This document shows positions 1-64,000 of a DNA stretch of 64,000 nt, one piece after another. The DNA comes from Desulforamulus reducens MI-1. GTDB taxonomy: Bacteria > Bacillota > Desulfotomaculia > Desulfotomaculales > Desulfotomaculaceae. The stretch covers positions 62,001 through 126,000 of the forward strand of contig NC_009253.1 of assembly GCF_000016165.1 (NCBI RefSeq). Direction: 5' to 3'. Under the pieces are notes generated by a model. It was not told where the DNA came from, made no database searches, and saw only the letters and a list, made by a program, of their open reading frames with translations. The position numbers were made by a program, and so were the translations under genes. Positions within the stretch are counted from its first letter, which is position 1, and each line of letters opens with the position of its first letter.

Positions 1-421
1 CGCCCTGGGCAATTAACACCCAGGTACTTTGCTTAATTTCCGGATCTCTCTCTAAAAAATCAATAGCCTCCAGCAAGCCCTTTCTGGCTAACCTTTCTGA
101 AAACACAATAACTTGTGCATGGGACCAAAAAAGGGGGGTGGGGGACTGGAGTGTTAGATCTCGAATGGCATCAAACAGAGTTTCGCCAGTGGCATACCAG
201 TTGTGAAAGGATATAACCTCACCGGTTTTGTCCCCGCCCCCTGCCCCGGGTTGCTGAGGTATCATTGTTTGGCCAATTACTATAATTTTGCCGTCTTCTG
301 TTTGATCAATGCCTGCACCTATAATAATTCCAGTATTTTCTGCCTCCCGGTGATCCCAGCAGCCAGAACTAAAGAAAGTTATAAAAAAGATCGCCAGCAA
401 GGGGATTAACTTAGCTTTCAT
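1..421 (-). CDS. gerAC: Ger(x)C spore germination lipoprotein, GerAC type (3' end outside window)
   Basis: This is the N-terminal part of a Ger(x)C-family protein, the lipoprotein C subunit of a nutrient germinant receptor in the spore inner membrane. The start at 421 opens with Lys, then a hydrophobic stretch and a lipobox-like S-S-G-C followed by W-D-H-R-E, the usual start of mature GerAC proteins. The frame stays open to base 1, so about 140 residues are visible and the C-terminus lies outside. It follows gerAA by 14 bases in the order AB-AA-AC, consistent with one operon. The family call is firm; the germinant cannot be read from sequence. Confidence 0.9.
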   Translation of the reverse strand, partial: MKAKLIPLLAIFFITFFSSGCWDHREAENTGIIIGAGIDQTEDGKIIVIGQTMIPQQPGAGGGDKTGEVISFHNWYATGETLFDAIRDLTLQSPTPLFWSHAQVIVFSERLARKGLLEAIDFLERDPEIKQSTWVLIAQG

Positions 422-435
422 GGCTGCTCCTTTCT

Positions 436-2070
436 TTAGCCTAGTTTATCCGGTGTACCCGGTTGTAGATTTTCCTTCATGCGCTGCCTGTTGCGCTGTA
501 CCAACTCCTGAGGGCGATTAACTTTGCTCCAGTGGGCTGACCTTAACAGGGTATCCTTGATACCATCCCAGTTAAAGGGGGCAATGGGTGAAAGGTAGGG
601 AACCCCGAAGCTCCTTAATGAACATAGGTGCAGCAATACGGCCAGTAGGCCTACCATCAACCCGAAAAGGCCCAGAACGGCGCTAAGAAGCATTAAGGGA
701 AAACGAATTAGCCGAACGGCAGTGCTTAGGCTGTACTGGGGTATGGTAAAGGAGGCAACACCCGTTGCGGCTACAATAATAATCATTAGCGGGGATACTA
801 TATTGGCCTGGACCGCCGCCTGGCCAAGAACCAGTGCCCCAACAATGCTGATGGTGTTTGAAATATTAGCCGGTAGACGAATTGCTGCTTCCCGAATGGT
901 CTCAAATAAAACTTCCATTATTAAGGCTTCTACCACCGCCGGAAAGGGTACGCCCTTTCGGGCTGCAGCTACGCTGACAAACAAGGTGGTGGGCAGCATT
1001 TCTTGGTGAAAGGTGGTAATGGCTATGTATAAAGAAGGTAAGGTTAAGGCCAAAAATAAAGAGAAAAATCTTAACCACCGGACAAAGGTTGACCACTGGT
1101 ACTTAGTATAATAATCTTCTGACGTTTGCAGGAAGGACATTAACTCACCCGGAGCGATTAGAACAAGGGGGGTGGTATCGGTTAATATTGCCACCCTGCC
1201 TTCCAATAAATCCCCTGCCACCCGGTCCGGTCGCTCTGTATTACCCAATTGGGGAAAGGGAGAACGGGGATTGTCTACGATAAAGCTTTCCAGGTAACCG
1301 CTCTCCAGGATAGCATCCGTTTCAATTCTCCTCAGCCTTTCACGTACTTCCTCAATTAGTCCCTCGGAAGCGAGGCCTTTGATATAGACAATGGAAATGT
1401 TGGTGCTGCTGATCTTGCCCAGCGTAATATTTTCAAACACTAGATTTGGGGTTACCAGCCTTTTACGCAGCAGGCTAATGTTAATGGAAATATTCTCCAC
1501 AAAGGCTTCCCGGGGTCCCCGTACGGCATTTTCGTAATGGGGTTCCGGAATGCTTCTGCTCTTATAGCCTTTGCTGCTAATAATAAAACAATGGGCAAAG
1601 CCTTCCACAAACAGGGCTACTTCGCCGGTAAGAACGTTAGATACCACTCCCTGGAAATGGTTGAAGGTTTCCATTTGGGCCCGGGAAATAAGTCCGCCGT
1701 TGGTTAATAATTTTAGCATTTCGCTACCGGAGCTGTCTTTCAGGCGGGGTTCCAGCAACGGCTTCATGATTTCTCCACCCAGCAGGGCAGGGTCAATCAT
1801 GCTGTCCAGAAAAATAATGGCAGCCTCTAGGGTTTGGTCGTGGCCCAGGACGAATTTTCTCTGAACATAGTCGGCATTATGGCCCAGGAGATTATTAATA
1901 TGGTTAAGGTTACGGTTAAGGTTATGATCTACCTTAAGGGAGATTAGCTCTTCCCTGGTATAGGGCTGAGTTGGGTTTATATTTTCACCAGGTTTGTCTT
2001 GGCCGGGCGGGCTCGGTTTTTTTCTCTTTTTAGCAGCACCCAGATTTTTTAAGCTTTGGAAGAAAGCCAT
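436..2070 (-). CDS. gerAA: Spore germination protein, GerAA family
   Basis: This is the A subunit of a GerA-type germinant receptor, 544 residues and close to family length. The N-terminal half is soluble and polar, with a Lys/Pro-rich head that is commonly variable. The C-terminal half, from about residue 300, has hydrophobic membrane segments and a G-V-P-F-P motif typical of GerAA proteins near residue 380. The ATG at 2070 lies 2 bases after the gerAB stop and has GGGGAG upstream, so translational coupling is likely. Family knowledge says A, B and C form one receptor that starts germination on binding amino acids or sugars. It is intact; the ligand is unknown. Confidence 0.92.
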   Translation of the reverse strand: MAFFQSLKNLGAAKKRKKPSPPGQDKPGENINPTQPYTREELISLKVDHNLNRNLNHINNLLGHNADYVQRKFVLGHDQTLEAAIIFLDSMIDPALLGGEIMKPLLEPRLKDSSGSEMLKLLTNGGLISRAQMETFNHFQGVVSNVLTGEVALFVEGFAHCFIISSKGYKSRSIPEPHYENAVRGPREAFVENISINISLLRKRLVTPNLVFENITLGKISSTNISIVYIKGLASEGLIEEVRERLRRIETDAILESGYLESFIVDNPRSPFPQLGNTERPDRVAGDLLEGRVAILTDTTPLVLIAPGELMSFLQTSEDYYTKYQWSTFVRWLRFFSLFLALTLPSLYIAITTFHQEMLPTTLFVSVAAARKGVPFPAVVEALIMEVLFETIREAAIRLPANISNTISIVGALVLGQAAVQANIVSPLMIIIVAATGVASFTIPQYSLSTAVRLIRFPLMLLSAVLGLFGLMVGLLAVLLHLCSLRSFGVPYLSPIAPFNWDGIKDTLLRSAHWSKVNRPQELVQRNRQRMKENLQPGTPDKLG

Positions 2071-2072
2071 GT

Positions 2073-3191
2073 TTAAGTTCTCCCCTTTACATTTTTGTTT
2101 CTGTGACGAATCAATGAAACACTGAATAAAATTAAGGTGAGACCTAAGTTGGCAAAAGTAATAAAAAGCGGAACTGTGTATTGGGAAGAATTTAACAGAT
2201 CAATTATATTATGCCAGGAAACAATAGACAGCAGTAGTATAAAGGCACCCCCTGGCAGTACCAAGGGCCGGTAACACTTTAGGTTAAACCATTGGGCCAG
2301 CCCGTAGACCCCGGCAAAAAAGAATGTGGTTAATTTTAACAGCATGCTTGGTACCCAAATAACCATAAAGAAGCCGCTGGGCTGAAAAAGAAAAGCTTGA
2401 ATATATTCCGGTGGTTTGGCCAGGGCGTAAAATAAGGGGAAAATTAACCTACTGGATGTAGCAGCACCAAAAATTCCTACCGTTACTATTATCACACTCT
2501 CCAGCATGATAAAAAGTATAAAAATTGCCAGCAATGAGGCTGGTTTGGCACCGGACTGGTTCTTAATGAAGGGCATCAGCATTAAAATCACTGCCGTTTG
2601 CCCAAACCAGGCAGCCGGTGAAACTGAACCGTATAATATGGGTCCTATTCCCTTGAAAAAATCAGGTTTTAACATAGACCAGTTTATTGTCCAGACATAG
2701 GTAAAAAAGACTAAGAGAATAGTTAATATGCTAAAAAATAAAATTATACCGTTAGCCCTTACAATAACCTCCAGACCCAGGTAAAGGACCAGGCAGGATA
2801 ACAGGGTTAGTACCAGGGCGATAACCAGGGGCGGCGTCTTTGGCAAATATACTGTAGACATCAATTCTGAAAACTCACGAGCCACAATGTAAGCGGCATA
2901 GAAAAAATAATAGATATATATAAAACCTACCAGTTTGCCCAGGGGAAAGCCTAAAATATCCACCGAGTAATCTATTACTGTTTTATTGGGATATCTTAGC
3001 CCCAGTGAACAGGCCAGGCATGCCACCAGTAAACCAAAACCAAGAGCAATAAATAATGACAGCCAGGCGTTTGGCCCCGCTCCCTTGGAAGTAATGCCCG
3101 GAATAAATAGGATAGCTGTGGCAAATACAATACTAATCATGTAACCCATGGCCTGCCAGTGGGATATTTTCCATGTTTCCACAATTTTCAC
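2073..3191 (-). CDS. gerAB: Spore germination permease, GerAB family
   Basis: This is the B subunit of the germinant receptor, a 372-residue integral membrane protein of the amino-acid/polyamine/organocation transporter fold. About ten hydrophobic segments run from residue 15 to the end. In structural work on the family the B subunit carries the germinant-binding pocket. It is the first gene of the minus-strand operon. The nominal start is GTG at 3191, but the AAGGTG just there would serve the in-frame GTG at 3182 better, so the true N-terminus may be three residues shorter. Substrate cannot be assigned. Confidence 0.9.
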   Translation of the reverse strand: MKIVETWKISHWQAMGYMISIVFATAILFIPGITSKGAGPNAWLSLFIALGFGLLVACLACSLGLRYPNKTVIDYSVDILGFPLGKLVGFIYIYYFFYAAYIVAREFSELMSTVYLPKTPPLVIALVLTLLSCLVLYLGLEVIVRANGIILFFSILTILLVFFTYVWTINWSMLKPDFFKGIGPILYGSVSPAAWFGQTAVILMLMPFIKNQSGAKPASLLAIFILFIMLESVIIVTVGIFGAATSSRLIFPLFYALAKPPEYIQAFLFQPSGFFMVIWVPSMLLKLTTFFFAGVYGLAQWFNLKCYRPLVLPGGAFILLLSIVSWHNIIDLLNSSQYTVPLFITFANLGLTLILFSVSLIRHRNKNVKGRT

Positions 3192-3301
3192 CTTAACCTA
3201 TTTAAAAAATGTATTTTTGGTATTATCTAGATATTTTAGTATTTTCTTTTCTGCTAAAAATATGTATAGGAATAGAGTAATTAATAACCTGGGGCCAAAA
3301 A

Positions 3302-3349
3302 AAGACTAAAGATATCGATTTGATAATATATATCGATATCTTTAGTCTT
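3302..3349. repeat. 18-bp perfect inverted repeat upstream of gin
   Basis: Arms at 3302-3319 and 3332-3349 are perfectly complementary around a 12-base AT-rich spacer and contain the palindrome ATCGAT/GATATC. It lies between the divergent gerAB and gin genes, about 120 bases before the gin start. There is no T-run typical of a terminator. It could be an operator, a transcript hairpin or the relic of a small mobile element. Confidence 0.75.
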
Positions 3350-3469
3350 ATTCAGCTTAAATTGACCAAATTTTACGCAGGAGCATACAATACAGTGCAA
3401 GAATATAGTCTTATCGCTAGTTTTTTTGGCAAAACTATGATTATAAACCGGGCAGGAGGGTTGGTGCTT

Positions 3470-3658
3470 ATGCAAGAAAAATCAAAGTGCGTTTTATGCA
3501 AGGCAGCAGTACAGGAAACTAATATTGGTATTAGGATTTTGGGTAAGTACATTTGTACCAGTTGTGAGCAGAAGATTATTAACCTATCCTGGGATGACCC
3601 CGATTACGAAGCCTATAAAAGCGGTCTTAAGAAAATTTGGCGCTTTAATGAGGCCTGA
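3470..3658 (+). CDS. gin: Anti-sigma-G factor Gin (CsfB-like)
   Basis: This 62-residue protein carries the Gin zinc-ribbon pattern: C-V-L-C near residue 7, then I-C-T-S-C near residue 33, followed by E-Q-K-I. In B. subtilis Gin (CsfB) binds and restrains sigma-G, helping confine late sporulation sigma activity to the right compartment and time. The frame extends upstream to 3320, but the GCAGGAGGG at 3452-3460 sits 9 bases before ATG 3470, and the upstream part would run through the inverted repeat. Its position ahead of the decarboxylase and tmk matches csfB in B. subtilis. The 3' end overlaps a convergent gene by 46 bases. Confidence 0.85.
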   Translation: MQEKSKCVLCKAAVQETNIGIRILGKYICTSCEQKIINLSWDDPDYEAYKSGLKKIWRFNEA

Positions 3659-3882
3659 CTTTTAGCTAGGGCCTCTTTCTTTTTTTCTAGGCGGTACTTT
3701 CGGTAAGCTAATTCGATATCATTTTTTACTTCACGTAAAGTAAAGAGATCAATTCCCGTATGGGCGGCAATTTCTACATCACTTTGACCATTTTTCCATA
3801 ATCGTATTAATTTACGGACACTGGTACGGTACTTCTTTGAGAGAGCCTGTTCGTCAATTTGCGGGGACTTTTGTTGCCGCAT
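3613..3882 (-). CDS. Small helix-turn-helix-like protein, unknown function
   Basis: An 89-residue basic protein. A predicted HTH-like segment around residues 25-50 (K-L-I-R-L-W-K-N-G then D-V-E-I-A-A-H-T-G-I) resembles homeodomain-like or sigma region 4-like DNA-binding units, followed by a charged, probably helical tail rich in Lys and Glu. GGAG lies just upstream of the ATG at 3882. It overlaps the end of gin tail-to-tail by 46 bases, so transcripts of the two genes would be antisense at their 3' ends. I do not recognise a specific family. Confidence 0.6.
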   Translation of the reverse strand: MRQQKSPQIDEQALSKKYRTSVRKLIRLWKNGQSDVEIAAHTGIDLFTLREVKNDIELAYRKYRLEKKKEALAKSQASLKRQIFLRPLL

Positions 3883-4115
3883 ATTGTGCTCCTTTCTTGG
3901 CCTGTGCCGGAAATATTTAATTTCTAATCATTAAAAATAGTTATTATTATTCTTCCCAGCATAAACAAACCTATAAGATTAAACAATTGGCAATTAAAAT
4001 AGAAACTAAAATAGAAGATAAAAAATGTATGTGATAAAATAAATTGTTAAGATATTTTTTGACCTTGCTTAGTCACAGGGCATAAGAAGTCAAGTTTTTG
4101 TAAGGTATGAGGTTT

Positions 4116-5564
4116 ATGAAGCAAAACTATGCACCCCTTTGGGAAGCCATAAAAAAACAAGTAAAAGCTATGACAGCACAATTTCATATACCCGGGCATA
4201 ACAGTGGCCGGGCAATACAACAGGATTTTAAGGAAATGGCCGGGCAGGGTGTTTTTCAAATGGATTTAACGGAAATACCTGGGCTGGATGATTTGCACAA
4301 CCCCCAGGAAGCCATTGCCGAGGCCCAGGCGTTGGCCGCAGACCTATACGGAGCAGACAGAAGCTTTTTTTTAGTTAACGGAACAAGCTGTGGACTGATG
4401 GCATTAATATTGGCCCTTTGTGGTCCCGGAGATAAAATTATTGTCCCCAGAAATGCCCATCGCTCTGTGGCATCGGGCTTGATTCTATCTGGAGCAATGC
4501 CAGTGTATTACCAACCTGTTTTAATACCTGAATTTGGCTGCTTAACAGGCTCTAATCCACAAAGCATCAAAGATTTACTGCATAAACATCCAGATGCAAA
4601 GGCTGTGGTGGCTATAAATCCCACTTATTATGGTGTGGCGGGAGATATAGCCGGTGTGGCAGAAATCTGTCATAGGGCAGGGGTGCCGTTATTGGTGGAT
4701 GAGGCCCATGGAGCCCATTTTAAATTTCATCCCCAACTTCCCTTAGACGGGTTAAGCAGTGGGGCCGATGCAGTGGTACAGAGCACCCATAAAACAGGGG
4801 GGTCTCTAACCCAATCGTCCATGCTTCATCTGAAGGGTGAGCGGATACACTGGGAGCGTGTGGCAGAAGCATTACGTATGGTGCAGAGCACCAGTCCATC
4901 CTACTTGTTAATGGCCTCGTTGGATCTAGCAAGAATGCAAATGGCAATCCAAGGTAAAGAGATGTTGAATCATACCCTTGAACTGGCTTATTGGTGTAGG
5001 AAAAAGCTTTCAAACATATCAGGCGTTCAGGTGCTGGGGGCAGAGAATCTCAGGGTGTCTGGGGCAAAGTCCCTAGATTATACTCGTTTAACCATTTCCT
5101 TATTGAACAAAGGACTTACTGGTTATAGAACAGCTGATCTTTTGCAAAGGGAACGCGGGGTCGTTGTGGAGATGGCTGATTATGCTAGCGTAGTGGCTGT
5201 TTTGTCTCTTGGTTCCAATTCAAAGGATTGCCAGCGGTTGGTGGAAGGCATCCGTAAAATAGTATCGTCTGAATCAGGACAAACTCTAATGATTCCCCAA
5301 AGCATGCTACTGCCTTCACCAGAGGTAGTTTTAAGTCCCAGGGAAGCCTGGCAAAGCCGCCAGAAGAAGGTTATTTTAGAGAGTTCTTTAGGACAGGTTT
5401 GTGGTGAAACAGTGGCTGTTTACCCGCCGGGTATACCGGTAGTATGTCCTGGCGAAAGGATTACTCCTACTGTTTTGGACTATCTGCTGGGAGTGAGGCG
5501 TTTAGGTTATAAGCTTCAAGGACCCTCCGACCCAACACTTAAAGGTTTAAAAGTAATAATTTAA
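4116..5564 (+). CDS. Orn/Lys/Arg decarboxylase family protein (YaaO-like)
   Basis: A PLP-dependent fold-type I decarboxylase of the bacterial ornithine/lysine/arginine group, about 482 residues. The N-terminal part has F-H-I-P-G-H. The PLP-binding segment is V-D-E-A-H-G-A-H near residue 195 followed by the Schiff-base lysine in Q-S-T-H-K-T-G-G. The smaller C-terminal domain contains Y-P-P-G-I-P. It probably makes a polyamine or polyamine precursor; which amino acid it uses is not decided. It sits directly before tmk, as yaaO does in B. subtilis. An ATG at 4107 is in frame, but AAGG at 4102-4105 is spaced for ATG 4116. Confidence 0.85.
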   Translation: MKQNYAPLWEAIKKQVKAMTAQFHIPGHNSGRAIQQDFKEMAGQGVFQMDLTEIPGLDDLHNPQEAIAEAQALAADLYGADRSFFLVNGTSCGLMALILALCGPGDKIIVPRNAHRSVASGLILSGAMPVYYQPVLIPEFGCLTGSNPQSIKDLLHKHPDAKAVVAINPTYYGVAGDIAGVAEICHRAGVPLLVDEAHGAHFKFHPQLPLDGLSSGADAVVQSTHKTGGSLTQSSMLHLKGERIHWERVAEALRMVQSTSPSYLLMASLDLARMQMAIQGKEMLNHTLELAYWCRKKLSNISGVQVLGAENLRVSGAKSLDYTRLTISLLNKGLTGYRTADLLQRERGVVVEMADYASVVAVLSLGSNSKDCQRLVEGIRKIVSSESGQTLMIPQSMLLPSPEVVLSPREAWQSRQKKVILESSLGQVCGETVAVYPPGIPVVCPGERITPTVLDYLLGVRRLGYKLQGPSDPTLKGLKVII

Positions 5565-5606
5565 TATAGAATTTTTTATCATATGTAGGTTTTAAAGGAG
5601 GTGGCA

Positions 5607-6224
5607 CTGATTTTCATTGTGTTTGAAGGTGTGGATGGTTCAGGTAAAAGCACCCAGCTAAACCTGTTAAATAAATACCTTTCCCAGAAGGAGATAAAAA
5701 CCATATGTACCCGGGAACCTGGAGGTACTCCAGTGGGGGAAAAAATACGTGAACTTCTGCTGGACCCAAACTTTGCAGAAATACAGGATCGAACTGAGGC
5801 CCTATTGTACTCTGCGGCTAGGGCACAGTTGGTTGCTCAAGTGATTCGACCACAGTTGGAGCAGGGAACCGTGGTACTTTGCGATCGTTATATTGATTCC
5901 ACCTTGGCTTATCAGGGTTATGGCAGAGGGATGGATATTTCCTTTTTAGCTCAGATCAATGAGTTAGCCAGCGGTGGATTGATGCCAAATATTACTATAT
6001 TACTAGATTTACCACCTGAGGAGGGTCTTCAACGGTCCCGTAAGGATCGGCCTGCGGATAGGCTGGAAAATGAATCCCTAACATTTTATCATAAAGTTCG
6101 TAGTGGCTATCTGGAGATGGCCAAGAGAAAACCGGATACTTACCTGGTGTTGGATGCCAGGCAGACCATGGAGCAACTGCACAGACAAATTTGCTGCCGC
6201 GTGGGTGGGTTGCTTGGTGTGTAG
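5607..6224 (+). CDS. tmk: Thymidylate kinase (dTMP kinase)
   Basis: Phosphorylates dTMP to dTDP in DNA precursor synthesis. Visible motifs: P-loop [11 protein letters not shown] at the N-terminus, T-R-E-P-G-G-T-P (dTMP binding), [12 protein letters not shown] near residue 94, and a lid region with R-K-D-R-P-A-D-R. Total length of about 206 residues is normal. The start is awkward: AAAGGAGG at 5594-5601 overlaps the in-frame GTG at 5601, the next GTG (5619) is 17 bases away and would cut into the first beta strand, and no ATG fits. CTG at 5607 gives normal spacing and the typical start M-I-F-I-V-F-E-G; ATT at 5610 is another option. Function is certain, start is not. Confidence 0.93.
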
Positions 6225-7224
6225 GTTAAGTAATATAATTGGTCATCAGCAAATAATCCAGACGCTGAAGAACGCAGTTCAAAAATCCCGTGTAGCCCAT
6301 GCCTATTTGTTTATGGGGCCACCAGGCATTGGTAAGCAAACCGTTGCACGGAGTTTTGCACAAGTTCTTCTATGTGAAGCCCCCCAAGGGGGCGATGCCT
6401 GTGGCAACTGCAAATCATGTCGCCAGACTGACGGAGGTAATCATCCGGATTTGCATTTATTAAGACCCTCTGGGGTAACAATAAAAATTGAGCAGATAAG
6501 GGAACTACAACGACAGGTACAGTATAAGCCCTATCAAGGAATAAGACATGTTTTTATTCTGGAAAAGTCAGAAACCATGACCCAGGAAGCGGCAAACTGC
6601 TTTCTTAAAACGCTGGAAGAACCGGGAAGTGCCACAGTATTTATTCTTTTAAGTGACCAACCCTATGGCCTGCTACCCACGATTCTTTCTCGTTGTCAGC
6701 AGCTTCAGTTTCGTTCCTTGAGCAACCAGGAGGTAAGCGAAGGGTTAAGGGTTCTTTGCCAAGTAGCAAGGGATCGTGCCGAAGAGCTAGCCCCGTTGGC
6801 CAGTGGAAGTATAGGACGGGCCATACAATTGGCGGGGGGAGAAGATCAATGGCCCTTGCGGGAAAAAGCTCTTTGGTTGGTCCAGCGATTTCCTCAGATG
6901 AGTCAATATCAAGCCCTGCAGGCTGCAGAGGAATTATCCAATGATCGAAGTGCTGCAGTGGAAGCTCTAGAAATTATGCTACTGTGGTTTAGGGATTTGT
7001 TAGTTTATCATTACACAAGACAAAAAGAGATACTCATAAATCAAGACAAAATTGATACTCTTTTAGAACAGGAAAACTGGTATGCTCCGTCCAAAGTAGT
7101 GGAAATAATTGAAGAAATAAAATTAGCTAAGGAAAGACTTATGGCCAATGCAAATACCCGTATGGCCTTAGAGGTTATGATGTTGAAAATAAACTCCTAT
7201 GGAGGAAACAACGATGTCGGTTAG
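6217..7224 (+). CDS. holB: DNA polymerase III delta' subunit
   Basis: Clamp-loader subunit of the replicative polymerase, about 335 residues. It has the AAA+ Walker A-like G-P-P-G-I-G-K-Q-T, a zinc-binding four-Cys cluster (C-E-A then C-G-N-C-K-S-C), and the S-R-C motif (I-L-S-R-C-Q-Q-L) typical of delta' and DnaX. The C-terminal part is helical, as in the clamp-loader collar. The frame is open well back into tmk, but the homologous part begins with I-I-G-H-Q; GTG 6217 with GGGTGGG upstream is the best start, giving an 8-base overlap with tmk and likely coupling. TTG 6214 is the alternative. Confidence 0.9.
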
Positions 7225-8062
7225 AGTGGTTGGAGTACGCTTTAAGAAAGCCGGAAAGGTTTATTATTTTGACCCCGTTGAGATCCCCTTGCAGCAGGGG
7301 CAACACGTGGTGGTTGAAACCACACGGGGGATTGAGTATGGTGAAGTGGTGGTGGCTCCCCGGGATGTACCGGATGAAGAGGTTGTTGCTCCATTAAAAC
7401 AAGTTCTTCGGCAAGCGACACCGGAAGATGATCAACAGGTGGCTGAAAACCGAGAGAAGGAACAGCGGGCCTATGAAGTGGCCTTGGAGAAAATAGCGTT
7501 GCATCAGTTACCTATGAAATTAATCAGTGTAGAGCAAACCTTTGACGGAAATAAAATTATCTTCTACTTTACCGCAGATGGTAGAATTGATTTCCGTGAA
7601 TTGGTAAAGGATTTAGCGGCTGTTTTTCGTACACGCATTGAATTACGGCAGATCGGTGTACGGGATGAGGCAAAGATGGTGGGTGGTTTAGGATGCTGCG
7701 GACGAGAACTTTGTTGTTCTTCCTGGTTGGCAGATTTTGCACCGGTATCCATTCGGATGGCCAAGGAACAAAACCTGTCCTTAAATCCTACCAAGATATC
7801 AGGCATCTGTGGTCGTCTAATGTGCTGTTTAAAATATGAAAATGACGTTTACGAAGAGGCTAAGGCTGGTTACCCCGACCTAGGGACCCAAGTATTGGCC
7901 CCGGAAGGGGAAGGGAAAATTGTTGCGGTAAATATTTTCCGCAACACCGTAAGCGTAGAATTGCAGGAGAGCAAAGCCATTAGAGAATATCCATTAAATG
8001 AATTAAAAATAAAAAAAGGCCGAGGTGAATGCAACTGTGGCTGCCCTGCCCGGCAGAATTAA
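7214..8062 (+). CDS. ricT: PSP1-domain protein RicT (YaaT)
   Basis: A PSP1-domain protein of about 282 residues. In B. subtilis RicT works with RicA and RicF in a complex that binds Fe-S clusters and supports RNase Y processing, phosphorelay signalling and sporulation. Conserved cysteine groups are all present: C-C-G-R-E-L-C-C, I-C-G-R-L-M-C-C-L and a C-terminal C-N-C-G-C. ATG 7214 is chosen because GGAGGAA at 7201-7207 sits six bases before it. It overlaps holB by 11 bases. No ricA or ricF homologue is visible in this window. Confidence 0.92.
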   Translation: MSVRVVGVRFKKAGKVYYFDPVEIPLQQGQHVVVETTRGIEYGEVVVAPRDVPDEEVVAPLKQVLRQATPEDDQQVAENREKEQRAYEVALEKIALHQLPMKLISVEQTFDGNKIIFYFTADGRIDFRELVKDLAAVFRTRIELRQIGVRDEAKMVGGLGCCGRELCCSSWLADFAPVSIRMAKEQNLSLNPTKISGICGRLMCCLKYENDVYEEAKAGYPDLGTQVLAPEGEGKIVAVNIFRNTVSVELQESKAIREYPLNELKIKKGRGECNCGCPARQN

Positions 8063-8351
8063 TCGATTGGAACAGGCCCTTCGACAAATATGTGATGAAG
8101 TGGATCGTTTAAAACAAGAAGTTAAGGAACTTGAGGATGAGAATGCACGTTTAAGAAGGGAAGTAGCGGGCCTCTATCTAGAAGATGGAGAGGTTGCTGA
8201 AGTAAAAAATAAACCTGGAGCACGAAACCTGTGGGATCTCTATGATAAAGGTTTTCATATCTGTAATATGTATTTTGGCAAAGGCCGTGAGGGAGAATGT
8301 CTCTTTTGTTATGCCCTGATGAATAGAGGAGAAGAGCGGGATGGAGCATAA
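8025..8351 (+). CDS. yabA: Replication initiation control protein YabA
   Basis: YabA bridges DnaA and the sliding clamp and limits replication initiation. The 108-residue protein has an N-terminal leucine-zipper-like coiled coil (about residues 12-50) and the C-terminal zinc motif H-I-C near residue 81, then C-L-F-C, matching the H-C-C-C arrangement of the family. The start could be GTG 8025 or GTG 8037; GAGGTG at 8022-8027 fits 8037 better, which would remove four residues. It overlaps both ricT and rsmI, so this is a tightly coupled string. Confidence 0.88.
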   Translation: MNATVAALPGRINRLEQALRQICDEVDRLKQEVKELEDENARLRREVAGLYLEDGEVAEVKNKPGARNLWDLYDKGFHICNMYFGKGREGECLFCYALMNRGEERDGA

Positions 8352-9201
8352 AACCCAGGGAATTTTGTATCTCTGTGCTACACCTATAGGAAATTTAGAG
8401 GATATTACCCTCAGGGTGCTGCGAATTCTCAAGGAAGCAGATTGTATCGCCGCAGAGGATACCCGCCATACACGAAAACTTTTAAGTCATTTTGATATCC
8501 ACACTCCCTTGGTTAGTTATCACTCCCATAGCAGCGAAGGTAAAGAGGAACAGTTACTTGACCGATTGCAGCAAGGAGAAAATATTGCTCTGGTCTCAGA
8601 TGCTGGGATGCCGGGTATTTCTGATCCGGGGGCAGACTTGGTACGGTTGGCTTTGGAATATGGTATTGAAGTTGTTCCTCTGCCGGGAGCTTCTGCAGGG
8701 ATTGCAGCCCTGGTGGCATCAGGGCTGCCAACCCATAAATTTATCTTTGAGGGCTTTCTTTCTAGTCAGAGAAAAACCAGGCGTAAGCAACTGCAAGCTC
8801 TAAAATGGGAACAAAGAACCCTGATTTTTTATGAATCACCCCACCGTTTGACAGACACCCTTAAGGATATGGTGCAGGAATTTGGCGACCGACCGGGAGT
8901 TGTGGCCAGGGAACTGACAAAGCTTCACGAAGAATTTAAACGGGGAATGCTTTCGGAATTGTTAATTCACTATGGCCATAACCATCCCAGAGGAGAGATT
9001 TGTTTACTGGTGGCAGGTATTTCTAAGGAGGAAGCAACCTCGGGGATAGAAGAGGAATGGTGTGAGCTTTCTGTCAGGGAGCATGTTGCATCCCTGGTGG
9101 AGCAGGGACATAATAAGAAAGGGGCCATTAAGCTGGTGGCTCAGCTGCGTGGAATGCCAAAGCGAGAAGTCTATGCCATGGTCCACGGGGAAGATAAGTA
9201 A
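8341..9201 (+). CDS. rsmI: 16S rRNA (cytidine-1402 2'-O)-methyltransferase RsmI
   Basis: An SAM-dependent tetrapyrrole-methylase-fold enzyme that 2'-O-methylates C1402 in the 16S rRNA decoding centre. It shows T-P-I-G-N-L-E-D near residue 14, E-D-T-R-H-T near residue 39, S-D-A-G-M-P-G-I-S-D-P-G near residue 86 and a Y-E-S-P-H-R motif near residue 161, in family order. Length is 286 residues. ATG 8341 overlaps the yabA stop by 11 bases. It is the last gene of the tmk operon and is followed by a strong terminator. Confidence 0.95.
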   Translation: MEHKTQGILYLCATPIGNLEDITLRVLRILKEADCIAAEDTRHTRKLLSHFDIHTPLVSYHSHSSEGKEEQLLDRLQQGENIALVSDAGMPGISDPGADLVRLALEYGIEVVPLPGASAGIAALVASGLPTHKFIFEGFLSSQRKTRRKQLQALKWEQRTLIFYESPHRLTDTLKDMVQEFGDRPGVVARELTKLHEEFKRGMLSELLIHYGHNHPRGEICLLVAGISKEEATSGIEEEWCELSVREHVASLVEQGHNKKGAIKLVAQLRGMPKREVYAMVHGEDK

Positions 9202-9206
9202 AAGAG

Positions 9207-9274
9207 AAAAAAAGAAGTAGTATAGCAAAATGAGAGACTTCAGTCCCTCATTTTGCTATACTACTTCTTTTTTT
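9207..9274. terminator. Bidirectional terminator between rsmI and abrB
   Basis: A perfect 28-bp inverted repeat (9207-9234 and 9247-9274) with A-runs on the left and T-runs on the right, so it can act on both strands. The loop contains a further GACT/AGTC pair. Its right arm includes the last codons and stop of abrB, so coding sequence and terminator are shared. Confidence 0.93.
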
Positions 9275-9516
9275 ACGGATTCTCCCATGGCAGCAATGCA
9301 CTCATGACATACCATTTTTCCTTTGTAGTGAGTAACATCTGAAGCATTACCACAGAACACACAAGCCGGCTCGTATTTGCGCAAAATAATTTTCTCATTG
9401 TCTACGTAGATTTCTAGGGCGTCTTTTTCATCTATGCCCAGTGTACGGCGCAACTCGATGGGAATAACAACCCTACCCAGCTCGTCCACCTTACGAACAA
9501 TACCTGTGGATTTCAT
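9256..9516 (-). CDS. abrB: AbrB-family transition-state regulator
   Basis: An 86-residue DNA-binding protein with the N-terminal swapped-hairpin AbrB domain (M-K-S-T-G-I-V-R-K-V-D-E-L-G-R, then V-V-I-P-I-E-L-R-R-T-L). The C-terminal half carries C-V-F-C and V-C-H-E-C, a possible four-Cys zinc site. AbrB represses post-exponential genes in B. subtilis, and its place between rsmI and metG matches. A longer frame starts at 9540, but GGGGAGGG lies correctly for ATG 9516. It has its own sigma-A type promoter and shares its terminator with rsmI. The targets here are unknown. Confidence 0.9.
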   Translation of the reverse strand: MKSTGIVRKVDELGRVVIPIELRRTLGIDEKDALEIYVDNEKIILRKYEPACVFCGNASDVTHYKGKMVCHECIAAMGESVKKEVV

Positions 9517-9570
9517 TCCGCTTTCCCTCCCCTTATGCAATCGACACGATACCAGATTTTACTACAACTA

Positions 9571-9599
9571 ATCATACCAGTACTAACCGTAATAGTCAA
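9571..9599 (-). promoter_or_regulatory. Sigma-A type promoter of abrB
   Basis: On the minus strand TTGACT (9594-9599) and TATGAT (9571-9576) are separated by 17 bases, ahead of abrB. Near-consensus for a vegetative promoter. Confidence 0.7.
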
Positions 9600-9656
9600 T
9601 ATTTTACTTTTATTTTTGTAAGTAAATGGTATAAATTATTTAGTTATAGGGAAAAC

Positions 9657-9685
9657 TTGACAGGGGAAATAATGTTGTATAAAAT
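9657..9685 (+). promoter_or_regulatory. Sigma-A type promoter of the metG leader
   Basis: A perfect TTGACA at 9657-9662 and TAAAAT at 9680-9685, 17 bases apart, just upstream of the T-box leader. Confidence 0.7.
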
Positions 9686-9694
9686 CGTTTTGTA

Positions 9695-9957
9695 AAAGCA
9701 ATGATGGGATGAGTAAATCCCTTAAAGCCCTTTCAGAGAGCGGGGGGAGGTGAAAGCCCGCAGGGATAAAAGGATTGAACATGGCCCCAGAGCTACCGAT
9801 TCGAAGGGATTGCCCATTAGGGTCGGTCGGAAAAGCACCGTTACAGGCTTATTAGTGCCTAAGGCACTAACTAAGGCTGTTATCGTAAGGTGACAGTAAA
9901 TTAGGGTGGTACCGCGGGTAACAACCTCGCCCCTGCAAGGGAGCGGGGTTTTATTTT
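9695..9957 (+). promoter_or_regulatory. T-box riboswitch, methionine specifier, with terminator
   Basis: A tRNA-sensing leader upstream of metG. It contains the Stem I pieces CAGAGAGC and GGTGAAAGCC, a G-A-A-C followed by ATG near 9780 that is read as the Met specifier codon (purine follows), and the T-box core AGGGTGGTACCGCGG starting at 9903. A GC-rich stem about 9924-9951 followed by a T-run is the terminator. Uncharged tRNA-Met is expected to favour the antiterminator and switch on metG. Confidence 0.93.
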
Positions 9958-9983
9958 TTTATTTATATTAAAGAAGGGACGGG

Positions 9984-11540
9984 ATGGTTTTGAAAAAACC
10001 AAATTTTTATATTACAACCCCCATTTATTATCCCAGCGATAACCTGCATATCGGTCATGCCTACACCACTGTGGCAGCGGATACTATGGCTCGCTACAAA
10101 CGGTTAACCGGCTATGATGTCTGGTTTCTGACTGGTTCCGATGAACATGGCCAAAAAATTGAACGTGCTGCAAAAAATAAAAACCAAACACCTAAAGAAT
10201 ATGTGGACCATATTGTGTCAGGTTTTAAAAAACTGTGGGAAAGGTTAGATGTAAGTTATAATGACTTTATTCGGACCACCGATGAGCGTCATCATAAGGT
10301 GGTACAAAAGTTTTTCCAACAGCTTTTCGATCAAGGAGACATCTATAAATCGGAATATGAGGGCTGGTACTGTACGCCCTGTGAAACCTTCTTTACCGAA
10401 TATCAACTAGCAGAGGGTAAATGTCCTGACTGTCAGCGGGAGGTAGAAAAGGTCCGGGAAGAAAGCTATTTCTTTCGTCAGTCCAAATATGCTGAGCGCT
10501 GGTTAAAATTTATTGAAGAGAATCCGGAATTTATCCAGCCGGTTTCCCGCCGCAATGAAATGGTAAGCTTTGTAAAACAGGGACTGGAAGACCTATGTGT
10601 ATCCAGAACCACCTTTGACTGGGGTATCCGAGTTCCCTTTGATCCTAAACACGTGGTCTATGTTTGGGTGGATGCCCTAACCAATTATATTTCTGCCTTA
10701 GGCTATGACACAGGGGATAACAGCCTTTTTCAAAAGTTTTGGCCCGCCGATATTCACCTGATGGCGAAAGATATTGTGCGCTTTCATGCCATTATTTGGC
10801 CTATTCTGCTGATGGCCCTAGATTTACCACTACCCAAAAAAGTTATTGCCCATGGCTGGTTGTTGCTGGACAGTGGAAAAATGTCAAAGTCCAAGGGCAA
10901 TGTGGTGGATCCCCACGTGTTAATTGATAAGTATGGTGTGGATGCAGTTCGTTACTTCTTATTAAGAGAGCTGCCCTTTGGCTCTGATGGGTTGTACTCC
11001 GAAGAAGCCCTGGTAAAACGGATTAATACTGACTTAGCCAACGATTATGGCAACTTGTTATCCCGATCGGCCACCATGATGGAAAAATACCAACAGGGTG
11101 TGCTGCAGACACCTGGTGCACCCGAGGGTCCTGATGAGGAATTAATTGACCTGGCCACCGCTACACCTAAATTGGTGGAAGAATACATGGAGAAAAGTGA
11201 ACTATCCAATGCCCTGGCAGCCATCTGGCAGATGGTTGGCAGAGCCAACAAGTATTTGGAGGAAACCGCTCCCTGGACCCTGGCAAAAAATAACGAGACT
11301 GAAAGATTGAATACTGTTTTGTATAATGTAGCGGAAGTAATGCGTTTTGCTACGATTATGATTACTCCCTTTATGCCCCAGCTGCCAAAGCGAGTATGGC
11401 CACAACTGGGCATTGAGGATCAGACAGAAATCCATACCTGGGAAAGCCTACGGTGGGGTAAACTTCCTGTTGGTACCACCGTTAAGCGGGGTGAAGTGCT
11501 GTTCCCCCGCATTGATCTTAAAACCCTGGAACAGGCCTAA
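9984..11540 (+). CDS. metG: Methionyl-tRNA synthetase
   Basis: Charges tRNA-Met. Class I signatures are present: H-I-G-H at residues 22-25 and K-M-S-K-S near residue 298. A knuckle with C-T-P-C and C-P-D-C binds one zinc ion. The anticodon-binding helical domain follows. At 518 residues it ends without the C-terminal EMAP-like tRNA-binding domain that B. subtilis-type MetG carries, so it is a short form. It is controlled by the T-box directly upstream. Start ATG 9984 is preceded by AAGAAGGGACGGG. Confidence 0.96.
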   Translation: MVLKKPNFYITTPIYYPSDNLHIGHAYTTVAADTMARYKRLTGYDVWFLTGSDEHGQKIERAAKNKNQTPKEYVDHIVSGFKKLWERLDVSYNDFIRTTDERHHKVVQKFFQQLFDQGDIYKSEYEGWYCTPCETFFTEYQLAEGKCPDCQREVEKVREESYFFRQSKYAERWLKFIEENPEFIQPVSRRNEMVSFVKQGLEDLCVSRTTFDWGIRVPFDPKHVVYVWVDALTNYISALGYDTGDNSLFQKFWPADIHLMAKDIVRFHAIIWPILLMALDLPLPKKVIAHGWLLLDSGKMSKSKGNVVDPHVLIDKYGVDAVRYFLLRELPFGSDGLYSEEALVKRINTDLANDYGNLLSRSATMMEKYQQGVLQTPGAPEGPDEELIDLATATPKLVEEYMEKSELSNALAAIWQMVGRANKYLEETAPWTLAKNNETERLNTVLYNVAEVMRFATIMITPFMPQLPKRVWPQLGIEDQTEIHTWESLRWGKLPVGTTVKRGEVLFPRIDLKTLEQA

Positions 11541-11553
11541 ATTTTGGTTATGA

Positions 11554-11600
11554 TACCATGGGTGGTGTTAATGAAGGTATCCATAACACCACCCATGGTA
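11554..11600 (+). terminator. Long hairpin after metG
   Basis: A perfect 17-bp inverted repeat (11554-11570, 11584-11600) with a 13-base loop directly after the metG stop. The following tract ATTCTTTATT is T-rich but broken, so it is a probable terminator. Confidence 0.75.
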
Positions 11601-11611
11601 ATTCTTTATTA

Positions 11612-11644
11612 AGCCGTCAGCTAAGTTTTCTTTAGCTGATGGCT
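11612..11644. repeat. Hairpin with TTTTC loop before tatD
   Basis: Fourteen paired positions including G-T wobbles around a TTTTC loop. Its right side, GCTGATGGCTAAT (11635-11647), recurs exactly at 13237-13249, so it belongs to a small dispersed repeat. Confidence 0.6.
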
Positions 11645-11665
11645 AATTAGAAAAGGAGGTTCACA

Positions 11666-12439
11666 ATGCTGATTGATTCCCATGCCCACCTTGATAACGA
11701 ACGTTTTCTAGAAGATCAGGCAGAGGTGATAGCCCGTTGTAAGGAAAAATTGACGGCAGTTATCAATGTGGGATATGATCTTGCATCTTCCCGGAGATCC
11801 CTTGAACTGGCCGAGACCTACCCATTTATTTATGCTGCGGTGGGTGTACACCCCCATGACGCAAAGGAAGCTTCGGGGAATTATTTACACCAAATCAAGG
11901 AAATGGCAGGCCATCCTAGGGTGGTGGCCATTGGGGAGATCGGACTGGATTATTATTATGACTTATCCCCCAGGGAGACCCAACAAAGGGTATTCCGAGA
12001 ACAACTACGCTTGGCCAAGGAATTAAATAAACCCTATATCATTCATAATCGTGATGCCCATGCTGATATTATGCAGATCCTACGGGAAGAAGCACCCTAC
12101 CCGGCAGGGGGAGTGATGCACTGCTTTTCGGCAAGTTGGGAGATTGCGCAGGAATGTATCAAACTGGGTTTGTATGTATCACTGGCAGGTCCCGTAACTT
12201 TTTCCAATGCCGGAAAACTAAAGGATATCGCCAGGCAGGTTCCGGTGGATTATTTATTGGTGGAGACCGATTGCCCCTATCTAACACCGGTACCCCATCG
12301 GGGTAAGCGGAATGAGCCAGTCTATGTTCAACATGTGGTGGATCATGTGGCCAAATTAAGAAATATGGCTGCCGAGGAACTGTCCCAAATAACGGCGGAG
12401 AATACTTGTCGGCTTTTTAATTTACCCATAGTGAAATAA
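11666..12439 (+). CDS. TatD-family metal-dependent hydrolase (YabD)
   Basis: A 257-residue TIM-barrel hydrolase. Metal ligands expected for TatD are visible: D-S-H-A-H-L-D at the N-terminus, G-E-I-G-L-D-Y-Y near residue 91, H-N-R-D-A near residue 127, M-H-C-F-S near residue 151 and E-T-D-C-P near residue 202. TatD proteins are magnesium-dependent nucleases or deacylases; the exact substrate is not settled. It follows metG, as yabD does in B. subtilis. AAAAGGAGG precedes ATG 11666. Confidence 0.9.
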   Translation: MLIDSHAHLDNERFLEDQAEVIARCKEKLTAVINVGYDLASSRRSLELAETYPFIYAAVGVHPHDAKEASGNYLHQIKEMAGHPRVVAIGEIGLDYYYDLSPRETQQRVFREQLRLAKELNKPYIIHNRDAHADIMQILREEAPYPAGGVMHCFSASWEIAQECIKLGLYVSLAGPVTFSNAGKLKDIARQVPVDYLLVETDCPYLTPVPHRGKRNEPVYVQHVVDHVAKLRNMAAEELSQITAENTCRLFNLPIVK

Positions 12440-12471
12440 AGCAAATAGGTTTCCTTCTAGGGGGGATTGTT

Positions 12472-13002
12472 TTGGAAAAGGAGCAGGGATTGGTGCTGGT
12501 CTTTACCGGTAACGGCAAAGGGAAAACCACTGCTGCCCTGGGATTAGCCATGAGATCCTGGGGACACCAAATGAAGATACTGATCTTGCAATTTATTAAG
12601 GGTCGGCAATGCGGCGAGCATCTGGCAGCCCAGCGCATGAAGCCGGGCCTGGAAATTAGGCCGTTGGGCATGGGATTTATCCAATTTCATGACCCGGAGG
12701 ATATGAAGCGTCAAAGGATTGCAGCCAGTGAAGCGATGAAGGAAGTAGAGTCTACAATGTTATCTGGACAATATCATTTGCTGATTTTGGATGAAATTCT
12801 CTATGCAATAAAATATGGCTTAATAGAACTGGGGGATGTTTTATCTTTACTGGACAATAAACCAGGGTCACTTCATCTAGTGCTCACTGGACGGGATGTG
12901 CCACCGGAAATTGTGGAGCGTGCAGACCTTGTGACGGAAATGAGGGAGATTAAGCATCCCTTTAAGCAGGGTATCCCTGCCCAAAAAGGAATTGAGTTTT
13001 AG
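12472..13002 (+). CDS. cobO: Corrinoid adenosyltransferase, CobA/CobO type
   Basis: Transfers the adenosyl group of ATP to a cob(I)alamin-type corrinoid, making the coenzyme B12 form. The 176-residue protein has the P-loop variant G-N-G-K-G-K-T-T-A-A near residue 14, Q-F-I-K-G near residue 40 and L-D-E-I near residue 103, in CobA/CobO order. TTG 12472 with GGGGGA upstream is the start. It sits alone after tatD, where B. subtilis would have yabE and rnmV, and has no corrinoid genes beside it here. It probably serves B12 salvage or synthesis encoded elsewhere. Confidence 0.88.
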   Translation: MEKEQGLVLVFTGNGKGKTTAALGLAMRSWGHQMKILILQFIKGRQCGEHLAAQRMKPGLEIRPLGMGFIQFHDPEDMKRQRIAASEAMKEVESTMLSGQYHLLILDEILYAIKYGLIELGDVLSLLDNKPGSLHLVLTGRDVPPEIVERADLVTEMREIKHPFKQGIPAQKGIEF

Positions 13003-13123
13003 AAGGCTAGTCTATGGGGTCAGCTTTTAGCCATGAGCCGTAAGTTTTTTGTAATGGATATTGTCGGGCTGTGCACGAGCTTTTAGGCGTTAGTAGTATA
13101 AAAAATTTAAAATAAAAATTAAA

Positions 13124-13157
13124 TGGCTAATAGCTAATGCTTAATAGCTATTAGCCA
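13124..13157. repeat. 13-bp inverted repeat in the cobO/SPOCS intergenic region
   Basis: Arms 13124-13136 and 13145-13157 (TGGCTAATAGCTA and its complement). The whole 13003-13251 gap holds variants of the GGCTAAT/AGCTAA motif, including the copy at 13237-13249 shared with 11635-11647. No gene is seen in the gap. Confidence 0.6.
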
Positions 13158-13251
13158 AATTCCAATAGCATGAAAAAAGCCTATGACCCAAAGGAGGATT
13201 CCAACTAAAGACCTCATAAAAAGCTAAAAGCTGAAGGCTGATGGCTAATCT

Positions 13252-14298
13252 TTAAAAGGGTGCAAAGACCAAATCATCCATAAGCACAGAACAAGTGTTG
13301 TGGGGCTCCGGGGTAAAAACAAAGCCGATGGTGGCAGAGGCGGTGCCCTCAGGTGCAGTACCAGTGATACGGAATTGACGATAGGTATCACTTAGGTCTT
13401 GGGAATGGATGGTTTGATCAACTGTGCTAATGGGGTTGCCGGAGGCATCCAAGAACATGACCTGGGCCAATAGGGTAAAGCAGCAGGGATCTGTCATTTT
13501 TTCTAAAGACCTGGCCCAGAAAGTAAGTTCATAGGATTGACCGCCCACAACATTGGGAACGTTTTGGGCTAGGCTGGCGGGGCGGGTGGGGCAGACTCCG
13601 ATCTCTACAGCTTCTCCGGTTCTACCGGCAGGGTTGGGTCCCACATTGGTACCTTGCCAATTACTAGGGACATCACCAATAAAATCCTCAAAGGTATCTT
13701 GAATACCCAGTGTAGCAGTTTCACAACCATTAGGGAAGATGGAAATAAACATCTGGGTTGCTTCAACAATTTTAATTAAGAAGGATACAGTGGCAGTTTG
13801 TTGAATGCGAATGGATTTGTGTAAATCAAAATCTACACTGAGATCCACATTCCGAAAATCAATTTCTATATTTTGCGAGTTCATAACGATTAAAGGCGGT
13901 TTAAGATCAATAACCTTTGTAAACTCAATGTCCTCACCCATATGGCGAACATCATCTAGTTTGTTAACATAAAAAATCTGTTTATGAATGGTTCCAAAAA
14001 TTCGAATACCTTTCAGCTCTCTAGGTCCACAAACAGCATCTCCCACGTGTATGGTGGCCGTAGGACTGGTGCATTGCCCAGAATTGTGGCCTGGATAAGG
14101 ATAGGGCTTCCCAGAGGTATTGGCAGGTATTCCCCCAAAGATCGGTTCTCCTTCCAGATCCCTAACCACCACATCAATGTGGTCTACTTTTTTTGCCTGC
14201 TCATCTAAGCAGGTAACATTTTCTACCGTTACCGATGTCACTACATCGCCGATTACCACCGGTAAATTTACCAGTTGGCAGACAGTGCCGTTCGGCAT
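13252..14298 (-). CDS. SPOCS (DUF3794)-domain protein with C-terminal beta-sandwich-like region
   Basis: About 348 residues. The N-terminal half (to about residue 180) resembles SPOCS/DUF3794 domains of spore-coat morphogenesis proteins, with the segment G-T-I-H-K-Q-I-F-Y-V-N-K. The C-terminal part looks like a galactose-binding or jelly-roll fold: F-E-D-F, then Y-E-L-T-F-W-A-R and a terminal D-D-L-V-F. It is a clear paralogue of 28038-29162, sharing K-K-V-D-H-I-D-V-V-V-R-D-L-E. There is no signal peptide, so it is probably cytoplasmic in the mother cell and assembled on the spore. ATG 14298 has GAAGGAGG eight bases upstream; TTG 14304 is the longer option. Role is inferred only. Confidence 0.7.
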   Translation of the reverse strand: MPNGTVCQLVNLPVVIGDVVTSVTVENVTCLDEQAKKVDHIDVVVRDLEGEPIFGGIPANTSGKPYPYPGHNSGQCTSPTATIHVGDAVCGPRELKGIRIFGTIHKQIFYVNKLDDVRHMGEDIEFTKVIDLKPPLIVMNSQNIEIDFRNVDLSVDFDLHKSIRIQQTATVSFLIKIVEATQMFISIFPNGCETATLGIQDTFEDFIGDVPSNWQGTNVGPNPAGRTGEAVEIGVCPTRPASLAQNVPNVVGGQSYELTFWARSLEKMTDPCCFTLLAQVMFLDASGNPISTVDQTIHSQDLSDTYRQFRITGTAPEGTASATIGFVFTPEPHNTCSVLMDDLVFAPF

Positions 14299-14529
14299 AA
14301 ACAAAACCTCCTTCTATATCCTACTGGCCAAGCTGGAACTACGGAAAGCATGACCGGGTGGCATATTATATTCAGTAAATAGACCAAACAAGGCGTGTCC
14401 CCATGAAATAAATAGAAGAAGGCAAAGCCCCCCAATGAATGGCATATTTTTGCAATTACTGGAATATATTGATTCCAAGTGGCATTTACATTGTCTTAGG
14501 GGGGAATCATTATCGGTATCGAATATAGA

Positions 14530-15357
14530 ATGTTATGGCAAGAAAAGGCCTGTCGGCTCCTCTTAGGGGTACTCTGCCTGCAAGTAGCCTTTTTTATTTA
14601 TTGTCTCTGCTGTGCCAACCACCTGGTGATTATTGTGGATGGTCGAAAAATACCCGTTATTCACTTTCAAGGTTCAGTGGCGGATGCATTGGATAAGGCA
14701 CAGGTAACTTTAAGAAGAGCTGACATTGTTGAACCATCCTTAAGTTCTCGGGTTAGGGAGGATATACACATTTTTGTTACCAGGGTCCATACCAAGGAGA
14801 TAACAAATCAAGAAGTTATTCAATATAAGATTCTCAAAAAACTTGATTACAATCTGCACACAGGAGAACAGAAAGTTTTACAATATGGAAAAATTGGCCT
14901 GAAACGTAAATATGTTCAGATAACCTATCAGAATGGTAAGGAAGTAAAGAGGGAGACGTTAAGAACCCAGGTTATTCGTAAACCGAAGCCCCAGGTAATT
15001 GCCTATGGTGCTGCAAAAGCTGTTTCCCGAGGTGTATCCCGACCTACCAAGGGAGGGGCTATCCGGAATTATAGTAACCTAGTACAGGATGGGAAAACCA
15101 TCACTGTGGTTTCCACTGCCTACACCAATACTGGTCGCCGCACAGCCACAGGTGTTTATCCCTCAGAGGGGATGGTGGCAGTGGATCCAAAGGTTATTCC
15201 CCTGGGGACAAAATTATATATTGAAAAATACGGCTTTGCCGTGGCTGCAGATACAGGAGGCGACATAAAAGGTAATCGAGTCGACGTATTCTTTGGTTCA
15301 TACAATCAAGCCATTAAATGGGGTAGACGTACGGTAAAGGTGCAAATCCTGGAATAA
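14530..15357 (+). CDS. 3D-domain cell-wall protein, YabE-like (first of two)
   Basis: A 275-residue exported protein. An N-terminal hydrophobic segment (about residues 9-28) is followed by a DUF348-like part, a G5-like part near residues 90-160 and a C-terminal 3D domain. The 3D signatures are T-A-Y-T near residue 196, A-V-D-P-K-V-I-P-L-G-T near residue 217 and A-A-D-T-G-G near residue 238, whose aspartates give the domain its name and match MltA-type lytic enzymes. A role in peptidoglycan cleavage is likely, perhaps during germination or sporulation. The Shine-Dalgarno GGGGGG near 14500 is far from ATG 14530, so the start could be further upstream. Confidence 0.82.
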   Translation: MLWQEKACRLLLGVLCLQVAFFIYCLCCANHLVIIVDGRKIPVIHFQGSVADALDKAQVTLRRADIVEPSLSSRVREDIHIFVTRVHTKEITNQEVIQYKILKKLDYNLHTGEQKVLQYGKIGLKRKYVQITYQNGKEVKRETLRTQVIRKPKPQVIAYGAAKAVSRGVSRPTKGGAIRNYSNLVQDGKTITVVSTAYTNTGRRTATGVYPSEGMVAVDPKVIPLGTKLYIEKYGFAVAADTGGDIKGNRVDVFFGSYNQAIKWGRRTVKVQILE

Positions 15358-15540
15358 TCAAGCAGAGGTCAATTTGTTGGTAGTCTAAAAATTTGCCATC
15401 TCTGTTGTTACAGGGGGGAATTTGTATGAATTTTTGTAAAGGGAAGTCCATTTTGCTGGTAGAATATGGTTAAGAGTAAGACTTAGAGGCTAGCTAAAGC
15501 CTATAAAGGTAATAGTTGGCAGAGCTAAGGAGGGACTTTT

Positions 15541-16470
15541 ATGAATTGGTGCCCCGTGGAATGGCCTACGAAACCTAGACCCACGTTAGCAAACATAGAA
15601 GCGAAACAGTCGGGTAAAAAGGCGACCATGGCAGGACTCTTGGGACTATCTGTTTTGGTTTTGATGGCATCGGTGGTTCTAGGTTATGCTCTGTGGTCGC
15701 AAAGTATAACTGTGTCAGAAATTATTAACGAAACAGAAGGCTTTATTCATGAGGTGGTAACTGGCAAGTTACCAGTAACCCTTCAGGTGGATGGAAAAAC
15801 AACTGTTTTACAAACAACCAGTAAAACTGTCCAGGGGTTATTGGAGGAGCAGAGGATTGGTTTAAAGCCGGAAGACAAAGTTTTTCCGGCTCTTAGTGCG
15901 CCAATTAAAAAGAATATCAAGGTCCAGGTGATTCGGGTAGAAGTTAAAAAGGAATATCATAATTTACCTGTACCGTTTACCACTGAACGCATGGCCAGTC
16001 AAGAAATGCCCCGGGGTTTTGCCAGAAAAGTAAGGAATGGCAAAGAAGGTCTGCAAAAAGAGGTTTGGTCTGTCCGTTATGAAGATGGAGTAGAAGTGAG
16101 CCGTATCTGTGAAGCCAGGGAGATTATACAACAACCAGTTAACGCTCTGGTCCAGTATGGCACCCTGAGCAATGTAAACCGTGGGGGGGAGAACCTTCGT
16201 ATTAATAGAGCCATGGAAATGTTGGCAACCGGATATTCTTACACGGGCTATAACACCGCCACTGGTGTAGTACCCCGTCCGGGTATTGCGGCAGTTGATC
16301 CCAGAGTAATTCCACTGGGTACAAGGCTGTATGTAGAAGGATACGGGAAAGCCACGGCCCTGGATACTGGTGGGGCCATTCAGGGGGGGCGGATTGACTT
16401 GTTTTATGAGACAGAGGCCGAAGCTCTTCAATGGGGAAAAAGAAATACTAGGGTTTATGTTTTAGAGTAA
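15541..16470 (+). CDS. 3D-domain cell-wall protein, YabE-like (second of two)
   Basis: A 309-residue paralogue of the preceding gene. It has a cytoplasmic head, one membrane anchor (about residues 30-55), a DUF348-like ubiquitin-fold region (L-Q-V-D-G-K-T-T, then T-V-Q-G-L-L), a G5-like region near residues 140-215 and the 3D domain: A-T-G-Y-S, A-V-D-P-R-V-I-P-L-G-T and A-L-D-T-G-G. Such proteins resemble resuscitation-promoting factors and are thought to cleave peptidoglycan outside the membrane. AAGGAGG lies before ATG 15541. The DNA-processing gene rnmV that follows yabE in B. subtilis is absent here. Confidence 0.85.
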   Translation: MNWCPVEWPTKPRPTLANIEAKQSGKKATMAGLLGLSVLVLMASVVLGYALWSQSITVSEIINETEGFIHEVVTGKLPVTLQVDGKTTVLQTTSKTVQGLLEEQRIGLKPEDKVFPALSAPIKKNIKVQVIRVEVKKEYHNLPVPFTTERMASQEMPRGFARKVRNGKEGLQKEVWSVRYEDGVEVSRICEAREIIQQPVNALVQYGTLSNVNRGGENLRINRAMEMLATGYSYTGYNTATGVVPRPGIAAVDPRVIPLGTRLYVEGYGKATALDTGGAIQGGRIDLFYETEAEALQWGKRNTRVYVLE

Positions 16471-16495
16471 GGGGGGGAGTGTCTCCTATTTTTTA

Positions 16496-16524
16496 TTGTA
16501 TCCCAGGACATTTCGTTGTAATAT
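16496..16524 (+). promoter_or_regulatory. Putative sigma-A promoter of the thi operon
   Basis: TTGTAT (16496-16501) and TAATAT (16519-16524) with a 17-base spacer, just before the TPP aptamer. Confidence 0.5.
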
Positions 16525-16548
16525 AGGATTATTAACTAAATATTTGGT

Positions 16549-16632
16549 TCACAGGGGAGCGCAAGCTGAGAAAGGTAAGACCTGACCCTCAAAACCTGAT
16601 CTGGATAATACCAGCGAAGGGAGTGATGTACA
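16549..16632 (+). promoter_or_regulatory. TPP riboswitch (THI element)
   Basis: Contains the hallmark pieces GGGGAGC, GCTGAGA, GACC and ACCTGATCTGGATAATACCAG followed by CGAAGGGA. It lies upstream of thiDSGHFE and should switch the operon off when thiamine pyrophosphate is plentiful. Confidence 0.96.
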
Positions 16633-16648
16633 CACAAGTGATAATTTT

Positions 16649-16690
16649 GGTGTGCTTCCTTTCTATATCTGGGAGCACACCTTTGCTTTT
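16649..16690 (+). terminator. Regulatory terminator of the TPP riboswitch
   Basis: An 11-bp stem (16649-16659 with 16671-16681, one G-T pair) followed by TTTGCTTTTC, placed between the aptamer and thiD, as expected for transcription attenuation. Confidence 0.8.
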
Positions 16691-16801
16691 CTAATAGCCC
16701 AGCACCAATTTGTCAGAAAAGGATCTTCTTATTCAAGTGAAGAGGACGAAATGTCTTTTATCATCCGATTAAACGAGACTGTTTAAATGGGGGAGAAAAG
16801 G

Positions 16802-17605
16802 ATGAAAAATGTATTAACCATAGCAGGCTCGGATTCCTGTGGCGGGGCGGGTATTCAAGCAGATATTAAAACCTTTAGTGCCCTTGGTACCTATGGTATG
16901 AGTGTCATTACTGCCATAACGGCCCAAAACACAATGGGAGTTTTTAAAGTAACCGAATTGGAGGAAGAAATTGTTGCAGCCCAAATTAATTGTATTTATG
17001 AAGATATCAAAGTGGATGCAGTAAAAATTGGTATGGTATCCAACAGTATCATTATAAAAACCATTGCCCAGTGCTTGAGGAAACATGCTGCCAAAAATAT
17101 TGTGATTGATCCGGTGATGGTATCTAAAAGTAAATATAAACTGTTGAGACCCGAGGCCTGTGAAGCACTGGTTAGTTTTTTGTTTCCCCTGGCCCAGGTG
17201 GTTACCCCAAACATACCTGAGGCCGAGGTGATCCTTGGGAAAAGGATTCAAAATGTAGAGCATATGCAGGAAGCGGCAGTGGCCATACACAAAATGGGGC
17301 CTGCCAATGTTATTGTTAAAGGCGGTCACCTGCCAGGGGATGCTGTTGATGTACTTTTTGATGGTCAAAAATTTACATTGCTGAGTGACGTGAGGATTGC
17401 TACAAAAAACACCCATGGTACCGGTTGTACCTTTTCCTCAGCCATTGCAGCCAGTTTAGCCAAGGGTTTCAATATTCGGGAAGCCTTTGGGGCAGCCAAA
17501 GAATATATCCATGGGGCTATTGAAAATTCCTTCAGCATTGGCCAGGGGGTGGGACCGACCCATCATTTTTACTCCCTTTATAAAAGGGCCGGATTAGTGG
17601 ACTGA
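16802..17605 (+). CDS. thiD: Hydroxymethylpyrimidine/phosphomethylpyrimidine kinase
   Basis: Phosphorylates HMP and HMP-P to give HMP-PP, the pyrimidine half of thiamine. The ribokinase-fold protein of 267 residues has I-A-G-S-D-S-C-G-G-A-G-I-Q-A-D near the N-terminus, the second substrate motif V-I-D-P-V-M-V near residue 101, and the anion-hole motif G-T-G-C-T-F-S-S-A near residue 207. ATG 16787 is also in frame, but the GGGGGAGAAAAGG purine stretch between the two ATGs is the ribosome site for 16802. First gene after the TPP riboswitch. No thiC or thiM is seen nearby. Confidence 0.95.
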   Translation: MKNVLTIAGSDSCGGAGIQADIKTFSALGTYGMSVITAITAQNTMGVFKVTELEEEIVAAQINCIYEDIKVDAVKIGMVSNSIIIKTIAQCLRKHAAKNIVIDPVMVSKSKYKLLRPEACEALVSFLFPLAQVVTPNIPEAEVILGKRIQNVEHMQEAAVAIHKMGPANVIVKGGHLPGDAVDVLFDGQKFTLLSDVRIATKNTHGTGCTFSSAIAASLAKGFNIREAFGAAKEYIHGAIENSFSIGQGVGPTHHFYSLYKRAGLVD

Positions 17606-17664
17606 ATAATCGTAATGTTAAACCTAACATGTTTAAACCTTATAGGTGCTGCGGGGGGATAGAA

Positions 17665-17865
17665 GTGAACATTGTTTACAATGGAAAGGTTGCAACTTTA
17701 CCCGATGCTATGACCATTGGCCAGTTTATCCAGGAGAAGGGGTTTAATCCGAACACGATTATTATTGAGCATAATAATCGTCTAATTAAAAAGGATGACT
17801 GGTCTAAACTCGTATTGCAAGAAAATGATCAACTGGAAGTTCTAAGATTTGTGGGGGGAGGTTAA
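17665..17865 (+). CDS. thiS: Sulfur carrier protein ThiS
   Basis: A 66-residue ubiquitin-like carrier whose C-terminal glycine is adenylated by ThiF and then thiocarboxylated to donate sulfur for the thiazole ring. It ends in F-V-G-G-G, so a Gly-Gly end is present. The start is GTG 17665, six bases after GCGGGGGGAT; the in-frame ATG at 17629 lacks a good ribosome site and adds residues foreign to the family. The stop lies five bases before thiG. Confidence 0.92.
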
Positions 17866-17869
17866 AACA

Positions 17870-18643
17870 TTGAAAGAAGTTTTTTCTGTGGGGGGAAAGG
17901 AGTTAACCAGTCGTTTATTGATTGGTTCAGGTAAGTACTCAACAAATAAATTAATCCCAGCCATTCTGGATGCCTCAGGTTCTCAGGTCATAACCATGGC
18001 CATGCGGCGGGTGGATACGGAATTTACAGAAGAAAATATTTTAAATTATATACCCTCTGATTGCGTTTTAATGCCCAATACCTCAGGGGCAAGAAACGCC
18101 CAGGAAGCCATTCGTATTGCTAGGCTGGCCAGGGCGGCGGGTTGTGGGGATTGGGTGAAAATTGAAGTTATTTCCGACAACCGTTATCTTTTGCCGGATA
18201 ATTATGAGACCATCCGGGCCACAGAGGTTTTGACTGCTGAGGGTTTTCAAGTATTTCCTTATATGAGTCCTGATTTAATGGTGGCCAAGGAACTGGAACG
18301 GGTAGGGGCTGCAGCAGTTATGCCCTTGGGCGCACCCATTGGCAGCAACCGGGGGCTACAAACCCGGGAACTTGTACGTATCCTAATTGAGGAAATATCC
18401 CTGCCTGTAATCGTTGATGCCGGTATCGGACGTCCTTCTGAAGCTGCGGAAGCCATGGAGATGGGGGCCGCGGCGGTGCTGGTAAATACCGCAGTGGCCA
18501 CGGCTAAAGACCCGGTGGCCATGGCTCGGGCCTTTGGGTTAGCTGTGGAGGCAGGGAGAACTGCTTACTTGGCTGGACCTGGGGCAACCCAACAAGTTGC
18601 CAGGGCTTCTTCGCCTCTAACTGGGTTTTTACGGGAAGAATAG
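17870..18643 (+). CDS. thiG: Thiazole synthase ThiG
   Basis: Makes the thiazole phosphate carboxylate from 1-deoxyxylulose 5-phosphate, dehydroglycine and ThiS thiocarboxylate. TIM-barrel protein of about 257 residues with the early motif L-L-I-G-S-G-K-Y, the active-site lysine in [13 protein letters not shown] near residue 152 and D-A-G-I-G-R-P-S near residue 183. The start TTG 17870 follows GTGGGGGGAGG; an earlier TTG at 17849 would overlap thiS. Confidence 0.95.
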
Positions 18644-18652
18644 GGGTGGATT

Positions 18653-19759
18653 ATGGGATTTTATCAGGAATGCAAGGAATACCAAAAAAGTGATTTCAAT
18701 AGTTTTTTTAATAAGTTAACCGACGAAGACATACGCAGGATTATTTATAAATCTCGGTTATCTCCATGGGATTATCTGGCTTTGCTGTCGCCGGTGGCAG
18801 AAAGACATTTGGAAGAAATGGCCCAGCGTGCTCAGCAACTTACATTGCAGCATTTTGGCAGGTCTATACTACTCTTTACCCCCCTTTATCTGGCCAATTA
18901 CTGTGTAAATCAATGTGTCTATTGTGGTTTTGGGGCAAAAAACTTAATAAACAGAAAAAAACTAACCCTTGACGAAGTGGCAGCGGAGGCAAAGGCTATT
19001 GCAGCAACGGGTCTTAAACATATTCTAATTTTAACAGGAGAATCCAGGGTCCACTCGTCGGTGCAATACATTCGAGATTGTGTGGAAGTTTTAAAAGAAT
19101 ATTTTACTTCTGTTAGTATTGAAATTTATCCTTTGGAAGAAGAAGAGTATGCTGATTTAATTGCCACAGGGGTTGATGGCTTAACCATGTATCAAGAGGT
19201 TTACGATGAAGCTGAGTATGACAAAATCCACCTGGCGGGACCCAAAAAGAATTACCGTTTTCGCTTAGAGGCACCGGAGCGGGCCTGTCGGGCCGGCATA
19301 AGGACGGTCAATATTGGGGCCCTGCTGGGATTCTATGACTGGCGTAGCGAAGCCTTTTTAACTGGGGTTCATGCTAACTATTTACAAAGCCAATACCCTG
19401 CTGTGGAAGTAAGTATTTCACCGCCTCGCATGCGACCCCATGTGGGAGGGTATATGCCCCGAGAAAAGATAACCGATAAAAACTTAGTGCAGTATATCCT
19501 GGCCTACCGATTGTTTATGCCCAGGGGAGGTATCACCCTTTCCACCCGGGAATCGGCAGAATTGCGTGACCATTTGCTGCCGTTGGGAGTTACCAAAATG
19601 TCGGCGGGCTCTTCTACCAATGTAGGGGGACATGCCGGAGGAGAACCATCAACCAGCCAGTTTGATATCTCCGATGAAAGGGATGTGCCGGCCATGGTAA
19701 AGATGTTGTATAACCAAGGTTATCAACCTGTCTTTAAAGACTGGCAGATGCTAGGGTGA
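18653..19759 (+). CDS. thiH: 2-iminoacetate synthase ThiH (radical SAM)
   Basis: Cleaves tyrosine to dehydroglycine and p-cresol with a [4Fe-4S] cluster and SAM; it is the oxygen-sensitive counterpart of glycine oxidase ThiO. The cluster motif C-V-N-Q-C-V-Y-C is near residue 83, in a 368-residue protein of typical length. The C-terminal BATS-like region contains M-P-R-G-G-I and [10 protein letters not shown]. Use of ThiH rather than ThiO fits an anaerobe. It lies nine bases after thiG. Confidence 0.95.
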
Positions 19760-19766
19760 TGTTGGC

Positions 19767-20375
19767 ATGAACAATTTTGAAAGGGCCTTGGCAGTTACGT
19801 TGGGGGAAGGCAGCCTTGCCAAAATTCAAAAAATTAAAGTGGGGATTGCCGGAGCCGGGGGATTGGGCTCAAACTGTGCACAATTTCTTGTCAGAAGTGG
19901 CTTTAAATATTTTAAAATAGTGGACTATGATAAAGTTGATCACAGTAACTTGAACCGACAGTTTTACTTTAAGAACCAGGTGGGACTCTTTAAGGTGGAT
20001 GCTCTTTATTATAATTTATTAAAGATAAATCCGGCAGTGGCCATAGAAACAATCAAAGAAAAAATTGATCAAACCAACGTACAGACGCTATTTCAGGATT
20101 GTGACGTTGTTATTGAGGCTGTGGACGGTCCAGAGGATAAAAGGCTGCTGGTGGAGGCTTATTTAAACAGGGGAAAACTGCTGGTGGCAGTGTCTGGTAT
20201 GGCCGGCTGGGGTAATACGGAGGCCATTCGGGTTCGCCAGGTAACAGAGGATTTCTTCCTGGTGGGTGATAGGGTATCGGAGGTATCTCCGGCCAACCCT
20301 CCACTGGCACCGGGGGTTGTGGTAGCAGCAGCTAAGCAGGCAGATATTGTACTGCAGCATGTTTTGGACCAATAA
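19767..20375 (+). CDS. thiF: ThiS adenylyltransferase ThiF (short form)
   Basis: Activates the C-terminal glycine of ThiS with ATP. The E1-like Rossmann fold shows G-A-G-G-L-G-S-N near residue 28, D-Y-D-K-V-D near residue 52 and L-N-R-Q near residue 61. At 202 residues it is the short form found with thiH in anaerobes and lacks the zinc-binding CxxC pairs of longer ThiF/MoeB proteins. It sits eight bases after thiH and before thiE, so its partner is very likely the adjacent ThiS. Confidence 0.9.
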   Translation: MNNFERALAVTLGEGSLAKIQKIKVGIAGAGGLGSNCAQFLVRSGFKYFKIVDYDKVDHSNLNRQFYFKNQVGLFKVDALYYNLLKINPAVAIETIKEKIDQTNVQTLFQDCDVVIEAVDGPEDKRLLVEAYLNRGKLLVAVSGMAGWGNTEAIRVRQVTEDFFLVGDRVSEVSPANPPLAPGVVVAAAKQADIVLQHVLDQ

Positions 20376-20392
20376 TCCAAGGGGGTAAGGAA

Positions 20393-21040
20393 GTGGCCGA
20401 CAAAAGGCAGGTTCAGGAACTTTTCAACACAGGTCTCTATGGGATTACCGCTGAAGAATATTCCCTGGGTAGAAGCAATTATGCAGTGATTAAGGCTATG
20501 ATTAATGCAGGGATAAAGGTCATACAGTACAGAGAGAAGGAAAAGAAGCTGCGGGAAAAGTACCAGGAATGCCTGGATATAAGGAAATTAACGCAGCAAG
20601 CTGGAGTAACCTTCATAGTAAATGACCACATTGATTTGGCATTAATGGTAGGTGCCGATGGTGTACACATTGGACAAGATGATTTACCACCGGAAAAGGT
20701 TCGTCAACTGGTGGGGGAAAAAATGATTATTGGTCTTTCCACCCATTCTCCACTTCAGGCCCAGGCAGCGTTGGCAGCGGGTGTGGACTATATCGGAGTG
20801 GGGCCCATATTTGCTACCCGGACCAAAAAGGATGTTTGCCAACCGGTGGGGTTGGAGTATCTGGAGTATGTTGTTAAAAATATTCCCCTTCCCTTTGTGG
20901 CCATTGGTGGTATAAAAGAACACAATCTATCCGAGGTGTCTAAACGTGGGGCCCAATGTGCGGCCCTGGTAACAGAAATTGTAGGGGCAAAGGATATTGT
21001 TGAGAAAGTGCATTCCCTTAGGAAAAGAATAAATATCTAA
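20393..21040 (+). CDS. thiE: Thiamine phosphate synthase
   Basis: Joins HMP-PP and thiazole phosphate to make thiamine monophosphate. The 215-residue TIM barrel shows Q-Y-R-E-K near residue 44, V-N-D-H-I-D-L-A near residue 77, G-V-H-I-G-Q-D-D near residue 90, G-L-S-T-H and G-V-G-P-I-F-A-T-R-T-K near residue 140, all in family order. Start GTG 20393 follows AAGGGGGTAAGG. Last gene of the operon, closed by a terminator. Confidence 0.95.
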   Translation: MADKRQVQELFNTGLYGITAEEYSLGRSNYAVIKAMINAGIKVIQYREKEKKLREKYQECLDIRKLTQQAGVTFIVNDHIDLALMVGADGVHIGQDDLPPEKVRQLVGEKMIIGLSTHSPLQAQAALAAGVDYIGVGPIFATRTKKDVCQPVGLEYLEYVVKNIPLPFVAIGGIKEHNLSEVSKRGAQCAALVTEIVGAKDIVEKVHSLRKRINI

Positions 21041-21049
21041 GCATGAAGG

Positions 21050-21079
21050 GGACTCGCCATGGTGGTGGGTCCATTTTTT
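21050..21079 (+). terminator. Terminator of the thi operon
   Basis: A nine-pair stem (21050-21058 with 21064-21072, two wobbles) followed by ATTTTTTAT. Confidence 0.85.
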
Positions 21080-21196
21080 ATGTATGGATTTTTCTCATAA
21101 AATGCTAACTTTATCTTAATCGGGATTTTATTGGCAGGTTCAGAGACATACAGGGTATAATATTGCTATACAATATGGATAGGAAGGAAATGAGCC

Positions 21197-22078
21197 TTGC
21201 GAGAATTAACATCACCTTCAGTGGTTAAAGACATTATTAACACTTATGGATTTAGAGTAAGAAAGGCCCTAGGGCAGAACTTTCTAATGGATGCCAATAT
21301 TATTGATAAAATTGTCAATGCAGCGGAATTAACGCCAGGTGACCTGGTCTTTGAAATAGGCCCCGGCCTTGGCGTACTTACCCAGCGTCTGGCTCGTTCG
21401 GCAGGGAAAGTAATCGCTGTGGAGATTGACAAGAACCTATTGCCCATACTGACCGAGACCCTGACGGATTTTGACAATGCCCAGGTTGTTCACGCAGATG
21501 CATTAAAAGTGGATTTTGACCGGCTTGCCGCAGAACACACCGAGGGTGGCTTTGGCAAGGGAGCTAAAAGTTTTAAGCTGGTGGCAAATCTCCCCTATTA
21601 CATCACCACACCTATTTTAATGCACCTGTTAACCAGTGGGTTTAACTTCGATTGTCTGGTGGTTATGATGCAAAAGGAAGTGGCAGAACGGTTGCAAGCG
21701 TCTCCCGGCGGGAAGGATTACGGGAGTCTTAGTATAGCTGTACAGTACTACACGGTGCCGGAAATCGTCACCAGGGTTCCCAAAACGGTATTTTTCCCTG
21801 CACCGGATGTGGAGTCTGCGGTTATCCAATTGACCCGGCGAAAACGTCCCCCTGTGACATTGGAAAGTGAAGAAGTGTTTTTTAAGGTGGTTCGGGCGGC
21901 CTTTGGTCAAAGAAGGAAGACCCTGCTTAATTCACTGACCGGTTCAGGATTGGCAGAAAAAGAAACCTGGATAAAGATACTTGAGGAAGCGGCGATCGAC
22001 CCCACCAGAAGGGGAGAGACCCTGACCATAGAAGATTTTGCAAATCTAGCCAATACATATCATCGCTATCAAGAGTAG
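21197..22078 (+). CDS. rsmA: 16S rRNA dimethyladenosine transferase RsmA (KsgA)
   Basis: Dimethylates the two adjacent adenines near the 3' end of 16S rRNA, a late ribosome assembly step. Visible: L-G-Q-N-F-L near residue 24, the SAM site E-I-G-P-G-L-G-V-L-T near residue 52, and the catalytic N-L-P-Y-Y-I-T near residue 127. Length is 293 residues. The start is TTG 21197 behind AGGAAGGAAATGAG; the ATG at 21190 is in a different frame. Position before yabG matches B. subtilis. Confidence 0.95.
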   Translation: MRELTSPSVVKDIINTYGFRVRKALGQNFLMDANIIDKIVNAAELTPGDLVFEIGPGLGVLTQRLARSAGKVIAVEIDKNLLPILTETLTDFDNAQVVHADALKVDFDRLAAEHTEGGFGKGAKSFKLVANLPYYITTPILMHLLTSGFNFDCLVVMMQKEVAERLQASPGGKDYGSLSIAVQYYTVPEIVTRVPKTVFFPAPDVESAVIQLTRRKRPPVTLESEEVFFKVVRAAFGQRRKTLLNSLTGSGLAEKETWIKILEEAAIDPTRRGETLTIEDFANLANTYHRYQE

Positions 22079-22108
22079 GAAGCTTGGTATTATTACGTGG
22101 AGGAATCT

Positions 22109-22579
22109 ATGAACTTTATCAGCCCTACCAAAGGAAATATGAACTTTGAAGAGATGCTGCAGGATATTGTTGATTATATAAAGAATCTTCCTTGTTCTTC
22201 TTATAAAATCCTAGTGGGTACCGATTCGCAGGTTCGCAGGGAGACCTGTTTTGTAACTGCGGTTATTGTACATCGAAGGGGTAAGGGCGCCCGGTATTAC
22301 TACTGCAAAAACATGCAAAAGAAAATAATAAGTCTGCGTCAAAAGATTTTTTACGAAACCACCATGAGTCTTGAACTGGGTGCTAAAATAACAAGCCTTT
22401 TAGCAGAAGGTGGTATGGAACATTTAAATGTGGAAATCCACATTGATGTTGGTAACCAGGGTGAGACAAAGGAGCTAATTCGCGAAGTGGTGGGTATGGT
22501 CACTGGCAGTGGCTTTGAGGCAAAAATCAAACCGGATTCCTTTGCGGCATCAAGCGTTGCAGATCGACATACCAAATAG
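22109..22579 (+). CDS. RNase H-like YkuK/DUF458 family protein
   Basis: About 156 residues. The pattern V-G-T-D-S-Q-V near residue 36, a glutamate in S-L-E-L-G near residue 87, E-I-H-I-D-V-G-N near residue 110 and a late D-R-H suggest the RNase H-like fold of the YkuK (DUF458) family, with acidic residues where metal would be bound. The biochemical activity of the family is not established. ATG 22109 has TGGAGGA just upstream; an in-frame GTG at 22097 is less likely. It follows rsmA and is followed by about 240 non-coding bases. Confidence 0.78.
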   Translation: MNFISPTKGNMNFEEMLQDIVDYIKNLPCSSYKILVGTDSQVRRETCFVTAVIVHRRGKGARYYYCKNMQKKIISLRQKIFYETTMSLELGAKITSLLAEGGMEHLNVEIHIDVGNQGETKELIREVVGMVTGSGFEAKIKPDSFAASSVADRHTK

Positions 22580-22736
22580 CTAAAATACTCAAATCACTGT
22601 ACCGCACGAAGGGAATAACCAGGATGTACAGCCATCCTAAGGTAAAATAGTTGGAACATTAGTAACCATTTGTAAATACCTACTATATAGTTATGGTAGA
22701 AGGGAAGCGCCAGCAACCCGGGTGCTAACACCCCTT

Positions 22737-22766
22737 AAAAGCTCCGTCAAGCGGGGCTTTTTATTT
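22737..22766 (+). terminator. Terminator before yabG
   Basis: Stem AAAGCTCCG pairing with CGGGGCTTT around TCAAG, then TTTTATTT. A smaller GC-rich hairpin (AGCAACCCGGGTGCT) lies about 30 bases upstream. Confidence 0.8.
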
Positions 22767-22822
22767 ACGATTCACAACCCTGTTATCCCCGACATAAGAT
22801 GAGATAGAAAGGGGGTAATGCT

Positions 22823-23734
22823 GTGGCAAAAATTCAAGAAGGCGATATTGTTGCCCGGCGATCCTACGGCAACGATGTTTTTTTTAAAGTTACCAGTGTT
22901 TACCGGGGGGCAGATGGTAAAGACTATGCCGTTCTCAAGGGACTGGATATAAGGTTATTTGCAAGTTCGTTAGTTGATGACTTAATCAAAGTAGATGCAA
23001 AGGAAGTGGCAAAATATTGGACCCAAACCATGAAAAAAAATACCGAGGTTATGGACCGGGTCATGAAAAGACGTATGTCTGAGAGAGGAGAAAGGCTTAA
23101 AAGATGCACCGATGGCATATGCATGAGGCGGTCTGATCAAGCTGATAAAGGAGACCCCAATGATGTTGAGGGTTTTGATGTGCCCGGTACAGTACTTCAT
23201 TTGGATGGCGATAAGGACTATCTAGACCTATGTATGACCACCTATCGCAATCTTTCGATACCGGCTTTCGGGTATGCCATTGACGAAGAGGATCAGCCCA
23301 AAAAAGTGCTAGCTCTTCTGGAAAAACATTACCCGGATATTTTAGTACTTACCGGGCATGACGGAGTAATAAAGGGTGCGAAGGATTTAACCGATGTAAA
23401 CAATTATCACAATACAAAATACTTTATCGAGGCGGTTAAAATTGCCCGTACCTTTGAAAAGAGTCGGGATGATCTAGTTATATTTGCTGGTGCATGCCAA
23501 TCATGTTATGAAGCAGTCTTAAGCGCAGGTGCTAACTTTGCAAGCTCACCCAAACGAGTTCTGATCCATGCCTTTGATCCGGTGTTTGTGGTGGAAAAAA
23601 TTGCCTATACATCAATTCATGACCCCATTGCCATTCGAGATATTATTAAAAGTACCATTACCGGCTTTGATGGTATTGGTGGTGTAGAAACCAGAGGCAA
23701 ACACCGTTTAGGTGTTCCTAGAACAGAATATTAA
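22823..23734 (+). CDS. yabG: Sporulation-specific protease YabG
   Basis: YabG is made in the mother cell and trims spore-coat proteins such as SpoIVA and SafA in B. subtilis; in clostridia it also processes germination proteins. The 303-residue protein begins K-I-Q-E-G-D-I-V-A-R-R-S-Y and contains G-T-V-L-H-L-D-G-D near residue 125, L-T-G-H-D near residue 175 and A-G-A-C-Q-S-C near residue 225, where a catalytic Cys would lie. GTG 22823 follows AAAGGGGG. Synteny after rsmA agrees. Confidence 0.92.
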   Translation: MAKIQEGDIVARRSYGNDVFFKVTSVYRGADGKDYAVLKGLDIRLFASSLVDDLIKVDAKEVAKYWTQTMKKNTEVMDRVMKRRMSERGERLKRCTDGICMRRSDQADKGDPNDVEGFDVPGTVLHLDGDKDYLDLCMTTYRNLSIPAFGYAIDEEDQPKKVLALLEKHYPDILVLTGHDGVIKGAKDLTDVNNYHNTKYFIEAVKIARTFEKSRDDLVIFAGACQSCYEAVLSAGANFASSPKRVLIHAFDPVFVVEKIAYTSIHDPIAIRDIIKSTITGFDGIGGVETRGKHRLGVPRTEY

Positions 23735-23801
23735 AACCAATGTACCCCTTCCTAAAGTCCCGCATATGATGGTCTAGGATATTTTAGGAGGGATTTCCTT
23801 T

Positions 23802-24812
23802 ATGGTAAACTTTTTAAAAACTGTGGAAAAAGCCAAGTGGCGTATAATGGGAATAAAAAACGTAGTTGGTGTTGGCGTAGGTTATAAACATGTAGGTATG
23901 GAGAGAACGCAACAAAAAGCCATAATTATTTTTGTAACAAAAAAGGAAGATTTGGGTAATCTTAGCAGGGAGGAATTGGTGCCATTTAAAATCAATGGGT
24001 TAGAAACTGATGTGATTGAAGTTGGAGATATTCGTTTTTTAGAGGAAGATCGCAAAAAACATGTTAGACCTGCCCAGCCGGGAATGAGTGTTGGTCATTA
24101 CCGGGTAACCGCCGGCACCTTTGGGGCCATGGTGCGGGACCGTTCCACCGGAGAACCATTAATATTGTCCAATAACCATATATTAGCAAATGGCACTGAT
24201 GGAAAGGACGGTCGATCTGCCCCTGGAGATTTAATCTTTCAACCGGGAGAATATGACGGTGGAACAAAGGCAGATAGAATTGCTACACTCATACGTTTTA
24301 TTCCTATTCAAAAGGGAGAGGCGCCAGCCAGTTGCCCCATTGCCAATGGGGTTGCTCGAATTGCCAATATGCTTGTGCATACAATACGGCCCAACTATGA
24401 TTTGAAATTCTTTAAACGGGAAGGGGTTGCCAACCATGTGGATTGTGCAGTTGCACGTCCCCTAAGTCCCGACCTAATTAGCGATGAGATTTTAGGTATC
24501 GGAAAAGTCCAGGGAATTATTGATGCAAAACCTGGTATGAAAGTGAAAAAGAGTGGCAGAACAACAGGTATTACCAGCGGGGTGGTCACGGCCATAGGAA
24601 CCACTATGCAAGTAAAAATGGATGATAATAATAACGCTTATTTTAGCAATCAAGTTATTTGTGACATGAAGTCCCAAGGAGGAGATAGTGGCTCCTTAGT
24701 TTTGACTGAGGGCAACAAAGCCGTAGGTTTGTTATTCGCCGGGTCAGAAAAGGTCACAGTTTTTAATCCCATTCAAACCGTGCTGGATAAATTAAATGTA
24801 GAGTTATTATAG
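23802..24812 (+). CDS. Trypsin-like serine protease without signal peptide
   Basis: A 336-residue protein with a chymotrypsin-type triad in order: His in L-S-N-N-H-I-L near residue 126, Asp in V-D-C-A-V-A near residue 212 and Ser in G-G-D-S-G-S-L-V near residue 298. The N-terminal 90 residues (G-I-K-N-V-V-G-V-G-V-G-Y-K) resemble the pro-region seen in related Firmicute proteins. No signal peptide or membrane segment is seen, so it may act inside the cell, possibly in the sporulating mother cell beside yabG; that is inference from context. GGAGG precedes ATG 23802. Confidence 0.8.
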   Translation: MVNFLKTVEKAKWRIMGIKNVVGVGVGYKHVGMERTQQKAIIIFVTKKEDLGNLSREELVPFKINGLETDVIEVGDIRFLEEDRKKHVRPAQPGMSVGHYRVTAGTFGAMVRDRSTGEPLILSNNHILANGTDGKDGRSAPGDLIFQPGEYDGGTKADRIATLIRFIPIQKGEAPASCPIANGVARIANMLVHTIRPNYDLKFFKREGVANHVDCAVARPLSPDLISDEILGIGKVQGIIDAKPGMKVKKSGRTTGITSGVVTAIGTTMQVKMDDNNNAYFSNQVICDMKSQGGDSGSLVLTEGNKAVGLLFAGSEKVTVFNPIQTVLDKLNVELL

Positions 24813-24819
24813 GTTATCC

Positions 24820-24855
24820 AAAGGCCCTGTGACGAGTTATGCAGGGCCTTTGTTC
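24820..24855 (+). terminator. Terminator after the trypsin-like protease
   Basis: Stem AAAGGCCCTG/CAGGGCCTTT (24820-24829, 24842-24851) then TTGTT. The rest of the gap to 25004 holds only an AT-rich inverted repeat (CCGTAATT at 24917-24924 with AATTACGG at 24951-24958). Confidence 0.85.
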
Positions 24856-25004
24856 CGTGGAAGTTTATGGTACTTATGTTTAAAATTAAGAGATTGTCCA
24901 CAAAGTTGGGTATATACCGTAATTCACTAGTCTTTTAAATAATTAACATAAATTACGGCTTTTGTCAGTTAGGAGATAATTAAGTATATTTAGGACAGGC
25001 CCTA

Positions 25005-25118
25005 ACTAGCCATGGGAACAATGCCGAATCCCAAAGGGTACGGAGGAACCGTTTATGGGGTGAATCCTTTTGGTAGGGATATCCTTGCCCGAACCCGTCA
25101 GCTAACTCCGGAGGCAAA
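25005..25118 (+). promoter_or_regulatory. c-di-AMP riboswitch (ydaO/yuaA type)
   Basis: The leader of the CAP-domain gene has the ydaO-motif blocks in order: CCGAATCC, GGTACGGAGGAACCG, GGGGTGAATCC, GGTAGGGATATCC and CCGAACCCGTCAGCTAAC followed by a GGAGGC. Family knowledge: the aptamer binds two c-di-AMP molecules and usually turns off genes for wall hydrolases and ion transport. I see no separate strong terminator between it and the gene, so the mode of control is not clear. Confidence 0.9.
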
Positions 25119-25135
25119 AGGAAAGGAGAAATTAA

Positions 25136-26101
25136 ATGCAGTATCGACTTAAAAAAGTTTCCGTGTTTCTGGCTACCTTATTCCTATTTGCCATTATGTT
25201 ACCCTTCATGGCATCACCAGTAGCTTTAGCAGCAACCGGTGATGATCAAGAGATGGTAAGATTGGTAAACGAAGCCCGCCAAAAAGCAGGGATAACCACT
25301 CTGACTTACGACCAAGACTTATCAGTGCAAGCGTCCAAGAATCTGGAATATTATCAGAGAACCGGTCAAAGTCCCAGTTCCTCTATGCTATTAAATATTG
25401 CTAAAAGTGGGGGCTATAGCACCATTGGACAGACCATAGTACGTAGCAATGATGTTGCAGGGATGGTTCAAAAGCAACTGAAGTACTATGGCAGCCGTTC
25501 CATACTGAATACGAAATACAACCGAATTGGTTTGGCTATCGTAGACACCAATTATGGTAAGCTATGTGTTCAGTTACTGGCGTATAAACCAATCACTGAG
25601 CCTGTGGAACAGCCAAAACAACCAGCACCAGAACCAGTTCCCCAGCCCGAACCACAACCACAACCTACCCCCCAGCCTGAGCCACCTGCACCCCAAGAAC
25701 CGGCTAGCTTTATGAATGATTTCCAGAAGCAGGTGGTGGATCTGGTAAATGCTGAAAGAGCAAAATATGGCTTAAAGCCCGTAGTTGCCAAAGAAGACCT
25801 AACCAAGGTAGCCCAGGTAAAGGCGCAGGATATGTACCAGAGCAGGTATTTCTCCCACTATTCACCCAATTATGGTTCCCCCTTTGACCTGATGCGTAAA
25901 TTCGGTATCAGTTACACCGCTGCAGGTGAAAACATTGCCATGGGCCAAAAAACAGCTGCTCAGGTTATGCAGGATTGGATGAACAGTTCTGGTCACCGTG
26001 CCAATATTTTAAATGCCAATTATAATGAAATTGGGGTTGGTGTTTACCAAAGTTATAATGGATATGGCTATATCTGGGTACAGGAGTTTGCACGCAGGTA
26101 A
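25136..26101 (+). CDS. Secreted protein with two CAP (SCP/PR-1) regions
   Basis: A 321-residue exported protein. A signal peptide (about residues 1-32) ends near A-L-A-A-T. The first region (33-150) is a diverged CAP-like domain, starting with M-V-R-L-V-N-E-A-R. A Pro/Gln/Glu-rich linker (about 155-190) leads to a canonical CAP domain: V-N-A-E-R-A-K-Y-G-L, then H-Y-S-P near residue 241, G-E-N-I-A near 264 and S-G-H-R-A-N-I-L near 285. CAP proteins of sporeformers are linked to cell-wall and spore functions but have no agreed enzymatic activity. A c-di-AMP riboswitch upstream points to wall or osmotic homeostasis. Confidence 0.88.
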   Translation: MQYRLKKVSVFLATLFLFAIMLPFMASPVALAATGDDQEMVRLVNEARQKAGITTLTYDQDLSVQASKNLEYYQRTGQSPSSSMLLNIAKSGGYSTIGQTIVRSNDVAGMVQKQLKYYGSRSILNTKYNRIGLAIVDTNYGKLCVQLLAYKPITEPVEQPKQPAPEPVPQPEPQPQPTPQPEPPAPQEPASFMNDFQKQVVDLVNAERAKYGLKPVVAKEDLTKVAQVKAQDMYQSRYFSHYSPNYGSPFDLMRKFGISYTAAGENIAMGQKTAAQVMQDWMNSSGHRANILNANYNEIGVGVYQSYNGYGYIWVQEFARR

Positions 26102-26174
26102 CCGTCCACAAAGCAATTAGTCAAACAATTGGACAAGATAATAAACTTGTATCACTGTGGTTTCCACAAATAGG

Positions 26175-26206
26175 AAACAGGAGGAAATATTTCCTCCTGT
26201 TTTTTG
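26175..26206 (+). terminator. Terminator after the CAP gene
   Basis: AAACAGGAGGAAA pairs with TTTCCTCCTGTTT (26175-26202), followed by TTTTGC. Confidence 0.85.
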
Positions 26207-26298
26207 CATTTTCTTAAGGATTGACCACAATTTCAGCACATTTCTCCAGACAGTCCAATATATATATTAAGGAGATACCTTGAAAGGAGGCTAGATTG

Positions 26299-28002
26299 AT
26301 GGTCATGAGAAAAAGGCCCAAGCTAAAATTCCGGCAAAATAATGATGAAAACGAAAATCAACAATTTGAAACTGAAAGAATCAGGGTCAAACAACTCATA
26401 GGCGAAAATACCGAACAAACTGTTATCCGTGATACCGTAAAGCTGCCCTATGGCTACCCGGATATTGAGGAAATCCTTTCTATTGACACAAAGGTTAAGT
26501 TAAAAAAAGCTGAGATTATCCCCAATAAGGTGATTGTAGAAGGAAAGCTTCGCTTCAAAGTTTTATACACCGCCTTTGAAAAGGATCAATCTGTACACGC
26601 GTTTGACGAAGAAATTGAGTTTACCGATTTTATTGAGGTAGAGGGTGCTCGGCCGGGCATGGATGCTGAGATTGAGTTTGTGGTTGAGGACTTTAGCCTA
26701 AAACTAAGCCGCTCCTGCGAGTATGATTTGACTGCTGTACTGCAGATTACTGCAAAGATTACCGAGGACCGTGAAGTTGATGCCATTATTGAATGTCCCA
26801 TGGGTTATAACTGTGAAACTGAAAGAATGAGCCTAGAGCAAGTAGTGGGCAGCAACACCAAACAAATTCTGATTGATGATGAGTTTGAACTACCGGATGA
26901 AAGAGATTTCCTTGTTAGCGATGTTCTTAAGTGTATGTGTGATGTAGAAATAACCAAGGTTAGAGTTATTAAAAATAAGATACTTTTTGATGGCGAAGTG
27001 GATATGGAATGCCTCTATGCCGTTGAGAGAAGGGCTGACAAGGGAAAACATGGGCACGGGGAATGGCATGCGGATAAAAAAGGGCATGGGTTTGAAGATC
27101 CCAAGGAGGATAAGTTTGGTGTTCATTCCTTTGAGAGAACTTTTAAGTTTAGTAATTTTATAGAAGTTGAGGGCGCCGAACAGGGGATGGAAGCCTATGT
27201 GGATGCCATGGTGGAATCCTGTAGCCTGGATATTACAGACGTAAGCGATTGCAAGTTTTCCCCCCTCATTGTACTAAAAATTAAAGCTCGTGTGGTAGAA
27301 GATCGGGAAGTGGATGTTGTTACAGATATTGAGGGGGCAGACGTTGATACTGTAACACTGGATATGGAAAGTCTAGTGGCTGAAGAGTGTAAACAGGTTA
27401 TCATTCGGGATGCCAAAGAAACCCCTGCTGGAAAACCTGATGTGGATAAGGTGCGGGAAATTACAGTCGGGGATGTTGTAATCAAGGATGTAGATGTCAT
27501 TCAGGATAAGGTTCTAATTAAGGGCACCGTTGAGTTTGAAATTCTTTACATTGCCATGAATGAAAGAAAATCTTTGCATACTATTCACAGGAAAGTTGAT
27601 TTTAAAACTTTTATTGATGTACCTGGGGCCCGTCCGGAAAATGAAGCTGACATTGATGTAGAGGTTGAATGGGCTAATGTAAAATTGGAAAAAGACTGTG
27701 AACTCCTGATAGAAGCGGTACTAAAAGTATGTGCAAGGGTAACAGAAACCGTCGAGCAAGACGTGGTCATTGGCTTTACACCCAGGCCCACCGTACCACC
27801 TACCACATTGCCTCCCACCACAACCTGTGTTCCGGGCACAACCTTTAACTACACCATTGCCAAGGGGGATACCCTAAGCAAACTGGCCCAGCGTTATGGT
27901 ACTACGGTGCAAGCCATTCAAGCAGCTAATCCGGAAATCACAAATCCCAATATGCTCAATGTTGGGGATGTTATTAAAATTCCTTGCGTAGCCAAGGGTT
28001 AA
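26299..28002 (+). CDS. SPOCS-repeat plus LysM protein, SipL-like spore morphogenesis factor
   Basis: About 567 residues. Three SPOCS/DUF3794 repeats occupy roughly residues 35-175, 185-355 and 365-505; each opens with an I-R-D/I-D-D type segment and carries F-I-E-V-E-G-A or F-I-D-V-P-G-A. A Pro/Thr linker (P-T-V-P-P-T-T-L-P-P-T-T) then leads to a C-terminal LysM domain with Y-T-I-A-K-G-D-T-L-S-K-L-A. This layout matches SipL of Clostridioides, which binds SpoIVA and encases the forespore. A charged His/Lys-rich insert near residues 250-270 is unusual. ATG 26299 lies eight bases after AAAGGAGG; TTG 26296 is too close. Confidence 0.85.
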   Translation: MVMRKRPKLKFRQNNDENENQQFETERIRVKQLIGENTEQTVIRDTVKLPYGYPDIEEILSIDTKVKLKKAEIIPNKVIVEGKLRFKVLYTAFEKDQSVHAFDEEIEFTDFIEVEGARPGMDAEIEFVVEDFSLKLSRSCEYDLTAVLQITAKITEDREVDAIIECPMGYNCETERMSLEQVVGSNTKQILIDDEFELPDERDFLVSDVLKCMCDVEITKVRVIKNKILFDGEVDMECLYAVERRADKGKHGHGEWHADKKGHGFEDPKEDKFGVHSFERTFKFSNFIEVEGAEQGMEAYVDAMVESCSLDITDVSDCKFSPLIVLKIKARVVEDREVDVVTDIEGADVDTVTLDMESLVAEECKQVIIRDAKETPAGKPDVDKVREITVGDVVIKDVDVIQDKVLIKGTVEFEILYIAMNERKSLHTIHRKVDFKTFIDVPGARPENEADIDVEVEWANVKLEKDCELLIEAVLKVCARVTETVEQDVVIGFTPRPTVPPTTLPPTTTCVPGTTFNYTIAKGDTLSKLAQRYGTTVQAIQAANPEITNPNMLNVGDVIKIPCVAKG

Positions 28003-28037
28003 ATATACACTTCAATAAATTATAAGGAGGTAGTAAA

Positions 28038-29162
28038 ATGCCTAACGGTTTCACCGGTTGTGTACTAGTTAAACTGCCTATTGTAATAGCGGATGTTACG
28101 GACTCCATCACAGTGGATAATACCACCTGTCTTGATGAGCTAGCCAAAAAAGTTGACCATATCGATGTAGTGGTAAGGGATTTGGAAGCGGATCCGGTTT
28201 TTGGTCGCACCATTGCCCCGGTTCACCTGCCAGGTTTTCGTCAAAATGTTATAACCCCTGGTCAATATCCTGGCTATGTTCAAAATTACTGCAATAGCCC
28301 AAAGGCTACTGTGCATGCCTTTGAAGTAGAGTGTGGTCCCAGAGAACTCAAGAGTATAACCGTTTCAGGGACCATCCATAAGCAAATTTACTATGTCAAT
28401 AAGCATGATGATGTTCGTCATCTGGGAGAAGATATTCCTTTCACCAAGACTGTGAAGCTGGAACCGCCTCTCCCCGTTATGAACCCCGGTAATATTGATA
28501 TTGAATTTAAGGACGTTGATGTTGATGTTGCCTTTGATATTCCACGTCCTACCCGTATTAATCAATCAGCCACTGTTAGTTTCGTTATTAAGATTACCGA
28601 GGATCATCAAATCTTTATCCAAACCTGTATACCTGATCAGGATCTAGTGGGTCAGCAAGTATTGGCAAATACTGGCTTTGAAGCCTTTTCTGGCTGTGTG
28701 CTGGATGTATGGCAAACAGCCAATGTAGTTCCCGGCCAGCCTGGCAGAAATGGCGGTTTCTCTGTTGGTTTAGCAGGTCCTGCTCCGTCAGAATGTCTCC
28801 CTACCGTTCCCAATACGGCTTCCTTGGTGCAAAGTATTCCCAGTGAGGTTATCCGTCCCGGACTGAAGTATGAATTCTGTTTCTACATTCAAGATGTGGT
28901 GCCCACCGGTATTGTGGAAAATTATACCGTAGAAGCCAAAATTTCCTTCTACGATGCCACCGGTCAGGTTATTAATTCCTCTGCGGTAACCACTGTGGAT
29001 GAAAATGCCGTAACCGGAACCTGGAAGCAAGTTTGCGTAACCTCCAACGCCGCTCCAGAAGGGGCAGTATCAGGTAATGTTTCCATCGTATACACCAGAG
29101 GCACCGGTGATAACGGCTCCTTTGTCCGGATTGACGATGCCACGTTAACCGTACGTTCTTAA
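28038..29162 (+). CDS. SPOCS-domain protein with C-terminal beta-sandwich-like region (paralogue of the 13252 gene)
   Basis: A 374-residue protein directly after the SipL-like gene, with GGAGG before ATG 28038. The N-terminal half is SPOCS-like, including S-G-T-I-H-K-Q-I-Y-Y-V-N-K. The C-terminal half looks like a carbohydrate-binding jelly roll: N-T-G-F-E-A-F near residue 215, Y-E-F-C-F-Y-I and a final V-R-I-D-D-A-T-L-T-V. The same layout and the K-K-V-D-H-I-D-V-V-V-R-D-L-E segment occur in 13252-14298. Since it lies beside the SipL-like gene, a spore-surface role is likely but not shown. Confidence 0.72.
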   Translation: MPNGFTGCVLVKLPIVIADVTDSITVDNTTCLDELAKKVDHIDVVVRDLEADPVFGRTIAPVHLPGFRQNVITPGQYPGYVQNYCNSPKATVHAFEVECGPRELKSITVSGTIHKQIYYVNKHDDVRHLGEDIPFTKTVKLEPPLPVMNPGNIDIEFKDVDVDVAFDIPRPTRINQSATVSFVIKITEDHQIFIQTCIPDQDLVGQQVLANTGFEAFSGCVLDVWQTANVVPGQPGRNGGFSVGLAGPAPSECLPTVPNTASLVQSIPSEVIRPGLKYEFCFYIQDVVPTGIVENYTVEAKISFYDATGQVINSSAVTTVDENAVTGTWKQVCVTSNAAPEGAVSGNVSIVYTRGTGDNGSFVRIDDATLTVRS

Positions 29163-29169
29163 ACTTGAG

Positions 29170-29200
29170 GCCGTCCGCTAAATGGACGGCTTCCCTGTTT
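29170..29200 (+). terminator. Weak terminator-like hairpin
   Basis: GCCGTCC (29170-29176) pairs with GGACGGC (29184-29190), followed by TTCCCTGTTT; the T-run is poor. Confidence 0.5.
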
Positions 29201-29337
29201 ATACCAGAAGAAAAGGAATACTCTTGGTGTCACGTATATATTTATCGCACATATATTATAGTGTTAGTTTTTTGCATTCAGAGTAGTGTAATTTGCTGAT
29301 GCGTAAAGCTAAGTTTCTAAACAAAGGGGGGGAAGAA

Positions 29338-30030
29338 TTGAATAATACTCATGAAATGAATGGTCAGGAACAAAACACGCAGACATTAAAAACAGCCGAC
29401 GAAGTTTTGTACCAGGGATTAGAGGGTGCTATGTTTAAATTGCTTAATTTTCAAGCACAGCAAGGGGCTGATCAAAACAGCACCATGATTATGTTGGCAT
29501 TGATGAATCTGTTAGGTGTCGTAAACTGTATGAATAGGATTTTACCGGAGGGACAAAGGGTACGGGGGACTACGGATTTGGCTGGCCAAATTGCTGGCAT
29601 GTTAGGTGGTGTAGCACCACCTACAGCCAATAGCCAGGGGGTGCCGGGCCAATCCCAGCCAAGTGGAATAGATCCCGGTATGATTGCAGCTTTGGCCAGT
29701 ATGTTAGGGGGACCTAGTAGGCCTGAGGGTGCAGGGGAGGCGGGTAGCCGACCTGGATTGGACCCAGCCATGATGGCTGCTCTGGCCAGCATGTTGAGTG
29801 GACCCGGCGGTGGGGGTGGGGCCAATACCGCGGCTTTAATGGCCCTGTTAGCAAATATGCTAGGACCCAAAAGGCCCATGGAGGGAACAAAACCCCCGGA
29901 ACAACCAGTAAAAACAGATAAAGTGGTAAAAACAGAGGAGAAGCCAAAACAAACCAAGGAGCAAGGCCCTGCCCCAAAGGGTATATTAAAGTGGGATTCT
30001 CGTTTTGGTGCACCATCATCTTCATTTTAG
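29338..30030 (+). CDS. Repeat protein rich in Gly, Pro, Met and Ala, unknown function
   Basis: About 230 residues. The N-terminal 100 residues look helical (D-E-V-L-Y-Q-G-L-E-G-A-M-F-K-L-L). The middle holds three imperfect copies of a unit close to D-P-x-M-x-A-A-L-A-S-M-L-x-G-P, at about residues 108, 143 and 165, separated by Gly/Pro/Arg-rich spacers. A Lys/Glu-rich tail ends in F-G-A-P-S-S-S-F. TTG 29338 is preceded by AAAGGGGGGGAAG; an in-frame ATG at 29293 lacks a ribosome site. It is followed after 15 bases by the YbaB-like genes, so it is probably in their operon. Not recognised. Confidence 0.65.
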   Translation: MNNTHEMNGQEQNTQTLKTADEVLYQGLEGAMFKLLNFQAQQGADQNSTMIMLALMNLLGVVNCMNRILPEGQRVRGTTDLAGQIAGMLGGVAPPTANSQGVPGQSQPSGIDPGMIAALASMLGGPSRPEGAGEAGSRPGLDPAMMAALASMLSGPGGGGGANTAALMALLANMLGPKRPMEGTKPPEQPVKTDKVVKTEEKPKQTKEQGPAPKGILKWDSRFGAPSSSF

Positions 30031-30045
30031 GGAGGTGGCATTAAG

Positions 30046-30348
30046 TTGTTTGGAAACCTAGGTGGTATGCTTTCTCAGGTGCAAAATATGCAAGAAAGTT
30101 TAAAGCAGATAATAATTGAGGTGACTGTTGGTGAAGGCAATGTGGCGGTTACCATGAATGGAAGTCAGAATTTGGTCAATGTTAAGGTTTCTCCTGAGGC
30201 CATCCAAGAGGATGTGGCCAAGCTAGAAGACCTAATCGTTGAAGGAATAAAGTTGGCCCAACAGGAGAGCCGAACCAAAGTACAGGAAGAAGTGGCAAAA
30301 ATAACAGGAATTAACATAGGAAATTTTATGAACATGTTTAAGGGCTAA
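30046..30348 (+). CDS. YbaB/EbfC-like protein, copy 1
   Basis: A 100-residue protein resembling the YbaB/EbfC nucleoid-associated family: helical N-terminus with M-L-S-Q-V-Q-N-M-Q, a central sheet with V-T-V-G-E-G-N-V-A-V-T-M-N-G-S, and a helical end with A-K-I-T-G-I-N-I-G. The usual chromosomal copy of this family sits between dnaX and recR; this one does not. It is 13 bases ahead of a diverged second copy. The start is TTG 30046 behind GGGAGGTGG. Function in this setting is unknown; DNA binding is the family expectation. Confidence 0.72.
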   Translation: MFGNLGGMLSQVQNMQESLKQIIIEVTVGEGNVAVTMNGSQNLVNVKVSPEAIQEDVAKLEDLIVEGIKLAQQESRTKVQEEVAKITGINIGNFMNMFKG

Positions 30349-30361
30349 GGGAGGTGAGTAT

Positions 30362-30661
30362 GTGTTTGGTAATATGGCAAAGGTTGTAGGTCAAATTCAG
30401 AATATACAGCAATTTTTAAAGGATATGACTGTGGAGGGCACTGCTGGGGATGGCCTAGTCAAGGTTATTATCAATGGCCAGCAAAGTATTCTAGCAGTAC
30501 GTTTTGACCCGGATCGGATAAGCGCAGTGGAACCAGAAGCTTTAGGACAAATGATCACAGAAGCTTACAATCAAGCACAATTAGAAAGCAAGGAGAAGGC
30601 CAAAGAAGAAGTAACAAAAGCCACGGGGTTAAATCTATCCAATTTACCCGGGATATTTTAA
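30362..30661 (+). CDS. YbaB/EbfC-like protein, copy 2
   Basis: A 99-residue protein of the same layout as its upstream neighbour (M-F-G-N-M-A-K-V-V-G-Q-I-Q-N-I-Q, G-D-G-L-V-K-V-I-I-N-G-Q, A-T-G-L-N-L-S-N), clearly a tandem paralogue but diverged over most positions. YbaB proteins form dimers, so a heterodimer of the two is plausible. GTG 30362 follows GGGAGG. The IS110-family element begins about 150 bases downstream; the gap holds a short TATACCCT/AGGGTATA hairpin near 30731. Confidence 0.72.
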   Translation: MFGNMAKVVGQIQNIQQFLKDMTVEGTAGDGLVKVIINGQQSILAVRFDPDRISAVEPEALGQMITEAYNQAQLESKEKAKEEVTKATGLNLSNLPGIF

Positions 30662-30833
30662 GCCCAGCGGTGATATGTCAAGAGAATGATTCTAAAAAAT
30701 TGGAAATTAATTTAACAAAAGTGTACCCTATACCCTAAAAAAGGGTATACAAAATAAGCCCACCAGTTAAGCAAAGAAAAATTCCCTTTAAATGGTGTAA
30801 ATGGAAAAGAGAGTAGATTTTAGGGTAAAGACG

Positions 30834-32069
30834 TTACCCCCTCCTCTCTGGTGAAGTGTACAGTTGCCTGGTGTTTAGTAGCGAAAACACCAACCGTACC
30901 AGTTTTCTAGCGGTTAAGACGAGAGCCCTTTTATGTTTGTGTTTTGGTACTTCATCATATTTCTTTTGGTAGAAGTCTTTGTACTCAGGAACATGCTTCC
31001 GTACAGAATCAGCAGCCTGAATTAAGTAATAACGAAGATACTTGTTCCCGGTCCTGGTTCTGCTGGTATCTTCGGCTTCAAATTCACCTGATTGATGTTG
31101 GTTCCAAGTTAAACCGGCATATTTAGCCAGAGCATTATGGTCTTTAAAGCGTTGGATATCTCCGGTTTCTGCCATGATTCCGGCGGTAAAAACATCTCCA
31201 ATCCCTTTAACGGAAGTTAAAGTTTGGGGAAGGCCCTTCATGATTTTGGCGATTTCTTTGTCCAGTTTTTTCACTTCCGATTCCATATGTTTAATTACAT
31301 TAAGCATAGTGGCCAAAGAAATATTCACAGGGTCAGCCATCGCCTTGTTCAGTCGATAAGAAGACCGGGCAATTTTTTGAAGATAAAGAGCAATTTCCTC
31401 CGGATTATCGAAACGGTTTTTCCCTTTATCCTTTAAGAAATCAACCAGTTCTTCCATAGACATGGCTACAATTTGTTCCGGTTCTAGTTCTTGGATAACA
31501 GCAAGACAGGTGCTGCCAAAAAGATTGGAAAATGGGTTATCCTGGCGTAAACCACTAAACTTTAAGAAGACCTGATTAAGAAAATAGGTTTTGTCCCGAG
31601 TGATATTTTGCATCAGGTGAAATCGTGTCCTTGTAAGCCTCTGCAAAGCCTCGTATTGAATAATGTCTTTCATGGCATGAGGTAGTCGACCAAAACGAAG
31701 GTGGTCTGCAATTACCCAGGCATCGATGCGGTCGTTCTTTGGGAGGGTGTCATACCCCTTTTTGAAACGGGCCACTTTTCGTGCATTAAGAACGTAAATC
31801 TGTGTATCTTTTTGGGGGCAAGTGGTTTGAAGCTGTTCTTGCAAATAGTGAGCAAGGTGCCAACCCAGATTTGAAGTTGCCTCCATACCAATTCGAAGGG
31901 ATTGACTTTTGATTCTATCAGATGTATCAACAATCTTTTGAATGAGGGTGTCGGCCCCCTGCCGATTGTTGTGAATAGAAAAAGAAGCCAATGCCCCTCC
32001 GTCTCCATCCATAAATTGTACATGGTGAGACTGTAAGCTAACGTCTATTCCCACCAACATTTGTGACAT
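30834..32069 (-). CDS. IS110-family transposase (DEDD/serine recombinase)
   Basis: A 411-residue transposase, apparently intact. The N-terminal RuvC-like DEDD part has G-I-D-V-S near residue 7, G-M-E-A-T near residue 62 and N-D-R-I-D-A-W-V-I-A-D-H near residue 114. The C-terminal Transposase_20 part has S-V-K-G-I-G-D-V-F near residue 289, Y-A-G-L-T near residue 322 and a Ser-rich segment ahead of G-N-K-Y-L-R. Current knowledge holds that these enzymes recombine DNA guided by a bridge RNA made from the element's own non-coding end. The ATG at 32069 is preceded by GGGAGGTG on the minus strand. Confidence 0.93.
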   Translation of the reverse strand: MSQMLVGIDVSLQSHHVQFMDGDGGALASFSIHNNRQGADTLIQKIVDTSDRIKSQSLRIGMEATSNLGWHLAHYLQEQLQTTCPQKDTQIYVLNARKVARFKKGYDTLPKNDRIDAWVIADHLRFGRLPHAMKDIIQYEALQRLTRTRFHLMQNITRDKTYFLNQVFLKFSGLRQDNPFSNLFGSTCLAVIQELEPEQIVAMSMEELVDFLKDKGKNRFDNPEEIALYLQKIARSSYRLNKAMADPVNISLATMLNVIKHMESEVKKLDKEIAKIMKGLPQTLTSVKGIGDVFTAGIMAETGDIQRFKDHNALAKYAGLTWNQHQSGEFEAEDTSRTRTGNKYLRYYLIQAADSVRKHVPEYKDFYQKKYDEVPKHKHKRALVLTARKLVRLVFSLLNTRQLYTSPERRG

Positions 32070-32478
32070 AGGATCACCTCCCTGTTCTAAAAAATCAGGT
32101 TGGTCTCAGACCTGGGTGCCCATGGGAACCATCGAAAGCTGCCTCGTCATCAGCACTCATCATTAACATGAAGACAATTCGGGGTGCTACTCCCCCTTCA
32201 TGGAAAGAGGTGCAACCAGCGGTTAGATCATCGATGATGGATCATGGGTAGCAGGCTTATTAAGCAGTACCAAAAGGTCCGCAAGGAGGGAAAGAAATAT
32301 CCCGAGAACAACCTGTTAATCCCATTGTCCCATGGGGAGGTCTGAACTGCCAGACAATAATTGGAAGTGTAAAAAAGGCAATAGAAAACCGACCCGGTCA
32401 GGAAACCTCAAAAGAAATCTCCAGGGGGCCGGCATTAAGAATCACAATATCTTAAATTATGGAGCTGTAGTTATTAGT
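32070..32478 (-). ncRNA. Putative bridge-RNA region in the IS110 leader
   Basis: The 409 bases between the element's left end and the transposase start have no plausible gene on either strand but have local self-complementarity, for example GGTCT/AGACC near 32100. In the IS110 group this is where the bridge RNA, with target- and donor-binding loops, is encoded. The placement is inferred; I could not fold the RNA or match its loops to the flanks. Confidence 0.5.
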
Positions 32479-32488
32479 ATCTACTCTC

Positions 32489-33136
32489 CCTGATCAGGGA
32501 TTGACTGTGGATAATCTTGTATGTTTTCTAAACATCACCACCATATTTAGGGTACTTAGACTCAGTTTAGACAATGACCTTATCCACATAAACAATAGCC
32601 GCGCGACTGACTGGTACCATTATTGCACCCAGTGTGGAATTGGTTATCATTTTAGCTGGTCTCGATACCCGTTATCGAGAACCGGTTCTCATACATGGAC
32701 TCCACCTTATTCCATTTATGGAAATTAGGTTTGTCCAGTGAATCTATTACTATTATACGAGGAGGGTATCCTTGTCGTCGCACATCTTTTTAGCGCCTTA
32801 ACTTTATTAATTGCTGTTTTCACTGCTTCGAAAGTCACTCGCTATAGATAACGAAATCCCTTTGACTACTTTCAAGCAGTTTGGAAGGGTATGCCCCAGG
32901 GCCTACCCTTTTGTGCGTTATAAAACATTTCAGTGCATAGGGCAAAGTAAGCTTGTGCTAACGACTAAAAGTCTTTGCCCCGTGCACATCCAGCAGGGAA
33001 TTAAGAAGCCAGTCTTTCTAACCATGCAAAATTTGTCTTTAAACAATGTAACACAACGTCGCCCTTTCTCATAATTTAATGTAAGAACGGTCCCGGGATA
33101 TCGTTCAAAGATTTGAATCATAAGGAGGAATATTGG
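32489..33136. other. Non-coding stretch right of the IS element, with palindromes
   Basis: No convincing gene on either strand; the short open frames lack ribosome sites and have atypical composition. It contains the palindrome TCCCTGATCAGGGA (32487-32500), the inverted repeat TCTCGATA/TATCGAGA (32660-32680) and the overlapping perfect palindrome GAGAACCGGTTCTC (32677-32690). It may be the decayed remains of a gene. Confidence 0.5.
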
Positions 33137-33337
33137 ATGTCCAACGTATTAGACGGTATTAAGGAAAAAGTAACTGGAGGTTACGGTGGAAATCTAGGAC
33201 TTTGCTGCTGCTTGCTGCTTGCTCTATTCATTATTGGCATCGCCCTCGTATTTTGCGGCATTCTGCCTTACCATCTGCTCGGTCTCTACCTGTTCCTGGC
33301 GCTGGCTATCTTCTGCTGCTGCTTTTGCTGGTGCTAA
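33137..33337 (+). CDS. Small Cys-rich membrane protein, unknown
   Basis: A 66-residue protein: a short polar head (residues 1-20) with G-G-Y-G-G, then two hydrophobic segments. A C-C-C near residue 23 opens the first, and the C-terminus is C-C-C-F-C-W-C, giving nine cysteines in total. TAAGGAGGA sits seven bases before ATG 33137, so translation is well supported despite the small size. A terminator follows. I do not recognise a family; small Cys- and Gly-rich proteins of this kind are often spore-associated, but that is only suggestive. Confidence 0.7.
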   Translation: MSNVLDGIKEKVTGGYGGNLGLCCCLLLALFIIGIALVFCGILPYHLLGLYLFLALAIFCCCFCWC

Positions 33338-33376
33338 TCGATCAAAACAAAAGTTTTGTATCCTTTATGAGGGAAG

Positions 33377-33403
33377 GGGCTACACCCTCGTGTAGCCCTT
33401 TTT
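33377..33403 (+). terminator. Terminator after the small Cys-rich gene
   Basis: GGGCTACAC pairs with GTGTAGCCC around CCTC, followed by TTTTT. Confidence 0.9.
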
Positions 33404-33452
33404 CACCCAGGATAATTACTGTTAAGGGGAGTTAATAAAGGAGTTGATCACC

Positions 33453-33992
33453 GTGGAAGAAAAATCCAGCAACCGGCTCGCTAGTAACCTAGAGCAGCTG
33501 GTCTCCAGAATGGAAAGCATTCATTTCCAGAGGAGCAGTGAACTGGACCAGGTTTCCGGTGTGCTGGGAAACATGGATAAACTGGTCGATGTTCTTTCTA
33601 GAGTTGAGTTACAGCGGCAAGCAGAACACCAGTTAATTGATCAAGTTAACAGATTAAACGAAGTGGTTGAAAGTTTATCGGGCCAGGAAACCGTTTCCAA
33701 AAGAGAGGTACCTGTGGAGGACACCCTAAGAAAGGTCATAAAAGGTGTTAAAGTCACAGGCAAAGTAATGGACATTGTTGCTGGCAGCCTGGGGGTGATG
33801 TTTGACTCAATTGTGGCTACCGTAAAAGTGCCAGAACGCCAAAATACTACTCGATCTTCCAAAGAACAAGTGGATTTAGCCAGTGTTTTAGCACCGTTAG
33901 GAGGTATTCTGCAGGGATTGCTTGGTACTGAATCGGTAGAGAATAGTCAATCCAATAGGCAGGCCAAACCCGACGAAAAAAAAGAAGAATAG
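33453..33992 (+). CDS. Predicted coiled-coil protein, unknown
   Basis: About 179 residues, soluble. Residues 5-80 are heptad-like and rich in Leu, Glu and Gln (L-V-S-R-M-E-S, V-L-S-R-V-E-L-Q-R-Q-A-E-H), suggesting a coiled coil. The middle has a basic amphipathic segment (K-V-I-K-G-V-K-V-T-G-K-V) and a hydrophobic patch, and the tail is acidic and basic (P-D-E-K-K-E-E). GTG 33453 is chosen because AAAGGAG ends nine bases before it; TTG 33444 directly abuts it. The subtilisin gene starts 30 bases downstream, so the two are likely co-transcribed. No family recognised. Confidence 0.6.
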   Translation: MEEKSSNRLASNLEQLVSRMESIHFQRSSELDQVSGVLGNMDKLVDVLSRVELQRQAEHQLIDQVNRLNEVVESLSGQETVSKREVPVEDTLRKVIKGVKVTGKVMDIVAGSLGVMFDSIVATVKVPERQNTTRSSKEQVDLASVLAPLGGILQGLLGTESVENSQSNRQAKPDEKKEE

Positions 33993-34022
33993 GGGCGTAA
34001 GGTGGTATGAGGGGATGAGGCT

Positions 34023-35129
34023 ATGGGCGGTAGAAATACCCGTGTAAGAATCATATTATTTAAGGATCAGCTCCACCGTGGTGACTTGACCCCGCCCCAT
34101 ATGGGTTTGATTAATTGGATGGGAGCACAGAATGTCCGTGCCTTACCAAATGTAAACGGTGTGATCTGTACTCTGTCGCCGAAGATTACAGACCAGGAGA
34201 TTCTTTCCACTGGTGGAGTGGTGGCGGTAGAAGAAAATTGTAAGATTAGTTTGGTACCTTGGGCACCTATAAAGTTTAAACCATTTTCAGAGCAAATTAT
34301 TCCCTGGGGGGTTCATTATATCGGGTCCGATGTGTGTTGGTCAGAGACCCGGGGGCAGGGGGTTAGGATTGCAGTCATTGACAGTGGCATTGACAACAAT
34401 CATGCCAATCTAAGGAATAACCTTCGGGGAGGCAAGAACTTTATAGCCCCTGAAGCATCCTATCATGATGATAATGGTCACGGCACCCATGTGGCAGGCA
34501 TCATAGCCGCAGCTGACATTGGAAAGGGAGTTCTTGGCGTGGCTCCTGAGGCAGAGATCTATGCCTTAAAGGTACTGGATCAATGGGGTGACGGAACTAT
34601 ACTTAATGCAATCAATGCCATTAATTGGTGTCTACAAAAGAACATTCACATTGCCAATATGAGCTTTGGCACCGACAAATATAGTCGAGCATTGGAGGAG
34701 GCTGTTCGGGTAGCCTGCAGTCGAGGCCTATTAATTGTTGCGGCAGCTGGCAATGATGGTGGCCCGGGTACGGTTGACTACCCTGCGGTTTTTAAGGAGA
34801 CTCTCAGTGTTGCCGCACTGGATACAAAGGGAAATTTAGCTGATTTCAGCAGCAGTGGATCAGAGGTGGATTTATTGGCCCCGGGCAGTAATATTTTATC
34901 AACCTATCGCTGGGGCACCTATGTGCGGTTAAGTGGTAGTTCCATGGCAGCAGCACACACTGCCGGTGCTGCAGCTCTATTGAGAGCAAAATACCCTTAT
35001 GAAGATATTCATATGATTGCCAGACGTTTAATGGCCGGGGCAATGAAAATTAAGGAAAAGGACGGTCAATTAACCGGAGCTGGTGTTGTAAGGGTTGATG
35101 TTTCGTTAAAATCTTACCCGGGGGCATAA
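34023..35129 (+). CDS. Subtilisin-like serine protease (S8), no signal peptide
   Basis: A 368-residue subtilase. The triad is complete: Asp in A-V-I-D-S-G-I near residue 119, His in G-H-G-T-H-V-A-G near residue 154, and Ser in S-G-S-S-M-A-A-A near residue 307; the oxyanion Asn is in A-A-G-N-D-G near residue 242. About 100 residues precede the catalytic domain and look like an inhibitor-type propeptide. There is no export signal, as in intracellular subtilisins. Processing of spore or forespore proteins is possible from the neighbourhood, but the substrate is unknown. ATG 34023 follows GGGGATGAGG. Confidence 0.88.
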   Translation: MGGRNTRVRIILFKDQLHRGDLTPPHMGLINWMGAQNVRALPNVNGVICTLSPKITDQEILSTGGVVAVEENCKISLVPWAPIKFKPFSEQIIPWGVHYIGSDVCWSETRGQGVRIAVIDSGIDNNHANLRNNLRGGKNFIAPEASYHDDNGHGTHVAGIIAAADIGKGVLGVAPEAEIYALKVLDQWGDGTILNAINAINWCLQKNIHIANMSFGTDKYSRALEEAVRVACSRGLLIVAAAGNDGGPGTVDYPAVFKETLSVAALDTKGNLADFSSSGSEVDLLAPGSNILSTYRWGTYVRLSGSSMAAAHTAGAAALLRAKYPYEDIHMIARRLMAGAMKIKEKDGQLTGAGVVRVDVSLKSYPGA

Positions 35130-35256
35130 AAAGTGCAAAAACTAGAGCTTCGGCCCCCGGTCGGGAAATCAAATCTCTGGCGGGGGTTGATTATTGGTAT
35201 AAAGGCCCGGCTTACAGCAAAAAATAGGAATAAGTTAATCAGGAGGTGAAAGTATA

Positions 35257-35499
35257 TTGACCGGGCCAAATATTCAGGACCACCAGAACATTAGTAAAAC
35301 CTTTAAAATTGGAGGCTTACAGGGAAGCCAACATGATAAACAGGAGATAGAGACTTATTTATCTCAAATTGACGGGGTTGATAACGTAAAGGTAAATTTG
35401 GAGGATGGAAGCGTAACTGTAGATTTTGATCCAGGGGCCATCCATACCGACTACTTACGCGGAACACTTAAATCCCTTGGGCATAATATTTTGGCGTAA
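35257..35499 (+). CDS. HMA-fold protein lacking the metal-binding CxxC
   Basis: An 80-residue protein with the beta-alpha-beta-beta-alpha-beta pattern of heavy-metal-associated domains: F-K-I-G-G-L-Q-G near residue 17, I-D-G-V-D-N-V-K-V-N-L near residue 38, V-T-V-D-F-D-P near residue 52, and L-K-S-L-G-H near residue 72. The M-x-C-x-x-C metal loop is replaced by G-L-Q-G-S-Q-H, and there is no Cys in the whole protein, so copper chaperoning in the usual way is unlikely. TTG 35257 follows CAGGAGGTG. A terminator closes it as a single gene. Confidence 0.7.
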   Translation: MTGPNIQDHQNISKTFKIGGLQGSQHDKQEIETYLSQIDGVDNVKVNLEDGSVTVDFDPGAIHTDYLRGTLKSLGHNILA

Positions 35500-35520
35500 T
35501 AAATTTATGAACTGAAATAG

Positions 35521-35548
35521 AAAAAAGCAGGCCTAGCCTGCTTTTTTT
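35521..35548 (+). terminator. Terminator after the HMA-like gene
   Basis: AAAAAAGCAGGC pairs with GCCTGCTTTTTT around CTA; the A/T runs would allow use from both sides. Confidence 0.9.
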
Positions 35549-35578
35549 AGCAAGTCAAAAAGCATAAAACTTTCCGAC

Positions 35579-35659
35579 TTGCATAAGGGCAACTAAGGCT
35601 TATGCAGTCGCCTAAAGGCTCTCGTGCCCTATAGGGTATGGCGTAATCCCAAGTTTTCT
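35579..35659. repeat. Dispersed structured repeat, copy A
   Basis: About 81 bases with two nested stems: GCATAAG/CTTATGC (35581-35587 with 35599-35605) and CGCC/GGCG further on, ending in CAAGTTTTCT. A related copy at 59089-59172 keeps both stems with compensatory base changes. A shortened copy lies at 36207-36260 and a fragment (GCATAAGGGCAA) near 37890. Strand of function is unknown. Confidence 0.7.
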
Positions 35660-35674
35660 GTAACGGAGGTTTGA

Positions 35675-36121
35675 ATGGACGCAAAGCTTCTGGCATTGAT
35701 TATTGCAGCAATCTCAGGACTTACTATGGCTCTGCAAGGGACAATGAATTCTGCCCTGGGAAAGGTAGTGGGGCTTTGGGAAACAACCTTTATCGTTCAT
35801 GCTGTTGGAACCGTAGTGGTGGGAATACTGGTTTTTGTTTGTCGTTTGGGAGCCTGTGATCTGGATAAATGGGTAAGTGCTCCCTGGTACACCTATTTAG
35901 GGGGCCTGTTAAGTGTTGTAATCATTTATATGGTTGCTCGCAGTATGCCTGTTGTTGGTGTTGCCCCGGCCACCACAGCGATCATAGTGGGTCAGGTTCT
36001 TACCGCAGCGGCCATTGATCATCTGGGGCTCTTTGGCTTTGAACAAATTCCCTTTAGCTGGTACCAAGTGGCAGGTACTTTTTTAATGGCGGGTGGTGCT
36101 TTTCTATTATTGAAAAAATAA
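35675..36121 (+). CDS. DMT-family transporter (YdcZ/DUF606 type)
   Basis: A 148-residue membrane protein with about five hydrophobic helices, the half-size form of the drug/metabolite transporter superfamily seen in YdcZ (DUF606) proteins. Typical segments are A-I-S-G-L-T-M-A-L-Q-G at the N-terminus and P-A-T-T-A-I-I-V-G-Q near residue 102. Such proteins usually act as dimers; cargo is unknown. GGAGG precedes the ATG. Repeat copy A ends only 15 bases upstream of the start, so it lies in the mRNA leader. Confidence 0.82.
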   Translation: MDAKLLALIIAAISGLTMALQGTMNSALGKVVGLWETTFIVHAVGTVVVGILVFVCRLGACDLDKWVSAPWYTYLGGLLSVVIIYMVARSMPVVGVAPATTAIIVGQVLTAAAIDHLGLFGFEQIPFSWYQVAGTFLMAGGAFLLLKK

Positions 36122-36141
36122 TATTGCATAATCAGGAAGCA

Positions 36142-36187
36142 AAGAACTCCCGTAGCATTATTAAAGTGGTACGGGAGTTCTTATTTA
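36142..36187. terminator. Terminator after the DMT transporter
   Basis: A 13-bp perfect stem (36142-36154 with 36170-36182) followed by ATTTAG. Confidence 0.8.
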
Positions 36188-36206
36188 GTTTACGGGAACG
36201 TAATAT

Positions 36207-36260
36207 GCACAAGGGCAACTAAGACCACCGTCGGCTAGTTTTCTTTGCGTCATGTTATGC
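36207..36260. repeat. Dispersed structured repeat, shortened copy C
   Basis: Begins GCACAAGGGCAACTAAG and ends with CTAGTTTTCTTTG, matching the first and last parts of copy A and copy B but lacking the middle stem. It lies in the gap after the DMT gene, 38 bases from the end of the AGCS gene. Confidence 0.55.
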
Positions 36261-36297
36261 AAAAGCTGGGTAAAACTTTTCAGTCAGCCCCATATAG

Positions 36298-37665
36298 TTA
36301 GGCACCTAGGTCTTTACCGAACCGTTCAGCTTCTAATTCGCGCGCCCGAAGGGCCATAAAGTCCTTAGTTTCAGCAGCTATTACACCGGAAAGACCCAGT
36401 AAACCAATTAGGTTGGGAATGGCCATGGCACCGTTTAAAGTATCGGCAATGTTCCAAACCAAGTCTAATTCCAAGGTGCAGCCGACAAAGGCCGCAACTA
36501 CAAAGGCATAACGATAATATTTAACAGCTTTACGGCTAAAAATGTATTGGAAACATTTTTCACCGTAATAGGACCAGCCCAATACCGTGGAGTAGGCAAA
36601 GAAGATAAGACCGATACTAACAATGTATTTACCCATACCGGGGAGGAAGGAGTCAAAGGCAGCAATGGTTAACTCTGCACCGGATACTTCACCTGAGTAG
36701 AGGCCAGACATTGTTAATACAATACCTGTGATGGAACAGACAATAATGGTATCCAGGAAGGTACCCGTCATGGATACCAGGGCCTGACGTCCAGGGTGGT
36801 CTGTTTTAGCGGCAGCAGCGGCAATGGGAGCAGAACCTAAACCGGCTTCATTGGAGAAGACCCCACGGGCTACTCCGTAGCGGATGACGGTACCCAGTGC
36901 ACCACCAGCCACAGCCTGACCGCTGAAGGCGTCATTCAATATTAAGGAAACTGCAGGAACTAATTTATCTAAGTTCATTGCAATAATAGCCAGCCCGCCA
37001 AGTACGTAGAAAATAGCCATAAAGGGAACCACCAGACCTGTAACACGACCGATGCTTTGGATACCTCCTAGGATAACAGCACCGGTTAAAATTGCTAAGA
37101 TAATACCCGTAATAATCGGACTGACACCAAAGGTACCATTCATAGCAAGGGCCACAGAGTTCGTTTGGGTCATATTGCCGATACCAAAGGAAGCAAAGGC
37201 GCCAAAGAAGGCAAATAGCCAACCCAGCCATTTCATTTTCAAGCCCCGTTCAATATAATACATGGGACCCCCGGCCATTTCACCCTTTTCGTCAACAATA
37301 CGGTATTTAACTGCCAGTATGGCCTCGGAGTACTTAGTTGCCATACCAAAGAAAGCGGTTACCCACATCCAGAAAACAGCCCCAGGACCTCCGGTAAATA
37401 CGGCGGTAGCAACACCGGCAATATTACCGGTACCAATGGTGGCGGCCAGAGCCGTCATCAAAGCATGGAAGTGGGAAATGTCTCCTTCGGACTTATGGTC
37501 CTGTTTGTTGGGAGAAAAGGCCAGTTTAAGGGCGTAGGGCAGGGTTCTTACTTGAAGAAAACCCAGCCGTAGGGTCAGAAATATGCCGGTACCAACAAGT
37601 AAAGCTAGCATATAGGGACCCCAGACAAAACCATTGATGTCACTTACTAAGGTTGCAAAATCCAC
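36298..37665 (-). CDS. Sodium:alanine symporter (AGCS family)
   Basis: A 455-residue permease that couples sodium to uptake of alanine or glycine. The signature G-T-G-N-I-A-G-V-A-T-A near residue 78 and G-G-P-G-A-V-F-W-M-W near residue 91 are typical of the family, as is S-N-E-A-G-L-G-S-A-P near residue 272. About ten to eleven membrane helices are seen. It stands alone on the minus strand; the start ATG 37665 has AGGTGG upstream. Substrate preference between alanine, glycine and glutamine cannot be read. Confidence 0.92.
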   Translation of the reverse strand: MDFATLVSDINGFVWGPYMLALLVGTGIFLTLRLGFLQVRTLPYALKLAFSPNKQDHKSEGDISHFHALMTALAATIGTGNIAGVATAVFTGGPGAVFWMWVTAFFGMATKYSEAILAVKYRIVDEKGEMAGGPMYYIERGLKMKWLGWLFAFFGAFASFGIGNMTQTNSVALAMNGTFGVSPIITGIILAILTGAVILGGIQSIGRVTGLVVPFMAIFYVLGGLAIIAMNLDKLVPAVSLILNDAFSGQAVAGGALGTVIRYGVARGVFSNEAGLGSAPIAAAAAKTDHPGRQALVSMTGTFLDTIIVCSITGIVLTMSGLYSGEVSGAELTIAAFDSFLPGMGKYIVSIGLIFFAYSTVLGWSYYGEKCFQYIFSRKAVKYYRYAFVVAAFVGCTLELDLVWNIADTLNGAMAIPNLIGLLGLSGVIAAETKDFMALRARELEAERFGKDLGA

Positions 37666-37827
37666 AATAAGTCCACCTACCTTTATAGGAATATATATTA
37701 CAGAAATATATATTCTTTTGGAAAGTGCCGATTTCCTGCAAAATTCAAAAAAATCAAAAGATGTTTTTTGCTATTAATGTTTAGGTAATAGACACTTTTT
37801 GGGCAACTGGTTGTTAATTAGAACAAA

Positions 37828-37864
37828 AAAGGGACCGATAACGTACACCGTATTCGGTCCCTTT
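37828..37864 (-). terminator. Terminator of the L,D-transpeptidase gene
   Basis: AAAGGGACCGA (37828-37838) pairs with TCGGTCCCTTT (37854-37864); on the minus strand it is followed by TTTTG. A fragment of the dispersed repeat (GCATAAGGGCAA, 37890) lies between it and the gene end. Confidence 0.85.
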
Positions 37865-37931
37865 AAATATTTAGATAAAATGCTCATAAGCATAAGGGCA
37901 AAACAAACTTTCTTCTATTACCATAATTGCC

Positions 37932-38510
37932 TTAAAGATTTGGCAGATTAATAATTTGACCAACTTCTAACATATGGGGGTCACCGATGTTGTTTACTGC
38001 TAGGAGTTCTTCCAAGGAAATTTGATACTTCTTGGCTATTTTCCAAAGGCTATCACCGGGTTGAACCAAATAGGAGGAATGGTCCAGTGGTGGACCACTG
38101 CCAGGAGATGAAGTGACAATGGACCCCTTTTGATTATAGCCAGGCACCGCCTTTATCTCAACTGGCGTTCCAACGGGAATCATAGGGAAAAGTTCTTCAA
38201 CATTTTCGTTGTACATACGGATACATCCGGCAGAAACTAATTTTCCAATGGAAGAGGGGTTACTGGTACCATGTATTCCATAATTACCACCGGGAATATT
38301 TAAGCCTAACCAGCGGGTGCCCAGTATTCCACCTGGATGGGTTACTTTGTTAACCACCTGATAGTTTCCCGCAGGGGTAGGGGTTGTGGCCTTACCTACA
38401 CCAACCGGGTAGGATTTTGACAGTTGTTTACCAATATATACATTTATTTGTCTAGATTGGGGATCAATTAATAATTCAATACCCGCCCGATACATCATCC
38501 TTTCAGTCAT
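37932..38510 (-). CDS. L,D-transpeptidase (YkuD) with C-terminal LysM
   Basis: Forms or edits peptidoglycan crosslinks. The 192-residue protein has a YkuD domain with the catalytic motif H-G-T near residue 84 and S-x-G-C-I-R-M near residue 98, followed by a Ser/Gly-rich linker and one LysM domain near the end (Y-L-V-Q-P-G-D-S-L-W-K-I-A). It has no signal peptide, as in B. subtilis YkuD, a spore-associated protein. The ATG at 38510 follows GGGAGGCG; an ATG at 38528 overlaps that ribosome site and is rejected. Confidence 0.9.
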   Translation of the reverse strand: MTERMMYRAGIELLIDPQSRQINVYIGKQLSKSYPVGVGKATTPTPAGNYQVVNKVTHPGGILGTRWLGLNIPGGNYGIHGTSNPSSIGKLVSAGCIRMYNENVEELFPMIPVGTPVEIKAVPGYNQKGSIVTSSPGSGPPLDHSSYLVQPGDSLWKIAKKYQISLEELLAVNNIGDPHMLEVGQIINLPNL

Positions 38511-38736
38511 AGGATCGCCTCCCTTCATGGTCTAATACTTTATGTTATGAAGTTTTAAGGCTTTGGGATATTTCAAGGGGCAGTATTTTTTATCCAAACA
38601 GCGCAAATAATACTAAGTAAATTGATACTTACTAGAGAGGAAAGCTCCTAAACCTTAAAAGAAAGCCAAAAAAGAAGGTTTTTCCAGTTCGTCTGGGGAA
38701 TATCAGAGTATAACGGCTTTAGGGGGGAGATCATGC

Positions 38737-39585
38737 ATGGGAATCAGGCTTAAGGCACATGGCAAAATCAATTTGACACTGGATGTCCTAGACCGGCGTC
38801 CCGATGGGTATCACGAAGTGGAAATGATCATGCAGAGCATTAGCTTGCATGATGTTCTAGAAATAGAGGAACAAAGTAAAGAGATTAGCCTCACCGTTTC
38901 GGGCATTTCTGTAACGGCTGAAGAAGATAATCTGGTCTTAAAGGCAGCCCGCCTACTGCAACAAGTGGCAGGTACGGGTGCTGGGGCAAAAATACATCTA
39001 CAAAAAAACATACCAGTGGCTGCGGGCTTGGCAGGTGGGTCTACCGATGCAGCTGCAACACTCAAAGGACTTAATGCGTTATGGGGACTGGGACTAAGCC
39101 AGGAACAGCTTAGACAGTTGGCTACACAACTAGGCGCAGACGTACCCTTTTGTCTGGCAGGGGGAACCGCCATTGCCCGAGGGATTGGAGAAAAGCTTAC
39201 GACCTTAGAGCCGGCGCCACCCTTTGGGATTATCTTAGTAAAACCTTCCTTTGGCGTTAGTACAGCGGAAGTGTACCAGGGACTGAGGCTGGAGCATTTA
39301 GGGAAAAGGCCGAATACTGAGGCCATGGTAAAGGCGCTCAAAGAAAGGGACCTTGGTCAAGTGGCCCGGGAGTTAGCAAATGTTTTAGAAAGTGTAACCC
39401 TAAGAATGCATCCCAAACTTGAGCAAATAAAGGAAATCCTACGACAGATTGGCTGCACAGGTGTATTAATGTCCGGCAGTGGGCCCACTGTTTTTGGTTT
39501 AACAGAAAACAGAGAGAAAGCCGCAGAGCTGATATCTGGGCTACCCCAAGCAGGCTGTCATGTATTGGCCGCATGGATGGTTTGA
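38737..39585 (+). CDS. ispE: 4-diphosphocytidyl-2-C-methyl-D-erythritol kinase
   Basis: A GHMP-family kinase of the MEP isoprenoid pathway. The ATP-binding motif [15 protein letters not shown] is near residue 90, the start has [10 protein letters not shown], and the C-terminal GHMP motif is M-S-G-S-G-P-T near residue 246. Length is 282 residues. AGGGGGGAGA lies six bases before ATG 38737; another ATG at 38733 is out of frame. Position after yabG-type genes and before spoVG matches B. subtilis. Confidence 0.95.
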
Positions 39586-39668
39586 TTTTTATTAACATAA
39601 AAATAGTAAATAGTATAGGGATTTGTGAAATTTATAAATAAAATTTTATATACTAGGGGGCAGGAGAG

Positions 39669-40361
39669 ATGAGTGAACCTAAGTTAGCTCCAATTAAGTT
39701 AGATGCCTATAAGCCATTAAGGGAAATTGTTTTTGAGACCTTACGTGAAGCGATTATTTCCGGCAAGTTGGAACCAGGCGAGAGATTAATGGAAATTCAA
39801 TTGGCTGAGGAAATGGGGGTTAGCCGGACGCCGGTTCGGGAAGCCATCCGTAAGTTGGAATTGGAAGGCTTTGTGGTGATGATACCTCGCAAAGGAGCCT
39901 ATGTGGCGGGTATTTCTCTCAAAGATGTAACCGATGTTTTTGAAGTCCGGGCAGCCCTGGAAGCCCTGGCAGCTGGATTGGCTGCGGAGCGGGCAACAGA
40001 CAAAGAAATTGACCAATTAGAAAGATCATTACTGGCTTACTCCGAACAAACCAGTACCCAGGACATCAATAAGATTGTAGAAACCGATACGGATTTTCAT
40101 GAATTGTTGTACAAGGCCAGTCGCAATGAGAGGTTACTGAGTATTATTACTCACTTGAGAGAAGTCATCCAACGGGTAAGAACCGTTTCTCTATCCCAAC
40201 CGGGCAGGAGTAAAGATGCCATTGAGGAGCACCGTCAGATTGTAGATGCCATTGCTGATCGCAATGTGGAGTTAGCACAAACATTGGCCAGGGAACACAT
40301 CTATAGTGCTGAAAATATTATGCTAAATTCCCTCAAGGGGGCACAAAAGGAAAATGGTTGA
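39669..40361 (+). CDS. GntR-family regulator with FCD domain
   Basis: A 230-residue regulator: winged-helix DNA-binding domain at about residues 15-75 (I-I-S-G-K-L-E-P-G-E-R-L, then S-R-T-P-V-R-E-A) and an FCD effector domain (E-V-R-A-A-L-E-A, F-H-E-L-L-Y, and E-E-H-R-Q-I) whose histidines often bind metal or a small acid. It occupies the purR/yabJ position of B. subtilis. The next gene overlaps its end by eight bases, so the nucleotidyltransferase is its most likely partner. Ligand unknown. Confidence 0.9.
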   Translation: MSEPKLAPIKLDAYKPLREIVFETLREAIISGKLEPGERLMEIQLAEEMGVSRTPVREAIRKLELEGFVVMIPRKGAYVAGISLKDVTDVFEVRAALEALAAGLAAERATDKEIDQLERSLLAYSEQTSTQDINKIVETDTDFHELLYKASRNERLLSIITHLREVIQRVRTVSLSQPGRSKDAIEEHRQIVDAIADRNVELAQTLAREHIYSAENIMLNSLKGAQKENG

Positions 40362-41136
40362 TGCGCTGGTTTTAGCCGGCAGTAAGAATAACGGACCACT
40401 AAGAAATGTAAGCCAAGAATCCTGTGAGGCCTTGATCAAGATAGGTCCATCTCCCATGCTTATGTATGTTGTTGATGCCTTAAAACAGTGCAGGGAAGTG
40501 GATAAAATTGTTGTGGTAGGGCCAACTGAAGTAAAGAAAGTTATACCTCCTGAAATTTATTGGTTGCAGTCTGGGGAAAATATAATGGAGAACATTCAAC
40601 GGGGTAATGCATTGATGCAAGGACACTATTTAGTGGCATCCTCAGATATCCCCCTATTGAATGCTGAGGGTGTTTCTGGCTTTCTGGCCCTATGCAGGGA
40701 AGTAAAGGCAGATTTCTATTTTCCTTTAATTTCCAAAGATGCAATTGAAAAGGAATTTCCTGGGGCAAAACGAACTTATATACCCTTTAAAGAAGGCGTT
40801 TTTACTGGGGGGAACCTTTTTCTAGTCAACCCCTGGGTTGTTGAACAATGTCTTAAGGTGGGTCAGGAGTTAGTGGATTTGCGCAAGAAACCCGTAGCTC
40901 TGGCACGGCGAGTGGGGTTGCTGCTTTTTATTAAATTTTTGTTGCGTGTTTTGTCATTACAGGAGGTGCAGGAAAAAGCGTCCCATTTGCTAGGGATTGA
41001 AGGGAAAGCAATTATCTGTCCCTACCCCGAGGTAGGAATGGATATCGATAAACCTTCTGATTTAGAAATGGTACGCCAATTTTTGGGGCATGATAAATAT
41101 AAAGTAATAAAGGATGAACTGTGTCGAAGTCAATGA
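40354..41136 (+). CDS. MobA-like nucleotidyltransferase-family protein
   Basis: A 260-residue GT-A fold protein. It begins V-D-A-L-V-L-A-G-S-K-N-N-G and has S-S-D-I-P-L-L near residue 88 in place of the usual metal-binding D, then G-G-N-L-F-L near residue 151 and D-I-D-K-P-S-D near residue 230. These are nucleotide-sugar or molybdenum-cofactor transferase motifs, but the N-terminal nucleotide loop is altered (no G-G-x-G-x-R), so activity is uncertain. It is translationally coupled to the GntR gene. Confidence 0.75.
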   Translation: MVDALVLAGSKNNGPLRNVSQESCEALIKIGPSPMLMYVVDALKQCREVDKIVVVGPTEVKKVIPPEIYWLQSGENIMENIQRGNALMQGHYLVASSDIPLLNAEGVSGFLALCREVKADFYFPLISKDAIEKEFPGAKRTYIPFKEGVFTGGNLFLVNPWVVEQCLKVGQELVDLRKKPVALARRVGLLLFIKFLLRVLSLQEVQEKASHLLGIEGKAIICPYPEVGMDIDKPSDLEMVRQFLGHDKYKVIKDELCRSQ

Positions 41137-41177
41137 AAAGAAGTAATCATAATTTTAGATTATAAGGAGCAATGGAT

Positions 41178-42395
41178 ATGGACAAGAGCATAGTAACTTT
41201 GCAAAATATTTTAGAGGCTAGGGAGCGACTCAAGGGAGTTAGCAGATTTACACCCTTAGAACCCTCAGAAGCCTTTAGCAAGATGACAGGAGCAAACGTT
41301 TTTTTAAAGCTGGAGAATTTGCAAAAGACTGGCTCTTTTAAACTACGGGGTGCCTATAACAAAGTAGCAGCCCTAGCAAAGGAGGCAGCTAGGGGTGTGG
41401 TGGCAGCTTCAGCAGGCAATCATGCCCAGGGTGTTGCCTTTGCATCCAGCCAAGCGGGTATTCCGGCTACAATAGTTATGCCCGAAGGGGCACCCATTAC
41501 AAAGGTTGAGAGAACCAAAGCCTATGGCGCTGAAGTAGTTCTTTCGGGGCAGGGGTACGACGATGCCTTTCGGAAGGCTCAAGAAGTTCAGCAGGAAAAG
41601 GGCGCTGTTTTTGTACATGCCTTTGATGACCCTCTGGTCATTGCAGGACAGGGAACCATTGGTCTGGAAATACTGGAAGAGCTCCCCGATTTAGATGCCG
41701 TTGTTGTACCCATTGGTGGAGGTGGATTAATTGCCGGAGTGGCCTGTGCCATCAAAGAACAAAGACCTGGGGTACAGATTATTGGTGTGCAGGCTGCGGA
41801 TGCCCCTTCTATGCTGGAGGCCTGGAAAATTGGTAAAGTGCAGGAATTAAAATCTGCGCAAACCATTGCAGACGGTATCGCTGTACGTCGACCAGGGGAT
41901 CTTACCTTTGAGATGGTTCGTAGATACGTTGATCAAATTGTTACCGTTGATGATGAAGAGATTGCCCGGGCCATCTTAATGCTGCTGGAAAGTTCTAAAC
42001 TAATGGTAGAGGGTGCAGGCGCAGTGGGCATTGCTGCATTGCTTCATAAAAAATGTGATCTATCTGGTAAAAAGGTTGCAGTGATCCTTAGTGGAGGCAA
42101 TATTGATGTAAATGTTATGTCAATGATTATTGAAAGAGGTCTGATAAAGGCCGGGCGTTATTTAAGATTTAAGACTATCCTGACGGATAGACCGGGATCT
42201 TTGCAAAAACTGCTGTCTAACCTTGCTCAATCCGGTGCCAATGTAATATCAATTGTACACGATCGTATCAAGCCCAACGTACCCCTTAAACAAGCAGAGG
42301 TTGAAATATCTTTGGAGACAAGAAATGCAGAGCACATAGCGCAAATTGTCGAATCATTGGGTAAAATGGGGTATGAGTTAGATATATTGAGATAA
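41178..42395 (+). CDS. ilvA: Threonine ammonia-lyase with ACT domain
   Basis: A PLP enzyme that deaminates threonine to 2-oxobutyrate, feeding isoleucine synthesis or threonine breakdown. The PLP lysine lies in K-T-G-S-F-K-L-R-G-A near residue 56, the phosphate loop is G-G-G-G-L-I-A-G near residue 182, and residues from about 330 form an ACT domain (T-D-R-P-G-S-L-Q-K-L). At about 405 residues it is the short biodegradative-type form. ATG 41178 is eight bases after TAAGGAG; ATG 41172 is too close. Confidence 0.92.
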   Translation: MDKSIVTLQNILEARERLKGVSRFTPLEPSEAFSKMTGANVFLKLENLQKTGSFKLRGAYNKVAALAKEAARGVVAASAGNHAQGVAFASSQAGIPATIVMPEGAPITKVERTKAYGAEVVLSGQGYDDAFRKAQEVQQEKGAVFVHAFDDPLVIAGQGTIGLEILEELPDLDAVVVPIGGGGLIAGVACAIKEQRPGVQIIGVQAADAPSMLEAWKIGKVQELKSAQTIADGIAVRRPGDLTFEMVRRYVDQIVTVDDEEIARAILMLLESSKLMVEGAGAVGIAALLHKKCDLSGKKVAVILSGGNIDVNVMSMIIERGLIKAGRYLRFKTILTDRPGSLQKLLSNLAQSGANVISIVHDRIKPNVPLKQAEVEISLETRNAEHIAQIVESLGKMGYELDILR

Positions 42396-42439
42396 TATTA
42401 AAAAACGTCCAAAAATATTAAAAGAAAGTTGTGAATTAA

Positions 42440-42468
42440 GCAGGAATTTCACTTTCGCTGCAGAATTT
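42440..42468 (+). promoter_or_regulatory. Sigma-H type promoter of spoVG
   Basis: GCAGGAATT (42440-42448) and GCAGAATTT (42460-42468), 11 bases apart, match the sigma-H consensus RNAGGAWWW and RNNGAATWW. In B. subtilis spoVG is a classic sigma-H gene. Confidence 0.8.
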
Positions 42469-42512
42469 AGTAGCCCAACAGAATTTGCTGCAGCGGAAGG
42501 TGGTGAAAAATC

Positions 42513-42767
42513 TTGCATGTGACCGATGTACGGGTACGGAAAGTACTTATGGAGGGGAAAATGAAGGCAATCGTCTCAGTAACCCTAGACGATGCCTTCG
42601 TTATCCATGATGTGAAAGTGGTTGAAGGCCAAAATGGCTTGTTTGTGGCTATGCCAAGTAGAAAAACCCCGGACGGCGAGTTTAGGGATATTGCTCATCC
42701 GATTAATTCATCTGCCAGAGAAATTATTCAAAACGCTGTATTACAGGCATATCAAGAAGTTATTTAG
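42513..42767 (+). CDS. spoVG: Septation regulator SpoVG
   Basis: An 84-residue conserved RNA/DNA-binding protein involved in sporulation septation and global regulation. It shows D-V-R-V-R-K, then [17 protein letters not shown] near residue 17, and [16 protein letters not shown] near residue 50, the latter being the family core. The start is TTG 42513 behind GGAAGGTGGTG. It has its own sigma-H type promoter and terminator and precedes glmU as in B. subtilis. Confidence 0.95.
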
Positions 42768-42783
42768 TTTTTATTGAATATAC

Positions 42784-42808
42784 AAGGGAGCGTAAGCTCC
42801 CTTTTTAT
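42784..42808 (+). terminator. Terminator of spoVG
   Basis: AAGGGAGC pairs with GCTCCCTT around GTAA, followed by TTTATTTT. Confidence 0.92.
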
Positions 42809-42945
42809 TTTCAAAATCTTCTTTGTATTTTGTTTTTGTCATTAATAAAAGGATATTGTGTTTTTTTGTGGAAAAATTACGGTTGGTAGAAAAAAAGTTA
42901 CTGTTTAAGGATATCATATAGAAAGAGGAAAAAGGAGGGCGCGGG

Positions 42946-44316
42946 ATGGAACTTGCTGCGGTAATCTTGGCAGCTGGCAAAGGAACCAGGATGAAATCAA
43001 ATCTGCCCAAAGTATTACATCAATTATGTGGTAGACCTATGCTGAGTCATGTTCTAAATTCCGTAGTAGCAGCCGGCGTAGACAAGACTGTGGTTGTGGC
43101 GGGATTTGGTGCTGAACAGGTTACCGATTTTGTAGGTGAGAAAGCAAGGGTCGTGCTGCAAAGGGAGCAGTTGGGAACAGCCCATGCTTTACTGCAGGCT
43201 GAGGGTGAATTGACGGATTATCCTGGTCATTTACTGGTGGTTTGTGGGGATACACCACTTTTAAGAGCAGAAACGCTAGCCAAGCTAGCCGATTACCATT
43301 GCGAATCCGGGGCTGTGGCAACCTTATTAACCGCTGAGATGGCAGATCCCACCGGATATGGTAGGGTCATTCGTACTACGGAAGGAAATGTATCTCACAT
43401 TGTAGAACAGAAGGATGCATCACCGGAAGAATTAAACGTGCATGAGATTAACACAGGGGTATACTGCTTTAAAGTACCCGGTTTATTCAACGCTTTAAAG
43501 GAAATATCCCCGGCCAATGTCCAGGGGGAATATTACCTGACAGATATTATACAAATTTTCGTCCAAAGGGGACTTACTGTTAAGGCGGTAACATTGGAAG
43601 ATGCCCGGGAGGTCCAGGGTATTAATGACCGCATTCAATTATCTCGGGCAGAAGTTGTATTGCGGCATAGAGTTCTTGAAGAGCTCATGGTTCAAGGTGT
43701 AACCATTATGGATCCAGAGAATACCTATGTGGACCAGGGAGTAAAGGTTGGCAACGATACAGTTATACTTCCCTTTACCTTTTTGCAGGGCAAGACAGAA
43801 ATTGGTAGCCAGTGTGTTCTTGGTCCGGGCAGCAAAATCAACAATTGTATCATTGGAGATCGGAACGAGATTCAGTATTCGGTGCTGGTGGAAAGTAAAA
43901 TTGGCAACGATGCTACCATTGGACCCTATGCTTATTTAAGACCGGGTACAGTGCTGGCTGATCATGTTAAAGTGGGGGACTTTGTGGAAATTAAAAAGTC
44001 AACCATCGGTCATGGGAGTAAAATCCCTCATCTAAGTTATGTGGGAGATGCAACCATAGGAGAAAAAGTTAATGTAGGGGCTGGTACTATTACCTGCAAC
44101 TATGATGGGAAGAAGAAATATCAAACAACTCTGGAAGATGGGGCATTCATAGGTAGTAATACCAACCTGGTGGCACCGGTTAAAGTGGGTCAGGGGGCTG
44201 TCATAGCTGCGGGTTCAACCATCACCAAAGATGTACCAGACAATGCCCTGGGAGTGGCCCGGGGGCGCCAAACAAATCTGGCTGATTGGCCAAAGAAACA
44301 GAGAAAGAATAGTTAA
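42946..44316 (+). CDS. glmU: Bifunctional GlcNAc-1-P uridyltransferase/GlcN-1-P acetyltransferase
   Basis: Makes UDP-GlcNAc for the cell wall. The N-terminal nucleotidyltransferase has [10 protein letters not shown] near residue 8, G-D-T-P-L near residue 103 and E-I-N-T-G-V near residue 168; the C-terminal left-handed beta-helix has hexapeptide repeats and [11 protein letters not shown] near residue 382. Length of 456 residues is standard. AAAGGAGGGCG precedes ATG 42946. It shares a tandem arrangement with prs. Confidence 0.97.
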
Positions 44317-44338
44317 ATTATATATTTGGAGGTAAGTG

Positions 44339-45289
44339 ATGTCTTCCAACAGCAAAAGATTAAAAATTTTTTCAGGCAATGCCAACCCAGAATTGGCTCA
44401 GGAAATATGCCAGTACCTTGGCGTTACCATGGGTTCCTCCCAAGTAACACACTTTAGTGACGGAGAGATCCGGGTTAAGGTGGACGAAAGTGTACGGGGT
44501 TCCGATGCATTTATTATTCAACCGACCTCTACACCGGTGAATGAAAATTTAATGGAATTGCTGATCATGGCCGATGCCCTGAGACGGGCCTCTGCCCGTC
44601 GTATTACAGCAGTAATTCCTTACTATGGTTATGCACGGCAGGATCGTAAAACCCGGGCCCGGGATCCTATTACCGCAAAGCTGGTTGCCAACATAATATC
44701 CGCCAGTGGTTGCCGCAGGGTCATCACCATGGATCTCCATGCCGGTCAAATTCAGGGATTTTTTGACATCCCTGTGGATCACCTGCCTGCGGTGCCGATC
44801 CTAGCGGAATACTTCCAACAAACCTTAAACAAAGAAAATGTAGTGGTTGTTTCACCAGATATTGGAGGGGTTACTCGGGCAAGGGATCTAGCAGAGCGGA
44901 TTGGGTCTCCTTTAGCCATTATCGACAAGCGTCGCCCGGAACCCAATGTTGCTGAAGTTACCAATGTAATTGGTAATATTAAGGGAAAAACTGTTATTAT
45001 GATTGACGATATTATTGATACTGCAGGAACCATCACCAAAGGCGCTGCGGCCCTCATGGATCGAGGGGCTAAGGAAATTTACGTTTGTTGTACCCATGCA
45101 GTACTTTCTGGTCCTGCCATCCAGCGTTTAGAGGAATCAGTGATTAAAGAAGTGATCATTACCAATACCATTCCGCTGCCCGCTGAAAAAATGATTGATA
45201 AAATTAAGGTATTATCCGTAGCACCCTTGCTGGGTGAAGCAATTATTCGTATCCATGAAGATCTCTCCGTAAGCAAGCTATTTTCCTAA
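44339..45289 (+). CDS. prs: Ribose-phosphate pyrophosphokinase
   Basis: Makes PRPP from ribose 5-phosphate and ATP. It has F-S-G-N-A-N-P near residue 11, the metal-binding [11 protein letters not shown] near residue 131, and the PRPP-binding D-D-I-I-D-T-A-G-T near residue 222. Length is 316 residues. ATG 44339 lies six bases after TTTGGAGGT; the in-frame GTG 44336 is next to it. A strong terminator follows. Confidence 0.97.
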
Positions 45290-45294
45290 AAATC

Positions 45295-45340
45295 AAAAAT
45301 GCGACAGAGAGGAGAAGCGTTCTCATGTCGCATTTTTTTA
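45295..45340. terminator. Bidirectional terminator after prs
   Basis: AAAAATGCGACA (45295-45306) pairs with TGTCGCATTTTT (45326-45337). A-runs and T-runs at both sides allow it to end prs on the plus strand and the small minus-strand gene at 45364. Confidence 0.88.
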
Positions 45341-45363
45341 ATTTTTGAACTGCTATGCAGCAG

Positions 45364-45492
45364 TTAGCCATGGCAGGGCCAGTTTTCATATAGGCCAATG
45401 CGACTTTCCCCTGCGGACTCATCTGGGTAGTCAGACCAGCCGCTTACCCCTGTTTGCAGTATGTCTGGACGGGATTCTTCCTGGTAATCCAT
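45364..45492 (-). CDS. Small acidic protein of 42 residues, unknown
   Basis: A short minus-strand frame from ATG 45492 with GGGGGTG nine bases upstream. The product starts M-D-Y-Q-E-E-S-R-P-D and ends Y-E-N-W-P-C-H-G; it is acidic, rich in Ser, Gly and Trp, and has one Cys. The composition and ribosome site suggest a real gene, and the shared terminator at 45295-45340 lies just beyond its end. I know of no family match. Confidence 0.5.
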   Translation of the reverse strand: MDYQEESRPDILQTGVSGWSDYPDESAGESRIGLYENWPCHG

Positions 45493-45590
45493 AAGCCATT
45501 CACCCCCGTTATAACATATTTTTAGATCAATGGATTGTAGTTATACAAGGCTACCCAAGAATTTATTATGAAAAAGCCACAAAAAATAAA

Positions 45591-45619
45591 TTGACAACGA
45601 AGGTTCCCGTTGCTAAACT
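45591..45619 (+). promoter_or_regulatory. Sigma-A promoter of the homocysteine operon
   Basis: Perfect TTGACA (45591-45596), 17-base spacer and TAAACT (45614-45619), about 40 bases before the SAM aptamer. Confidence 0.7.
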
Positions 45620-45659
45620 TACATTAACCAAAAAACAGATTTATATAATTTAATAAGTG

Positions 45660-45768
45660 CTCTTATCCTGAGAGGTGGAGGGACTGGCCCTATGAAACCC
45701 AGCAACCATTCGGTTAAGCCCGGACTGGTGCTAATTCCTGCAGAAGATATTCTTCTGGCAGATAAGAG
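45660..45768 (+). promoter_or_regulatory. SAM-I riboswitch (S-box)
   Basis: P1 is CTCTTATC (45660-45667) with GATAAGAG (45761-45768). Inside are the S-box blocks AGAGGTGGAGGGACTGGCCC, TGAAACCCAGCAACC and GGTGCTAATTCC. It should switch off the downstream DUF39/NIL/UPF0280 operon when S-adenosylmethionine is high. Confidence 0.97.
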
Positions 45769-45790
45769 GTAAGCTAAAACCGTGTAACGG

Positions 45791-45826
45791 CAAAGCCTCT
45801 TCTGTTGAGAAGAGGCTTTGTTTTTT
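45791..45826 (+). terminator. Regulatory terminator of the SAM riboswitch
   Basis: A 12-bp stem (45791-45802, 45809-45820) followed by TTTTTT, between the aptamer and the first gene. Confidence 0.93.
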
Positions 45827-45911
45827 ATGTATATCCGAAAGTCACAGCTTTTGATATGCATAAAGCTAAGTTTTTCTAAGTGGAGGAGAGAGCACAGAAG
45901 GAGGATTTGCG

Positions 45912-47111
45912 ATGTCAGTTGAGAGAACCTATGCGGAAATTAATGCCCGCATTAAGGCCGGCAAAGCAGTGGTATTAACTGCAGAGGAAGTAATTGGCAA
46001 GGTAAAGGAGCAGGGGCTTACCAAAACCGCTGCGGAGGTAGATGTGGTTACCACAGGGACCTTTGGGCCCATGTGCTCTTCGGGTGCCTTTCTAAACTTT
46101 GGACACTCTTCTCCTCGGATGAGAATGACAAAGGTATCCCTTAATAATGTACCCGCTTATACCGGGATTGCCGCTGTGGATGCTTATATAGGGGCCACAG
46201 AAGTTCCCGAGGATGACCCGGCCAACAGTAATCACCCCGGGGAGTTTCGCTATGGTGGAGGGCATGTTATTGAGGATTTAGTAGCAGGTAAAACAGTAAA
46301 ATTGAAGGCCCTTTCCTATGGTACCGATTGTTATCCCCGACGGGAAATAGAAACAAACATTACCCTAAATGATTTAAATGAGGCCACTTTATTTAATCCC
46401 CGTAATGCATACCAAAACTATAACTGCGCTGTTAATGCCAGCGATCGAGTCATTCATACCTATATGGGGACCTTAAAGCCCAGGTTTGGCAATGCAAACT
46501 ATTCTACCTCTGGGCAGTTAAGTCCACTAATGAAGGATCCTAACTTTGCCACCATTGGCATAGGAACACGGATTTTCCTGGGTGGGGGAATTGGTTATGT
46601 GGTTTGGAATGGAACCCAGCATTTCCCAGGTTGGTTAAAGGACCAAGAAGGCAATGTTGTTGGTTCAGCAGGTGGCACCCTTTCCGTTTTGGGTGACCTT
46701 AAGCAGATGAAACCCCAGTGGTTAAGGGGCACTCGTTTCCAGGGCTATGGGGCCACCCTAACCGTTGGCTTAGGTGTACCGATTCCAATACTGAATGAAG
46801 AGATATTAAGGTTTGCGGCACTGTCCGATGAGGAATTGCACGCTCCTGTGGTGGACTACAGTGATGCTTATCCCAATCGAGTTGGAGGTAATCTGGGCGT
46901 AGTCAGTTATGCTCAACTGAAATCCGGGAAAATTATTTTGGATGGAAAGGAAATTCCCACAGCACCCCTATCCAGTTATCCTAAGGCTCGGGAAATTGCT
47001 GGACAATTAAAGAATTGGATAGAAAAGGGAGACTTCTTGTTAGGTGAACCCGTACAGCTACTGCCAGGACCCATGGCAGGACTCACCGGAAAGCCCCTAG
47101 AGATTAAATAA
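45912..47111 (+). CDS. DUF39-family homocysteine biosynthesis protein
   Basis: A 399-residue protein of the DUF39/COG1900 family. Work in methanogens and other anaerobes links this family to a route that makes homocysteine from aspartate semialdehyde and sulfide without O-acylhomoserine. Visible conserved parts are T-T-G-T-F-G-P-M-C-S-S-G-A near residue 46 with its Cys, S-Y-G-T-D-C-Y-P-R near residue 137, and G-G-G-I-G-Y-V-V-W-N-G-T near residue 224. No C-terminal CBS pair is present, unlike some archaeal forms. It is first in a SAM-riboswitch operon, which supports the assignment. A purine-rich GGAGGATTTGCG lies before ATG 45912. Confidence 0.9.
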   Translation: MSVERTYAEINARIKAGKAVVLTAEEVIGKVKEQGLTKTAAEVDVVTTGTFGPMCSSGAFLNFGHSSPRMRMTKVSLNNVPAYTGIAAVDAYIGATEVPEDDPANSNHPGEFRYGGGHVIEDLVAGKTVKLKALSYGTDCYPRREIETNITLNDLNEATLFNPRNAYQNYNCAVNASDRVIHTYMGTLKPRFGNANYSTSGQLSPLMKDPNFATIGIGTRIFLGGGIGYVVWNGTQHFPGWLKDQEGNVVGSAGGTLSVLGDLKQMKPQWLRGTRFQGYGATLTVGLGVPIPILNEEILRFAALSDEELHAPVVDYSDAYPNRVGGNLGVVSYAQLKSGKIILDGKEIPTAPLSSYPKAREIAGQLKNWIEKGDFLLGEPVQLLPGPMAGLTGKPLEIK

Positions 47112-47130
47112 CGGAAAGGAGTGTTCGGGT

Positions 47131-47532
47131 ATGGCGCCTCATAAAATCGTATTACGTTTTACATCATCCACTTCAGATCAACCCATTATTTATCATTTAG
47201 TGAAGGATTATGATTTGGTAGTCAATATTCTTAAAGCACAGATCAACCCTCATTTGGAAGGGACATTGGTTTTAGACCTGCGGGGAGAAAAATATGAAGA
47301 GGGTATTGAGTATCTTCGAAACCAGGGTATTTCGGTACACCCCCTGACCCAGGAAGTCGTTCGGAATAATGACCGTTGCACAAGTTGTGGGGCCTGCACC
47401 GGGCACTGCCCGGCAGGAGCGCTAGCTATGGAACGGCCTTCCATGGAAGTGCAGTTCGATAGTGATAAGTGTGTGGTTTGCCTACAGTGCTTAAAGGTTT
47501 GCCCGGTTGGGGCCATGGAGGTACGAATTTAA
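47131..47532 (+). CDS. NIL-domain ferredoxin (homocysteine pathway)
   Basis: A 133-residue protein with an N-terminal NIL domain (about residues 1-75), a fold linked to methionine transporters, and a C-terminal double [4Fe-4S] ferredoxin: C-T-S-C-G-A-C-T-G-H-C-P near residue 87 and C-V-V-C-L-Q-C-L-K-V-C-P near residue 115, eight cysteines in all. It is the expected electron or sulfur partner of the DUF39 protein. It starts 19 bases after DUF39, with AAAGGAG upstream. Confidence 0.92.
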   Translation: MAPHKIVLRFTSSTSDQPIIYHLVKDYDLVVNILKAQINPHLEGTLVLDLRGEKYEEGIEYLRNQGISVHPLTQEVVRNNDRCTSCGACTGHCPAGALAMERPSMEVQFDSDKCVVCLQCLKVCPVGAMEVRI

Positions 47533-48276
47533 ATGGATTATACCCAGCGCACCTATCGTGCTTTGCACCATCAAGGGGATCTTATCCATTTTCAAGTCAG
47601 TGTGGAGGAAACAGATCTGGATATTGGTGTGCGACGTAAGTGTTTTACACCTGAGATGGTAAGTTGGGTGGAAGATTCAATAAAGGAACAGAGGTCACTT
47701 TTGGAGGAATACATTCAGAAGGACCCTGTCTTTAAAACCACGCTGGAACCCTGTGGGATCTTACCAGGAGCACCGGATATAGTGGTTAATATGGCGGAGG
47801 CTGCTAAGTTGGCGGGTGTGGGTCCAATGGCCGCCGTGGCAGGTGCATTTTCCCAAGTAATAGGAAAGGCATTGAGTCGGCGTTCGCGGGATGTAATTGT
47901 GGAAAATGGGGGCGATATATTTATTAAAGGTTCCCGGCCACGAAGGGTGGGTATTTTTGCCGGGACGTCTCCCTTTAGTCATAAAATAGCCATGGAAATT
48001 CAACCCTGGCAAACTCCGGTGGGTATTTGTACTTCGTCGGGCACGGTGGGTCATTCCCTAAGCTTTGGAAATTCTGATGCGGTTATTGTGTTAGCTCCCT
48101 CTGTTCCCCTGGCTGATGCGGTGGCCACGGCTGGGGGAAATCTTGTGCAAAGTGAAATGGATGTTCAAAGGGCGGTGGATTTTGCTGCCAGTGTTAAGGG
48201 GGTAATTGGTGCAGTGGCCATTAAGGGGGAAAAGCTGGCGGCCTGGGGGCAAATCAAGTTGGTACCCATGGGCTAG
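47533..48276 (+). CDS. UPF0280 (COG2122) family protein, homocysteine operon
   Basis: A 247-residue protein with an ApbE-like region: V-E-N-G-G-D-I-F near residue 119, S-S-G-T-V-G-H-S near residue 178 and D-A-V-A-T near residue 197. In methanogens a UPF0280 protein has been connected genetically to the same homocysteine route as DUF39 and the NIL ferredoxin, though its chemistry is not settled. ATG 47533 directly follows the stop of the ferredoxin gene, so it is co-transcribed. This is the last gene of the operon. Confidence 0.88.
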   Translation: MDYTQRTYRALHHQGDLIHFQVSVEETDLDIGVRRKCFTPEMVSWVEDSIKEQRSLLEEYIQKDPVFKTTLEPCGILPGAPDIVVNMAEAAKLAGVGPMAAVAGAFSQVIGKALSRRSRDVIVENGGDIFIKGSRPRRVGIFAGTSPFSHKIAMEIQPWQTPVGICTSSGTVGHSLSFGNSDAVIVLAPSVPLADAVATAGGNLVQSEMDVQRAVDFAASVKGVIGAVAIKGEKLAAWGQIKLVPMG

Positions 48277-48489
48277 GCTATAGAATAGCAAAGGTTTCCT
48301 AAAAACAATATTTAGAGATGCGAACATTTTGTTGTATAATGGGGGAAAACCTTATGCAATTTTCAGCCTATAGTATGAAGGTCCAATAATGGTTAATTAT
48401 AATGCAATAAAATTGCAATAATTCTGTCATGGTAAATCTCCCCCTGTATGATTACAATGGGTTTAGATAGATCTAAAGGGGGAAATAAA

Positions 48490-48909
48490 ATGCATTTAAC
48501 CATGAATGATGTCTTAGATGTAGCGATTAAATCTGAAGAAAGTAGTTACCATTTTTACAAGGACATGGCAGTTAAAGCCCAGAACTCAGAGACCAAAAAA
48601 GTGTTAGAAAAATTAGCCCAGGATGAGAAGGACCATCTGGAGTATCTACTGTGGTTAAAGTCCGGCGAACCCATTAATGACGAAGTTTATTTTGATGGGT
48701 TTGAGGAAGCCGGGGAACTAAAACCAGAGATGACACCGAAGGAAGTTCTTACTATTGCCATACAACGGGAAGATGCTGCTGCGAAAATGTACAGCCAAAT
48801 GGCAGATATCTTTAAAGGGCAACCAGAAAAGAAATTTATCTTTGAGAGGATGGCCAGGGAAGAAGGCCACCACGGCCAAGCAGTGACCCAGATGATGGAC
48901 CAGTTTTAA
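48490..48909 (+). CDS. Ferritin-like di-iron protein (rubrerythrin-type, no rubredoxin domain)
   Basis: A 139-residue four-helix protein. Di-iron ligands are visible as two E...ExxH-like pairs: K-S-E-E-S-S-Y near residue 15 with D-E-K-D-H near residue 47, and Q-R-E-D-A-A near residue 93 with R-E-E-G-H-H near residue 126. There is no Cys-x-x-Cys rubredoxin domain. Such proteins reduce peroxide or store iron in anaerobes. ATG 48490 is placed by AAAGGGGGAAA; a longer frame begins at 48448. Confidence 0.85.
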   Translation: MHLTMNDVLDVAIKSEESSYHFYKDMAVKAQNSETKKVLEKLAQDEKDHLEYLLWLKSGEPINDEVYFDGFEEAGELKPEMTPKEVLTIAIQREDAAAKMYSQMADIFKGQPEKKFIFERMAREEGHHGQAVTQMMDQF

Positions 48910-48913
48910 AAAG

Positions 48914-48965
48914 ATAATAAAAAGGGCAGGTTTTCCCGGGGAAGGAAACCGGCCCTTTTTATTAT
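48914..48965. terminator. Bidirectional terminator between the ferritin-like gene and ltaE
   Basis: A long stem from ATAATAAAAAGGGC to GCCCTTTTTATTAT with an inner GGTTT/AAACC stem. Its right side includes the stop codon of the minus-strand threonine aldolase. Confidence 0.88.
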
Positions 48966-49996
48966 TGCAAGAGATATTTAGCAATGCCTAAGGCATAGTC
49001 TATATCCTCTTTAGAAACATTTATATGAGTAACCATGCGGATGGTGGAGGGACCAAAGGTGGAACATTTAATCCCTTTATTATTTAGTGCCATGGTTAAA
49101 TCTGCTGCAGAGCGCGGCTGATTTACATTTACAACGATGATATTGGTTTGTACTTTAGCCAAATCAACACCTAGTCCCGGTAATTTAGCCAGACCTTCGG
49201 CCAACCGCCGGGCGTTGGCATGATCTTCTGCAAGCCTGTCCACATTCTGCAAAGCAACTAAACCAGCGGCAGCCAGAATACCGGCTTGACGCATGCCGCC
49301 CCCCAGAGCCTTGCGATATTTTCTTGCTCGTTCGATAAACTGCCGTGTACCAACCAGCAAAGAACCCACTGGTGCAGCCAAGCCCTTTGAAAGACAGAAC
49401 ATGAGGGAATCACAATGCTGACTAAAAGTCCGAACATCTACCCCGAGGGATACGGCTGCATTAAAAATACGGGCACCGTCCACGTGGACCTTTAGGTTAT
49501 GTTCCTGGGCAATTGAGTAAATCCTCCCCATGGTGTGTGGAGAGAGGATGGTGCCGCCACCACGATTAAAGGTATTTTCTAAACAAATTAATGACGTATG
49601 AGGAAAATGGAGATCTTCTCCCCGCAAGGAACCCTTTAAAATTTCCGGGCCATGGTCTGTTAATAAATCACTGACCGGTCTTAATTGCACCCCGGCCAGC
49701 ATGGCAGGACCGCCCACTTCGTAGTAATAAATATGGGCTTCGCTGTCCAGAAGGACCTCTTCACCCCGGGCAGTATGGGTTAAAACTGCTATTTGGTTAC
49801 CCATGGTTCCAGAAGGAACAAAAAGAGCTGCTTCTTTTCCAAGCAAAGAAGCGGCAGTTTCTTCCAACTGGTTTACCGTAGGGTCTTCTTTGTATACATC
49901 GTCACCAACCACCGCGGTAGCCATGGCCTTTCTCATTTCGTCAGTGGGCAAAGTGATGGTGTCACTGCGTAAATCTACCACTCGAATGGTAATCAT
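48962..49996 (-). CDS. ltaE: Low-specificity L-threonine aldolase
   Basis: A PLP enzyme that splits threonine and allo-threonine to glycine and acetaldehyde. The 344-residue protein starts [12 protein letters not shown], has E-A-H-I-Y near residue 86, H-V-D-G-A-R near residue 170, and the PLP lysine in C-L-S-K-G-L near residue 204. It is a lone gene on the minus strand, facing the ferritin-like gene across a shared terminator. With ilvA in the same window, two threonine-degrading enzymes are present. Confidence 0.93.
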
Positions 49997-50226
49997 CTCC
50001 TTAGGCAGTATATAAAAATAGTTCTTAAACTTATTATACTATAGATTGAATTATTTTCTGCCAGGGAGGGATCTTTTAGTAACTTTCCATATCTAAGTTA
50101 AAAATTCCTTATAAAGGACGGAAAGTTCAGTATTAACTTGCTATTGTGAATAAGGGAAAGGATAGTGCAAAAAATCACAAAATAGGATATAGTACTGGTA
50201 AGACAAGAAAAAAGGGGGAATTAAGC

Positions 50227-50394
50227 ATGATGTTTACTCAAAGAACGCCGAGTACCTACCCGATGACCAAGGATGTTATGGCTAGAAGGATGGAAAACCC
50301 GAATTACATGCTGGAGAGAATTAATGAAGTTAAAAAATCACCTAAACAGAAGCCAGTTCTAGAAATTATTCTGGAAAAATACCCATTTAAATAG
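50227..50394 (+). CDS. Small basic protein of 55 residues, unknown
   Basis: Starts at ATG 50227, six bases after GGGGGAA, and reads M-M-F-T-Q-R-T-P-S-T-Y-P-M-T near the start. It is rich in Lys, Arg, Met and Pro and ends in E-K-Y-P-F-K. The frame extends back to 50146 but without a ribosome site. A good terminator follows it, which supports a real transcript. No family recognised. Confidence 0.5.
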   Translation: MMFTQRTPSTYPMTKDVMARRMENPNYMLERINEVKKSPKQKPVLEIILEKYPFK

Positions 50395-50432
50395 GTGGTA
50401 TAGTGAAGATGATCACAAATGTTGTTGTTATG

Positions 50433-50480
50433 AAAGGTGACTGAGTTTCGGTTTTTCACCGAACATCAGGCACCTTTTCT
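50433..50480 (+). terminator. Terminator after the 55-residue ORF
   Basis: AAAGGTG pairs with CACCTTT, with an inner GTTTCGGT/ACCGAAC stem, followed by TCTCTG. On the opposite strand it could also serve the convergent PRC-barrel gene. Confidence 0.75.
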
Positions 50481-50496
50481 CTGTTTTTTACTCTAG

Positions 50497-51540
50497 CTAG
50501 ATTCTTTTTTCCGGGTTTTCCTTATCAGGGTGGACAGGTGATTCGGGAACTTCTGAAAAGATTTCTTGACTTTTAGTGATGTCTACTTTTGATTCATCCA
50601 ACACTGATTCTGTTTCCTCTTCACGGGGCAATGCTCCGGGTGGTAAATCATGGATTTGAACAGAATCTTGAAGCTGTTCCAAACGGGTAAGTAACTCTTC
50701 CTCCTGACGGGGCAGGGCACCCGGCGGCAGTTCTTCAACAAGTACTTCATCCTGGACTGGTTCTTCCCGAGTGAGGGCTACACCCTCTTGCTTCAAGGCA
50801 CCGGGTGGTAAATCTTGGACTTTAACTTCGTCTTCTACGGTTTCTTCATTTACTTTTCTTTTCACCTTATCCCGAATGCTTTCTCCCAGATCCTTTGTTT
50901 TAGTTTCTATATCCTCCACAGTTTTACTGCTTAATTCTTTGGTTATGGTACCGATCTCCTTGGTTTTTTGTACCGTAGTTTCCCAAATTTGATTTGTACT
51001 TTCTTTTAATTGCTTAACAGTTTCCTGCAACCCTCCATCAATTTTAACTAGGTTATCCATAGCATCGGAGGATGTTACCACCAGTTCTTTGCCAATGGTC
51101 TTAACAAAGGTAATTTCCAGGAAGGACCTGCCCTTTAATAAGCTATTTAAGAAATTGCCGCTAATCTCCAACCCAACCAGTTGCCCCGAAACTTCGTCAA
51201 CAAAGAAATCAACTACTTCGCCTAGCTGGGAACCATTTTCTACAATTACTTTACAACCAATGATATGAACTTTATCTTTGTAAAGTTTCAAAATATCCGG
51301 TAGGCTGGTACCCTTTTCAACAACCGCTCCCTGATCAATGGTGATGGCGTCAGTCCCTACACTGCGCACTTTATTATAGGGGACAAATTTTTGGCCATTA
51401 AACCAACCTTTTTGGTCTATTAGCAGGGCGGCTACATTTTGCTGAACTGGATCCACCACTAACCCCTTGACTGTTCCCATTTGCTGGCCTTCGGCAAGAC
51501 TAATGACAGGTATGCCGATAAATTTTTTGCTCTTGCGCAT
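50497..51540 (-). CDS. PRC-barrel protein with a repeated L-P-P-G-A-L tail
   Basis: About 347 residues. Two PRC-barrel-like domains lie near residues 1-75 (F-I-G-I-P-V-I-S-L-A-E-G-Q-Q-M-G) and 80-160 (I-G-C-K-V-I-V-E-N-G-S-Q-L-G). A helical segment follows (about 175-245). The acidic C-terminal part carries three copies of D/E-x-L-P-P-G-A-L at about 25-31 residue spacing. PRC barrels occur in photosynthetic reaction centres and RNA maturation factors; in sporeformers, YlmC/YmxH-type PRC proteins are common. ATG 51540 is used because the G-rich tract upstream (GGGGGG) fits it; a longer frame to 51624 lacks one. Confidence 0.78.
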   Translation of the reverse strand: MRKSKKFIGIPVISLAEGQQMGTVKGLVVDPVQQNVAALLIDQKGWFNGQKFVPYNKVRSVGTDAITIDQGAVVEKGTSLPDILKLYKDKVHIIGCKVIVENGSQLGEVVDFFVDEVSGQLVGLEISGNFLNSLLKGRSFLEITFVKTIGKELVVTSSDAMDNLVKIDGGLQETVKQLKESTNQIWETTVQKTKEIGTITKELSSKTVEDIETKTKDLGESIRDKVKRKVNEETVEDEVKVQDLPPGALKQEGVALTREEPVQDEVLVEELPPGALPRQEEELLTRLEQLQDSVQIHDLPPGALPREEETESVLDESKVDITKSQEIFSEVPESPVHPDKENPEKRI

Positions 51541-51675
51541 ACTAAGGCCCCCCTTTTTTACATACAAATTCTTTATCATCATCTTTATGCCATTCCATTG
51601 TTTGATATGACCAATAATAGGCAATAATAGAAACAGTGAGAAGAATTTCTTCTATAAGCTTAGGAGGTAAGTTTT

Positions 51676-52308
51676 ATGGCAGATACAGCTTTAAATGCTA
51701 ATTTAAGGAAAACGGCTACAAAATCCATTGTAAAAGAAATTAGAAATAACGGGGGTATTCCAGGGGTGGTTTATGGTAAACATGTGGGTTCCATGGCTAT
51801 TTCTGTGGATGCTAAAGATTTAAAGAATATTTTAGGTTCTGTAACAGGGCGGAACACACTGATTAATATGAACATAAATGGTAGCAAACAGACCGTCATG
51901 GTTAAGAGTCTACAAATGGATCCCATGCATCAAAATATACGACATGTGGATTTTCAACAGGTATCGGAAAATACGAAAATACGGACTGTTATTCCTGTTC
52001 AATTAGTAGGGACCCCAAAGGGCGTAGCAATGGGAGGCGTTATTCAACATGACCTGCGCAGTGCAGAAATAGAGTGCCTTCCCAATCGAATTCCGGAGGC
52101 TATTCAAGTGGATATCAGTGGGCTTGAGATTGGTGATACCCTATCTGTAAGTGATTTAAATTTACCGCCAGGTGTTAAGATTTTAGATCACCCCCATACG
52201 ACTGTTGTTGGCTTAGCAACCATTAAGGCGCCTGAACCAGCAGGTCAGCCAGAGGTACCGCCAGAACCTGCGGAGGAAGCTAAGGCAAAAACCATTGAAA
52301 AAGAGTAA
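51676..52308 (+). CDS. rplY: Ribosomal protein bL25 / general stress protein Ctc
   Basis: Binds 5S rRNA. The 210-residue protein has the N-terminal L25 domain (G-G-I-P-G-V-V-Y-G near residue 30, H-V-D-F-Q-Q-V near residue 93) and the C-terminal TL5/Ctc beta-domain (I-P-V-Q-L-V-G-T-P-K-G near residue 109), then a Pro/Glu-rich tail. It is the long Ctc form. AGGAGGT precedes ATG 51676. Position between prs and pth matches B. subtilis ctc, although a 6-kb block is inserted. Confidence 0.94.
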   Translation: MADTALNANLRKTATKSIVKEIRNNGGIPGVVYGKHVGSMAISVDAKDLKNILGSVTGRNTLINMNINGSKQTVMVKSLQMDPMHQNIRHVDFQQVSENTKIRTVIPVQLVGTPKGVAMGGVIQHDLRSAEIECLPNRIPEAIQVDISGLEIGDTLSVSDLNLPPGVKILDHPHTTVVGLATIKAPEPAGQPEVPPEPAEEAKAKTIEKE

Positions 52309-52375
52309 CACAGTAACTATTGCTTTCAAACCTTTGCCTGGGGTAAAATACCTTCGGTAAAGGAGGAATTTGTTG

Positions 52376-52996
52376 ATGAAGTTGATTGTGGGCCTGGGGA
52401 ACCCTGGTACGGAGTATGCAAAAACCAGGCATAATATAGGGTTTATGGTTATTGATCGATTGGCAGATGAATCTAGGGTAAGTACAGAAAAGAATCAGCA
52501 CAAAGCCCAGATCTGTCAGATTACTATTGGGTCGGAAAAAGTTATTTTGGCAAAACCACAAACCTATATGAATTTAAGTGGGCAGTCCGTTGTGGCTTTA
52601 ATGAATTGGTACAAACTATCTCCGGATGAATTGTTTGTTATTACCGATGATATGGATTTACCGCCTGGAGTGTTGCGCATTCGTAAGAACGGCAGTGCCG
52701 GAGGACAAAGGGGACTAAAAAACATTATTGAACTTTTAGGAACCCAGCAATTTCCTCGCATGAGGGTTGGTATTGGTCGACCGGAACATGGTGCTGTGGA
52801 TCATGTGTTGGGCAAGATCAGTGAGGCGGAGGCAGAATTAATTAACCCGGCCATTCAGACCGCTGTGGAAGCTGTGAAAGTTTGGGTTTTAGAAGGAACC
52901 CAGGCCGCCATGAATAAATTTAATCAAAAAAATAAAAAGAAAAAGGAAAAAGAACAACCAGAAGCAGCAACGGACCAACTATTAGAGAATAAATAA
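52376..52996 (+). CDS. pth: Peptidyl-tRNA hydrolase
   Basis: Frees peptidyl-tRNAs that drop off ribosomes. The 206-residue protein shows G-L-G-N-P-G-T-E-Y near residue 7, the catalytic His in K-T-R-H-N-I-G-F near residue 20, P-Q-T-Y-M-N-L-S-G near residue 63 and D-D-M-D-L-P-P-G near residue 93. It ends with a Lys/Gln-rich tail. ATG 52376 lies eight bases after AAAGGAGGA; TTG 52370 is too close. Confidence 0.96.
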   Translation: MKLIVGLGNPGTEYAKTRHNIGFMVIDRLADESRVSTEKNQHKAQICQITIGSEKVILAKPQTYMNLSGQSVVALMNWYKLSPDELFVITDDMDLPPGVLRIRKNGSAGGQRGLKNIIELLGTQQFPRMRVGIGRPEHGAVDHVLGKISEAEAELINPAIQTAVEAVKVWVLEGTQAAMNKFNQKNKKKKEKEQPEAATDQLLENK

Positions 52997-53085
52997 AAGT
53001 AATAAATATAACAATGCTGTCGACTACGGAAATAAAAATTCCTGCTTTGTGGTCGAAGGGGGGAAAAGCAACAGAGAGGTTTACC

Positions 53086-53511
53086 ATGATCAATAGCGAC
53101 CCTTCCACCATTTACACAGTTGCCCTGGCAGCCACAATGCTGGCTGCCGGCACATCCTGGGTAGCCAATGGCTGGGGAAGGAACTTTTTTGGTAATCGTG
53201 GGGTTACCTATTTTACACCGCTGGTGGAAGAAATGTCTAAGACCCTGTGGGCTGTTGTACTGAATACTCCTCTTGTTTGGACCCATCTGGGCTTTGGTCT
53301 CATTGAAGCTCTGGTTGAGATTAAGAGACGGAGCGTAAAGGGAATCTTAGCAGGATGTACGTCCTTAATTGTCCATGGTATGTTGGGGTTACTGACCGTT
53401 AAAATTTATACCACAAGCAATTTGTTGTTTGCATTGCTTAGTTCTTATCTGGCACATGCCAGTTGGAACGGGGCTGTTAATTATTATAGTAAACGCACTG
53501 ATGTAACTTGA
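53086..53511 (+). CDS. PrsW-like intramembrane protein
   Basis: About 141 residues with four or so hydrophobic segments. It has E-E-M-S-K near residue 47, F-G-L-I-E-A near residue 70, and two conserved-looking His (I-V-H-G-M-L and L-A-H-A-S-W-N-G), resembling the E-E-x-x-K, F-x-x-x-E and His motifs of PrsW-type intramembrane proteases. PrsW of B. subtilis cleaves the anti-sigma factor RsiW. It sits where fin is found in B. subtilis, between pth and mfd. The frame is open to 53014, but GAGAGG sits well before ATG 53086. Protease activity is inferred from motifs only. Confidence 0.6.
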   Translation: MINSDPSTIYTVALAATMLAAGTSWVANGWGRNFFGNRGVTYFTPLVEEMSKTLWAVVLNTPLVWTHLGFGLIEALVEIKRRSVKGILAGCTSLIVHGMLGLLTVKIYTTSNLLFALLSSYLAHASWNGAVNYYSKRTDVT

Positions 53512-53688
53512 CGAGGAGAATCTAAGCAGTATATAATTGGCCAACGTAAAGAAAACAGAGAATCATTTGCCTGGTGGATAGGGGGAGCAATACCTCCCTC
53601 AACTCCATCCAGGCTGAAACTATTTGCTCTACTTTCATTAGTTATCTGGACATACAATACATTAGACCAATTCAAAGGTTACCCGTAA
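53512..53688 (+). other. Open frame of 58 codons after the PrsW-like stop, no ordinary start codon
   Basis: In the same frame as the PrsW-like gene and directly after its TGA, 58 codons run open to TAA 53686. The translation has protein-like character, including R-K-E-N-R-E-S-F-A-W-W-I-G-G-A near the start and a hydrophobic L-K-L-F-A-L-L-S-L-V-I-W. No ATG, GTG or TTG lies in this frame; ATA 53533 and ATT 53536 are the only weak options and lie 14 or more bases from GAGGAG. It may be a real small protein with a rare start, a decayed 3' part of the upstream gene, or chance. No SECIS-like hairpin is evident. Confidence 0.35.
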
Positions 53689-53730
53689 GTAAAACATCAA
53701 AGGCCCTCGGGGCCATAGTCAGGAGAAGAA

Positions 53731-56700
53731 ATGAAAGGATTATTACGGCCACTAGAATCCACAACTGAATATCAACACTTGCTTCAAGGATTAGAAAAGG
53801 GCTTTAGGCAACAAATGGTCTTTGGTCTATCTGGTTCCCAGCGGAGCTATTTATTTGCAGGGCTGGCCCATGGCTGGCAATCTGTTCTTATTGTGACGCC
53901 GGGAGAGACCGAAGCGGGCACCCTGGCGGATGATTTAGCCACCCTATTACCAGAGGTTTCTGTGCAGCCCTTCCCGGTATGGCAACTTTTGCCTTATCAA
54001 GTATTGGCCCATAGTAATGAAGTTCTTGCCCAACGACTACGGGTGTTGGAGAAACTTTCCACAGGGAAACCCACGGTGGTGGTTACTTCTGTGGATGCTC
54101 TCCTGAGAAGATTAACTCCACCAGAGGTTTTTCGTTGTGCGAAGGTAAAACTGTCTCTGGGACAACAGGTAGACCTGGAAAAATTGCGGTTTGAGCTGGT
54201 TGAATTAGGCTACACAAGGGTAGACCTGGTGGAGGGAAGAGGACAATTTTCCAGCCGAGGTGGAATTTTAGACATTTACCCCATGTCGGAAGCCTTGCCT
54301 GTACGGATTGAATTTTTTGATGACGAAGTGGACTCCATTCGTCACTTCGAGGTTGATAATCAACGTAGTTTAGATAAATTAAAGGAGATCAACATTTCTC
54401 CTTGCAGAGAGTTGGTAGTAACGCCCGCAGGGTGGCAGCGGTGTGAAGAAAATTATAGTTTAGAGTTTAAAAATCAACTTAAGAAATTACAGCGTTCCGG
54501 TTCGGTGGATGCAGTGCATCAGCTCTCTTCCCAGGGGGCCATGTTGTTGGAACAAATTCGGCGTAGAGTACCCTTTGATGGGATGGAACAACTTTTGTAT
54601 TACTTCTATCCGGAACCGATTACGCTTTTAGATTATTTCACTGCAGCCCCTCTGTTGTTGGTAGATGACCCCATACGTTTTAAAGAAGTGGCAGAAACCA
54701 TTCTAAAAGAGAGAAACGAAACATATACGGATTTGTTAGGCAAGGGTAAGGTTTTGCCCGGTTATTTTAGCAGTTATCTGGAGTGGCGGCAACTGTTGGC
54801 CTCCATAGAACGCCAGCAGACCATTTTCTGTTCCTTTTTGCCCAGAAACCCGCAATACCTGAGACCACAAAACGTTGTGAATTTTCCAGCCAAGGCTATG
54901 CACAGCTTCTTGGGACATGCTGAGGTTTTGGCTGATGAAATTCGACATTGGCGCCGCAGGGGCTATGCCATTACACTACTGGTTTCTTCTGAAGAAAGGG
55001 CAGCCAATTTACTAAAAACACTAAAGGATAGCAAAATAGATGCTTTCCGGGTTAAACAGTTGGATCAGGAAGTGCGAGAAGGAAATGTCGTTATAACTGT
55101 GGGTCAAATGGCCAATGGTTTTGAACTAATTTCTGCCCGTCTCGTGGTTATTACAGATGCAGAAATATTTGGCCAGCGGAAGAAAGCCCGGAAACAAAGA
55201 TCGCGTCCTGATGCTAAGATGGAACCCCTGGCAGATTTGAAGGCGGGGGATTATGTTGTTCACGTAAACCATGGTATTGGGCGTTACCTGGGGGTTATTA
55301 CCCTTGATATTGGAGCGTTGCAAAAGGATTACCTGCAGCTTCAATACGCTGGTGAAGATAAACTCTATGTGCCAACAGATCAAGTGGGTATGCTGCAGAA
55401 ATACCTTGGGGCCGAATCCGATCACCCCAAACTATCCCGTCTGGGAGGCACTGAATGGTCCAAGGCCAAGGCAAAGGTCCGGGAAGCGGTAAAAGATATG
55501 GCCGATGAACTCCTGGCTCTCTACGCTTCCCGCCAGACTGTCAGAGGTCATGCTTTTTCCAAAGATATGCCCTGGCAGGCAGAGTTTGAGGCGTTGTTTC
55601 CCTATGAAGAAACACCGGACCAACTACGGGCCATTGGTGAAGTAAAACAGGACATGGAAAAAGTAAGACCCATGGATCGTCTTCTCTGTGGGGACGTAGG
55701 ATACGGAAAAACGGAGGTAGCCCTAAGGGCAGCCTTTAAGGCAGTGATGGATAACAAACAGGTGGCAGTACTGGTTCCCACCACCATTTTAGCCCAGCAG
55801 CACTACAACACCTTTCGGGAACGCTTTGCCAATTACCCCATTCGCATAGAAATGTTATCCCGTTTCCGTACAGCTAAAGAACAGCGTCAGGTATTGGCGG
55901 GGCTTGCCACCGGTGAGGTGGATATTGTTGTGGGTACCCATCGATTGGTACAAAATGATATTGTATTTAAGGACCTGGGCCTCCTGGTTGTAGACGAAGA
56001 ACAACGTTTTGGAGTAAGCCATAAGGAACGGCTGAAACAAATTCGCAAAAATGTTGATGTTTTAACCCTTTCTGCCACACCCATTCCCCGCACCTTGCAT
56101 ATGTCTTTGGTGGGGGTGCGGGACACTAGCCTTTTGGAGACACCACCTGAGGAACGTTTCCCGGTCCAGACTTATGTTTTAGAAGAAGACCCTGTGTTAA
56201 TTCGGGAGGCTATAAAAAGGGAACTTAACCGGGGAGGCCAAGTTTATTTTGTTCACAATCGGGTCATGGACCTGGATCGACTGGCTGGGTGGTTGCAAAA
56301 CCTGGTGCCCGAAGCCCGGATTGGTATGGCTCACGGTCAAATGAAGGAAGATGAACTGGAACAAATTATGATCGAGTTTATGGATGGAGAATATGATGTT
56401 TTGGTTTGTACCACCATTGTTGAGACTGGCCTGGATATATCCAATGTAAATACTCTCATTGTTAAGGATGCTGATCATTTTGGGCTTTCACAGCTATATC
56501 AACTAAGGGGGAGGGTTGGCAGAACCAACCGCTTGGCCTATGCCTATTTCCTCTTTAGAAGGGATAAGGTACTGACGGAGATTAGTGAACGAAGGTTATC
56601 TGCCATTCGAGAATTTACTGAATTTGGCTCTGGTTATAAGATTGCCATGCGAGATCTGGAGATTCGTGGGGCAGGGAACATTTTAGGGGCACAACAGCAC

Positions 56701-57240
56701 GGGCATATTGCGGAAGTGGGTTTTGATTTGTATTGCCGTCTGCTGGAAGAGGCTGTGCAGGAGGCCCGGGGGGAAAAGGTTGAAGAGGTGGTTGAAACCT
56801 CGGTGGAAATACCGGTGGAGGCCTACGTGCCGGATACCTATGTGCCGGATGGTAACCAAAAGGTCGAACTTTACCGTCGTTTAGCAGCCATGAGGGATTT
56901 AGTGGAGATATCCGACCTAGAGGAAGAACTGGTGGACCGTTACGGCGACTTACCCGAAAGTGTTCGTTGCCTGTTACAGGTAACCAAGCTGAAAATCATG
57001 GGTCGTGGACTGAAGGTTAAAAGTATTAGCCGCAGCCAGGGGAGTTTTCGGATACTGTTTGTACCAGAGGCCCCTTTAGATGGTGAGAAACTGGTGAGTA
57101 TCAGTGAGAAATACAAGAACAATGTAAAGTTTCATACCTCCTCCGAAGGTTTTGAGATAAAGCTGATAACTAAGGATAAGGGTGATGTTTCCCTTAGAAA
57201 ATTAGAACAGTTGGAGAGTTTTATGGGCCGGCTGAAATAA
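53731..57240 (+). CDS. mfd: Transcription-repair coupling factor Mfd
   Basis: Removes stalled RNA polymerase and recruits UvrA. The 1169-residue protein has the UvrB-like homology region at the N-terminus, an RNA-polymerase-binding Tudor-like domain (D-Y-V-V-H-V-N-H-G-I-G-R-Y near residue 505), the RecG-like translocase with Walker A G-D-V-G-Y-G-K-T-E near residue 653 and the helicase box V-V-D-E-E-Q-R-F-G near residue 754, then T-L-S-A-T-P-I-P-R-T-L and a C-terminal TRCF domain. AGGAGAAG precedes ATG 53731. No frameshift is seen. Confidence 0.97.
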   Translation: MKGLLRPLESTTEYQHLLQGLEKGFRQQMVFGLSGSQRSYLFAGLAHGWQSVLIVTPGETEAGTLADDLATLLPEVSVQPFPVWQLLPYQVLAHSNEVLAQRLRVLEKLSTGKPTVVVTSVDALLRRLTPPEVFRCAKVKLSLGQQVDLEKLRFELVELGYTRVDLVEGRGQFSSRGGILDIYPMSEALPVRIEFFDDEVDSIRHFEVDNQRSLDKLKEINISPCRELVVTPAGWQRCEENYSLEFKNQLKKLQRSGSVDAVHQLSSQGAMLLEQIRRRVPFDGMEQLLYYFYPEPITLLDYFTAAPLLLVDDPIRFKEVAETILKERNETYTDLLGKGKVLPGYFSSYLEWRQLLASIERQQTIFCSFLPRNPQYLRPQNVVNFPAKAMHSFLGHAEVLADEIRHWRRRGYAITLLVSSEERAANLLKTLKDSKIDAFRVKQLDQEVREGNVVITVGQMANGFELISARLVVITDAEIFGQRKKARKQRSRPDAKMEPLADLKAGDYVVHVNHGIGRYLGVITLDIGALQKDYLQLQYAGEDKLYVPTDQVGMLQKYLGAESDHPKLSRLGGTEWSKAKAKVREAVKDMADELLALYASRQTVRGHAFSKDMPWQAEFEALFPYEETPDQLRAIGEVKQDMEKVRPMDRLLCGDVGYGKTEVALRAAFKAVMDNKQVAVLVPTTILAQQHYNTFRERFANYPIRIEMLSRFRTAKEQRQVLAGLATGEVDIVVGTHRLVQNDIVFKDLGLLVVDEEQRFGVSHKERLKQIRKNVDVLTLSATPIPRTLHMSLVGVRDTSLLETPPEERFPVQTYVLEEDPVLIREAIKRELNRGGQVYFVHNRVMDLDRLAGWLQNLVPEARIGMAHGQMKEDELEQIMIEFMDGEYDVLVCTTIVETGLDISNVNTLIVKDADHFGLSQLYQLRGRVGRTNRLAYAYFLFRRDKVLTEISERRLSAIREFTEFGSGYKIAMRDLEIRGAGNILGAQQHGHIAEVGFDLYCRLLEEAVQEARGEKVEEVVETSVEIPVEAYVPDTYVPDGNQKVELYRRLAAMRDLVEISDLEEELVDRYGDLPESVRCLLQVTKLKIMGRGLKVKSISRSQGSFRILFVPEAPLDGEKLVSISEKYKNNVKFHTSSEGFEIKLITKDKGDVSLRKLEQLESFMGRLK

Positions 57241-57241
57241 C

Positions 57242-57270
57242 TTGCCGGCCTATCTTGATCGTTGTATAAT
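57242..57270 (+). promoter_or_regulatory. Sigma-A promoter of the PrsA-like gene
   Basis: TTGCCG (57242-57247), a 17-base spacer and a perfect TATAAT (57265-57270), beginning right after the mfd stop. GGCCGGC/GCCGGCC around the stop could form a hairpin on the mfd transcript end. Confidence 0.7.
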
Positions 57271-57301
57271 GGCCATATTATGTAAAAGGGGGATTTGTGC
57301 A

Positions 57302-58336
57302 GTGAAAAATAAATTTCTACAAGGTTGTATACCGATTTTTCTTAGCCTGTTACTCTTGCTCACAGGCTGTGCCAATAATAAGGCCAACGTGGTGGCAACC
57401 GTTAATGGGAAGGACATTACCCGACAACAATTGGACAAACAAACAAACCAAATGGTTGAGAGATATAAGCAGCAGGGTTTTGATTTGACCACTAAAGAGA
57501 ACAAAGCCATGAAGGAGCAACTAGAGCAAAGTATTTTAGATGATATGATTACCAAAGAACTGCTGTTACAAGAGGCTGAAAAGCAAAAGTTAATCCCGGC
57601 CAAGGAAGCTATTGATAAAAATATGGCAGAGATTAAAAAGGGTTTTCCCAACGAAGAGGAATATAAGAAGGCATTGGAAGAAAGTAAAGTAACCGAGGCT
57701 GAATTGAGAGAACAGCTGATTTTAGATGAATCCTCCAGGAAGCTTTACGAGAAAGTTACAGCGGATGTTAAGAAGCCCACTGATGAGGAAATTACCAAGT
57801 TCTATAATGAGAATAAGGGCAGGGAGCCCATTGGCACACCGGAACGTCTAGAGGTAAAGCACATGCTGTTTGCCATTAACAGTGACCAACCGGGTGTTCC
57901 TAAACGTGGTGAAAAGGAAGCCCTAGAAGCTGCTAAGTTGGCTCTGGCTGAGGTAACACAAAAGGGACGGGACTTTGGGGTGGTGGCCCGGGAAAAATCC
58001 GATGACCTGGGGACCCGTGAAAATGGTGGTAGCTACACCATTGATAGGGGTGCCAATACTACTGATCCAGCCTTTGAAAAAGCCGCAGAGAACCTGAAGC
58101 CCGGAGAGATTACCAAAGAGCCTGTAAAAAGTGCCTACGGCTTTCATATTATTAAATTAGAGAAAGTAACCCCTGCTTCTACAAAAGCCCTCACGGAAGT
58201 TAAGGATAGCATAGCAGCTCAATTGGAGGGTGAAGCAAAACAAGCCAAATTCACCCAATTTATTGATAATTTAAGAAAAAATGCTAAAATTAATAACAAG
58301 TTAGCCCCAAAAACAGAGGATTCGTCAAAAAAATAG
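57302..58336 (+). CDS. PrsA/SurA-like peptidyl-prolyl isomerase lipoprotein
   Basis: A folding factor attached outside the membrane. From GTG 57302, a signal peptide leads to the lipobox L-T-G-C near residue 23. A SurA_N-like helical part follows (about 35-180), then a parvulin PPIase domain (about 190-300: V-K-H-M-L-F-A-I, then G-G-S-Y-T-I-D-R-G, S-A-Y-G-F-H-I-I-K-L-E), and a Lys/Glu tail. AAGGGGG lies nine bases before GTG 57302; the upstream in-frame start at 57242 has no ribosome site and would destroy the signal peptide. It is 344 residues. Confidence 0.9.
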   Translation: MKNKFLQGCIPIFLSLLLLLTGCANNKANVVATVNGKDITRQQLDKQTNQMVERYKQQGFDLTTKENKAMKEQLEQSILDDMITKELLLQEAEKQKLIPAKEAIDKNMAEIKKGFPNEEEYKKALEESKVTEAELREQLILDESSRKLYEKVTADVKKPTDEEITKFYNENKGREPIGTPERLEVKHMLFAINSDQPGVPKRGEKEALEAAKLALAEVTQKGRDFGVVAREKSDDLGTRENGGSYTIDRGANTTDPAFEKAAENLKPGEITKEPVKSAYGFHIIKLEKVTPASTKALTEVKDSIAAQLEGEAKQAKFTQFIDNLRKNAKINNKLAPKTEDSSKK

Positions 58337-58382
58337 CTAAAAAACGAAAAGACGAAAATAAACTTCTAACAATGGAAAATTA

Positions 58383-58413
58383 TGAATAACACCTTCCCTC
58401 CCGTTATATACTA
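58383..58413 (+). promoter_or_regulatory. Sigma-G type promoter of spoVT
   Basis: TGAATA (58383-58388), an 18-base spacer and TATACTA (58407-58413) resemble forespore sigma-G promoters (TGAATA...CATACTA). In B. subtilis spoVT is a sigma-G gene. Confidence 0.72.
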
Positions 58414-58468
58414 TCAATGAAAGTTAATCCGCGTAGATTATGCAGAAAAAGGAGGGAAGGAATCATAT

Positions 58469-59029
58469 ATGAAAGCAACGGGTATTGTTCGTCGTATTGA
58501 CGATTTAGGACGAGTGGTTATACCAAAAGAAATTAGAAGAACCCTAAGGATTCGTGAAGGTGACCCCCTTGAAATTTTTGTCGATCGGGAAGGTGAAGTA
58601 ATCCTCAAAAAATATTCACCCATCGGAGAATTAGGTGATTTCGCAAAAGAGTACGCAGATTCGTTATATGAAGCCCTCGGCCATATTGCCTGTATTGCAG
58701 ACCGAGATACTATCATTGCCGTGGCTGGGGCTCCGAAAAAAGAATTTATTAATAAGCCCATTGGTCCCAATGTAGAAAAAGTAATGGAAGATCGCAAAGC
58801 GGTGGTTATTAATACCCCGGGTAACGATCCACATTGTAAAGAATGCGGCATCACTGAGGACGGCGAGTGTAAATACTCTTCGGAAGTTATTGCACCGATT
58901 ATCTCTGAAGGTGATCCAATTGGAGCGGTTATCCTAGCCTCCAAAGATCCCGATGTTAAAATGGGAGAAATGGAACTTAAATTGGCTGAAACTGCTGCTG
59001 GTTTTCTTGCTAAACAAATGGAACAATAA
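58469..59029 (+). CDS. spoVT: Stage V sporulation regulator SpoVT
   Basis: Forespore DNA-binding protein that modulates sigma-G genes. The 186-residue protein has an N-terminal AbrB domain (M-K-A-T-G-I-V-R-R-I-D-D-L-G-R, I-P-K-E-I-R-R-T-L) and a C-terminal GAF-like domain from about residue 55 (L-G-H-I-A-C-I-A-D, then C-K-E-C-G-I). Position after mfd matches B. subtilis. AAAAGGAGGGAAGG precedes ATG 58469. A sigma-G type promoter is visible upstream. Confidence 0.95.
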   Translation: MKATGIVRRIDDLGRVVIPKEIRRTLRIREGDPLEIFVDREGEVILKKYSPIGELGDFAKEYADSLYEALGHIACIADRDTIIAVAGAPKKEFINKPIGPNVEKVMEDRKAVVINTPGNDPHCKECGITEDGECKYSSEVIAPIISEGDPIGAVILASKDPDVKMGEMELKLAETAAGFLAKQMEQ

Positions 59030-59038
59030 AGAGAACAC

Positions 59039-59060
59039 GGGCCGATAAGGCCCTTTTTTC
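59039..59060 (+). terminator. Terminator of spoVT
   Basis: GGGCC (59039-59043) pairs with GGCCC (59049-59053), followed by TTTTTTC. Confidence 0.85.
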
Positions 59061-59088
59061 TTTTTGCTTGGGAAAGTAAAAAATTTTC

Positions 59089-59172
59089 TTGCATACGTAA
59101 GGGCAACCAAAGCTTACGCTATTGCCTAAAGGGTTTAGTTCCGATAGGGTATGGTATAAGCCAAGTTTTCTT
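59089..59172. repeat. Dispersed structured repeat, copy B
   Basis: About 84 bases related to copy A at 35579-35659. The first stem is CGTAAG/CTTACG (59096-59101 with 59113-59118), replacing CATAAG/CTTATG of copy A by a paired change. A second stem, TGCC/GGTA, replaces CGCC/GGCG. The shared core includes AAGGGCAAC, GCCTAAAGG, ATAGGGTATGG and CCAAGTTTTCT. It lies 86 bases before mazG. Confidence 0.7.
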
Positions 59173-59258
59173 TAGTCATAAAATTGGCTTTTGTAACTGG
59201 ATGGCTGTGGAATGGGGCTATGAAGATCATTTAGGAGAAAGGTAGGTGTAATGGATAA

Positions 59259-60776
59259 ATGGACAAGTTAATTACAGTTGTTGGTCTTGGCCCGGGCGAC
59301 CCTGGGATGCTTCCCTTACAGGTATGGGAACTTCTTAATGGTGGCTTACCTGTTTATTTGCGGACAGAGGTTCACCCTACCGTTGACTGGTTAAAACAGA
59401 AAGGAGTAAAATTCTCCAGCATGGATCACCATTATGATCATGCAACAACCTTTGAAGAAGTTTACTCCAACATTGCCCAGGAGATATTGGAGGTAGCTGA
59501 ACAGACTCCAGTGGTTTACGGGGTACCGGGGCATCCTATGGTTGCGGAGGACTCTGTGCGGAGGGTGCTGGAGTTGGCGGCAGCCAGGGGCATCCCTACA
59601 CGTGTAATTCCCGCTATGAGCTTTATAGATGCGTTGTCAGCAACCCTTGGCATTGATCCCTGTAAAGGTCTACATATTGTTGATGCCCTTAGGCTGGACG
59701 TACAGCAACCGGATCCCTTAGTGGGTACCATTGTCACCCAGATCTATGATCGAATGACTGCTGGAGAAACAAAGCTAAGCATCATGGATCATTATCCCGA
59801 TGAACATATGATCACTGTTGTACGAGCAGCGGGAGTACCCAAGGAAGAAAGGGTTCAGCGAATACCTTTATACGAATTAGACCGACTGGACTGGATCGAT
59901 CACTTAACCAGTTTGTATATCGAACCTTTAACTAAAGGTTCCGAGCATCAGAAGTTTAACCAGCCGGAAATACAAAACACAGAGGGTTCTTTCCCCCTGG
60001 ATCCGCTGATAGAGGTCATGGTTACCCTGCGGGAAGAAAATGGTTGCCCCTGGGACCGAGAGCAAACCCATAAAAGTCTTAAACCCTATTTAATTGAGGA
60101 AACCTATGAGGTTCTTGAGGCCTTGGAACAAGGGCAAATGTATAAAATTTGTGAAGAATTGGGAGACTTATTATTACAAATCGTTTTTCATGCACAAATT
60201 GCTAGCGAAAATAAACAATTTAACATGAATGATGTAGTCCAGTCCATTACGGAGAAAATGATAAGAAGACATCCTCATGTTTTTGGATCCACCCGTGTAG
60301 AAGACAGTCAGGAAGTATTGGTGAACTGGGACAAAATAAAGACCCAGGAGCAGGGGGCGCAAGCCAATGAACAGCCTTATTTATCAGGAGTCCCGAGGGC
60401 CTTACCGGCCTTGTTACGTGCCCAGAAAGTACAATCAAAGGCAGCTCGAATTGGCTTTGACTGGCCAGATTATACTGGTGCAGTGGATAAAGTTAAAGAA
60501 GAGTTACAAGAAGTACTTCAGGAAATAGGGACAGGTTGTACAGAGGCCTTGTCAGAAGAAGTGGGAGATTTACTTTTTGCGGTGGTAAACCTAGCGAGGC
60601 TGCTCAAGATTGAGGCTGAGGATGCTCTCTCCTTAACAACAAACAAGTTTATACAAAGGTTCTACTATATTGAGCAAAAAGCATCTGATGCAGGTAAAAA
60701 GTTAACAGAGTTAACCCTAGAGCAAATGGATTTATGGTGGGAAGAAGCCAAAATATTGAAAAAACAAGAAAAATAG
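59259..60776 (+). CDS. mazG: MazG nucleotide pyrophosphohydrolase fused to a tetrapyrrole-methylase-like domain
   Basis: A 505-residue two-part protein like B. subtilis YabN. The N-terminal SAM-dependent tetrapyrrole methylase-like domain (about 1-225) starts with V-V-G-L-G-P-G-D-P-G and has G-V-P-G-H-P near residue 87. The C-terminal MazG part (about 245-505) has C-P-W-D-R-E-Q-T-H-K-S-L near residue 264, E-E-T-Y-E near residue 280 and a second MazG-like repeat E-E-V-G-D-L-L-F near residue 431. MazG removes non-canonical NTPs. AAAGGTAGG lies upstream of ATG 59259, at a slightly long distance. Confidence 0.93.
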   Translation: MDKLITVVGLGPGDPGMLPLQVWELLNGGLPVYLRTEVHPTVDWLKQKGVKFSSMDHHYDHATTFEEVYSNIAQEILEVAEQTPVVYGVPGHPMVAEDSVRRVLELAAARGIPTRVIPAMSFIDALSATLGIDPCKGLHIVDALRLDVQQPDPLVGTIVTQIYDRMTAGETKLSIMDHYPDEHMITVVRAAGVPKEERVQRIPLYELDRLDWIDHLTSLYIEPLTKGSEHQKFNQPEIQNTEGSFPLDPLIEVMVTLREENGCPWDREQTHKSLKPYLIEETYEVLEALEQGQMYKICEELGDLLLQIVFHAQIASENKQFNMNDVVQSITEKMIRRHPHVFGSTRVEDSQEVLVNWDKIKTQEQGAQANEQPYLSGVPRALPALLRAQKVQSKAARIGFDWPDYTGAVDKVKEELQEVLQEIGTGCTEALSEEVGDLLFAVVNLARLLKIEAEDALSLTTNKFIQRFYYIEQKASDAGKKLTELTLEQMDLWWEEAKILKKQEK

Positions 60777-60865
60777 GAGGAAATATTTGCTTCTAGGAAG
60801 GAAAAGCTAATAAAATAGCGAAATAGCAAAAAATAGTTTATTCTGAGTTCAAGGAGGGTCCTTAT

Positions 60866-61153
60866 TTGAACAAGGCCGAGCTGATTTCTGCAGTAGCAGA
60901 AAAAACCGAATTGAGTAAGAAAGACGCCGAAAAGGCAGTTTCTGCTGTCCTTGGTAGCATTGAAGAAGCTTTAGCAAAGGGTGATAAGATTCAACTGGTG
61001 GGTTTTGGTACCTTTGAATCCAAACCTCGCAAAGCCCGTGAAGGCCGCAACCCACAAACCGGGGATACCATTCAAATCCCTGCCACCAGAGTGCCTGTAT
61101 TCAAAGCAGGTAAAGTGTTAAAGGATGCTGTGGCAAATCTCCCTGTAGAATAA
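60866..61153 (+). CDS. hup: HU-family DNA-binding protein
   Basis: A 95-residue bacterial histone-like protein that bends DNA. It has M-N-K-A-E-L-I at the start, V-G-F-G-T-F near residue 47 and the arm region [11 protein letters not shown] near residue 65. Start TTG 60866 follows AAGGAGGG eight bases earlier. It lies between mazG and rqcP. Confidence 0.96.
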
Positions 61154-61169
61154 TTTCGGGGGTTCTAAA

Positions 61170-61412
61170 TTGAGATTAGACAAATTCCTCAAAGTCTCTA
61201 GGGTTATTAAACGCCGTACTTTAGCCAAAGAAGTGTGTGATGGTGGTCATGTGCAGGTGAATAATCGTGCGGCTAAAGCGGGGCTTGAGGTTAAGCCAGG
61301 AGATAAGGTTGAGATTAATTTTGGCTCGAGAAAGCTGTCATTTAAGATTTTAGAAGTAAAGGAAACAGTTCCTGTAAAAGAGGCAGCAAGCCTTTACGAA
61401 ATTATTGAGTAA
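61170..61412 (+). CDS. rqcP: RqcP (YabO), S4-domain ribosome quality control factor
   Basis: An 80-residue S4 RNA-binding protein that works with RqcH to add alanine tails to stalled nascent chains. It begins R-L-D-K-F-L-K-V-S-R-V-I-K-R-R-T near residue 2, with G-H-V-Q-V-N-N-R-A-A-K near residue 27 and L-E-V-K-E near residue 62. Start TTG 61170 follows a weak CGGGGG. Position after mazG matches yabO. Confidence 0.93.
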   Translation: MRLDKFLKVSRVIKRRTLAKEVCDGGHVQVNNRAAKAGLEVKPGDKVEINFGSRKLSFKILEVKETVPVKEAASLYEIIE

Positions 61413-61426
61413 TTTATAAATACTGG

Positions 61427-61456
61427 GGTACTTTGGGAAACCAAAGTACCTCTGTT
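61427..61456 (+). terminator. Terminator after rqcP
   Basis: GGTACTTTGG (61427-61436) pairs with CCAAAGTACC (61441-61450) around GAAA; the following TCTGTTATTTTT is T-rich. Confidence 0.82.
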
Positions 61457-61551
61457 ATTTTTAGTACATTAAACAGTATTAAATCTTCTAACATATTTTT
61501 ATTTTCAGGTGTAGAGAATATAGCAAACAGAGAAAATGGAGGGAGTTCAAC

Positions 61552-62505
61552 TTGAGAAAACAAAGTTTGCTAATCTTCACCTTAATTTTGTTGGTAACAA
61601 TGTTTGCCGGAGGGTGCAAGCAAGCGGCCAAAAAACCTCAGGCACCGACGCCGGAACGGTTCAAAGAAGAGCCAACAATAAGCCTATATAACAATGAAAC
61701 CGGTCAAAAGCAGCAAATAAAACTAGAGAAATATGTAACCGGTGTTGTGGCAGCCGAAATGGACCCCCAATGGCCCGTGGATGCTTTGGCAGCCCAGGCG
61801 ATCTTGGCTCGTACATTTACCATGGAAAACATTAAATCCAGTCGGGTAAAGGGTCTCCATGGAACGGATGTATCGACCAGTGTTGAGGAATCCCAGGCCT
61901 ATGATCCATCTCGAATTAATGAAAATGTTAGGCAGGCTGTGGCGAAAACCAGAGGGCAGGTTATTACCTATCAAGGAAACTATATTAAGGCCTGGTTCTC
62001 TGCCAGCAATGGTGGTAAAACTGCCAGTGCTGCCGAAGGGTTAGCCTATCACAAAACCCCTACTCCGTATATTAAGGCCAATATAAATGACCCAATGTCC
62101 GTTCAAAATACTTTGCCGGATATAAAACAATGGACTGCCACCATTCCAGGCTATAAAGTGCGCGAAGCAGTAAAAAGTGTATCTGGTACCGATCCTGGCC
62201 CCCTAACATCGGCCAGCATTGCGGAGAAAGGTTCTTCGGGTAGGGCGATAAAGATAAAAATTAATCAGACTATCATAGGAGGCCCTGCATTCCGTCTGGC
62301 TGTGGGAAGCACAGAAGTCCGATCGATGTTCTTAACCAACGTAGCTGTCCAAAATGGTAGTCTTGTGCTAACCGGTAAAGGCTATGGTCACGGAGTTGGA
62401 ATGTCCCAATGGGGTGCTAAGAATATGGCTGAACAGGGGACTTCACCGCAAGATATTATAAAGTTTTATTTTAAGGATATAAAAATTAACAAGCTATACG
62501 ATTAA
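61552..62505 (+). CDS. SpoIID/LytB-domain lipoprotein
   Basis: A 317-residue exported protein. The N-terminal signal peptide ends in a lipobox-like A-G-G-C near residue 22. The SpoIID domain has V-A-A-E-M-D-P-Q-W-P near residue 67, A-I-L-A-R-T-F near residue 83, F-S-A-S-N-G-G near residue 149 and G-K-G-Y-G-H-G-V-G-M-S-Q-W-G-A near residue 279. SpoIID is a lytic transglycosylase that drives engulfment with SpoIIP and SpoIIM; this is one of the family, not necessarily SpoIID itself. Start TTG 61552 follows GGAGGGAG. Confidence 0.88.
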   Translation: MRKQSLLIFTLILLVTMFAGGCKQAAKKPQAPTPERFKEEPTISLYNNETGQKQQIKLEKYVTGVVAAEMDPQWPVDALAAQAILARTFTMENIKSSRVKGLHGTDVSTSVEESQAYDPSRINENVRQAVAKTRGQVITYQGNYIKAWFSASNGGKTASAAEGLAYHKTPTPYIKANINDPMSVQNTLPDIKQWTATIPGYKVREAVKSVSGTDPGPLTSASIAEKGSSGRAIKIKINQTIIGGPAFRLAVGSTEVRSMFLTNVAVQNGSLVLTGKGYGHGVGMSQWGAKNMAEQGTSPQDIIKFYFKDIKINKLYD

Positions 62506-62514
62506 AAAACTCTC

Positions 62515-62548
62515 AAACAACCTGCTGGCAACAGGTTGTTTTTCTTTT
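62515..62548 (+). terminator. Terminator after the SpoIID-like gene
   Basis: AAACAACCTG (62515-62524) pairs with CAGGTTGTTT (62532-62541), followed by TTCTTTTC. Confidence 0.9.
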
Positions 62549-62666
62549 CTAAATTGAGAAAAAGCTGGTACACCTGTCTGCTCTTGTCATACCCCTGGGA
62601 CGACAAGCATATATTTTTATCGTGGATATTACCGTGGTCGAAGTCCGCTGTGAACGGAGGGGTACT

Positions 62667-62951
62667 GTGGAAGAATACGAAAAACATATTTTAAGTATTG
62701 AGGGACGTAAGAAATTAAAGCTAGCAGGAGTACAGCACGTAGGTAGTTTTGATGAACAGGAGATAACCTTGGATACCAATATGGGGGTTCTGCAATTAAA
62801 AGGGGAGGGAATGCATATCACCCATCTTAACTTGGATGAGGGTAGCTTGGTAGTGGAGGGTTATATCAATGGCTTAGAATACATCGAAGGGAAATCCACC
62901 AAAGCTAATAAGGCCAGGGGAAAAAGTTTTATTAATCGAATACTTAAGTAA
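62667..62951 (+). CDS. yabP: Sporulation protein YabP
   Basis: A short mother-cell protein needed for spore formation, about 94 residues. It has I-E-G-R-K-K-L-K-L-A-G-V near residue 11, V-G-S-F-D-E-Q-E-I near residue 24, and G-M-H-I-T-H-L-N-L-D-E-G near residue 47, the YabP/YqfC pattern. The frame is open from 62622, but CGGAGGGG sits five bases before GTG 62667 and that start gives the normal family length. It is followed by yabQ after 16 bases. Confidence 0.92.
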   Translation: MEEYEKHILSIEGRKKLKLAGVQHVGSFDEQEITLDTNMGVLQLKGEGMHITHLNLDEGSLVVEGYINGLEYIEGKSTKANKARGKSFINRILK

Positions 62952-62967
62952 CACACTAAACGGACAG

Positions 62968-63540
62968 GTGGTGCAGCAATTGGTTCCCTTGCAGGATCAG
63001 TTTTATTATTTTATTTTAACAATTTTAATTGGTATGGTGGCGGGGTTCTGTTATGACCTGTACAAGGTAACCAGGGGTACTTTAAGGCTGCGAAAGATCG
63101 GGACCGCTCTGGGGGATATTTTTTTCTGGCTTATCCTTACAGGTGTAGTATTCATATTGCTTTTACTGGGAAACTGGGGCGAAGTTCGCCTCTATGTTTT
63201 ACTCGGTTTACTCTTGGGAGCGGTGCTTTATTTAAATGTTTTCAGTCATCTAACCACTACAATGATTCACAAGATTTTTAAGACACTTCGCCAGATATGG
63301 ATAGGAATATTAAAGACACTTTCCTTTCTGTGGAAAATGATCTGCCTGCCCTTTAAAGGACTATATCTGCTGGTGGCCCTTCCCTTGGGGTTTATTGTAC
63401 ACTTAATGGGGAAAACTGTTACGGTCAGTAAAAGAATTATGGCAAAATTATTTGGTGGACCCATGAAGAAGCTCAAAGGAGGTTTTTGGAAACGATTAGT
63501 GTCGATATTTCCTGTATTTGAATACAAAAATAAGAAATAA
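62968..63540 (+). CDS. yabQ: Spore cortex biosynthesis protein YabQ
   Basis: A polytopic membrane protein of 190 residues, required for cortex formation in B. subtilis. Four or five hydrophobic segments are seen, the first with F-I-L-T-I-L-I-G-M-V-A-G followed by F-C-Y-D-L-Y-K-V near residue 27, the usual YabQ start. The C-terminal part is basic. Start may be GTG 62968, GTG 62971 or TTG 62980; GACAGGTGG suits 62980 best. divIC, the next gene in B. subtilis, is not found here. Confidence 0.9.
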   Translation: MVQQLVPLQDQFYYFILTILIGMVAGFCYDLYKVTRGTLRLRKIGTALGDIFFWLILTGVVFILLLLGNWGEVRLYVLLGLLLGAVLYLNVFSHLTTTMIHKIFKTLRQIWIGILKTLSFLWKMICLPFKGLYLLVALPLGFIVHLMGKTVTVSKRIMAKLFGGPMKKLKGGFWKRLVSIFPVFEYKNKK

Positions 63541-63570
63541 CAGGACTATCGTCCTGTTTTCTCGTTTTTT
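63539..63570 (+). terminator. Terminator of yabQ
   Basis: AACAGGAC (63539-63546) pairs with GTCCTGTT (63551-63558), followed by TTCTCGTTTTTTT. Confidence 0.88.
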
Positions 63571-63717
63571 TAAATAATTTCTTTTTGATTTTTCACAAAA
63601 CAATCTGGTAAAAATTTGGGTTTGTAGTAAAATTGTAATGAAAACGTAGTAAATTTGTACACGCCCTGTGTATATCTTGTGGATAAACTGTGGATTCCGG
63701 GTCGGGGGTAAAGTAGC

Positions 63718-63951
63718 GTGCAGTTGGAGATACGAGGAGCTGAAAAACTTAGTTTCCGGGAACGCCAGGTAGTAGCCCTTAAGGAAATGGGTTATTCTAC
63801 CGATAAAATTGCAGCCAAGTTAAACCTAAGTCCCAGTTCGGTTGCTACTTTGTTTAATCGTGCTAAATCAAAAGGATATCAGGTAGTTATTGTTATATCC
63901 GGAGATAGCCTGGGTTTGTTTGGGCCTGAGGAGGAGGAAATAGATAAATGA
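63718..63951 (+). CDS. Small LuxR-type/sigma region 4-like HTH protein
   Basis: A 77-residue protein with one helix-turn-helix: L-S-F-R-E-R-Q-V-V-A-L-K-E-M-G-Y-S-T-D-K-I-A-style sequence around residues 11-32, then A-T-L-F-N-R-A-K near residue 44. This matches the GerE/LuxR or sigma region 4 pattern. The rest is an acidic tail. GTG 63718 follows GGGGGT. Its last bases overlap the next start in an ATGA. Targets unknown; it occupies the place where divIC is expected. Confidence 0.7.
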   Translation: MQLEIRGAEKLSFRERQVVALKEMGYSTDKIAAKLNLSPSSVATLFNRAKSKGYQVVIVISGDSLGLFGPEEEEIDK

Positions 63952-64000
63952 TTTCCACTGGAAAAGGAAAGGTAACAGAACTTAGACTTCACAGTGACAA
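63948..64000 (+). CDS. Start of an unidentified gene, cut by the window end
   Basis: An ATG at 63948 overlaps the TGA of the HTH gene and has GAGGAGGAA nine bases upstream. It reads M-I-S-T-G-K-G-K-V-T-E-L-R-L-H-S before the window ends. Too short to identify. Confidence 0.6.
   Translation, partial: MISTGKGKVTELRLHSD

What the first reader, a model, noticed from the sequence alone, without database searches (positions are those of the whole stretch)
32070..32488. IS110 element with a 409-nt leader that may encode a bridge RNA
The transposase is intact (DEDD residues and the C-terminal domain are present) and a long non-coding leader lies at its 5' side, where IS110 bridge RNAs are encoded. 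Short inverted repeats GAGAGTAGAT bound the element. IS110-type programmable recombination is recent knowledge, and this could be a further natural example.
Basis: partly seen in the sequence, partly recalled or inferred. Interest (0 to 1): 0.6.

Follow-up and report, generated by a model that had tools for sequence, protein, structure and literature searches.

The report
Jumping gene aimed at ribosome-binding sites
The element is an IS110-type jumping gene whose own predicted guide RNA carries a copy of the ribosome's "start here" recognition sequence, so it inserts just in front of genes, in their ribosome-binding sites, and related elements in many other bacteria do the same.

Summary
The window carries one of five identical copies of an IS110 element. 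Its true ends are window 30660-32765; the GAGAGTAGAT repeats are internal and chance-level. The leader is 692 nt, not 409. Its inner part (about 32317-32100, minus strand) encodes a conserved structured RNA: 16 of 36 pairs show compensatory changes in 22 relatives. All four bridge-RNA guides can be placed. The target guide reads CCCUC-CU, and the five targets in this genome are AAGGAGG, the Shine-Dalgarno (SD) sequence.

Across 45 related elements, guide and target covary (195/225 matches, permuted 151±4.7, 0/20,000); donor guides covary too. Of 68 distinct insertions, 55 sit at SD distance from an open reading frame's start codon (11-18 in shifted windows). One copy lies in a CRISPR spacer, whose length (31 or 38 nt, against 37-45 in the array) shows that the SD bases belong to the target. 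A second, 24%-identical, IS1111-like element in the same genome also sits in SDs, 8/8.

So this is an RNA-guided transposon clade of Bacillota aimed at translation-initiation sites. I found no description of this. RNA expression and transposition are inferred, not shown.

The parts
30661..32761 (-). Whole IS110 element, core CT to core CT; 2099 bp as a circle with one core
   Evidence: Five identical genomic copies over window 30660-32765. The outermost CCTC (32762-32765) and T (30660) are target-derived, by guide match and the CRISPR spacer ruler.
30834..32069 (-). IS110 transposase/recombinase, 411 aa, DEDD RuvC-like plus Transposase_20 domains
   Evidence: Pfam; sequence matches to solved ISCro4 and IS621 recombinases
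32070..32761 (-). Left end (LE), 692-nt non-coding leader
   Evidence: Boundary from the five copies and conserved LE start CTCGTATAAT in relatives
30661..30833 (-). Right end (RE), 173 nt including core
   Evidence: Five copies; conserved TTGACATATCACCGCTGGGCT end
32100..32317 (-). Predicted bridge RNA, about 215 nt; exact ends inferred
   Evidence: Conserved in all close relatives; consensus fold with compensatory changes; 5' end inferred from the -10 box at 32324-32329
32284..32290 (-). Left target guide (LTG) CCCUC-CU, including core; contains the anti-Shine-Dalgarno core CCUCCU of 16S rRNA
   Evidence: Guide-target covariation, 195/225 matches vs 151+-4.7 permuted, 0/20000
32256..32263 (-). 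Right target guide (RTG) UUAAUAAG; pairs with CT-T... of the right target
   Evidence: AAG (or UAG) conserved; RT+1 is T in 35 of 41 elements; three of the five elements with RT+1 = A have RTG UAG (L107, L108, L110); further positions match only weakly, 63 vs 52+-5
32264..32282 (-). Hairpin GCGGACC...GGUACUGC separating LTG and RTG in the target loop
   Evidence: Helix 2: 4 of 7 pairs with compensatory changes, 98% paired
32216..32224 (-). Left donor guide (LDG) AACCGCUGG; matches RE ACCGCTGGG
   Evidence: Covaries with the RE in 38 elements, 227 vs 194+-4.2 permuted, 0/5000
32143..32147 (-). Right donor guide (RDG) ACGAG; reverse complement of core+RD CTCGT
   Evidence: Elements whose LE begins CTTG carry CAAG or a near form here instead of CGAG
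32752..32757 (-). -10 TATAAT of the circle-junction promoter
   Evidence: With the -35 in the RE: 17-bp spacer in 41 of 43 elements, at most 2 mismatches in all 43
30676..30681 (-). -35 TTGACA of the circle-junction promoter
   Evidence: As above
32324..32329 (-). -10-like GACAAT (extended, TGn) of a probable internal promoter of the bridge RNA
   Evidence: Near-invariant in close relatives; several have a TTGACA-like hexamer 16-18 nt upstream
32389..32401 (-). Terminator-like hairpin upstream of the bridge RNA
   Evidence: Consensus scan only; hairpin-plus-T-run sequences are visible at this place in several relatives
32760..32765 (+). Retained Shine-Dalgarno AGGAGG of the target, at the LE junction; a possible UUG start codon (9-codon frame) follows in this copy
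   Evidence: three other copies in this genome have clear ATG starts with long frames

Best explanation
This is an IS110-group insertion sequence with a bridge RNA in its left end. Excised as a circle, it forms a TTGACA-N17-TATAAT promoter across the RE-LE junction (sequence shown, activity inferred). Its leader gives a bridge RNA whose donor guides pair with the element's ends (LD ACCGCTGGG, RD CGT) and whose target guides pair with CCTC-CT-T, the complement of the Shine-Dalgarno sequence AAGGAGG. The recombinase then exchanges strands at the CT core, so the circle lands inside the ribosome-binding site of a gene, with the transposase pointing away from that gene. Because the left half of the target stays at the LE junction, the gene keeps AGGAGG and its start codon. 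A target of about 7 bp, present about 20 times per 64 kb in this window, explains why the five sites share no longer consensus. The same target logic is used by relatives down to about 31% protein identity across Bacilli and Clostridia. Shown here: copy number, boundaries, conserved RNA fold, guide/junction covariation, start-codon spacing. Inferred: transcription of the RNA, its binding, the circle, and transposition activity.
For: Five identical 2106-bp copies. LTG-target covariation, 195/225 vs 151+-4.7, 0/20,000, also within the >65% identity subclade (69/75 vs 54.6+-2.6, 0/20,000); LDG-LD 227 vs 194+-4.2, 0/5,000; RDG switch CGAG/CAAG with LE CTCG/CTTG. RNA fold: 16/36 pairs with compensatory changes. 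68 distinct insertions: 55 have an open start codon at SD spacing vs 11-18 in shifted windows; ATG peaks at offsets 12-13. CRISPR spacer ruler: 31 nt or 38 nt against 37-45 nt in the array, and the restored spacer reads AAAGGAGG-N6-ATG. Orthologous glgC-like loci in the genus are uninterrupted and carry an SD at the insertion point, e.g. AAAGGAGGGGTTTTATG. Junction promoter in 43/43.
Against: No RNA-seq or biochemical evidence. The right target guide constrains little beyond one base. A few guides match their present flank poorly (L050, L051, L053, L054, L057, L060, L101, L103: 3 of 5 positions). L002 and L005 have no long downstream ORF, L002 because it sits in a CRISPR array. 55% of AAGGAGG sites in the window are followed by an open start anyway, so part of the gene-start association follows from the motif itself. 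Related sequences are not independent, so the permutation counts are not strict probabilities.
Confidence: 0.92

Rival explanations
1. The element inserts nearly at random, and the SD/start-codon pattern reflects selection: only insertions that keep a gene's SD and start codon, in intergenic DNA, survive.
For: The five sites in this genome share no consensus beyond CCTC-CT-T; intergenic insertions are generally favoured.
Against: Selection alone would not make the leader's guide change together with the junction bases (L100 CACCC, L107 AGTCCC, L104 CTCTC, L082 CTCCTC, L094 CCCCTC). The SD bases are pre-existing target, as shown by the CRISPR spacer, a site without any SD-dependent gene in place.
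Confidence: 0.05
2. The leader is only a regulatory 5' UTR or attenuator of the transposase; the matches to the ends are incidental.
For: Terminator-like hairpin and two promoter-like sequences in the leader; ISPpu9 transposase is reported to be regulated through its 5' UTR (PMC8450116, title and abstract).
Against: Several separate matches to four different sequences (LT, RT+1, LD, RD), three of them covarying across elements, sit at the loop positions expected of a bridge RNA in the consensus fold.
Confidence: 0.03
3. The real mobile unit is the shorter 30810-32490 element bounded by GAGAGTAGAT, carried inside another repeat.
For: A 10-bp inverted repeat is present.
Against: No copy of the outer pieces exists without the inner one; the outer ends, not the inner repeats, are conserved in relatives; the repeat is at chance level.
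Confidence: 0.01

Closest known systems
IS621 (IS110 group; Durrant et al. 2024, PMC11208160; structural companion paper PMC11208158)
   Same: DEDD recombinase, bridge RNA in a long LE, LTG/RTG/LDG/RDG, CT core, short RE, circle-junction sigma-70 promoter, ATA/TAT next to the donor
   Different: IS621 targets an 11-bp sequence in REP elements; here the target is about 7 bp, the Shine-Dalgarno sequence of genes. LE is 692 nt and the RNA has a probable promoter of its own. In the predicted fold LTG and RTG are two strands of a three-way junction rather than of a simple internal loop. Recombinase sequence similarity to solved IS621 is weak (E=1.6e-4).
ISEc21 and IS1111-group seekRNA elements (Siddiquee et al. 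2024, PMC11187229)
   Same: RNA-guided target choice by a non-coding region; junction promoter; upstream NCR in the IS110 type
   Different: Targets described in the passages read are linear sites such as IS3 transposase codons, attC ends and REP; Shine-Dalgarno or ribosome-binding-site targets are not mentioned.
Second IS110-family element of the same genome (L041-L048, 8 copies)
   Same: Also inserts in SD sequences (8/8); predicted guide AAAGGAG...CCUCC
   Different: IS1111-like layout (LE 123 nt, RE 384 nt, RNA predicted in the RE), co-oriented with the target gene, 24% identical recombinase

Membership tests
IS110 family (DEDD recombinases) | PF01548 DEDD domain and PF02371 C-terminal domain with conserved serine | tested here: met
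   motif positions; alignment to ISCro4
IS110 group (versus IS1111 group) | LE longer than RE; non-coding RNA in the LE; no long subterminal inverted repeats | tested here: met
   LE 692 nt, RE 173 nt; RNA in the LE; no conserved long subterminal repeat seen
Bridge RNA systems | Structured RNA conserved by covariation | tested here: met
Bridge RNA systems | Target guides matching the left and right target including the core | tested here: met
   LTG covaries; RTG constrains essentially RT+1
Bridge RNA systems | Donor guides matching LD and RD | tested here: met
   LDG covaries; RDG switches with the LE
Bridge RNA systems | Core dinucleotide shared by donor and target, no target duplication beyond it | tested here: met
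   CT at both ends; restored sites read CCTC-CT-T; CRISPR spacer length 38
Bridge RNA systems | Promoter formed at the circle junction | tested here: met
   TTGACA-N17-TATAAT-like in 41 of 43, by sequence only
Bridge RNA systems | RNA expressed and bound by the recombinase; reprogrammable | not testable with these tools
   Needs RNA-seq and transposition assays

The most novel reading that the evidence does not exclude
In Bacillota, RNA-guided transposons of both the IS110 and the IS1111 groups have settled on the Shine-Dalgarno sequence as a universal target: their guides copy the 16S anti-SD or the SD itself, they insert between a gene's upstream region and its start codon on opposite strands, and they leave an SD intact, so the element becomes a portable 5' region that keeps its host gene translatable.
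Probability: 0.6. Interest if true: 0.85.

Novelty: new variant of a known kind. Interest (0 to 1): 0.76.

Why it matters
IS110 elements are known for narrow, element-specific targets such as REP sequences or attC sites. A guide aimed at the Shine-Dalgarno sequence gives a mobile element many hundreds of sites in a genome, including those of new hosts and phages, and the target is held in place by the ribosome and cannot easily be lost. The insertion spares the coding sequence, start codon and SD. This explains how such elements reach many copies without an obvious target consensus, and why target logos can fail when target bases are counted as part of the element. It also gives dozens of natural guide/target pairs with low specificity, useful for understanding mismatch tolerance of bridge recombinases, and a directly testable prediction: change the anti-SD-like guide and the insertion site should change.

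Tried and rejected
Rfam scan of the region: nothing up to E=5. GAGAGTAGAT as element ends: rejected. First impression that the five targets share nothing: rejected once the ends were seen to contain target bases. Search for a phage carrying the interrupted CRISPR protospacer: no match in viral contigs. Use of the other IS110 element of the genome as a negative control: it turned out to be an SD-targeter too. The right target beyond +1: weak signal only (63 vs 52+-5). Literature: combined searches for IS110 or IS1111 with Shine-Dalgarno or ribosome-binding-site terms returned no paper whose title or abstract describes this target, and the one promising hit did not concern it; the two main papers do not mention such a target. 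ISfinder itself and the supplementary data could not be searched. A covariance-model search and structure prediction were not run, since the alignment evidence was already strong.

Full report
WHAT IS THERE. The window lies in a 3,608,104-bp single-contig genome. From its size and from a Desulforamulus relative among the hits I take it to be Desulforamulus (Desulfotomaculum) reducens MI-1; this rests on memory and is not needed for the argument. The IS110 transposase is 30834-32069 on the minus strand, 411 aa, with both Pfam IS110 domains and sequence similarity to the solved ISCro4 and IS621 recombinases. The genome has five copies, identical over the full query. Extending the comparison gives 2106 identical bases, window 30660-32765, after which the flanks differ at once. 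Ten-base inverted repeats of that kind are expected by chance, and no separate copies of the outer pieces exist. The leader is therefore 692 nt and the right end 173 nt.

RELATIVES. One scan of genome contigs gave 42 loci, including ten copies in Bacillus dakarensis; whole-genome searches raised this to 15 copies there and gave many 45-57% identical relatives. They end in the same way in transposase orientation: LE starts CTCGTATAAT, RE ends TTGACATATCACCGCTGGGCT(T), with small variations. Joined as a circle these make TTGACA-N17-TATAAT: 41 of 43 elements have exactly 17 bases and all 43 have at most two mismatches. This corresponds to the junction promoter known from IS110 elements (PMC11187229, PMC11208160).

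THE RNA. Aligning the leaders shows a strongly conserved block in the last 250 nt before the gene, while the outer part varies in length and sequence. An alignment of 22 of these RNAs folds to a consensus with 36 pairs, 16 of them with compensatory changes. 97.1% of cells are paired, 91 cells have changes on both sides against 27.6+-5.0 in shuffles, and sliding the partners by 1-3 columns destroys the signal. The structure has an outer stem (window 32306-32302 with 32109-32105), a hairpin (32282-32264), and a long inner stem whose internal loop holds the donor guides. A near-invariant extended -10 box, GACAAT, lies at 32329-32324, so I place the 5' end near 32317; this is inference.

THE GUIDES. 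On the 5' side of the hairpin sits CCCUC-CU (32290-32284), the left target guide; on the 3' side UUAAUAAG (32263-32256), the right target guide. In the inner loop, AACCGCUGG (32224-32216) matches the right end ACCGCTGGG and ACGAG (32147-32143) is the reverse complement of the left end CTCGT. These were tested by covariation. Over 45 elements, five left-target positions match the guide in 195 of 225 cases against 151.4+-4.7 when targets are permuted, 0 of 20,000; within the >65% identical subclade 69 of 75 against 54.6+-2.6, 0 of 20,000. Individual pairs are persuasive: L082 CTCCTC and L094 CCCCTC come from two closely similar leaders, and L100 ACACCC, L104 CTCTC, L107 AGTCCC and L083 TCCCC differ from the usual guide and yet match their own targets. 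The donor guide follows the right end (CCTAG, GTGAG, CCGCAGG and others), 227 against 194+-4.2, 0 of 5,000. Elements whose left end begins CTTG instead of CTCG carry CAAG (L056: AAAG) instead of CGAG in the right donor guide. The right target guide constrains the first base after the core (T, or A in three elements whose guide has UAG) but little more.

THE TARGET. Read from the other strand, the left junction is AGGAGG or a close variant, followed by a short spacer and a start codon. In 68 distinct insertions, 55 have a start codon with at least 25 open codons at offset 8-17 from the core, against 11-18 of 68 in windows shifted by 20-120 bases; ATG peaks sharply at offsets 12 and 13. As a baseline, 18% of random positions, 35% of AGGAGG and 55% of AAGGAGG in the window meet the same criterion. 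So the guide's preference for the Shine-Dalgarno sequence explains much of the association, and selection against coding insertions may explain the rest. In this genome the targeted genes are a phosphoglycerate-mutase-like gene, a glgC-like gene and an amino-acid ABC binding-protein-like gene (names by inspection), one site behind a YbaB-like gene (the window copy), and one spacer of a CRISPR array.

PROOF THAT THE SD IS TARGET, NOT ELEMENT. Because all five copies share CCTC-CT and CT-T, one could think these belong to the element. The CRISPR copy argues strongly otherwise: 21 uninterrupted spacers of that array are 37-45 nt long; the interrupted one would be 31 nt if the bases belonged to the element and is 38 nt if CCTC-CT-T is target. 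The restored spacer reads, on the other strand, CAAAGGAGGTATATTATG, an SD and start codon, as expected of a captured phage gene start; no matching phage was found. At the glgC-like locus, relatives of the same genus have no element at this point and carry SD-like sequence there, e.g. AACCAAAGGAGGGGTTTTATG in L196.

HOW IT WORKS (inferred from IS621 and ISEc21: PMC11208160, PMC11208158, PMC11187229). The recombinase excises the element as a circle; the junction promoter and probably the internal promoter give the bridge RNA; the RNA bridges the circle junction and an SD; strands are exchanged at CT. After insertion the target gene keeps AGGAGG and its start codon, with the element's left end in place of its former upstream region.

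HOW FAR IT EXTENDS. Relatives at about 31% identity (G149, six copies) also insert at CCTCC-type sites with start codons nearby. The other IS110-family element of this genome (24% identical, eight copies) has an IS1111-like layout, LE 123 nt and RE 384 nt, and inserts into SDs in 8 of 8 cases, co-oriented with the target gene. Its relatives in G043, G115 and G040 show the same pattern in most copies, and the right ends contain AGGAGCA, matching the left junction. Whether the two clades converged or share this from an ancestor was not tested.

KNOWN OR NEW. By every feature I could test this is an IS110-group element with a bridge RNA, so the mechanism is of a known kind. The Shine-Dalgarno target, with a guide containing the anti-SD core, was not found in the searchable open literature, and the two main papers do not mention it. 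ISfinder and supplementary tables were not searchable, so an unpublished or tabulated observation cannot be excluded.

LIMITS. Nothing here shows expression, RNA binding or transposition. The related sequences are not independent, so the permutation counts are strong but not strict probabilities. The role of the outer 390 nt of the leader, with its terminator-like hairpin, is unexplained.

Noticed in passing
L041-L048 (own genome, 8 copies); L210-L214, L221-L227 in other genomes: A second, 24%-identical IS110-family element with IS1111-like layout also inserts into Shine-Dalgarno sequences, co-oriented with the target gene; its right end contains AAAGGAG and CCTCC close together.
   Followed up: partly
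L186:2818-6720 (genome about 1764818-1768720): A CRISPR array of at least 23 repeats (37-nt unit) is interrupted by one copy of the element; the restored spacer reads as a phage-like SD plus start codon.
   Followed up: yes
window 32380-32760: The outer 390 nt of the leader is variable between relatives (total leader about 320-840 nt); a terminator-like hairpin lies between the circle-junction promoter and the bridge RNA's own probable promoter. Function unexplained.
   Followed up: partly
L211 (G043): One copy of the IS1111-like element appears to have a tandem repeat of its own right end (AAGATTATTAAGGGA) at its 3' junction.
   Followed up: no
window 30046-30661: Two adjacent paralogous genes of about 100 codons (YbaB-like by inspection) precede the element; in the restored site the stop codon of the second overlaps the AAGGAGG target (TTTTAAGGAGG).
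   Followed up: no
16S rRNA 3' end (general knowledge, no coordinates): The 16S anti-SD DNA (CACCTCCTTT) itself fits the predicted target, so rRNA operons could be targets; no insertion followed by the 16S sequence was noticed among the 68 sites listed.
   Followed up: partly
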